30,186 bases of DNA from Caldilinea sp. CFX5 (GTDB lineage: Bacteria > Chloroflexota > Anaerolineae > Caldilineales > Caldilineaceae), in assembly GCA_021405325.1 (NCBI GenBank), contig QWII01000143.1:1-30186 (forward strand). The letters run 5' to 3'. Shown here piece by piece: positions 1 through 30,186 of this stretch. How positions within the stretch are numbered: position 1 is the first letter of the stretch; every line of letters begins with the position of its first letter. The notes beneath the pieces are model-generated. The model saw nothing but the letters and a program-made list of their open reading frames with translations. It had not been told where the DNA came from and did no database searches. Made by a program: the position numbers and the translations under genes.

Positions 1-113
1 CAACAGTTCCTCCCCAGCTTGGAAAAGGCACCGTTGACGGTGCAACAGTTCCTCCCCAGCTTGGAAAAGGCACCGTTGACGGTGCAACAGTTCCTCCCCC
101 AAGCTGGGGGAGG
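1..113 (+). repeat. 42-bp in-frame tandem repeat in NRPS linker
   Basis: Two identical 42-bp units at 1-42 and 43-84 start with CAACAGTTCCTCCCCAGC and end with the small hairpin CACCGTTGACGGTG. A diverged third unit starts at 85 and becomes a palindrome, CCTCCCCC-AAGCT-GGGGGAGG, at 93-113. The period is 14 codons and the frame contains no stop, so the repeat can be read through into the carrier domain as a TVPPQLGKGTVDGA repeat. It may continue to the left of the window. Confidence 0.85.
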
Positions 114-3100
114 GTAGGAGGGGGTGCAGTCAATGCCCCAAACATTCACCCCCGGCAGGCAACCGACGCTCACGCCGAAGCCGGGGGGCAGGCGTCAACG
201 GGGCGCGCAGAGGGTGAAGTTGACCAAGTCACCCAAGCTGCGGCCGCGTCACCTTCTGTGACTACGCGCAAAATTATCGAGATCGAAGGGACGCTGCAAG
301 CGTTACTGGCAACCGTCCTCAAAATAGCGCCGGAGGACGTTGCCAAAAGCGCTTCCTTTATGAACCTGGGCATCGATTCGATGGACGCGCTCGATCTGGT
401 GCAAAAACTGGAAACTGTGGGCTTTCATGGCTTGCCGGCCACCCTTTTCTTCGAGTACCAAACCATCGCCGATCTGGCGCGTTACCTGGCAAAGCAGCCC
501 ACAACTATCGCCGGCTCTACGCCCCCGCCCGCTCCCGGCGCGCCTGGAAGGCAACCGGTGACTCGCCCCGGCTCGTTACAAACCACCGATGCAGCGGCGG
601 CGACCCGCCCTTTTCAGCCCTTGTGTAATCCGATTCAACGCGCCTTTGCCATCAACCACCGGCTCTACCCGGAACGCCCCGCCGTCGCCTTCCTACGGCA
701 GACCATTCACGGCGCCATTCAGATCCATTTGCTCCAACAGGCCGTCCAGCAGGTCGCCACTCGCCACCCACTTTTGCGCACCCGCTTCACCGTGAGCAAC
801 ACAGCGGATGTGCTGACGCCGACGATTTGCGCGCCTGATGAAGCGACGATCATCCCCCTCATTGAAACGGCGGCCAATAGCATTGGTCCTGGTCAGTTAG
901 CACAGTGGGAGGATGCGTTTGTCAATCGCCCCTTTGATCTCGCCAACGGTTGCCCCTGGCGCTTAGCGTTGGCAGCAGATTACGATCAGCCCGACCAGGG
1001 GCAGCTCCTCCTGGCAATCCATCACATGGCCGGCGATGCGTGGAGTCTGAGTTTGGTGGCCCATGAGCTTTGGGCATGTTACACCGCGCTCTGCCAGGGG
1101 CGCACCTTTGATCGGCCCATGCCGCCCAGCCCCTATCATGCGCAATTTGCCCACCAACAGCCTGAACCAACCGCCCTCACCTGGTGGCGACAGCAGTTAG
1201 TTCGCGGTACACCTGCGTTGCCCTTGCGACTGCCCTTTGATCATGACCCAGAAACGTTGCTGCCCGACGAGTGGGACAAAACACGTTACGCCGTCCATGC
1301 CACCCGCTTGACCGCCACCCAGAGCGCCGCCTTAACCCAACTAGCGGCTGACCAGAATCTCTCGCTTTTTCACCTGGTGCTGGCGCTCTATCTCCGCACG
1401 CTACAGCAGTGGACGCAAACAAGCAACCTCATTGTCAATGTCGCCGATGCCCAACGGCCGCCCCATCTGCCCGGCATCATGGCAATGGTTGGCTCCTTTG
1501 CCGATACGCTGCCGCTTGGGCTAGTGGTCGAACCGAGCGAAGCCCTCTTTGTCCTGGCGGAACGGGTTCGTCAAAACTGGTTAGCCATTCAACAACACAA
1601 AGCAGTCAGCAGCCTGGATCTAGTGCAGATCCTAGCGGAAGTTGCACAGACCAACGAGGGGAGTCAGCCGCGCCAAATCAGCCCCCTTGGTTTCAGCTTT
1701 GCCCGCTTTGAAGCCAATCCACCCGTTGATTGCCCGGTCAACATCCTCGAAATCTTTGGCCGCACCGCCACGCCGACCATGCGGCTCACCCTGGTCGGCT
1801 GGGAATTTGCCGGGGAACTGCACTTTTCGTGGAATTATGTCACGCCGCTCTTGCAGCCGGCAACGATTGCCGCGCTGGCGGCCCGCTTTGTCGATGAAAT
1901 CACCCACCTGTTAGGCGAACAACGCCCCACTCCACCGACGCCCGACCTAAACGATGCGCCAAACAGAGAGCGAGCAGCAGCACCATCTTCCGCGAAGGTT
2001 GAACCCGTCGCTCCCCCCCACCGCACCGACCTTCCCGGCAGATTAGCTCATCAACCGGCGCCGTTTACGCCAGTCACAGCGCTGGTGCAAGCGCAATGTG
2101 AGCGCACGCCGACAGCCATTGCCGTGTGGGAGAATGGCAACGCCCTTACCTATGGTGAACTCGACCGCCGTGCCGGCCAACTCGCCGCGGCGATTCATGC
2201 CCTGAATAGTGAACAAGCACCCGTCGGGTTATTAGCCGTTCCCGCAACCGCTGCCGTGGAATTGTTACTGGGCATTGCTAGAGCGGGCGCGGCTTGGGTT
2301 CCCCTCGATCCGGCCCATCCACCGGCGCGCCACGCCGATCAACTGGCGCAGGCAGGTGCAAGGCTACTCGTCTTCCCAATGGAGCTAGCCGCCACCGCTG
2401 AGGCCATCAAACCGGCAATGACAGGCGCTATCCAGCTTTTTTCTTTGACCGATCTGTTGCATCGTAGGGGCAAGATATATCTTGCCCCTACGATGCCGGA
2501 GCAGATCGCTTATATCATCTTCACCTCCGGCTCCACCGGTCGGCCCAAGGGGGCGCCGATCACCCACGAGGCGCTGGCAAACTATATCGGTTGGGCCGTG
2601 GACACCTTTGGCTATGGACCAGCCGACCGGGTGATGCAAGCAACCTCGCTTTGCTTTGACGCGTCGATCCGCCAGATTCTGGCGCCGCTGGTAACAGGGG
2701 GGACGGTTGTTCCTGTTGCACGCGCCCTTCTGAGCGATCCCCTAACGCTGCTCCACTTTCTTCAGGAAGGCCACATCACCATTTGGAGTTCGGTGCCGGC
2801 GCTTTGGGCGCGCTTAGTAAGTGCGTTGGAAAGCACTGTCACCACCGGCGCACCAGTACCACCATTGTCTGATTTGCGCTGGATTCAGGTCGGTGGAGAA
2901 GCGCTCTCGGCGCCGCTTGTCCGGCGCTGGTTTGACCTGATGGGCGACCGGCAGCGCATCGCCAACCTCTATGGCCCGACTGAGACGACGATCAATGCCA
3001 CCTGTTACATCCTGTCGAGCCGTCCAGCCGAGACAGAAACGCAAATTCCCATCGGCTATCCGATCCGTGGCGCGCAGCTTCAGGTCTGTGATGAGAATGG

Positions 3101-6100
3101 CCAACCTTGCCCAGCCGGTGCGATCGGCGAATTGTGGATTGGCGGCGTCGGTCTTTCACCGGGATATTTGTATGATCCCCAGCGGACAGCCGAGCGTTTC
3201 GTTGTCACGCCAACGGGCGAACGTTTCTATCGTAGCGGCGACCGGGTGCAGCAGCAGGCGGATGGCGCCCTACGCTTTCTGGGTCGGCTGGATGAACAGG
3301 TGAAAGTGCGGGGGTATCGCATTGAGTTGGGCGAAATCGAAGCAACCCTCAGTCAACACCCGGCTGTGCGCCTAGCGGCAGTCATTACGCGACCCGCCAA
3401 CGCAGACGAACAGATGTTGCTCGCCTACCTGGAATGCGCCGGCGCGCCGCCCACAGAGGAATCGGTGCGGCAATGGCTACAGAGCCGCTTGCCGGACTAT
3501 ATGTTGCCGCACCAGTTCTATGCCACGCCGCACTTGCCGCAGATGCCCAATGGCAAAATTGACCGGCAATGCTTGTTCAACGGCGCCATCGAAACGACAC
3601 CGTTGCCGCGCACCGGCCAGCGGAGTGCGCCGCAAACACCGACGGAGCAACGGCTGGCGCAGGTGTGGCGGGCGGTCTTGAAGCTGGATAGCAATGATGC
3701 CTTCATTGCGCGTGAAGATGACTTTTTTGCTCTGGGCGGCGATTCACTGCGGGCAATTCAGCTTTTTGTCGAGTTGGGCAAAGTGCGCCCGAATTTGCCC
3801 CGCGCGACCTATCTTTACCGCTACCGCACACTGGCTGCGTTGGCGCAGGCCCTCGACGCCTACCAACCGGCGCCCAGCCTGCCAACCGCCACACCGGCAG
3901 CCACCGATGAACCGTTCGGTGTCAGTCTGGCGCAGGCCGGTTTTTTGCTCGCCCGCGCCCTCCACGCAAAGCAGGCCACCACTTGGTGTGCGCGCTTCTG
4001 GTTGGAAGGATCGCTCCAGATTGAACACTTTCAGGAAGCAGTGCAGATGTTGGTGGCGCGCCATGCTATGTTGCGGGCGATCTTTCCAACGGCGGACGGT
4101 GAGCGGCCAACCCGTGCGCCCCAGCAGCGCATTCTGCCGCCGGATCGTCCCTTGCCGGTTCACTTTGTCGATTTACAAGCGCTCACTCCTGCTGAACAGC
4201 AAAGCGCGCTGGCTGAACAGTGGCAGCAGTTGCGCAACCGGCCATTTGACCCGACCCAGTGGCCCTTGATCGCGATGCACCTCTGCCGGCTGACACCCAC
4301 CGACCATCTCTGGCTGGTCGCTACCGATCACCTGATTGGCGATGGGTTGAGCGGCTGGCTCTTGGGCCAGGAGTTGTTTCAGCTTTATGACGCCTTGGTT
4401 GCCGGCCAGCCGCCGGCGTTACCGCCGCTCCGTAGCAGCTTCCGTGAGTATGTCGCCTTGCAGCAGCAGCGTGAACAACAGCCGGATCCGGCGTCTGCGC
4501 AATACTGGCGGCAAGTTTTCGCCACGCCCTATCAACCGCCTAAGCGAAGCGAACAGGGCAAGACAAACGATGGCGCGTGGGTGCAGCACAGCATCGACTT
4601 GGCCGCCACGACCGTCAAGCAATTGGAAGGCAAAGCGACGGCGATGGGGGTGACGCCCTATGAACTGTTGCTCACCCTCTTCTTCCGCCAGTTGCAGCGG
4701 TTGACCGGCCAGCATGACCTGATTGTCGGGTCGGCGCTGGCGGGGCGCGATGAACCGTTGCCCGACATCATGCGCATCTTTGGCGCCTTTGCCACCGCTT
4801 TGCCCTTGCGCGTACAACTGGCGGGGGAAAGCTGGGAAGAACAGACGCAGCAGGTGGCGCAGGCGTTTCACCTGGCTCGCGCCCATACCTTGTCGCCCCG
4901 CCGCATTGCCCAGGTGATGCACCCGCAGACGCCACTAGTCGCCGCGTTGGGCGCCCAGTTTCTCTTTAGCTATATGGATTTCAGTACGCTGGGGCCACTG
5001 CACAGCGCAACCTTGCGGGTGCGCTGGGACGCGTCCCAAACCGAGTTGCAACCACCCAGCCAGAGCGCCGATCTGGTGCTGACCGGGCGCAAACTGGACG
5101 ACCAATTGCGGCTGACCTTTACGGCCCCGGCAGTCGCCATGAGTGCGCAACAGATGCAAACGTTTGCTGACGGCTTTGCCCAAAATCTGCACGATTTGAC
5201 CGGTGATCACCAATCGCAGGCAATGTCGCCGAAAAATGCGACGCCTGTTGCTGCGCCCGCCTCGACCATTCATTTTAGCAGCAGGCCACTAGATGACGGC
5301 ACTGTAGGCAGTGGCGGCGCCAGGTTGGACACGGCGCTCATCGGCTATCTGCCACCCTTTGCCCAAATTCAGCCGATCCTTGAGCAAATTGGCATGAAAC
5401 TTGATGCGAACGGTGTGCGGCGACTGCTGTTCCCCGAACAGAGGCCGCGTTGGTTGGAACTGCTGGCAACGCCGCTGGGCCATTCCGGGCTGATCGCCAT
5501 TCCACGCTTTGCCGATGAGTTAGCCACATTACCCCATGGGCTATTGGGGCAAGCGATCCGGCAGGCGATTGGCGCTGCGACAACCTTGGGGGCGCGCTGT
5601 GTGTCGCTGGCCGGCATGTTACCGGCGCACACGCGCTATGGCTATGCCCTCCTGGAAGCCGATGAAAACGTTACGCAACCGGCGCTGACCACTGGTCATA
5701 GCACAACGGTAGTGGCTGTTGTCAAAACAGTGCAGGCGGCGCTAACAGCAACACAACAGGATCTGTCAACCTTGACTGTAGGTTGTTTAGGCATCGGCTC
5801 GATTGGCAGCGGAGCGCTCCACTTGTTGCTCACCACGGTGGGCCAGCCGGCGGCGCTGATCCTCTGTGATCTGGTCGGCAGTGGGGATCGGCTCCGTGCG
5901 CTGGCTGCCGACCTGTGTCAGAAATTTGACTACCGGGGCCAGGTGCGTATAATCGAAGTGGATGATCGCTTACCGGCGGAATTGTACATGGCTGATCTGC
6001 TGATCGGCGCGGCTAGTCGGCCCAACTTGTTGGAGGTGACGCGGCTGGCGCCGGGTAGCATTGTCGTTGACGATTCGTTTCCGGCCTGTCTGGATCTTGA

Positions 6101-6476
6101 CTATGCGATTGAACGAATGAGGACGGCGCAGGATCTGCTGGTGGTCGGTGGCGGGTTGTTAACCTGTGGCGCCGTGCAACGCACGCTCTATCTACCATTC
6201 TCCCAACCAATGCTGGCGCAACAGATCGCCGGGCAACTGCACGCCGACGCCATTGCCAGTTGTCAACTGGAAGCGTTACTCTGGTCAACTTGTCCTGATC
6301 TGCCCCTGACGCATGGCGTCGCGACCCTGGCGGGGGCGTTGGCCTATTGGCAAGTCGCCGCAACAAAGGGCATTACTGCTGCCCCGTTACATTTGCGCGA
6401 TTTCCGTATTACCGAGTCGTTGTTGCACCATCTGAAACAGATTATCAGGCAGCGACGACTTACCAAAGCGCCATAA
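1..6476 (+). CDS. Nonribosomal peptide synthetase, 5'-partial (PCP-C-A-PCP-C-reductase-like)
   Basis: Multidomain synthetase that activates an amino acid as AMP ester, loads it on a carrier and condenses it with an upstream intermediate. The first plausible internal start is GTG 258, but it has no Shine-Dalgarno, and codons in the same frame (phase from base 3) stay open to the left edge, so the gene probably begins outside. Numbering from 258: carrier 1 with LGIDS, S41; condensation 1 with HHMAGDAWS, H255/H256/D260; adenylation about 600-1110 with FTSGSTGRPKG, NLYGPTE from N903 and K1100 in NGKID; carrier 2 with LGGDS, S1163; condensation 2 with DHLIGDG, H1358/D1362; terminal domain about 1692-2065 with a Rossmann GIGSIG at 1845-1850. 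My manual GrsA-style specificity code is D-A-R-S-I-V-L-I-N-K; I assign no substrate. Terminal-domain identity (acyl-ACP reductase-like) is inferred. The MFS gene follows. Confidence 0.9.
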   Translation, partial: TVPPQLGKGTVDGATVPPQLGKGTVDGATVPPPSWGRVGGGAVNAPNIHPRQATDAHAEAGGQASTGRAEGEVDQVTQAAAASPSVTTRKIIEIEGTLQALLATVLKIAPEDVAKSASFMNLGIDSMDALDLVQKLETVGFHGLPATLFFEYQTIADLARYLAKQPTTIAGSTPPPAPGAPGRQPVTRPGSLQTTDAAAATRPFQPLCNPIQRAFAINHRLYPERPAVAFLRQTIHGAIQIHLLQQAVQQVATRHPLLRTRFTVSNTADVLTPTICAPDEATIIPLIETAANSIGPGQLAQWEDAFVNRPFDLANGCPWRLALAADYDQPDQGQLLLAIHHMAGDAWSLSLVAHELWACYTALCQGRTFDRPMPPSPYHAQFAHQQPEPTALTWWRQQLVRGTPALPLRLPFDHDPETLLPDEWDKTRYAVHATRLTATQSAALTQLAADQNLSLFHLVLALYLRTLQQWTQTSNLIVNVADAQRPPHLPGIMAMVGSFADTLPLGLVVEPSEALFVLAERVRQNWLAIQQHKAVSSLDLVQILAEVAQTNEGSQPRQISPLGFSFARFEANPPVDCPVNILEIFGRTATPTMRLTLVGWEFAGELHFSWNYVTPLLQPATIAALAARFVDEITHLLGEQRPTPPTPDLNDAPNRERAAAPSSAKVEPVAPPHRTDLPGRLAHQPAPFTPVTALVQAQCERTPTAIAVWENGNALTYGELDRRAGQLAAAIHALNSEQAPVGLLAVPATAAVELLLGIARAGAAWVPLDPAHPPARHADQLAQAGARLLVFPMELAATAEAIKPAMTGAIQLFSLTDLLHRRGKIYLAPTMPEQIAYIIFTSGSTGRPKGAPITHEALANYIGWAVDTFGYGPADRVMQATSLCFDASIRQILAPLVTGGTVVPVARALLSDPLTLLHFLQEGHITIWSSVPALWARLVSALESTVTTGAPVPPLSDLRWIQVGGEALSAPLVRRWFDLMGDRQRIANLYGPTETTINATCYILSSRPAETETQIPIGYPIRGAQLQVCDENGQPCPAGAIGELWIGGVGLSPGYLYDPQRTAERFVVTPTGERFYRSGDRVQQQADGALRFLGRLDEQVKVRGYRIELGEIEATLSQHPAVRLAAVITRPANADEQMLLAYLECAGAPPTEESVRQWLQSRLPDYMLPHQFYATPHLPQMPNGKIDRQCLFNGAIETTPLPRTGQRSAPQTPTEQRLAQVWRAVLKLDSNDAFIAREDDFFALGGDSLRAIQLFVELGKVRPNLPRATYLYRYRTLAALAQALDAYQPAPSLPTATPAATDEPFGVSLAQAGFLLARALHAKQATTWCARFWLEGSLQIEHFQEAVQMLVARHAMLRAIFPTADGERPTRAPQQRILPPDRPLPVHFVDLQALTPAEQQSALAEQWQQLRNRPFDPTQWPLIAMHLCRLTPTDHLWLVATDHLIGDGLSGWLLGQELFQLYDALVAGQPPALPPLRSSFREYVALQQQREQQPDPASAQYWRQVFATPYQPPKRSEQGKTNDGAWVQHSIDLAATTVKQLEGKATAMGVTPYELLLTLFFRQLQRLTGQHDLIVGSALAGRDEPLPDIMRIFGAFATALPLRVQLAGESWEEQTQQVAQAFHLARAHTLSPRRIAQVMHPQTPLVAALGAQFLFSYMDFSTLGPLHSATLRVRWDASQTELQPPSQSADLVLTGRKLDDQLRLTFTAPAVAMSAQQMQTFADGFAQNLHDLTGDHQSQAMSPKNATPVAAPASTIHFSSRPLDDGTVGSGGARLDTALIGYLPPFAQIQPILEQIGMKLDANGVRRLLFPEQRPRWLELLATPLGHSGLIAIPRFADELATLPHGLLGQAIRQAIGAATTLGARCVSLAGMLPAHTRYGYALLEADENVTQPALTTGHSTTVVAVVKTVQAALTATQQDLSTLTVGCLGIGSIGSGALHLLLTTVGQPAALILCDLVGSGDRLRALAADLCQKFDYRGQVRIIEVDDRLPAELYMADLLIGAASRPNLLEVTRLAPGSIVVDDSFPACLDLDYAIERMRTAQDLLVVGGGLLTCGAVQRTLYLPFSQPMLAQQIAGQLHADAIASCQLEALLWSTCPDLPLTHGVATLAGALAYWQVAATKGITAAPLHLRDFRITESLLHHLKQIIRQRRLTKAP
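2460..2495. repeat. Perfect 36-bp palindrome inside the NRPS adenylation domain
   Basis: The 18-base half-site CATCGTAGGGGCAAGATA is followed directly by its exact reverse complement. Being 36 bp it adds 12 codons in frame (about residues 735-746, HRRGKIYLAPTM), just before the conserved adenylation core motif FTSGSTGRPKG. The core GTAGGGGCAA/TTGCCCCTAC is also the inner arm of the intergenic element at 10106-10191, so this appears to be a genomic palindromic repeat that entered a gene. Confidence 0.85.
5330..6476 (+). other. Acyl-ACP-reductase-like C-terminal domain of the NRPS
   Basis: Domain feature, residues about 1692-2065 numbered from 258. From memory it aligns along its length with cyanobacterial aldehyde-forming acyl-ACP reductase (AAR): start ALIGYLPPFAQ against LIGHLTSLEQ, SLAGMLPAHT against ALGGFTSIIF, TTGHSTTVVAVVKTVQAAL against TTGNTHTAYVICRQVEAA, a nucleotide-binding GIGSIG at 1845-1850, ADLLIGAAS against ADFIVWVAS, and IASCQLEALLW against MFACFAEAMLL. 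This puts C2002 at the position of the AAR active-site cysteine. Known NRPS reductive release uses a different, extended-SDR thioester reductase domain. Inference: reductive off-loading of a carrier-bound acyl or peptidyl chain to an aldehyde. A different Rossmann fold without this chemistry remains possible. Confidence 0.6.
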
Positions 6477-6575
6477 CCCCCCCACGCGCGGCCACAAAGG
6501 CTACCCGGTGACTGGCGGTGAACGGGGCTGCTCGTTACTAACTTTGTCACTATTCAACCATCGGGGTCGGCCCCG

Positions 6576-6639
6576 TTCCTGGAAGAGGCAGGAACCATCT
6601 GGTCACCCGGAACGCGCGTTGCCCCTTCCTGGAAGGGGC
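6576..6639. repeat. Hairpins in the gap after the NRPS gene
   Basis: The 233-bp gap between the NRPS and MFS genes contains GTTCCTG/CAGGAAC at about 6576-6596 and the near-perfect palindrome GCCCCTTCC-T-GGAAGGGGC at 6621-6639. AACGGGGC (about 6519) also pairs with GCCCCGTT (about 6570). No T-tract follows, so I call them repeat hairpins with possible terminator activity. Confidence 0.4.
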
Positions 6640-6709
6640 CTCAGCCTGAATCGTCACCCAACTTTTTTACTTATTCCTGTGTAGTCACCAAACGAAAGCT
6701 CTTATCTCT

Positions 6710-7957
6710 ATGTCTATCCAAACCGTATCGACGGCTGTGCAACGGCGCTTAATCTTTGTTATCTTTCTGGCCCAGAGCATTATTGGCGCCGGGCAAATTC
6801 TCTCTTTTACCTTTCTGCCGATTGTGGCGACGGCGCTCACCGGCAATGAACGGCTGGCCGGCGTGCCGGCCACCTTGACGATGTTGGGGCGGGCGGTGGC
6901 CGCGTATCCGATCGGCTGGTTGATGGATAAAGCGGGGCGGCGGCTGGGGTTGTCCACAGGCTATTTCATTTCGGTACTGGGCGGTTTGTTCTGTGTGGCG
7001 GCGATTAACGGCGATCTCTTTTGGCTGCTCTGTCTGGGCGCAGCCTTTAATGGCGTGGCGCGCAGTTCGGGGGAACAAGCGCGTTTTGCCGCGGCGGAAA
7101 TTATGCCGCCCGATCGCCGCGCCAAGGCGATTGGTTGGATCGTCCTGGCCGGCACCGTCGGTGCGCTGGGCACGCCCTTTATTACCACACCGGCCGGGAC
7201 GCTGGCCGAAACGTATGGTCTGTCACGCTCATCCGGTCCCTATTTGATGGCCGGAATTTTGTCGGTGGCGGCGGCGTTGGTCATCTTTTTTCTGCTCCGC
7301 CCAGACCCCAAGCAGATTGGGCTGGCAGTGGCTGGTCAACACGGGTACAAAGCGGCGGCAGGCGCGGGTCGCCCGCTCCGCGAAATCTTCTCGACCACAC
7401 CGGTGATTGTCTCAACGATTGTGCTGGTGGTCAGCCAGTTGATCATGACCTTGATCATGGTGATCATGCCTTTGCACATGCACCACTTCGATCACCCCGA
7501 CAGTAACATCACCCTGGCGCTGACCGCCCACACCTTTGGCATGTTTGGCCTCTCCAGTCTGACCGGCTGGTTGATCGACCGCACCAGCCGTCATATTATG
7601 ATTGTGGTCGGGTCGCTGGTGCTGGCGTTCTCGGCCATGATCGCGCCGCTCTCGCCGGCGCTCTTCCCGGTGGCGTTGGCGCTCTTTTTGCTGGGGCTGG
7701 GCTGGAATTTCTGCTTTATCGCCGGCTCCTCGCTGCTCTCCGATGCCCTGGCGCCGGAGGAACGGGGTCGCGCGCAAGGGGCGAATGAGATGGTGGTGGC
7801 CGTGGCTGCCGGCATCGGCAGTTTGAGCAGCGGCTCGGTTTTTGCCACGGGCGGGATTATCTCGGTGAGCATTATGGGGCTGGTGGTTTCGCTTGGGTTG
7901 GCGGCAGTGGCGGCGTGGGCGATGCGACAGCAGGGTCGGGTGTTGGCGAGTTCATAA
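6710..7957 (+). CDS. MFS transporter
   Basis: Inner-membrane secondary transporter of the major facilitator superfamily, 415 residues with about twelve hydrophobic segments. A loop 2-3 motif GWLMDKAGRRLG is present, with a weaker second-half counterpart GWLIDRTSR. ATG 6710 is taken because it opens directly into the first transmembrane segment; the upstream purine stretch is weak. It lies 233 bp downstream of the NRPS gene on the same strand and ends at a hairpin (7962-8005). Inference from position: export of the NRPS product or self-protection. The sequence alone gives no substrate, and a general sugar or drug transporter role is equally possible. Confidence 0.85.
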   Translation: MSIQTVSTAVQRRLIFVIFLAQSIIGAGQILSFTFLPIVATALTGNERLAGVPATLTMLGRAVAAYPIGWLMDKAGRRLGLSTGYFISVLGGLFCVAAINGDLFWLLCLGAAFNGVARSSGEQARFAAAEIMPPDRRAKAIGWIVLAGTVGALGTPFITTPAGTLAETYGLSRSSGPYLMAGILSVAAALVIFFLLRPDPKQIGLAVAGQHGYKAAAGAGRPLREIFSTTPVIVSTIVLVVSQLIMTLIMVIMPLHMHHFDHPDSNITLALTAHTFGMFGLSSLTGWLIDRTSRHIMIVVGSLVLAFSAMIAPLSPALFPVALALFLLGLGWNFCFIAGSSLLSDALAPEERGRAQGANEMVVAVAAGIGSLSSGSVFATGGIISVSIMGLVVSLGLAAVAAWAMRQQGRVLASS

Positions 7958-7961
7958 ACCA

Positions 7962-8005
7962 ACCAGGAACGCCCTGATCGATCAGCGTCAGGGCATTCCT
8001 GGTTT
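7962..8005. terminator. Bidirectional hairpin terminator between convergent genes
   Basis: ACCAGGAACGCCCTGA at 7962-7977 pairs with TCAGGGCATTCCTGGT at 7988-8003, with one G-U-compatible mismatch and a 10-base loop. It starts 5 bp after the MFS stop and lies just past the 3' end of the oppositely oriented toxin gene, so it could serve both. There is no long T-tract. Confidence 0.55.
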
Positions 8006-8008
8006 GCT

Positions 8009-8251
8009 CTATTCCTCTGACCGTAGCTTCATGACAAAAATCTTCAAAATACGCTCGTCAATATTTCGTTCGTAAAGAATTTGATGGTCAGCAACCGCCC
8101 AGAGAAAGACACCAGGTTCTTTCTCCTTCCAATTGCTTGCTGGAAGACCATGTTTTGTCTGCCGTAATGACTTAACAGCCTGCCAAACCGCTTCGGTGTA
8201 CGGGTAGGAATCAAAGATGTAATTGCGCACTTCTTTCGTATATTGGCTCAT
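8009..8251 (-). CDS. RelE/ParE-family toxin candidate
   Basis: Short 80-residue protein of the size and pattern of RelE/ParE-type toxins. The C-terminal half (FLWAVADHQILYERNIDERILKIFVMK) resembles the family's beta-hairpin core, in which the toxin acts as a ribosome-dependent mRNA endonuclease (RelE) or gyrase poison (ParE). It lies 3' of a Phd/YefM-like antitoxin on the same strand, the usual antitoxin-first order. Unusually, 89 bp separates the two genes, and an inverted repeat (8246-8318) includes its first two codons ATGAGC. The start has no clear Shine-Dalgarno because that position is occupied by the repeat. Family assignment is from memory of the pattern, and activity is not established. 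Confidence 0.6.
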   Translation of the reverse strand: MSQYTKEVRNYIFDSYPYTEAVWQAVKSLRQTKHGLPASNWKEKEPGVFLWAVADHQILYERNIDERILKIFVMKLRSEE

Positions 8252-8318
8252 CTACGGAAAGTGAACACCTGTCAGGTTTTGGAAACCTGACAGGTGTTCA
8301 CACTTTCTGTAGATGAGC
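8246..8318. repeat. Long inverted repeat between antitoxin and toxin
   Basis: The arm at 8246-8280 begins GCTCATCTACGGAAAGTG and pairs with 8283-8318, ending CACTTTCTGTAGATGAGC, with one substitution and a 2-base indel and almost no loop. The left arm contains the toxin start codon. The fold could terminate or attenuate transcription of the toxin or hide its ribosome-binding region. Confidence 0.8.
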
Positions 8319-8340
8319 GTCGTATATTTTACTTCCCACA

Positions 8341-8640
8341 TCACGCCGCCAACTTCTGCATTGTCTGGGCTTTTTCTGCCAGTTGCTGCTCAAGCTCTTC
8401 ATGACTCACAAGCAAATCCGGGTTCTGCTGGGCGGCATCGCGTCTTTGGTAATAAAGCAACATCAGGCGCATTTCGCGCATTTCTTCGACATATTGATTC
8501 CACATAACCGGATCAACCAAGACAGCCGCCGCTTGGCTTCTTTGCAAAAGCAGAACTGGTCCCTTGCGCATCTTTGCCAGAACATCGTCACAGGAATTTT
8601 TAAAGTTAGAGATTGCCTCAGTTTGTGGCATAGAGAGCAT
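8341..8640 (-). CDS. Phd/YefM-family antitoxin candidate
   Basis: 99-residue protein with a Phd/YefM-like N-terminus: MPQTEAISNFKNSCDDVLAKMRKGPVLLLQRSQAAAVLVDPVMWNQYVEE matches the family pattern of an N-terminal DNA-binding alpha/beta domain with an x-V-L-V-D/S strand, followed by a helical toxin-binding tail. In known systems it neutralises a RelE/Doc-type toxin and represses its own operon. ATG 8640 has AGAGGAA about 7 bases upstream and is preferred over the internal ATG at 8631. A 9-bp dyad overlapping a TATAAT lies just upstream at 8664-8699, which fits autoregulation. The toxin candidate follows on the same strand. Confidence 0.65.
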   Translation of the reverse strand: MLSMPQTEAISNFKNSCDDVLAKMRKGPVLLLQRSQAAAVLVDPVMWNQYVEEMREMRLMLLYYQRRDAAQQNPDLLVSHEELEQQLAEKAQTMQKLAA

Positions 8641-8663
8641 AAATATTCCTCTTTCAACAATTC

Positions 8664-8699
8664 AATCTGCAAGCCAATTCCCATTGATTGCAGATTATA
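8664..8699 (-). promoter_or_regulatory. Candidate antitoxin promoter and operator dyad
   Basis: AATCTGCAA (8664-8672) and TTGCAGATT (8688-8696) form a perfect 9-bp inverted repeat 24 bp upstream of the antitoxin start. On the minus strand a consensus TATAAT (8699-8694) overlaps its distal half-site. The position suits autorepression by the antitoxin. The -35 element is weak (TTGCTG on the minus strand, around 8716-8721). Confidence 0.45.
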
Positions 8700-8823
8700 T
8701 GCAGAAACGTTAAATCAGCAAAGTTTCGATATATGCTGAAAAGGCTCAATCATGCTATGATCACCCACATATAATTCTCCATTCGCTTGGATAGCATCCA
8801 ACACAGCAGAAAGGAATATATTT

Positions 8824-9951
8824 ATGAGTAACGTTTTACAAGCCGGCCTCGTCGGCTGCGGCAGCCTGGCCCAACGTGGCCCATTACCGCACTTGAGTTT
8901 ACCCGATGCGCAGGAAAAGGTACGCCTCGTCGCCGTGGTTGATACCGTGGCGGAGCGGGCGCGCCAGAGCGCCGAACGCTTCAACGTGCCGGCCTGGTTT
9001 ACATCGATTGACGAGATGTTGGCAAAAAGCGATCTTGATGTAGTCTTGATCCTCACGCCCATCCCCTACCACTACGCCAACGCAATGGCTGCCATTGAAG
9101 CGGGCAAGCATGTCTATGTGCAAAAAGCGATGACGACCACCCTGGCCGAGGCCGATGACCTGCTGGCCGCCCGTGACCGCAAAGGGATCAAGCTGGCGGC
9201 GGCGCCGGGCTTTGAACTCTTTCCGGCTACGGCCCACATGCGTCAACTGGTCACTGATGGCGTCTTGGGACGCATTAGCGTCGGCTTTACCTACACCTGG
9301 GGTTTTGGTCATGAATTTGAGGCGATTCGCGCCGGTCAAGGGGAGTTGGCCGCCATCGATCCCACCTGGTACTATCGCCCCGGCGCTGGCCCCCTGCCCG
9401 ACGTGACCGTCTATGGCTTTCAGTTGGCGACCAGCATCCTGGGATCGGTGACACGGGTGACGGCGCTGGCGAACAAGACGGCGGAAACGCGCACCTGGCA
9501 GGGCAAGACCATGAAGGTCGAGACGCCGGACAACAATCTAGTCTTGATGGAATTTGCTTCCGGCGCGCTGGTGACAGCCGTCGGCGCCAATCTGCGGGGC
9601 AGTCCACGCATTCCGTGGGGCGGTCTGGGTCTCTATGGCACCGATGGCGTGCTGGAAGTATTGGATGTCGATGGCGCCAGCGGCTATCCGCTCGTCTTTG
9701 ATGTGCAGGGACGCAAGGTGAAAGAGACGGTAAGTTACCAACTGGCCGATCAGCCCTATCTCACCGGAGAACATCTGACCATCGAAGAGCCGCACACCTA
9801 CTGCGACATTATGGATCTGGTTGATGCGATTCGCGAAGATCGACCAACGCGCGCCCCTGGTGAACAGGCGCGCCATGTCGTCGAAATCATCGAAAAAGCA
9901 CAGTTGGCGATCGTCACCGGCCAAACCCAACACTTGAGCAGCCGCTGTTAA
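8824..9951 (+). CDS. Gfo/Idh/MocA family oxidoreductase
   Basis: Soluble NAD(P)-dependent dehydrogenase of the glucose-fructose oxidoreductase / inositol dehydrogenase type, 375 residues. The N-terminal Rossmann fold shows GLVGCGSLA at 8-16, and the sheet domain follows from about 130. Family members usually carry E-K-P after the last Rossmann strand; here it reads Q100-K101-A102 (HVYVQKAMTTTL), so the lysine is kept but the flanks are changed. The start is supported by AAAGGA about 10 bases upstream. Substrate is unknown, probably a sugar or cyclitol derivative. It stands alone after a divergent intergenic region shared with the antitoxin gene. Confidence 0.85.
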   Translation: MSNVLQAGLVGCGSLAQRGPLPHLSLPDAQEKVRLVAVVDTVAERARQSAERFNVPAWFTSIDEMLAKSDLDVVLILTPIPYHYANAMAAIEAGKHVYVQKAMTTTLAEADDLLAARDRKGIKLAAAPGFELFPATAHMRQLVTDGVLGRISVGFTYTWGFGHEFEAIRAGQGELAAIDPTWYYRPGAGPLPDVTVYGFQLATSILGSVTRVTALANKTAETRTWQGKTMKVETPDNNLVLMEFASGALVTAVGANLRGSPRIPWGGLGLYGTDGVLEVLDVDGASGYPLVFDVQGRKVKETVSYQLADQPYLTGEHLTIEEPHTYCDIMDLVDAIREDRPTRAPGEQARHVVEIIEKAQLAIVTGQTQHLSSRC

Positions 9952-9991
9952 AAAGAGAACCCGCAGCCATATCACCGCGAATCAAGGGATG

Positions 9992-10049
9992 GATTAGCGA
10001 AGCTTCTTATCTACTTGGTGGCGCCGGCTACACAAGGGGTTCGCTAATC
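9992..10049. repeat. Spaced inverted repeat GATTAGCGAA/TTCGCTAATC
   Basis: Perfect 10-bp arms at 9992-10001 and 10040-10049, starting 41 bp after the oxidoreductase stop. TTCGCTAATC also occurs near 21527, next to another repeat element. It may be a repeat fragment or a weak terminator. The rest of the 369-bp gap 9952-10320 holds only the nested palindrome at 10106-10191 and the upstream region of the subtilase; I see no gene. Confidence 0.4.
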
Positions 10050-10105
10050 AGCTCCGATTGATGGTCATACCCGCCCAACACAAAAAATCGCGTTTCCTTC
10101 GTTTA

Positions 10106-10191
10106 TATAGATGTTCAGAAAAAGATCGATGGCTGTAGGGGCAACCGCAAGGGATTGCCCCTACAGGCGAAACATTCACGGAACATCTATA
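10106..10191. repeat. Nested palindromic element (MITE-like)
   Basis: Outer arms TATAGATGTTC (10106-10116) and GAACATCTATA (10181-10191) are perfect. Inside them lies a second palindrome, TGTAGGGGCAA ... TTGCCCCTACA (about 10134-10164). The inner core matches the palindrome inside the NRPS gene at 2460-2495, so two repeat types seem to be stacked. Confidence 0.7.
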
Positions 10192-10320
10192 GCTAGTAGC
10201 AGTAACGGTCAATTCCAGCCTTCCACCGTTGACGACCACTGGAACAGGAAGGGGGACGACTGCGTATCCTCTTTGTTGTAGCTTTTTGCAACTAACTCAT
10301 TCGCAAAGGGAGGTTTTCTC

Positions 10321-11415
10321 ATGGCTGCGTTTTCTGCACCAAAAACAATTCCACCAGTGGAAGCGCCCCAGCAGGTTGAGCGTCCACAAGGGGTGCAATT
10401 TCTGCCTGAAGTACGCGAGTTTCTCTGGGTGGATCAGGCGCGGCTGGCTTTTGGCGTCAGCGGCAAAGGGTTGACGGTGGCGGTGTTGGACACGGGGTTG
10501 AATACCCAACATGTCGATTTTGCCGGTCGTGTGATCGCCCAGCGCAATTTTACGGCGGATAATGGCGGCAATGTTGATGACGCTACCGACGGCAACGGTC
10601 ATGGCACCAATGTCGGCGGCATCATTGTCGCCAACGGCGATCACAAAGGCATTGCCCCCGGCGCCCATATCCTGCCCATCAAGGTCTTGAGTAATGAAGG
10701 GGGCGGCTCGTTTGATGCTATCGATCAGGCGCTCAGTTGGGTGTTGGAAAATCGGGAAAAGCACAACATCAGCGTGGTCAGCATGTCCCTGGGCGACAGC
10801 GGGAACTACACCAGCGATGACTTTGGCGACGATCCGATCCGGCAGAAGCTGCGCAAGCTGCGCGCGATTCGTGTACCGGTAGTGATTGCGGCGGGTAACG
10901 ACTATTTCACCCACAACAGCCAGCAAGGCATGGGCTACCCGGCCATCATCCGCGAATGTATCAGCGTGGGTGCGCTCTACGATGGGCCGGGGAGCGGTTT
11001 CACCTATGGCAGCGGCGCCCAAGCCCGCTCGCGCAAGGCCGGCCAGATCACCCCTTTCTCCCAACGGCTGCATCGGAGTGTGAATCGCGCCACCTACACG
11101 CGCATCTTTGCCCCCGGCGCGCCCGTGACCTCGTCGGGCATCAATGGCCCACACGGCGAATCGGTGCAACACGGCACCAGCCAGGCTACGCCTGTCACCA
11201 CCGGCTTGCTCCTGTTGATGCAGGAGTTTTACAAACAGCGCAAGGGCCAGTTACCCACCGTCGCCCAATTGGTCAACTGGCTGCAACGGGGCGGGATCAC
11301 CATTTTCGACGGCGATGACGAAGATGATAATGTCCAACACACCAAACTCAACTTCCTGCGCGCCGACGCCATCTCCGCGCTGGATGCGGTGCGACGGGCG
11401 TTACTGGCGTTATAA
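10321..11415 (+). CDS. S8 family (subtilisin-like) serine peptidase
   Basis: Subtilase of 364 residues with the complete catalytic set: D57 in [10 protein letters not shown]94 in [11 protein letters not shown], oxyanion N193 in VIAAGND and S287 in HGTSQATP. No signal peptide or transmembrane segment is visible and the prodomain is short or absent, so it is probably cytosolic, like intracellular subtilases that work in protein turnover. The start is well supported by GGGAGG 8 bases upstream. It is monocistronic, converges on the minus-strand oxidoreductase across a tandem repeat, and has no recognised inhibitor or substrate partner next to it. Target proteins cannot be told from the sequence. 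Confidence 0.9.
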
Positions 11416-11421
11416 CATGGT

Positions 11422-11550
11422 TGGTTCGTTGGTTTCGACAGGCTCAACCAACGAACCAACCAACCAACGAACCAACCAACGAACCAACCAACGAACCAAC
11501 CAACGAACCAACCAACCAACGAACCAACCAACGAACCAACCAACGAACTA
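11422..11550. repeat. Low-complexity tandem repeat of CAACGAACCAAC type
   Basis: Starts with the perfect hairpin GGTTGGTTCGTTGGTT / AACCAACGAACCAACC around TCGACAGGCTC, then continues as a run of 12- to 16-bp units built from CCAACGAA and CCAAC. It fills the space between two convergent stop codons (11415 and 11552). The minus strand reads as poly(TTGGTTCG) and could form a variable-length array. Confidence 0.85.
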
Positions 11551-11551
11551 A

Positions 11552-12682
11552 CTATCCAATACACCACGTCCCGTTTTCCACGACTTCCAGCTTACCACTG
11601 TCAGCGGCGCGCACACCAGCGTCGAGGATTGCCATCACTTCCAGGTTAAAATTCAGATCGAGCGTGGGGTGGAGCGGTTCGCCGGTGTTCAGATGATGGA
11701 TGTAAGCTTGGGCAATATTCTGCTCACCGACCGGCATCGGCTCGACTTCATAGGTGGCGGACTGACCGCCGCCCTTTTCAATGCGCACCCGTTCGGCGCC
11801 GCCTTTGGGGCGTTCGACCACCAACGCGCCATCGACGCCGTAAACGATCGGCCCCGGCGACACGCCATGATCGTGAGTTGTCCACGAGCCTTCCATGATC
11901 GCCATGGCGCCGGGGAAACGGACGAGCATGGCGGCATTGTCTTCAGCGTCCCCCCACGGGCTGTTGAGGTTGGCGCGCATCCCCACCGCGGCCAGCCCCG
12001 GCGCACCGATAAACCAGCGCGCCAGTTTGGAGCCGTAGCAGCAGTAATCCAACATGGCGCCGCCGCCGGTCTCCTTCTGGTGCCACCAGGTCGCGCCCCG
12101 CTCGACGCCGGTCATAGGGCCGGCCCCTTCGCTGACGCCGGGGTGACTGACGCCATAGCCCAACGGCCCCAGATGACCGCCGCGCCATTTGACTTCGATG
12201 ATGCGACCAATGGCGCCGGCATCGATCAGTTCCTTGGCTTTGCGGATGGCCGGCGACCAGGTGGTCGGCCAGTTGACAATCACTTCAGTGCCGGCAGCTT
12301 GAGCGGCCCGCGCCATGCGCAGACCGTGAGCCAGGGAGCTTGCCATTGGTTTTTCCACAACGATATGGGTTCCCGCGGCGGCACAAGCTTCGACGACTTC
12401 GGCATGACGGGCGTTTTCAGCGCAACAGAGGATGATGTCGAATTTCTCCTGGCGCAACATCTCTTCATACCGTTCATAGCGTTTGGGCAGGCCGGCCTTT
12501 TCCACGGCCAGACGCATATTCCAGCCGCGGGTATACATGGCGTCGCGCAATTCGGGACGCACGGGAACGGTATCGGCGCCGGCCACCAGTTGCACCTGCT
12601 CCTGCTGACCAAACTGGGCGACCAGGCTGTTAATGTGCATGTGAGCAAAGCCGATCACACCGACACGATATTGCTTGGGCAT
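11552..12682 (-). CDS. Gfo/Idh/MocA family oxidoreductase
   Basis: NAD(P)-dependent dehydrogenase, 376 residues, soluble. The Rossmann loop is degenerate (GVIGFAHMH, 8-16), and the diagnostic E110-K111-P112 ([12 protein letters not shown]) is intact, unlike in the relative at 8824. The lower half contains [14 protein letters not shown] and a substrate-side [12 protein letters not shown], typical of the sheet domain. A strong AAAGGAGG lies about 7 bases before the ATG. It is followed by a tandem repeat that comes within 2 bp of its stop. Substrate is unknown. The nearby M81 peptidase and deacylase suggest a catabolic island, but that is inference. Confidence 0.88.
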
Positions 12683-12750
12683 GAGTGAACCTCCTTTGAT
12701 TTTGTTAGCTTTGGGAAAGTTGGTTGGTTTGTTAGTTTGTTTGTTGGTTT

Positions 12751-12847
12751 GTAACTACCAAGCCACCCCCACCTAACCTCCCCCTGATAAGGGGAGGGAC
12801 AGTTCCTCCCCTTATCAGGGGGAGGTTAGGTGGGGGTTAGTAGTTAC
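12751..12847. repeat. Long inverted repeat, about 45-bp arms
   Basis: GTAACTAC ... CCCCCACCTAACCTCCCCCTGATAAGGGGAGG pairs with CCTCCCCTTATCAGGGGGAGGTTAGGTGGGGGTT ... GTAGTTAC, with a short loop (ACAGTT). It lies 8 bp past the 3' end of the Uma2 gene and before the next minus-strand gene, so it can act as a terminator. Its size is more typical of a repeat element. Confidence 0.85.
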
Positions 12848-12854
12848 GTTGATT

Positions 12855-13472
12855 TTAGCTGTTCTGGGGTTGGAATAGCACGCTTGTCTTGATCTGCAAG
12901 CCGGCCAGTATGGCAGAAGTGATCAATTCCTCGCCGGTGTACTGGCCGTGGAGGGCGTATTCGCCACGGGCGAGGGTATAAACCTCCACCGAACGAGTCT
13001 TGGTATCCACGATCCAATATTCGGCGACACCGGCTGCTTCGTAGGCGTCAAACTTAGTTGTACGATCCAGGCGAATGGAGCTAGGGGAGACGACTTCGAC
13101 AATAAGATCGGGCGCACCTTCAAAGATTTTAACACCGAAAGGTGGTTGGCGGGCAGCGCTGATATAGATAACATCCGGCTGCACTGGACGTGAAAGTTCA
13201 GAAAGGTGAACCTCAAACGGGGCGGGTACGACCAAGCCTAAAGCACGTTCACCAACATAAAGTTCTAGTTGAAACGCGACTTTAAAAGCAGCAAATTGAT
13301 GTTCAAGACTTGGTGCATTCGCCACGTAGAGGACTCCCTTAATGATTTCATAGCGCTTGCCATCATCCGGTAAACGCTGGTAGTCTTCATAACGCCACTC
13401 GCCCTGCACCGGCCAACCGTTTAGATCGTTCAGCGGCGTTGCACCAGTGGGCATTACCATTTGCATTGTCAT
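12855..13472 (-). CDS. Uma2 family endonuclease-like protein (DUF820)
   Basis: PD-(D/E)xK-fold protein of the Uma2 group, often annotated as an endonuclease but with no settled role. Visible core: PD of RPVQPDVIYI, E of DLIVEVVSPSS, K of RTTKFDAYEAAG and the diagnostic EYWIVD. I start at ATG 13472 (205 residues) because AAAGGAA precedes it; the frame is open to an ATG at 13514, which would add 14 cysteine-rich residues without a ribosome-binding site. It is a single gene upstream of the oxidoreductase on the same strand, separated by a long inverted repeat. Such genes occur in many copies in Chloroflexota and cyanobacteria; another is at 20575. Confidence 0.85.
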   Translation of the reverse strand: MTMQMVMPTGATPLNDLNGWPVQGEWRYEDYQRLPDDGKRYEIIKGVLYVANAPSLEHQFAAFKVAFQLELYVGERALGLVVPAPFEVHLSELSRPVQPDVIYISAARQPPFGVKIFEGAPDLIVEVVSPSSIRLDRTTKFDAYEAAGVAEYWIVDTKTRSVEVYTLARGEYALHGQYTGEELITSAILAGLQIKTSVLFQPQNS

Positions 13473-13568
13473 GGTTCGTTTCCTTTGTGCCATCAAACAG
13501 CAACATGGCGCCAATTGTCACAACTTTGTAGCTCAGTCTATCATTGGGCGGGCGAATGGTCAAGAGGA

Positions 13569-15014
13569 TCACAACTGCATGGGCCAGAGCGTGCGCCGCG
13601 CCCGTTGATAGGGAATTTGCGCCATTTCCGGCACCAGGGCGCCGGGGGCGCTGACATAGAGAATCTTGGCCGCGATGGGGGCAAAGCCGGCGTGGAAATG
13701 CTGCATGGATTTGACGACCAGAATTTTCTTCTGCGCCGGGTCGATACCGACGTTGGTAAAGACATGAGGGCTAAAGGTTTGGGTGCGATGGGTGATGGCG
13801 ACAATGTCGATGCCATTGGGGCCGTGAAGGGCGACGCTATCGCCTAGCTTGCCCGTCCCTTGGCCAAAGATTTGGGTGGCGTTCGGCGCAATTTTGCCGA
13901 CGCGCACACGCAAGTCCACCGGGTCGCCGGACATTGGCCCCATCTTGCCGCCGATGCGCAAATCGGCGGTGACACCTTCACCCAGTTCCATGGCCACGGC
14001 GACAACAATGGGGTCCCAGATACAACCAATCGCCACATTGCCGATCCCCCGTTCCAGGCAGCGGCGCAGGAGAAAGGTCGAATCATTGGGCGCACCACCA
14101 CCGGAGTTATCGGCTACATCAGCGAAGACGACCGGTTGCCCTACCATTGCCAACGCTTCGTCGATGGCTTCGTCCATGGTGTGATAGGTGGGTTGCACAT
14201 GGTTGCGCATGGCATAAAATTCATCGCCAAGCTGCTTTGCCAGCGCCGCGCCTTTGGCCGGCTGGTTATCCGTGACGACCAACATGCGCGTTCCCAAATC
14301 CGGCACATCGCCCCAAGGGAAGCCGTGGCCCAGCGAGATGGACAGGACGCCCTCCTTACCTTCGAGCGCCTGCATCTTGGCGACAAAACCTTTCACTGGT
14401 TCGCGGGTGGTGTGGTAGACGCCGATCATCCCGCAGTCGTACAGACTGGTGACAGGCTTGGTTTTCCCCTCGGCGGCGTCGGCGATGATCTGGAACAACT
14501 CTGCGGCGCGATCCCCCGGATCGACATGAGGGTACTCTTTGAAGGTGACAACGGCGTCGGCATGGTCGATCAGTTGCTGGGTCAGGTGACAGTGGAGATC
14601 AAGTTCGACGCCAATCGGCACGTCCGGCCCGACAATTTCCCGCACCCGTTGGGTCAGGTCGCCTTCGCAGTCATCATAGCCCTCCGCCACCATCGCCCCG
14701 TGCATCATGAGCAGCACCGCATCGACCGGCAGTGCGGCTTGCAAATCGGCTAGAATTTCAGCGCGTAAGGTTTCATAGACCGGACGCAGGGTGATGCCGG
14801 CCGGCACGGCAAAGGCAGCCAGACTTTCGACGACCGTCCAGCCGCGCGCCCGCCCCAGGTCGCGCCAGCGCACCAGCGGCACGCCAAAGGACGAAGGAGT
14901 CGGGCCGTGGTCGCCATTGCGGATCAGATAGGTCTGTTCAAAGTTCTGCATTCCAGTGAGAAAGGGGGAAAAGGTGTTGGTCTCGGTGCCGAGTAGGGCG
15001 GTGAAGAGTTTCAT
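13569..15014 (-). CDS. M81 family metallopeptidase (MlrC-like)
   Basis: Zinc metallopeptidase family named after MlrC, which completes microcystin linear-peptide breakdown; most relatives act on unknown small peptides or amides. The 481 residues match family length. Motifs: ETNTFSP at 11-17, LMMHGAM at 102-108, ELDLHCHLT around 137-145, FADVADNSGGGAPNDST and VVKSMQHF. D139, H141 and H163 have the spacing of the metal-binding Asp-x-His and distal His reported for MlrC (167/169/191). There is no signal peptide, so it is cytosolic. AGAGGA precedes the ATG. A nearby amidohydrolase (15948) could act on related D-amino-acid or peptide substrates; this link is inference. Confidence 0.9.
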   Translation of the reverse strand: MKLFTALLGTETNTFSPFLTGMQNFEQTYLIRNGDHGPTPSSFGVPLVRWRDLGRARGWTVVESLAAFAVPAGITLRPVYETLRAEILADLQAALPVDAVLLMMHGAMVAEGYDDCEGDLTQRVREIVGPDVPIGVELDLHCHLTQQLIDHADAVVTFKEYPHVDPGDRAAELFQIIADAAEGKTKPVTSLYDCGMIGVYHTTREPVKGFVAKMQALEGKEGVLSISLGHGFPWGDVPDLGTRMLVVTDNQPAKGAALAKQLGDEFYAMRNHVQPTYHTMDEAIDEALAMVGQPVVFADVADNSGGGAPNDSTFLLRRCLERGIGNVAIGCIWDPIVVAVAMELGEGVTADLRIGGKMGPMSGDPVDLRVRVGKIAPNATQIFGQGTGKLGDSVALHGPNGIDIVAITHRTQTFSPHVFTNVGIDPAQKKILVVKSMQHFHAGFAPIAAKILYVSAPGALVPEMAQIPYQRARRTLWPMQL

Positions 15015-15058
15015 TGGTCGTGTCCTCTGTGGTGATTGCTGGTATCGATAATTTGGGA

Positions 15059-15132
15059 AACGACAACGAATTGGGGGACTAACGAATTGGGTATACAGGC
15101 CAATTCGTTAGTCCCCCCAATTCGTTGTCGTT
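15059..15132. repeat. Long inverted repeat upstream of the M81 gene
   Basis: AACGACAACGAATTGGGGG ... ACTAACGAATTGG (15059-15090) pairs with CCAATTCGTTAGTCCCCCC ... AATTCGTTGTCGTT (15100-15132), perfect except for one extra base. AACGAATTGG also occurs twice in each arm. It lies just past the 3' end of the 110-residue gene. Confidence 0.85.
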
Positions 15133-15145
15133 GTTAAAGGGGAGG

Positions 15146-15478
15146 TTATGCAGCAAGTGGTGTACGTTCAGGCGACTTCTGTGGTAAGGCAGGGGCCTGT
15201 ACCAGAACATCCAAGTACCACCACCATTCTTCTGGTGTTACATCCCGTTGACGACGTTCCTCAGCCAAATTGACAAAGCGTTTCAATTCGTGCAAAAACT
15301 TGGTTGCTTGGACTGCCAGTTTCCGATCAGCCGCAGCCAACAACCGTCTTTCATCTGCTGATAGCTGTGAAGAATGGGCATACAGCTTACTACGTGTTTC
15401 TAACATCAGCAGGTGTTCAATGCCACTTACCTCTGGATAGTCCACATCAATGGTATATTGTTCTAGCAACTTATTCAT
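15146..15478 (-). CDS. Hypothetical protein, second gene of overlapping pair
   Basis: 110 residues, not recognised. It is charged and largely helical in appearance: LETRSKLYAHSSQLSADERRLLAAADRKL and KFLHELKRFVNLAEERRQ suggest two amphipathic helices, followed by EEWWWYLDVL and a proline-rich tail. There is no membrane segment or signal peptide. The ATG overlaps the end of the upstream gene by 8 bp and has AGGAG 8 bases before it, so the two are translationally coupled and likely work together. Small size and coupling suggest a toxin-antitoxin-type pair with this as the helical partner; that is inference only. Confidence 0.7.
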   Translation of the reverse strand: MNKLLEQYTIDVDYPEVSGIEHLLMLETRSKLYAHSSQLSADERRLLAAADRKLAVQATKFLHELKRFVNLAEERRQRDVTPEEWWWYLDVLVQAPALPQKSPERTPLAA

Positions 15479-15851
15479 GGTAAAGCTCCTGAATTTGCCC
15501 TAGCAAGTGATACTTTGGATCTTGAAAATAGGTAACAGGATCATCAGGTGGGAATGAGGTTTCCATTATTCCATTCATGCCAAACATCACTAACCAAACC
15601 TGTCCTTGGTAAGGTGCCACAATCGTTGGGTAGAATATGTTATTATACTGAAAAGCATAAACCGTAGCTTCAGGGTTACGCAATACTGTACCGATAATTG
15701 CTTCATACTCTGCCAATGAAGTTGCAGGTGGTAAGTGAGCAAGTCTGATGCGTTTCTCCAAATGCGACTGCGCCTTGTTCGGTTTCCAACGAATCTGCGT
15801 TAATATCTGCTGTAAAGCAGTAAAAATTTGCTTCTGCAAAGAGTCTATCAT
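15471..15851 (-). CDS. Hypothetical protein, candidate nuclease-toxin-like, first gene of pair
   Basis: 126 residues with an N-terminal helix (MIDSLQKQIFTALQQILTQI) and a compact alpha/beta C-terminal part: RIRLAHLPPATSLAEYEAIIGTVL, then strands VYAFQYNNIFYPTIV and GQVWLVMFGMNGIMETSFPPDD. The order helix, strand with aromatic residues, W-L-V-x-F-G and M-E-T-x-F-P-P recalls small nuclease toxins of the barnase/EndoU/colicin/RelE (BECR) type, but I cannot name the family. It overlaps the next gene by 8 bp. An AT-rich dyad (15852-15885) directly upstream of its ATG could be an operator. Confidence 0.7.
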   Translation of the reverse strand: MIDSLQKQIFTALQQILTQIRWKPNKAQSHLEKRIRLAHLPPATSLAEYEAIIGTVLRNPEATVYAFQYNNIFYPTIVAPYQGQVWLVMFGMNGIMETSFPPDDPVTYFQDPKYHLLGQIQELYHE

Positions 15852-15885
15852 AATAATTTGCTTACTTCTTACTAAGTAAATTATT
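15852..15885 (-). promoter_or_regulatory. Candidate operator dyad upstream of the 15851 gene
   Basis: AATAATTTGCTTACTT and AAGTAAATTATT form an interrupted inverted repeat immediately before the ATG of the 126-residue gene. It contains the small palindrome TTACTAAGTAA (15869-15879). The 96-bp AT-rich gap also serves the divergent deacylase gene. Confidence 0.35.
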
Positions 15886-15947
15886 GATTGTTCCTATGAT
15901 TATAACACAGCTATCTTAATTATGACACATCAAAGGAAAAACCATTC

Positions 15948-17567
15948 ATGTCTACCTACGACACCCTCATCCGCAACGCCCGCATCATTGACGGGACGGG
16001 CAACCCCTGGTTTTATGGCGATGTAGCCCTGGCCGGCGATCGCATTGCGGCGATTACGGCGCCCGGCTCGATTGCGCTGGAACAATGCGCGACGCTTATT
16101 GACGCTACCGGCCTGGTCGTCTGCCCCGGCTTTATTGACATCCAAAGCCACTCCATTCTACCGCTGATGCACGATGGGCGGTCGCTCTCCAAGATCACGC
16201 AGGGCGTCACCACCGAGATCATGGGCGAAGGATGGACGCCGGCGCCCTGTGGCGGTCTCTTCACCGACCCCTATACGTTGAGTCTAGTCACATTTGACGT
16301 GGGCGAATGGCGCGAGCGGATGAAGACGTGGCGCCGCTTTGGCGATTGGCTCCATGCGATGATCGACCACGGCGTTTCACCCAACATCGGCTCCTTTCTG
16401 GGCGGCGGCACTTTGCGTGCCTATGCGAAAGGAATGGCGATGGGGCAAGCTAACGCCGATGAATTGACACTGATGAAACGCGTCATGGCCGAAGCGATGG
16501 AGGATGGCGCTTTTGGCGTGGCCTATGCGCTGATCTATCCGCCGGACACCTATGTTGAAACCGATGAAATTGTCGAGGTTTGTAAAGTCATTGCCCGCTA
16601 CGGTGGTGTTTATATTTCCCATGTCCGCTCAGAAGCGGCACAGTTACATCAAGGTATTGGCGAGGCGCTAGAGATTGGGCGGCGCGCCGGTTGCCCGGTG
16701 GAGATCTACCACCTGAAAGCATCGGGTCAGGAAAACTGGTGGAAGATACCGGAGATTATCACCATGATCGACCAGGCGCGCCGCAACGGGGTTGATGTCA
16801 CCGCCGACATGTACCCCTACACCGCTTCCGGCACCGGCTTGATGGCAATGTTTCCAACCTGGGTCTCAGCCGATGGCAAGTTTTTTGATAATCTGCGCGA
16901 CCCGACTATCCGCGCGCGAATTCATGACGAAATGAGTAACCCTGCCGGCGGCTTAATGGCGAGTCCACCCGAAGTGGTGATGCCGATTGGCTTTGAAAAG
17001 CCGGCCAACAAGCAATATGTAGGCAAGCGGCTGGTGGAAATTGCGGCCATGCGCAACCAACACTGGATCGACGCGGCGATGGATCTGCTGTTAAGCGAGG
17101 AGCAGCGGATCGGCACCATTTATTTCAAGATGAGCGAGGAGAATCTAACGCTGCAACTGCGCCAGCCGTGGATCAAAATCGCAACCGATGCCGGCGGTTA
17201 TGATCCGGTGTGGGGCATTCCCCAAGGGCCAACTCATCCGCGCACCTATGGCGCCTATCCGCGTGTTTTAGGGAAGTATGTGCGCGAAGAAGGGGTGTTA
17301 CCGTTAGAAGATGCCATCCGCAAGATGACCGCCGCCGTGGCAGATCGCTTGGGTCTACGTGATCGCGGTTTGTTACGCGCGGGCTATTACGCCGATGTTG
17401 TCCTCTTCAACCCGGCCACCGTCACGGATCGCGCCACCTATGCTGACTCCCATCAACTCTCGGTTGGCATTACCGATGTTTGGATCAATGGCGTGCCGGT
17501 GTTAGTCAGCGGTGTTCACACGGGCGCGACACCCGGTCGATTTGTTACCGGGGCAGGTGGCAGGTAG
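15948..17567 (+). CDS. Amidohydrolase, N-acyl-D-amino-acid deacylase type
   Basis: Metal-dependent hydrolase of the D-aminoacylase branch of the amidohydrolase superfamily, which removes the acyl group from N-acyl-D-amino acids; 539 residues, cytosolic. Seen: N-terminal LIRNARIIDGTG, CPGFIDIQSHS at 60-70, QGVTTEIMGEGW, YISHVRSEAAQL, VEIYHLKASG, VTADMYPYTASGTGL, KIATDAGG and the C-terminal GLLRAGYYADVVLFNP. The usual first-strand H-x-H reads Q66-S-H68 here, so the binuclear site may be modified. AAAGGA about 10 bases upstream supports the start. It is divergent from the small-gene pair at 15146-15851. Substrate could also be a D-peptide, a cyclic imide or a related amide. Confidence 0.85.
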   Translation: MSTYDTLIRNARIIDGTGNPWFYGDVALAGDRIAAITAPGSIALEQCATLIDATGLVVCPGFIDIQSHSILPLMHDGRSLSKITQGVTTEIMGEGWTPAPCGGLFTDPYTLSLVTFDVGEWRERMKTWRRFGDWLHAMIDHGVSPNIGSFLGGGTLRAYAKGMAMGQANADELTLMKRVMAEAMEDGAFGVAYALIYPPDTYVETDEIVEVCKVIARYGGVYISHVRSEAAQLHQGIGEALEIGRRAGCPVEIYHLKASGQENWWKIPEIITMIDQARRNGVDVTADMYPYTASGTGLMAMFPTWVSADGKFFDNLRDPTIRARIHDEMSNPAGGLMASPPEVVMPIGFEKPANKQYVGKRLVEIAAMRNQHWIDAAMDLLLSEEQRIGTIYFKMSEENLTLQLRQPWIKIATDAGGYDPVWGIPQGPTHPRTYGAYPRVLGKYVREEGVLPLEDAIRKMTAAVADRLGLRDRGLLRAGYYADVVLFNPATVTDRATYADSHQLSVGITDVWINGVPVLVSGVHTGATPGRFVTGAGGR

Positions 17568-17573
17568 CAGGCG

Positions 17574-17633
17574 GCAAGTGGCAAGTGGCAGGTGTCCAGG
17601 TTAATGGCGATTAGTTGTATACTTGCCACTTGC
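17574..17633 (+). terminator. Terminator-like inverted repeat after the deacylase
   Basis: GCAAGTGGCAAGT (17574-17586) and ACTTGCCACTTGC (17621-17633) are perfect 13-bp arms 7 bp past the stop. The left side is embedded in short GGCAGGTAGC/GGCAAGT reiterations. The T-tract is missing. Confidence 0.4.
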
Positions 17634-17647
17634 TACCACCACGCCGC

Positions 17648-17755
17648 TTAACTAAGCGCATGAATGGTTTGGGGCATGATTGTCCACATGACGGACAGTA
17701 AAAATGCAACCAACCCCACGACTGTAATGGTGTGTTTAAATGTGTACGGTTTCAT
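17648..17755 (-). CDS. Possible 35-residue single-pass membrane peptide
   Basis: Reading starts at ATG 17755, preceded by TAAGGAG with about 7-base spacing, and gives MKPYTFKHTITVVGLVAFLL followed by SVMWTIMPQTIHALS: a basic N-terminus and one hydrophobic helix of about 17 residues. The frame continues upstream to 17851, but that part lacks a good start context. No family is recognised. The good ribosome-binding site and typical membrane topology argue for a real small protein in an otherwise gene-poor 600-bp gap. Confidence 0.45.
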   Translation of the reverse strand: MKPYTFKHTITVVGLVAFLLSVMWTIMPQTIHALS

Positions 17756-18166
17756 AATCTGCTCCTTACCTGTTTTGTTTCGCCCCTCTCTTATCACAAT
17801 GATGCTGTGAAGCGTGTCGTGCAAACGCCCCAGACCCAACGCAGTAATCAATGTGACCTCTTGCCGTTAGCGTACCACGAGTCATTGCCAAAATTCCTTT
17901 CATTTATCTGTCAGCGAAGCGCAACTTGTCCGTTAAGCGTGCGTCATATTATGGTCTTCAGTAGCCAAACAATCGGATTATTTTCCTCGGTTAAATTACG
18001 TTTGAATTAAAATTTTCCTCAAAATCCAACTGGACTTCTGCCTGTTCCGTAAGTCCAATCCAATAGAGAACGCACTTGCCTTTGACCTGCGTTACCGCTC
18101 CACAAAATGCGTAATCCGCTTCAACCAATTGGCGTAAAGCAGCTAGGTATGCTACAATAAGAACAC
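17756..18166. other. AT-richer gap with no confident gene
   Basis: This stretch between the small peptide and the primase is less GC-rich than its surroundings. It contains the primase promoter candidate and a reverse-strand open stretch ending with TAA at 17991-17993 whose translation looks protein-like but has no start codon. I see no RNA gene or repeat here. Confidence 0.4.
18129..18158 (+). promoter_or_regulatory. Candidate sigma70-type promoter for the primase gene
   Basis: TTGGCG (18129-18134), an 18-bp spacer and TACAAT (18153-18158). The predicted transcription start near 18165 would make ATG 18167 leaderless, which favours ATG 18215 or 18230 as the true translation start. Confidence 0.5.
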
Positions 18167-20377
18167 ATGTTCGTTTGCGTACCGATTCGATTTTTGCGAG
18201 CCTTACCGAGAGAAATGAGCGACAACATGATCCAAGAAACCGTGATTACCCCAACTTATACCCAGCGCCTCTTTGCCCATCTGCATCGCGGCGGACGTTA
18301 CGCCCACCTCTGGACCGATGCCGGTCACGCTTCCTACTGGTTCCGCGTGGACACGAACCAGCGACGGCGCGTACCCAAACGCTGGCTACAACACAACGTC
18401 TACTATTCTGTTCACCCGCTGTCACAAATTCCACCCCAGAACAGCAGCGGCAGCCGCGACCGGCGCTTTATCAGCAGCCAGACGGAGTACATCTGCGCCA
18501 TCAACACCCTCTTTGCCGAGTTTGACAGCAAGGATGCCGTTCTGCCGCTGGAATACGCGCCCTATCTGCCGGCCGGCTATCGGTTGATGAGCGTAGTAGA
18601 GAAGCACAACGCCGTGAAGGCTGCCAAAGAGACGCTCTTTTACCGGTCGCCGGAGCGCTTCAAAGCGCGCACCTTTCACCAACTGCGAACGCTACCCTAC
18701 CCGCCTAGTGTGATCGTTGATAGTGGCGGAGGCTACCATTGTGTACCACTGAATACTGAAATACTAACGCAAACTGGTTGGAAGAACTGGAAAGAAGTTC
18801 AACCTGGTGACACCGTACTCGGCTATGATCGGGAACAAGGTGTCATGGCTTGGACAACTATGCGTGCTAAAATTATGAAGGAAGCTGATAAGCTTGTTCG
18901 ACTTGGCAACGGTATATTTTCGGTGGTTTGTACACCGGAACATCAATGGGTTTGTCATGTTAAAGAGGGTCATCAACGTAGACGCTCCACACATAACCAA
19001 CTTGTTGCCACAGAAAAAATTTCCCGACGACATAAGGTTGTGTTGAGCGCACCTTTTACAAATACAAGACAACCCATACTGGTTAATCCGCAAGAAGCAG
19101 GCATTTTGGGGTGGCTTGCTACTGAGGGATCGATCACTGAACAGGTTCATATCAACCAAAGTGAACGTAAGTATGCAGATGAAATTCGTTCTTTATTAAA
19201 GGATGTACCCCATACAGAACGTTTCAGTCATGGCGAAACAGACATGGTGACGTGGAATCTCAACATCAATTGGTTTCGTGATCTCTGGCAACGGGCAGGA
19301 ATGACAGGAGGAAAACATGAAGCTGATTGGTGTAACTTTGTTCTTCATCTTTCTGATGAGGCGCGCAATGCTTTTCTAGATGCAGCCTTTAAGGGGGATG
19401 GCACTTATAACTATAACGGAAAAGTTATTTTTCAAAATCCCGGCAACATTGCTGATGCACTTAAGTTAGCCATTTTTTTGAGCGGATGCACACCGCTTAC
19501 TGGTTATACACAAAATAGACCTATCCAGATGATTCGATATGGAAAGCCTTTTGCCACTTGGAATCTTTCTGTTACGGATGTAGGGGAAGGCGCGGTTTGG
19601 TGTCCACAAACAGATTTGGGAACATGGGTAATGCGCCAAGGTGACACTATTTGTATTACAGGTAATTGTTACTGGCTCCTACGCGACACCGTGCCGCTTG
19701 ACGCCACCAATCGCAATGACGTACAGGTGATCCAGAATGGCTGGGTCAAGGTGGTAGGCGGTGATCCGGGGGCGGCGGATCTGCGGCGTGTATTGCGGGT
19801 GCCGGGGACCTTCAATTGCAAACCGGCCTTTGGCGACGAAGCCCCTCAGGTCAGCTTTGTCAAAGCCAACTTTGATCTGCTCTATGACTACCACCAACTG
19901 GAAGAAGTGGTCAATGATTGGCTCTTTGCCCAGCGCGCTCGTCATCGTCGCCGCGCCCGCCGCCAACCGACCGAGCAGGAGACCAACGATGTGCGCGCCC
20001 GGTTCAACCAGCAACAGTCGCTGGTCGATCTGCTGCGCCGTCATGGTTATCAGGTGAGCTATCAACATGGCGCGCAGACGCGGCTGGCGCGACCGGGGCG
20101 GGATCGCTTCCACACCTCCGTCACCGTCTTTGCCGCCCACGGCGATGTGCCGGAGCGTTCGGTGCACTTTAGCACTAATGACCCGCTCTACAGCGCCGAA
20201 CGGGTCAACGAACAGACCGGCTTGTTGCGGCGCCGGCTCTATGACGCCTTTGCGGTCTACGCCCTGCTCGATCATGGTGGCGACTGGCAGGCCGCTTTTC
20301 GGGCTGCGGCCAAAGCGGTGGAAACACACACTGACGGTGGCGTGAGTTGGCAGGAATCCCAGGCAGATAAGGTATAA
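18167..20377 (+). CDS. Primase-polymerase (AEP-type) precursor interrupted by an intein
   Basis: The 736-residue precursor has two host parts around an intein at 192-500; splicing would leave about 427 residues. Host motifs fit an archaeo-eukaryotic-type primase: the acidic strand LFAEFDSKD (E118, D120, D123), the SGGGYH motif with H191, and a downstream DLRRVLRVPGTFNCKP like the family's R-x-P-G-T-x-N-x-K. Such enzymes make primers or extend DNA and are common on plasmids and phages. After splicing the active-site strand reads VIVDSGGGYH-CYWLL. The C-terminal 200 residues contain an Arg-rich stretch (RARHRRRARRQ) and are not recognised. No helicase or integrase is adjacent. ATG 18215 (MSDNMIQET) may be the true start, since the promoter sits only 9 bp before ATG 18167. 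Confidence 0.8.
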   Translation: MFVCVPIRFLRALPREMSDNMIQETVITPTYTQRLFAHLHRGGRYAHLWTDAGHASYWFRVDTNQRRRVPKRWLQHNVYYSVHPLSQIPPQNSSGSRDRRFISSQTEYICAINTLFAEFDSKDAVLPLEYAPYLPAGYRLMSVVEKHNAVKAAKETLFYRSPERFKARTFHQLRTLPYPPSVIVDSGGGYHCVPLNTEILTQTGWKNWKEVQPGDTVLGYDREQGVMAWTTMRAKIMKEADKLVRLGNGIFSVVCTPEHQWVCHVKEGHQRRRSTHNQLVATEKISRRHKVVLSAPFTNTRQPILVNPQEAGILGWLATEGSITEQVHINQSERKYADEIRSLLKDVPHTERFSHGETDMVTWNLNINWFRDLWQRAGMTGGKHEADWCNFVLHLSDEARNAFLDAAFKGDGTYNYNGKVIFQNPGNIADALKLAIFLSGCTPLTGYTQNRPIQMIRYGKPFATWNLSVTDVGEGAVWCPQTDLGTWVMRQGDTICITGNCYWLLRDTVPLDATNRNDVQVIQNGWVKVVGGDPGAADLRRVLRVPGTFNCKPAFGDEAPQVSFVKANFDLLYDYHQLEEVVNDWLFAQRARHRRRARRQPTEQETNDVRARFNQQQSLVDLLRRHGYQVSYQHGAQTRLARPGRDRFHTSVTVFAAHGDVPERSVHFSTNDPLYSAERVNEQTGLLRRRLYDAFAVYALLDHGGDWQAAFRAAAKAVETHTDGGVSWQESQADKV
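18740..19666 (+). mobile_element. Intein with LAGLIDADG homing endonuclease in the primase
   Basis: 309 residues, C192 to N500 of the precursor. N-terminal splicing block: CVPLNTEILTQTGWKNWKEV, with the usual PGDTVLGYD. Block B is CTPEHQW. Two endonuclease motifs, LGWLATEGS (E320) and FLDAAFKGDG (D411), keep their acidic residues. The end reads WCPQTDLGTWV ... ICITGN followed by C501 as the +1 nucleophile; the penultimate residue is Gly rather than the common His. The intein DNA is visibly more AT-rich than both flanking extein parts, which suggests separate, fairly recent arrival. It lies directly after the catalytic His191, as expected for an element that targets conserved sites. Confidence 0.92.
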
Positions 20378-20457
20378 TAGGGTCATGGTAATACCGTGAA
20401 GGCGCGTGCAGCGCGGTCACTACCCCAGAGCTTACGCAACAATCGTTGGTGAAAACA

Positions 20458-20534
20458 GACCAGACCTCCGGGAAGGGGTCAAGAGCAACACCGGTTTACA
20501 AGCCGACGTTTGACCCCTTCCCGGAGGTCTGGTC
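20458..20534. repeat. Perfect 24-bp-arm inverted repeat
   Basis: GACCAGACCTCCGGGAAGGGGTCA (20458-20481 in part shown by its ends GACCAGACC and GGGGTCA) pairs exactly with 20511-20534. An outer CTTACG (20431-20436) and CGTAAG (20543-20548) enclose it, again a nested layout. It lies between the primase stop and the Uma2 gene. Confidence 0.85.
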
Positions 20535-20574
20535 GGCCTGTACGTAAGTCCTGTACCCAACGAGGAGACCTTTT

Positions 20575-21372
20575 ATGACAACGGTAGCGCAACATGATCT
20601 GCTTGAACGAACAGCACACCAACCCACTGAACCTGATTGGGAGCGCGGCTGGCGTTACGAAACAATCCAACTGGTGGATGGCAAAGAGGAGTTGGTGCGC
20701 ATTCCCCTCACCGATGAAGAGGTCCTTCATCCACAAGAAGGATATATTATGCCCGAACGTACATATCATGAAACGATCTGTCGCGATCTCAGCGATATGC
20801 TGCTGATGCGCTATAAAGATCAAGTTGAAATGGCCGTTTTTCATGATTTGAGCTTTGAGTGGGACAAACCTGACCTCAAGGACCATGCGCCTGACATTGC
20901 CATTGTACCCCATGTGCATGACCGTGATGCTGATCGCGAGAAGTTCATCGTCGCCGAAGAGAAGACACGCCCGCTGTTAATTATTGAAGTTGTTTCACCG
21001 AAGACGCGTAACAATGATCGATCCACCAAGGTCAAGCAGTATGCACGAGCAGGTGTGCAAGAGTATCTTTATATTGACCATTGGACGCGCAAGGGACAGG
21101 AGATTTGGGAAGTTGTCGGTTTTCGGCTGGAAGAAGGACAATATGTGCCCCTTGTACCGGACGAAGATGGCGCAATCTACTGCCGAAGCGTAGGCTTGCG
21201 CATTGGTATTGAAAACGGTAAGGTGTGGGTCGAAGATGCCGAAACCGGCCGGGATCTGCTTACACCCTTGGCTATACAACAGGCCCTACATGTGGCGGAA
21301 GAAGCGCGCTTCGGCTGCTCTGCGCGCATTGCCGAATTAGAAGCACAAATGCGAGCGTTAAAAGGTGAATAG
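20575..21372 (+). CDS. Uma2 family endonuclease-like protein (DUF820)
   Basis: PD-(D/E)xK-fold protein, 265 residues. Core residues: PD in HAPDIAIVP, E in LLIIEVVSPKT, K in STKVKQYARAGVQEYLYID. The N-terminal extension (YETIQLVDGKEELVRIPLTDEEVLHPQEG) and a C-terminal coiled-coil-like tail (ARIAELEAQMRALKGE) are the longer form seen in multi-copy Uma2 families. GAGGAG is well placed before the ATG. A strong terminator follows at 21407-21450, so it is a single-gene unit. Function of the family is unresolved; nuclease activity is assumed from the fold. Confidence 0.87.
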   Translation: MTTVAQHDLLERTAHQPTEPDWERGWRYETIQLVDGKEELVRIPLTDEEVLHPQEGYIMPERTYHETICRDLSDMLLMRYKDQVEMAVFHDLSFEWDKPDLKDHAPDIAIVPHVHDRDADREKFIVAEEKTRPLLIIEVVSPKTRNNDRSTKVKQYARAGVQEYLYIDHWTRKGQEIWEVVGFRLEEGQYVPLVPDEDGAIYCRSVGLRIGIENGKVWVEDAETGRDLLTPLAIQQALHVAEEARFGCSARIAELEAQMRALKGE

Positions 21373-21406
21373 CTAAGCCCAACATAGACAATTACTCAGC
21401 CATAAC

Positions 21407-21450
21407 AAACCGGCGCACCTTATGGTAATGGTGCGCCGGTTTGTTTTTTA
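21407..21450 (+). terminator. Rho-independent terminator of the Uma2 gene
   Basis: AAACCGGCGCACC (21407-21419) and GGTGCGCCGGTTT (21430-21442) form a perfect 13-bp stem with a 10-base loop, followed by GTTTTTT. It lies 35 bp after the stop. Confidence 0.9.
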
Positions 21451-21540
21451 CTTTTGCGCATTTATCGATTTACAATCCTGTATGGTACACTACCTCTCAA
21501 CTTTGCCAACCCTTTGCAGCCTACTCGTTCGCTAATCGAT

Positions 21541-21758
21541 TGATTGGTAGTAAAGACTTATGAAGGTTAGGAAAATAAACCGGTAATCGTAGTAATCGTA
21601 GGTGCGGTTTGTAACCGCACGGTTCTCAGGGAACAAGTGCGGTTACAAACGGGAACAAGTGCGGTTACAAACCGCACCTACGATTACCGAAACAAATTTT
21701 TAACTCCCATTAGTCTTTGGATGGGCGGGGGAAAGACTAAAGTCTTTACTACCAATCA
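21541..21758. mobile_element. MITE-like element, copy 1, with nested palindrome
   Basis: Perfect 18-bp terminal inverted repeats TGATTGGTAGTAAAGACT (21541-21558) and AGTCTTTACTACCAATCA (21741-21758). Inside are an inner CATTAGTCTTT end shared with the element at 29411, an inner long palindrome (21592-21620 against 21659-21687, GTAATCGTAGGTGCGG type) and a 22-bp direct duplication (21629-21650 and 21651-21672). No transposase is encoded. It fills most of the 415-bp gap before the cyclic-nucleotide-binding gene. Confidence 0.75.
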
Positions 21759-21787
21759 TCATAGGCCAACCCAGGAGCGTGACGCGC

Positions 21788-22255
21788 ATGAGTTTCTCAT
21801 CACTCTTTGCCTACCCAACCGAAAGCACGCCTGCACCCATTGCCGACCAACCCTTTCTGACCCACTGGACGCACAGCCAGTGGCAGAAGCTCTTTGCCCT
21901 GACCCAAACCTACCGCTACAGTGTTGGTGATTGGGTGATTCGGCAGGGGGCGACGGATCGCGCGTTCTATCTGGTCGCCTTTGGTCGGCTGGAAGTGGTG
22001 GGAAATGTGGGTGGCAAGAATAATCAACGCCTGGCCCTGATCGAAGCGGGGGCGATTGTCGGTGAGCAAAGTTTTCTTGATGGCCGTCCTCAGCCGCTAG
22101 ATGTACGCGCTGTCACTGAAGCCGAAACAGTGCGCCTGAGCTTTGAAGCCTTCGCCATCTTTGCCGCCCGTGAACCTGCGCTGACGCGTGATTTGGCCCT
22201 GGAAATCGGACGAATTGTTTCGTTACGGTTACGAGCAGCAACAGGAACGGGGTAA
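21788..22255 (+). CDS. Cyclic nucleotide-binding domain protein, no output domain
   Basis: 155 residues forming one CRP-type cNMP-binding beta-barrel: RYSVGDWVIRQGATDRAFYLVAFGRLEV, then LIEAGAIVGEQSFLDGRPQPLDVRAVTEAETVRLSFEAF. The phosphate-binding cassette region (VGEQSFLDGRPQPLDVRA) is present but degenerate at the usual R-T/S position, so the ligand is uncertain. There is no helix-turn-helix, so it is not a complete Crp/Fnr regulator and probably acts through a partner. ATG 21788 is preferred over GTG 21779, since AGGAG lies 10 bases upstream of the ATG. It is 82 bp ahead of the redox fusion gene and likely cotranscribed. Confidence 0.82.
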   Translation: MSFSSLFAYPTESTPAPIADQPFLTHWTHSQWQKLFALTQTYRYSVGDWVIRQGATDRAFYLVAFGRLEVVGNVGGKNNQRLALIEAGAIVGEQSFLDGRPQPLDVRAVTEAETVRLSFEAFAIFAAREPALTRDLALEIGRIVSLRLRAATGTG

Positions 22256-22337
22256 CGCCACATCGTCGCCAACTACACATTTACACAACACGAATCACGC
22301 AACACGAATCACCAATCACCCAACCGGAGAATCGCTT

Positions 22338-24968
22338 GTGGAAGCTGCCAAAATTTTTCCCAACTACCTGCAAATACCCCAACGGTTGCCCATTCCTGTT
22401 TGGCACGGCCTGCGCGTGCTGAGTGTGGGGGTGGCGCTGGGGTTGTGTATGGTGTTGATCGTGCGCCCGGAACTGGGGTTGTGGCTCTTCTGGCAGATGT
22501 TGATTCCCTTTGTGCCGCTGCTCTTTTTTATGGCCCCTGGCGTTTGGCGCAACATCTGTCCGCTGGCGGCGCTGAACCAGACGCCGCGGCTCTTTCAGTT
22601 CACCCAAGGCTTGACGCTGCCCCGCTGGATGCAGGAATATGGCTATGTGATTGCCATCACACTCTTCCTGCTGATTGTGCCGGCGCGCAAGTTGCTCTTT
22701 AATACCAACGGTGTGGCGACGGCGCTGCTGATTCTGCTCTTGCTGATCGCCGCCTTTGTCATGGGTAACTTTTTCAAGGGTAAGAGCGGCTGGTGCAGCA
22801 GCATTTGCCCGCTGTTGCCGGTGCAGCGCATCTATGGGCAGACCCCTTTCCTTACCGTGCCGAACAGCCACTGTCAGCCCTGTCTAGGCTGCACCAAGAA
22901 TTGCTACGACTTTAACCCGCGCGTCGCCTACCTGGCCGACCTGCACGACCCGGATCGTCACTTTGCCGCCTACCGCAAATTTTTTGTCGGTCTCTTCCCC
23001 GGTTTTATTTTCGCCTTTTATACCTTGCCCAGTGCGCCGGCCATTTCCGCCCTCAGCCTCTATGGGCAGGTGGCGCTCTATGCGCTGGTGAGCGTGGCCC
23101 TCTTTTTTACGGCGGACAGCTTTGTCAAAACCACCAGCAACAAGATCACCGTCCTCTTTGGCGCGGCGGCGCTCAACCTCTACTACTGGTTCAACGCCGT
23201 GACCATCGGCAAGCTGGTTGCTGACCCGGCGCCGCTGTGGGTAGTCTGGCCGCTACGGGCCATTGTGCTGGCGTTGACGCTGATCTGGATCTACCGCACC
23301 TACCAGAAAGAACACACCTTTATCGAGTTGATCTTGACGCCGCAGAGCAGTGGTCGAGAGGCCGCTAACGACTCGTTGGTCAGCCATCACGCCAGCCTGG
23401 CCGGCAGCCCGGAGGTCTTGATCGAGGGCAAGCGCATTGTCGTCGAAAAGGGCAAAACGCTACTGGAGATTATCGAAGCTAACGGCTTGCCGATTGAAGC
23501 CGGTTGTCGCATGGGCGTCTGTGGCGCCGACCCGGTCTGCATTGTCAAGGGCATGGAAAAGCTCTCCAAAATCAGCAGCGACGAACGCACGACACTGGAA
23601 CGGTTGGGCCGCGGCGAAAATACACGTATGGCCTGTGTCACCCGTGTTCGTGGCAATGTGGCAGTGTCGCTCAAGGCAGAGCAACCCAAGCAATTCACCA
23701 CCAGCATTGTCGCCAGCTTCCCCTATGACAAAGCAGTGAAAAAAGTGGTGATTGTGGGCAACGGCATTGCCGGCGTCACGGCGGCGGATCATGTGCGCCG
23801 CCACCATCCGACTTGCGAAATTCATCTCATCGGGCGCGAACGGCATCATCTCTACAACCGCATGGGCATCACGCGCCTCATCTATGGGCGCTCGGCCATG
23901 AGCGGTCTCTATCTCATGCCGGAGAAGTGGTATGATGACTATGCGATTACAACCTGGCTCAACACCCACGTCACTGCCATTGACAAGGCGACGCGCAAAG
24001 TGACGCTCGGCACCAGCGAGACGCTTGACTATGACCGGCTGATCCTCACCACCGGCAGCCAGAGCTATGTGCCGCCGTTGGAGGGCTATGGCTTGCCCGG
24101 CTCCTTTGTCCTGCGCACGGCGGAAGACGCCATGGCGATCCGCGCCTTTGTTCAGGAACGCATTTGCCGCCATGGCGTGGTGGCCGGCGGCGGGTTGCTG
24201 GGGCTGGAAGCGGCCTATGGGCTACACAAACTAGGATTGAACGTAGCTGTCCTCGAACGCTCGCCGGCGCTGCTGCGGCGGCAGTTGGACGAGGCTGGGG
24301 CGCGCTGCCTGCGCCAATATCTGGAAGGGGTCGGCCTGCAAATTATCACTGAAGCCGAAACCGCCGCCATCCATGGCCAAGGGCGGGTGCAGCAGGTGAC
24401 GCTCAAGGATGGACGCACGCTGCCTTGTGACCTCTTCCTGGTCGCCGCCGGCATTCGCGCTGAAATTGATTTGGCAAAGCAGATAGGGCTGGCAATCAAG
24501 CGGGGCGTGGTGGTCGATGCCCAGATGCGCACCAGCGATCCCGCCATCTTTGCCGCCGGTGATGTGGCTGAGTTCAACGGGCAGACGCTGGGGCTATGGC
24601 CGGTGGCGGTCAGTCAGGCGGAGACGGCGGCGATCAATGCCGTCGCGCCGCTCAATGCCGCCCCGGCGACTTACACCGAAATCGTGCCGGTGACGATGCT
24701 CAAAGTGGTGGGGGTCGATCTCACTTCGATTGGGCGGATCGAGGCCAAAGGGGCGACTGAAAGTGAAATCGTCGTTGCCGAGCCGGCAGATAATCGCTAC
24801 CGCAAGTTGGTAATTGCCGACGGCAAAATCGTGGGCGCCATTTTGTTGGGCTATCCGGCCCTAGCGCCGGCGCTGGCGGAAATCAGTAAACAAGGACTGG
24901 ACATCAGCAGTCATCTACCTGCCCTACGCAACGGCGATTGGGACAAGCTGAAAACCTTGGTCGAATAA
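22338..24968 (+). CDS. Membrane 4Fe-4S / 2Fe-2S ferredoxin / FAD oxidoreductase fusion
   Basis: About 876 residues from GTG 22338, which has GGAG 9 bases upstream; the open frame from 22188 would overlap the previous gene. Part 1 (to about 320): some eight membrane segments with NapH/NosR-like RNICPLAALNQ and WCSSICPLLP and a 4Fe-4S set C179, C182, C185, C189. Part 2 (about 350-450): ferredoxin-like, C390, C395, C401, C433. Part 3 (about 468-876): FAD/NAD(P) oxidoreductase of the NirB or rubredoxin-reductase type, with G474-N-G-I-A-G479, GGGLLG at 617-622 and IFAAGDVAEF. Inference: electrons pass from NAD(P)H or the quinone pool through both iron-sulfur clusters across the membrane. Partners are the cNMP protein upstream and the kinase downstream. 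Reaction and direction are not known. Confidence 0.88.
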   Translation: MEAAKIFPNYLQIPQRLPIPVWHGLRVLSVGVALGLCMVLIVRPELGLWLFWQMLIPFVPLLFFMAPGVWRNICPLAALNQTPRLFQFTQGLTLPRWMQEYGYVIAITLFLLIVPARKLLFNTNGVATALLILLLLIAAFVMGNFFKGKSGWCSSICPLLPVQRIYGQTPFLTVPNSHCQPCLGCTKNCYDFNPRVAYLADLHDPDRHFAAYRKFFVGLFPGFIFAFYTLPSAPAISALSLYGQVALYALVSVALFFTADSFVKTTSNKITVLFGAAALNLYYWFNAVTIGKLVADPAPLWVVWPLRAIVLALTLIWIYRTYQKEHTFIELILTPQSSGREAANDSLVSHHASLAGSPEVLIEGKRIVVEKGKTLLEIIEANGLPIEAGCRMGVCGADPVCIVKGMEKLSKISSDERTTLERLGRGENTRMACVTRVRGNVAVSLKAEQPKQFTTSIVASFPYDKAVKKVVIVGNGIAGVTAADHVRRHHPTCEIHLIGRERHHLYNRMGITRLIYGRSAMSGLYLMPEKWYDDYAITTWLNTHVTAIDKATRKVTLGTSETLDYDRLILTTGSQSYVPPLEGYGLPGSFVLRTAEDAMAIRAFVQERICRHGVVAGGGLLGLEAAYGLHKLGLNVAVLERSPALLRRQLDEAGARCLRQYLEGVGLQIITEAETAAIHGQGRVQQVTLKDGRTLPCDLFLVAAGIRAEIDLAKQIGLAIKRGVVVDAQMRTSDPAIFAAGDVAEFNGQTLGLWPVAVSQAETAAINAVAPLNAAPATYTEIVPVTMLKVVGVDLTSIGRIEAKGATESEIVVAEPADNRYRKLVIADGKIVGAILLGYPALAPALAEISKQGLDISSHLPALRNGDWDKLKTLVE

Positions 24969-24972
24969 CCTG

Positions 24973-25092
24973 CTCGCTCCCACGCTCGGCGTGGGAGTGG
25001 CGGCTGGGCGCTCCGCGCCCCCTCCCGACTTGGCGACGACCCCCGGACGCGGAGCGTCCCCTCTGCATTCCCACGCTGAGCGTGGGAACGAG
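24973..25092. repeat. Composite four-hairpin palindrome between redox gene and kinase
   Basis: Hairpins CTCCCACGC-TCG-GCGTGGGAG (24977-24997), a GGGCG/CGCCC hairpin near 25005-25020, GGACGC-GGA-GCGTCC (25045-25059) and TTCCCACGCT/GAGCGTGGGAA (25068-25088). The first matches the last and the second matches the third, so the whole also folds as one nested palindrome. It ends 17 bp before the kinase start. Confidence 0.75.
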
Positions 25093-25108
25093 TAATTTGG
25101 AGAATGCT

Positions 25109-28100
25109 ATGCCCGATTTGATCGGTCGCAAACTTGGTAAATATGAATTGGTGGAGCGGTTGGGCCGCGGCGGCATGGCCGCGGTCTACAAGGCATACCA
25201 GCCCGGCGTCGAACGGCATGTCGCCATCAAGGTGATGCACGGCCACCTGAGCGACAACCCGGAGTTGGTGCAGCGTTTTCAACGGGAAGCGCGCAGCATC
25301 GGCCAGTTGCAACACCCGCACATTGCCCGCGTCATCGACTTTGACGTGGAAGCCGATGTCTCATACATGGTCATGGAGTATATCCAGGGCGGCGCGCTCG
25401 ATGGCTATTTGAAACAAAAAGGGATGCTGTCGGTGGACGAGGCTGTGCGCATCACCCTGCAACTGGCCGACGCCTTGGCCTATGCGCACCAGCGGGGCAT
25501 GGTCCATCGCGACATCAAACCGGGCAACATCCTCTTTGTGGATGAGAGCCACAGCCACGCCCTGCTCACCGACTTCGGCATTGCCCGGCTCCTGGACGAG
25601 CAAAACCAGATGACCATGACCGGCGCATTGGTCGGCACCCCGAACTACATGAGTCCTGAAGCCGCGCGCGGCGAACCGTGTGACGCCCGCGCTGATATTT
25701 ATAGCCTGGGTGTTGTTCTTTATGAGATGGTCACGGGTCGCACACCTTATGCCGCCGACACGCCCTACAGCTTTCTCATGAAGCAGGCCAACGAGCCGCT
25801 GCCGCCCCCGCGCACGCTCAACCCCAAGCTGCCCGCAGCAATCGAAACGGTACTGCTCAAGGCATTGGCGAAGGAGCCGGCGGCACGCTATCAAAGCGCC
25901 GCCGACTTTGCCACGGCGTTGCGCATGGCGCAAGCGGTTGCTGGTTCAACCGCCAGCGGCCCTTTACCCATGACTCAACCCAAGACCCAGCCAAAGCGGT
26001 CGTCACGCACACCCTTGGCGCTGGCGGCGGTTGGCGTCATCATTGTGGCCCTTGCCACTGTCTTTGCTCTCCTGCGCTTGGATGGGGACATGCCACCGGT
26101 CCAACCTGCGCCGACAGCAACGGCAGAATTGGTGGCGGCAGCGGCTACGGCTACCACAGCGCCTCAAACCAGCGAACTGACCGCTAGCGCCGCCATCACA
26201 TCCGCAGCAATTGCAACTGCACCAATCACCACAACAAGCACGACGCGCAGTGATACGACAGCGCTTACGGTTTCAGCCGTGATCAGCAGCGATACGCCAT
26301 TGACTGGCACGGCAACGGTGACTGGCGTCGCGCCCATCACGGCCAGCATTGCGCCGACCACCACGGTCGCCACCACGGCCACGCTCCCCACGACGGCTAC
26401 CATGCTGGCCGCCGCGCCCCTTGGTACACTCCGTTTTGTCGATACGGATAGCACACACGTCGGCGACTTCCAGCTCACGCTCAACCAGATGCGTCTGCCC
26501 CCGGCGAATCATCATTATGAACTGTGGCTGGTGGGCGACGGCGACAGCGCACTTCAGCTAGGGACGCCCACGGTCGAACAGGGGCGGATTCGTTACCAGG
26601 GGGCAAGCGACCAGAGTCTACTGGCCGACTACAACAGCGCCGAGTTACGCATTGTGCCTGACAGCGGCGACGGGGCAGGCGAAGTGGTTTTGGTCAGCCA
26701 TCAACCGCCGGTGCTGGTCGCCGCCCTGCGCGATCTGCTGACGGGTGATGGCGCAACGAATGCCGGTCTATTGCCCAGTGCTAACGCCCAGTTTGACATT
26801 GCCCTGCAACATAGCGGCTTCCTGGCCGATGCCCTGACCGCCGCCAACTTTGACGAGGCGCGCCGCCATGCCGAACACATTGTCAACATCCTCGACGGCG
26901 CTAACGGCGCCCACTATGGCGACCTCAACGGTGACGGACAAGCGCAAAATCCGGGCGACGGGTACGGACTGCGCGCCTATTTGATAGATGCCGCCACCGC
27001 CGTTGACACCCTCTTGACCACGATAACCGCCACAACATCATTGCCCTTTTACGCCGACCGGGTGCTGGCCGCCGACCGTAATAGTCTGGCTGCCATTACC
27101 GCAACTATTGAAAGCGCCCTCAAGGTCTTTGCGGCGGATACGGTGGAAGAGGCGCAACCCTTTGCCGCTGCGGTCAATGCACAGCTTACCGCTGTGCGTG
27201 ATGGTCGCGACTTGGACGAAAATGGCGTGCTTGACCCGCTCCACGACGAAGGGGGTCTGCTGGCGGCCCATGAGTACGCCCTGCGGCTGGCAGATTACAC
27301 TTTTACCAATCCCGCCGAGGCCGCCCAAGCAGCTATCGCCACAACCCAACAACCGGTCGGTTTTCTGCGCTTTAGCGACGGCGCGCCCTTGACAACCACC
27401 GCGGCAGCCGATGCTGGTTATGGCGATTATGGCAGCGACAGTTACGGCGGTGGTTACGGCAGCGACAGCACAACCGCTGCGCCTGACGGCCCCGTCCCGG
27501 CCAGCCGTTTTACCTTGGAGTTGAATCACCTGCCGCGACCGCCACGCGACCGCCAATATGTGGTTTGGCTGGTGAACGACGAAGGGCAGGAACGCGCCTT
27601 AGGTGCGCTGCCGCCGGCGGCCAGCGTTGTTCTCACCGGCGCCGCCGAGGAGAATCTGTTATTGACCTACAACCGGGTGGTGATCACGGCTGAACCGGCT
27701 GGCGATCTGCCCGCCAGTCGCAGCGAGCAGATCGAGTTTAGCGGAGAACACACAACCGCCTTTATGACCCCCTTCCGCACGGCGCTCTTTGTCAGCGAAC
27801 CCTACCAGACCGGGCTGCTCTCCGGCGCCCGCCGCCAGATGACCATTGCCATTGCCCACAGCGGCTTTCTGCAAGATGCGCTGGATGACAATCTGGCCGA
27901 GGCGCGGCGTCATGCCGAGCATATTATCAATGTGATCGAGGGCAAAACGGGCAAGCACTTTGGCGATCTCGACGGCGACGGCATGGCGCAAGATCCGGGC
28001 GACGGCTTTGGCGTGCGCCCCTATCTCGCCGCCGCTCGTGAAGCAATGGCCCAAGCCACCGCCGCCATGACCGCCACCGCCGACAGTCGTTTCTTTGCCG

Positions 28101-28375
28101 AGCGCTACCTCGCCGCCAATGACCACACGCTGGTGCTGCTGGAAAAGGCGTATGAAAAGGCGCTGCAAATCTTCGCCGCCGACAGCGCCGATGAAGCCCG
28201 CCCCTTTGCCGCCGAGTTACGCGTCTTGCTCGACGCCGCGCTGAACGGTGAGGATGTCGATGGCAATGGCGTTGTTGATCCACTGGCGGATGAGGGGGGC
28301 ATTCTTGTGTTATATGAGGCGGGGCTATTGTTAGGTGAGTTCGCGATTTATCCTACGCTACCAGCAATCCCGTAA
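25109..28375 (+). CDS. Membrane Ser/Thr protein kinase with duplicated EF-hand-loop ectodomain
   Basis: 1088 residues from ATG 25109 (GGAG 8 bases before it; upstream open frame crosses the palindrome). The PknB-type kinase domain covers about 11-275: GRGGMAAVYK loop, K41 in VAIK, H133-R-D135 with K137 and N140, and D155 of DFG. A Pro/Lys-rich juxtamembrane part leads to one helix (about 302-323), then a Thr/Ala-rich linker. The exported part is two copies of one domain (about 433-735 and 751-1085), each with HSGFL-x-DAL, EARRHAEHI and two EF-hand-like loops (D605 and D701; D953 and D1049). Copy 2 has a Gly/Tyr/Ser-rich insertion. Inference: an outside ligand, possibly with calcium, controls the kinase. 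Ectodomain family is not recognised; the start of each copy resembles anti-sigma-K ectodomains. Confidence 0.9.
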   Translation: MPDLIGRKLGKYELVERLGRGGMAAVYKAYQPGVERHVAIKVMHGHLSDNPELVQRFQREARSIGQLQHPHIARVIDFDVEADVSYMVMEYIQGGALDGYLKQKGMLSVDEAVRITLQLADALAYAHQRGMVHRDIKPGNILFVDESHSHALLTDFGIARLLDEQNQMTMTGALVGTPNYMSPEAARGEPCDARADIYSLGVVLYEMVTGRTPYAADTPYSFLMKQANEPLPPPRTLNPKLPAAIETVLLKALAKEPAARYQSAADFATALRMAQAVAGSTASGPLPMTQPKTQPKRSSRTPLALAAVGVIIVALATVFALLRLDGDMPPVQPAPTATAELVAAAATATTAPQTSELTASAAITSAAIATAPITTTSTTRSDTTALTVSAVISSDTPLTGTATVTGVAPITASIAPTTTVATTATLPTTATMLAAAPLGTLRFVDTDSTHVGDFQLTLNQMRLPPANHHYELWLVGDGDSALQLGTPTVEQGRIRYQGASDQSLLADYNSAELRIVPDSGDGAGEVVLVSHQPPVLVAALRDLLTGDGATNAGLLPSANAQFDIALQHSGFLADALTAANFDEARRHAEHIVNILDGANGAHYGDLNGDGQAQNPGDGYGLRAYLIDAATAVDTLLTTITATTSLPFYADRVLAADRNSLAAITATIESALKVFAADTVEEAQPFAAAVNAQLTAVRDGRDLDENGVLDPLHDEGGLLAAHEYALRLADYTFTNPAEAAQAAIATTQQPVGFLRFSDGAPLTTTAAADAGYGDYGSDSYGGGYGSDSTTAAPDGPVPASRFTLELNHLPRPPRDRQYVVWLVNDEGQERALGALPPAASVVLTGAAEENLLLTYNRVVITAEPAGDLPASRSEQIEFSGEHTTAFMTPFRTALFVSEPYQTGLLSGARRQMTIAIAHSGFLQDALDDNLAEARRHAEHIINVIEGKTGKHFGDLDGDGMAQDPGDGFGVRPYLAAAREAMAQATAAMTATADSRFFAERYLAANDHTLVLLEKAYEKALQIFAADSADEARPFAAELRVLLDAALNGEDVDGNGVVDPLADEGGILVLYEAGLLLGEFAIYPTLPAIP

Positions 28376-28412
28376 GCGTCCACCGCAGTTTCACTGCAAA
28401 TCGAATCATTGC

Positions 28413-28487
28413 TTCCGTGTTCCTTCCCTCTGTGTTTAGTCTTTTTGAACGATACAAAGACTAAACACAGAGGGAAGGAACACGGAA
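28413..28487. repeat. Perfect 32-bp-arm inverted repeat after the kinase
   Basis: TTCCGTGTTCCTTCC ... TTTAGTCTTT (28413-28444) and its exact complement at 28456-28487, with a TGAACGATAC-type loop. It lies 37 bp past the kinase stop and may terminate the operon. The inner end AAAGACTAA resembles the end motif of the MITE-like elements. Confidence 0.88.
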
Positions 28488-28510
28488 TATATATTGCCAT
28501 GTGCGCGGGT

Positions 28511-28539
28511 TTGACAACCGGCGCACAATTTTTTATGAT
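28511..28539 (+). promoter_or_regulatory. Near-consensus sigma70-type promoter for the IclR gene
   Basis: TTGACA (28511-28516), a 17-bp spacer and TATGAT (28534-28539), 85 bp before the IclR start. This is the best promoter match in the window. Confidence 0.7.
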
Positions 28540-28572
28540 AAGAGTTATTGTCTCATGATCTAAAACTGTCCC

Positions 28573-28608
28573 ACGATATAAGACACGACATAAGACACGA
28601 CATAAGAT
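28573..28608 (+). promoter_or_regulatory. Three 12-bp tandem repeats, possible IclR operator
   Basis: ACGATATAAGAC, ACGACATAAGAC and ACGACATAAGAT follow head to tail between the promoter and the start codon, with a partial ACAGCGATAT after them. Their place downstream of the -10 suits a roadblock-type autorepression site, but simple slippage repeats cannot be excluded. Confidence 0.5.
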
Positions 28609-28624
28609 ACAGCGATATCAACCA

Positions 28625-29416
28625 ATGAGCATGAACGTTCAATCCATTACCCGTGCTTTCACCTTGTTACGCACCATTGCCCAACACCCCGAAGGCATCA
28701 GTGTGACCGATCTGGCGCGACAAACCAAGCTGCATAAGAGTACAGTTTCGCGCTTGATCCTGACCCTGGAAGGCGAGCGGGCCGTGGATCGTCACGGCGG
28801 TACGTTGCACATCGGCACGGGCATCGCCGAACTGGTAGCTACGGCCATCCACCCGGCGACGTTGACTGCCCTGGTTCATCCCTATTTACGCTCACTCGTC
28901 AACACCATCAATGAGACAGCAGGGCTTTGCATTCCCGAAGACGATTGCACCTTCTACATTGACCAGGTCTTGACCGATCACTACATCCAAATTCGCAACT
29001 GGACGGGGGAACGTTATCCGCTCCACACAGTCTCTTCGGGCAAACTTTTTCTGGCCTATGCCACCGAAGAACGGCTGACCCACTACCTGGCCCACCCCCT
29101 TGCCGCCACCACAGCGCGTACCATCACCGACCCGGTTGCGCTCCGCCGTCATCTGGCAATGATCCGCAAACAGGGGTATGATTGGTCATTTGAAGAGTTT
29201 ACCGAGGGGCTTGCTGTTGTTTCAGCGCCGATCTTTGATGCGCAGGGTGGCGTGATCGCCTCGATCTATATTTGCGGCCCCACCTTGCGCTTTCCGCCGG
29301 AAGGCAAGCAGAATGAAATTACGGCGCTGGTCGTCGGCGCCTGTCAGGAAGTGAGCAAGCGCATTGCCGCTCGTCAGCTTCCACTGAGTCACGAAGGATT
29401 AGCAAATGTTTTGTAG
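28625..29416 (+). CDS. IclR family transcriptional regulator
   Basis: DNA-binding regulator, 263 residues. The N-terminal winged helix-turn-helix reads ITRAFTLLRTIAQHPEGISVTDLARQ with recognition-helix KSTVSRLILTLE. The C-terminal GAF-like effector domain shows GERYPLHTVSSGKLFLAY and DWSFEEFTEGLAVVSAPIFD. IclR proteins bind a small carboxylate or similar ligand and control a nearby catabolic operon or themselves. Upstream lie a near-consensus promoter and three 12-bp repeats that could be its own operator. There is no strong Shine-Dalgarno at ATG 28625. Its regulon is not evident: the genes nearby are a kinase and a folate enzyme part, and more target genes may lie beyond the right edge. Confidence 0.9.
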   Translation: MSMNVQSITRAFTLLRTIAQHPEGISVTDLARQTKLHKSTVSRLILTLEGERAVDRHGGTLHIGTGIAELVATAIHPATLTALVHPYLRSLVNTINETAGLCIPEDDCTFYIDQVLTDHYIQIRNWTGERYPLHTVSSGKLFLAYATEERLTHYLAHPLAATTARTITDPVALRRHLAMIRKQGYDWSFEEFTEGLAVVSAPIFDAQGGVIASIYICGPTLRFPPEGKQNEITALVVGACQEVSKRIAARQLPLSHEGLANVL

Positions 29417-29537
29417 TAAAGACTTATGAAGATTGTTAATCTATTTCGGTAACGAGGAGTTCGCGCGTGGCGGGTGCCCCTCGGGCGCGAACTCCTCGTT
29501 ACCGGTTTATTTACGTAACTCTCATTAGTCTTTCTAC
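29411..29537. mobile_element. MITE-like element, copy 2, with nested palindrome
   Basis: Ends are imperfect inverted repeats GTAGTAAAGACTTATG (from 29413) and CATTAGTCTTTCTAC (to about 29537). Inside, GGTAACGAGGAGTTCGCGC (29448-29466) and its exact complement (29485-29503) form a 19-bp stem. Its ends TAGTAAAGACTTATGAAG and CATTAGTCTTT match the element at 21541-21758, but the central palindrome differs. It overlaps the last codons of the IclR gene. Confidence 0.7.
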
Positions 29538-29564
29538 GGCGCTACAATACCAAGGATTAACGTC

Positions 29565-30092
29565 ATGACAACCATGTTGAAAGAAGCCAAACGCTGGCCC
29601 GGCAGCGAATGGCTGAAGGATCATCCCAACGCCTTAGAAAAGGTCTACGACGGGGCCAAAGTTGCCCTCGAACAGCTTTACCCCCTCCTCAAGCGCATTA
29701 GCCCCAGCTTCACCGAAAAATTTATGATCTGGAATGAAGAGATCGCCAAGGGCTATCTCTTCAATTGCCAGATGTGTGGGCAGTGCATTCTCCATAGCAC
29801 CGGCATGACCTGCCCGATGAACTGTCCCAAAAATCTGCGCAACGGTCCCTGTGGCGGCGTGCGCCATAACGGCCATTGCGAGGTGATCCCGGAGCGCATG
29901 TGTGTCTGGGTGCAGGCATGGGAACGCAGCGAGGCAATGCCGGCCTATGGCAAGGAGATCATCTGGTTGCAGCCGCCGGTGAATCGTTCGCTGCAAGGCA
30001 CATCGGCCTGGATTAACATGTTTGAAGGGATCGATCAGAAGACGCCGGCCGGATGGGTGTCGGTGGCGGAGTTGGAGAAATTGGGTAACTAG
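29565..30092 (+). CDS. Methylenetetrahydrofolate reductase C-terminal-domain protein (MetV-like)
   Basis: 175-residue standalone version of the MTHFR_C domain, which in acetogens and many anaerobes (MetV) partners with MetF in reducing methylene-tetrahydrofolate in one-carbon metabolism. The hallmark is a dense cysteine set, NCQMCGQCILHSTGMTCPMNC then NLRNGPCGGVRHNGHCE, for binding iron-sulfur or zinc. AAGGA sits about 9 bases before ATG 29565; ATG 29574 is an alternative. The stop is at 30090-30092, 94 bp before the window end, so a MetF-type gene downstream is expected but not seen. Cytosolic. The gene is complete. Confidence 0.88.
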   Translation: MTTMLKEAKRWPGSEWLKDHPNALEKVYDGAKVALEQLYPLLKRISPSFTEKFMIWNEEIAKGYLFNCQMCGQCILHSTGMTCPMNCPKNLRNGPCGGVRHNGHCEVIPERMCVWVQAWERSEAMPAYGKEIIWLQPPVNRSLQGTSAWINMFEGIDQKTPAGWVSVAELEKLGN

Positions 30093-30104
30093 TACAGAGC
30101 GGCC

Positions 30105-30166
30105 TAAGTAAGCCAGTCGGTCAGTAGGACAGTAAGTCAGTCACTGTCTCACTGTCTCACTGTCTC
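30105..30166. repeat. Imperfect inverted repeat with 8-bp tandem units
   Basis: ACTGTCTC is repeated three times (30143-30166) after CAGTAAGTCAGTC. The left side CCAGTCGGTCAGTAGGACAGTAAG is an imperfect complement of the right side, so the whole can fold as a long hairpin 20 bp past the stop. Confidence 0.6.
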
Positions 30167-30186
30167 ACTGGCAACTATGGGTTTAT

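Follow-up and report, generated by a model that had tools for sequence, protein, structure and literature searches.

An NRPS from Caldilinea sp. CFX5 ends in a condensation domain followed by an AAR-like domain, a candidate for reductive release

The NRPS encoded at the beginning of the analyzed DNA (30,186 nucleotides of contig QWII01000143.1; hereafter the window) ends in a domain with a predicted fold of the acyl-ACP reductase (AAR) type, and a condensation (C) domain stands directly before it. The reading that we favor, though with clear reservations, is that the protein forms the downstream section of a PKS-NRPS line and would release its chain by NADH-dependent reduction to an aldehyde. 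Fusion of an NRPS to an AAR-type fold is already known from one solved example; what is new is a C-bearing branch with a Cys-x-x-Glu (CxxE) signature, for which no product was found in the literature searched.

Organization of the NRPS gene

The first gene is truncated by the 5′ end of the window, and its open frame spans base 3 to the stop codon at 6476. Pfam searches revealed two PP-binding, two Condensation and one AMP-binding domain, and no match at the Pfam cut-offs over the last ~380 residues. The boundaries of the carrier (T), C, adenylation (A) and AAR domains in the order T-C-A-T-C-AAR were set with purpose-built profiles, with the first T taken from Pfam. The following features were assigned:

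291..488, + strand: T1 carrier domain (Pfam PF00550, residues 97-162); attachment Ser in LGIDSMD at 366-386, by motif position
627..1925, + strand: C1 condensation domain (PF00668, profile boundaries); motif HHMAGDA at 1020-1040
2073..3584, + strand: A adenylation domain (PF00501, PF13193; TIGR01733 above cut-off); code D-A-R-S-I-V-L-I-N by motif anchors
3654..3860, + strand: T2 carrier domain (PF00550, profile); attachment Ser in LGGDSLR at 3732-3752
3918..5234, + strand: C2 terminal condensation domain (PF00668, residues 1307-1739; terminal-C clade); active-site motif DHLIGDG at 4326-4346
about 5331..6473, + strand: AAR-like terminal domain, candidate for reductive release (PDB sequence matches, AF2 model, fold searches)
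5688..5708, + strand: TTGHSTT motif, with a His that all 118 long proteins share
5790..5807, + strand: GIGSIG dinucleotide loop, its three Gly invariant among the 118 long proteins
5868..5870, + strand: Asp closing the second Rossmann strand (LCDL), conserved in 116 of 118 long proteins
6066..6083, + strand: VDDSFP motif; DDS in 118 of 118 long proteins
6258..6275, + strand: SCQLEA with the candidate catalytic Cys (6261-6263) and Glu (6270-6272), forming Cys-x-x-Glu, by alignment and motif position
6710..7957, + strand: MFS transporter (PF07690), next gene downstream of the NRPS

From adjacency only, the MFS transporter is a possible exporter linked to the NRPS. The intergenic region between the two genes (6520-6690) contains, by eye, repeat-like stretches (TTCCTGGAAG...), possibly a terminator or a repeat element. 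The record opens (1-99) with a 42-base tandem repeat, present as two identical copies plus 15 bases of a third, that keeps the NRPS frame and encodes a 14-residue unit (TVPPQLGKGTVDGA); this repeat may be the reason why the contig ends at base 1.

Fold and motifs of the terminal domain

A sequence-only reading had described the end of this NRPS as a fusion to an AAR-type domain in place of an SDR reductase, and we could confirm the fusion. The predicted model has an AAR fold over the whole domain, the best-scoring structures were of the AAR type, and the cysteine, the nucleotide loop and the TTGH motif that had been recognized by eye all turned out to be conserved among homologues. As no SDR family was matched in Pfam or NCBIfam and the top structures were of the AAR type, an SDR reductase domain was ruled out; the one Pfam and three NCBIfam matches of the domain at E values up to 1 did not include the SDR thioester-reductase families, which we take to be PF07993 and TIGR01746. 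The R/TD domains of the SDR type stand at the end of NRPS lines and probably act in reductive release; the window domain has the terminal position and the probable reductive release in common with them and differs in fold.

All NCBIfam scores were far below the family cut-offs, with 48.2 of 850 bits for PigE, 15 of 326.9 for SbnB and 19.2 of 449.7 for acyl-ACP reductase (TIGR04058), so the domain is to be called AAR-like and not an AAR. Since it also falls under the Pfam cut-off, library-based annotation would show an NRPS without a release domain.

By sequence and by fold the best match was the carmabin TAD (TM 0.90, 28% identity), and the predicted model has the same fold as PDB 9e4s. This entry belongs to a set (9e4s, 9e4u, 9e4x, 9e50, 9e56) named “TAD from Carmabin Biosynthetic Pathway” and released in February 2025, which by title contains complexes with NADH, with NAD and with a Cys2238-dephospho-CoA disulfide. 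The AAR-type fold proposed for the fusion therefore stands, but as a release route it has a precedent in this NRPS-fused domain, and the sequence-only reading, although correct on the AAR domain, overlooked the C domain directly before it. We infer that TAD denotes a terminal amidation domain from the available part of the hectoramide B paper, which deals with related ends. There, the domain following the PCP of HcaD is 83.5% identical to that of VatR and is believed to offload by terminal amidation, carmabin A is named as another terminal amide, and ammonolysis is hypothesized, mechanism and enzymology being unstudied at publication (PMC10949194). The carmabin TAD and the window domain are both terminal and NRPS-fused and share the fold, the Cys, the TTGH and DDS motifs, the strand-2 Asp and the NAD(H) site.

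Unlike the NRPS-fused window domain, AARs (TIGR04058; PDB 6jzq, 6jzu, 6jzy, 6jzz) are free-standing and act on fatty-acyl substrates with NADPH; in the mechanism given in the available text, the acyl group is transferred to C294 and then reduced by NADPH to the aldehyde (PMC7089970). In the window, C-Q-L-E supplies the counterpart of C294 and the Glu three residues on; the placement of this Cys comes from profile alignments to the TAD and PigE, as the AAR profile alignment stopped at residue 251. The N-terminal reductase domain of PigE (prodigiosin; PDB 4ppm, where the name is that of an aminotransferase) is similar to the window domain (profile E 4.7e-15) and also carries Cys-x-x-Glu, but it is not part of an NRPS; according to the available text, PigE reduces a thioester (PMC8341465). 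In the alignment an Asp closes strand 2 of the window domain where AAR has T-A-R-N, and this Asp predicts NADH rather than NADPH as the cofactor. Modeling and alignment together show an AAR fold with conserved cysteine, dinucleotide loop and Cys-x-x-Glu, and the latter signature supports an aldehyde-forming release as plausible.

Homologues fall into two branches

For comparison we used 118 long proteins, i.e., the window’s own (P0002) and 117 homologues. The domain ends were T-C-AAR in 110 of them and T-AAR in seven, while P0078 has KS and a partial AT between carrier and AAR; this split is not a census, as the search was limited by protein length and shared words. The closest long homologue with a named organism was P0008 from a Caldilineaceae bacterium (59% identity over the domain). 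The Cys column holds Cys in 116 of the 118 proteins and is gapped in two (P0009, P0074). Glu at +3 from this Cys was found in 108 long proteins, comprising 107 of the 108 readable T-C-AAR proteins and P0078. The eight readable proteins without Glu are the seven T-AAR proteins (Ser in six, Ala in P0106) and the T-C-AAR protein P0109 (Gly). A crude pattern applied to 69 short homologues gave CxxE for 59, a different reading for three and none for seven. Where the window has SLAG, the T-AAR proteins and the carmabin TAD have SLTG, TLTG or ALTG. With GCAFSA and SLTG the carmabin TAD is T-AAR-like, whereas AAR (C294-F-A-E297 in 6jzu) and PigE (C-M-A-E) resemble the window.

An AAR-domain tree was calculated from 40 rows (34 of the 118 long proteins, three of the 69 short ones and three PDB sequences). 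Results showed that the carmabin TAD and the seven T-AAR proteins form one clade (100/98), with the window outside. When AAR and PigE were taken as the outgroup, the TAD/T-AAR clade fell within the T-C-AAR spread, and the T-C-AAR rows were monophyletic in none of the 200 bootstrap trees. This suggests that the TAD/T-AAR clade may be derived from within the T-C-AAR spread by loss; the order of C-domain loss is a suggestion only, because nodes near the clade have bootstrap values of only 80–88, ten forks are unresolved and the outgroup sits on very long branches. The window has SLAG and Cxx-Glu and a C domain between carrier and AAR, whereas the carmabin TAD has SLTG and Cxx-Ser, lies in the separate clade and has a terminal amide as its proposed product; in VatR and HcaD, as far as the available text describes them, the domain follows the PCP directly (PMC10949194). 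The Cxx-[Ser/Ala] motif, membership of the TAD clade and a position directly after the carrier were thus all absent from the window, which, judged by these sequence features, is a member of a separate, large and widespread C-domain-bearing CxxE branch. The CxxE/CxxS split tracks the presence or absence of the C domain and offers a simple test of how aldehyde- and amide-forming members may have diverged.

Two of the T-AAR-type NRPSs, P0103 (Chromobacterium vaccinii) and P0110, have A domains that seem to be interrupted by large inserts; in P0103 one gap holds a luciferase-like monooxygenase and the other a nitroreductase-family domain.

The terminal condensation domain

What most sets the T-C-AAR branch apart is the C domain that immediately precedes AAR and, in 110 of the 118 long proteins, separates it from the last carrier; in the window this C domain is C2, a 439-residue domain. 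An end with a C domain placed between carrier and reductase differs from the T-R release ends known to us. Thirty terminal and 32 internal C domains, drawn from 35 of the 118 proteins and each longer than 300 residues, went into a C-domain tree. The terminal domains formed one clade (100/99), split from the internal ones in 100% of 200 bootstrap trees, and several of its subclades recur in the AAR tree. As the sampled terminal domains cluster apart from the internal ones, C2 was ruled out as a recent copy of C1. The second His and the Asp of HHxxxDG are present in all 110 terminal C domains (DHLIGDG in the window; P0078 was excluded from this count). Thus the motif is kept, while the domain as a whole is not unusually conserved, with a mean pairwise identity of 0.385 vs. 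0.404 for internal C domains (89 proteins, 1,500 pairs). In a joint model of C2 and AAR (851 residues) both domains were well predicted; with a pTM of 0.54 and a low-confidence linker, no fixed geometry of the two is predicted, and a rigid C2-AAR didomain was discarded.

Adenylation code and monomer

Specificity residues were read by motif anchors with GrsA numbering, and 106 A domains were obtained. P0078 and P0093 were left out of the code count, the domain read being the N-terminal acyl-ligase, which left 104. The code starts with D-A-R in 90 of these, with G-G-R or G-A-R in 13 and with D-A-S-R in one (P0013); Arg occupies the third position in 103. The commonest codes were DARSVVLIN (45) and DARSIVLIN (17, including the window and P0015 from Streptomyces griseus), and the Melainabacteria record P0055 has DARSVLLIN. 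On these codes, the monomer appears near-constant across the branch. The alpha-aminoadipate codes of ACV synthetase and Lys2 also have Arg at the third position, which by analogy weakly suggests a monomer with an acidic side chain. A text search of the literature for papers with these code strings returned none.

Assembly lines and distribution

In P0004-P0006 and P0008, KS and KR domains occur besides T-C-A-T-C-AAR, with the order KS-KR-T-C-A-T-C-AAR in P0006. Complete frames of 4,098 and 4,103 residues from Streptomyces (L082, L084) read acyl-AMP ligase-T-KS-AT-KR-T-C-A-T-C-AAR, and L083 (4,367 residues) has the same carrier/C/A order. We searched 150 genomes sampled from the genus of G002 (the genome of locus L010, titled Streptomyces griseus) with the domain query A1 at E values up to 1e-30 and obtained matches in 26, at one place each; 20 lie in open frames of 3,960-4,592 residues and six in shorter ones of 165-2,231. 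If our reading is right, an end of this kind occurs in about one in six of the sampled Streptomyces genomes, usually as part of a single giant synthase gene. A synthase in one gene and a near-constant monomer would then make the product predictable in outline and testable through expression of that gene: an acyl-PKS unit joined to one amino acid and reduced.

T-C-AAR ends were also found in records named Caldilineaceae (P0008), Melainabacteria (P0055), Planctomycetes (P0081) and Pseudomonadota (P0113). The Planctomycetes protein has no A domain; its T-C-AAR end stands alone, with glycosyltransferase domains fused upstream. Among 80 genome loci (L081, a partial repeat of L001, is not counted separately), the ends were T-C-AAR in 73, C-C-C-AAR in one, C-AAR in two and AAR alone in four, and in none did a carrier directly precede the AAR domain.

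Antisense ORFs, abundant in GC-rich DNA, drowned out a clustering of neighbor genes over the 80 loci, and after crude gene calling no neighbor cluster occurred in more than 15 loci. Nine of 13 neighbor proteins scanned at seven loci had family matches (VWA_CoxE, AAA_5, SIS, luciferase-like, phosphoesterase, MHYT, FAD oxidoreductase, S11 peptidase and AMP-binding), and no pathway was apparent among the 13. In the literature searched, which omits most subscription journals, the matches listed included neither a T-C-AAR synthase or known product of the branch nor a paper on the carmabin TAD structures.

Proposed release and alternative readings

In the reductive release that we propose, the acyl-aminoacyl chain would move from T2 onto Cys2002 of the AAR domain and form a thioester there, a hydride would come from NADH bound at the GIGSIG loop, and the chain would leave as an aldehyde; the relatives with KS-KR-T-C-A-T-C-AAR order point to the PKS-NRPS context of this step. 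With less confidence, we suppose that C2, with its conserved catalytic His and Asp, may act on the chain or on the released aldehyde, e.g., by cyclization or coupling, so that something other than a free aldehyde could be the final product. C domains with aldehyde substrates occur in saframycin biosynthesis. Against reductive release stand the description of the nearest solved homologue, via its pathway relatives and in the available text, as amidating, the absence of Glu from the T-C-AAR protein P0109, the score far under the AAR cut-off of NCBIfam, and an end that is unlike the T-R ends we know and for whose C2 and AAR domains the model predicts no fixed geometry.

That the domain is instead a carmabin-like TAD and releases the chain as a primary amide is unlikely in our view, despite the match in sequence and fold, the common TTGH, DDS and strand-2 Asp, and the terminal amidation proposed in the available text for the homologous ends of VatR and HcaD (PMC10949194). 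The TAD keeps to its own clade with the seven carrier-AAR proteins, these seven are without the C domain, TAD and seven alike replace Glu by Ser or Ala and SLAG by SLTG, TLTG or ALTG, and amidation by the TAD rests, in the text available, on product structures. As a guess, a redox-neutral path might lead from the thioester to the aldehyde and, after ammonia addition, to re-oxidation with the same NAD. Less probable again is that C2 is the true release catalyst, joining the T2 chain to an amine or alcohol that is free or carried in trans, while the AAR domain takes either the product or, in trans, a different thioester as its substrate. C domains that form off-loading bonds do exist, and here the terminal C domains, one clade in the sample, occur with an intact HHxxxDG-type motif in 110 of the 118 long proteins. 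A C domain that makes an ester in an assembly line ending in a reductase is that of BurF (malleicyprol; PMC12304814); the available parts of this account and of the Nostoc megasynthase paper describe no AAR-type domain. Such a role of C2 is opposed by the lack of a carrier after C2 that could hold a thioester for the AAR domain, and by the finding of one AMP-binding enzyme but no free carrier among the 13 neighbor proteins, a small sample from seven loci. As a T-C-AAR end is odd for a simple reductase, one might also think of an AAR-like domain that is no longer catalytic and serves structure or docking only; nothing direct favors this, and we regard it as very improbable, since His, Asp-Asp-Ser, the glycine loop and Cys are (nearly) invariant over 118 sequences despite a mean pairwise identity of the AAR domain of 0.476 (89 proteins, 1,500 pairs).

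A broader and more tentative interpretation, compatible with reductive release, is that C-AAR may be a distinct ancient release module in which an active C domain and a Cys/NADH reductase would work jointly on one chain, reduction being followed by cyclization or coupling of the aldehyde through the C domain. It would serve single-gene PKS-NRPS lines of several phyla with the same unusual monomer, and the amidating TADs of cyanobacteria would be an offshoot without C and Glu. We hold this to be possible but doubtful; if true, a family of related products awaits discovery.

Other features of the window

A 736-residue ORF (18167-20377, + strand) resembles a RepB-type primase split by an intein. 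Its matches to RepB_primase (E 0.0033), Hint (E 0.048) and LAGLIDADG_3 (E 0.17) are all under the curated cut-offs, and NCBIfam gave no match to this ORF; by eye, the host parts join at ...SGGGYH / CYWLL.... Two genes of the Uma2 family lie at 12855-13514 (- strand) and 20575-21372 (+ strand).
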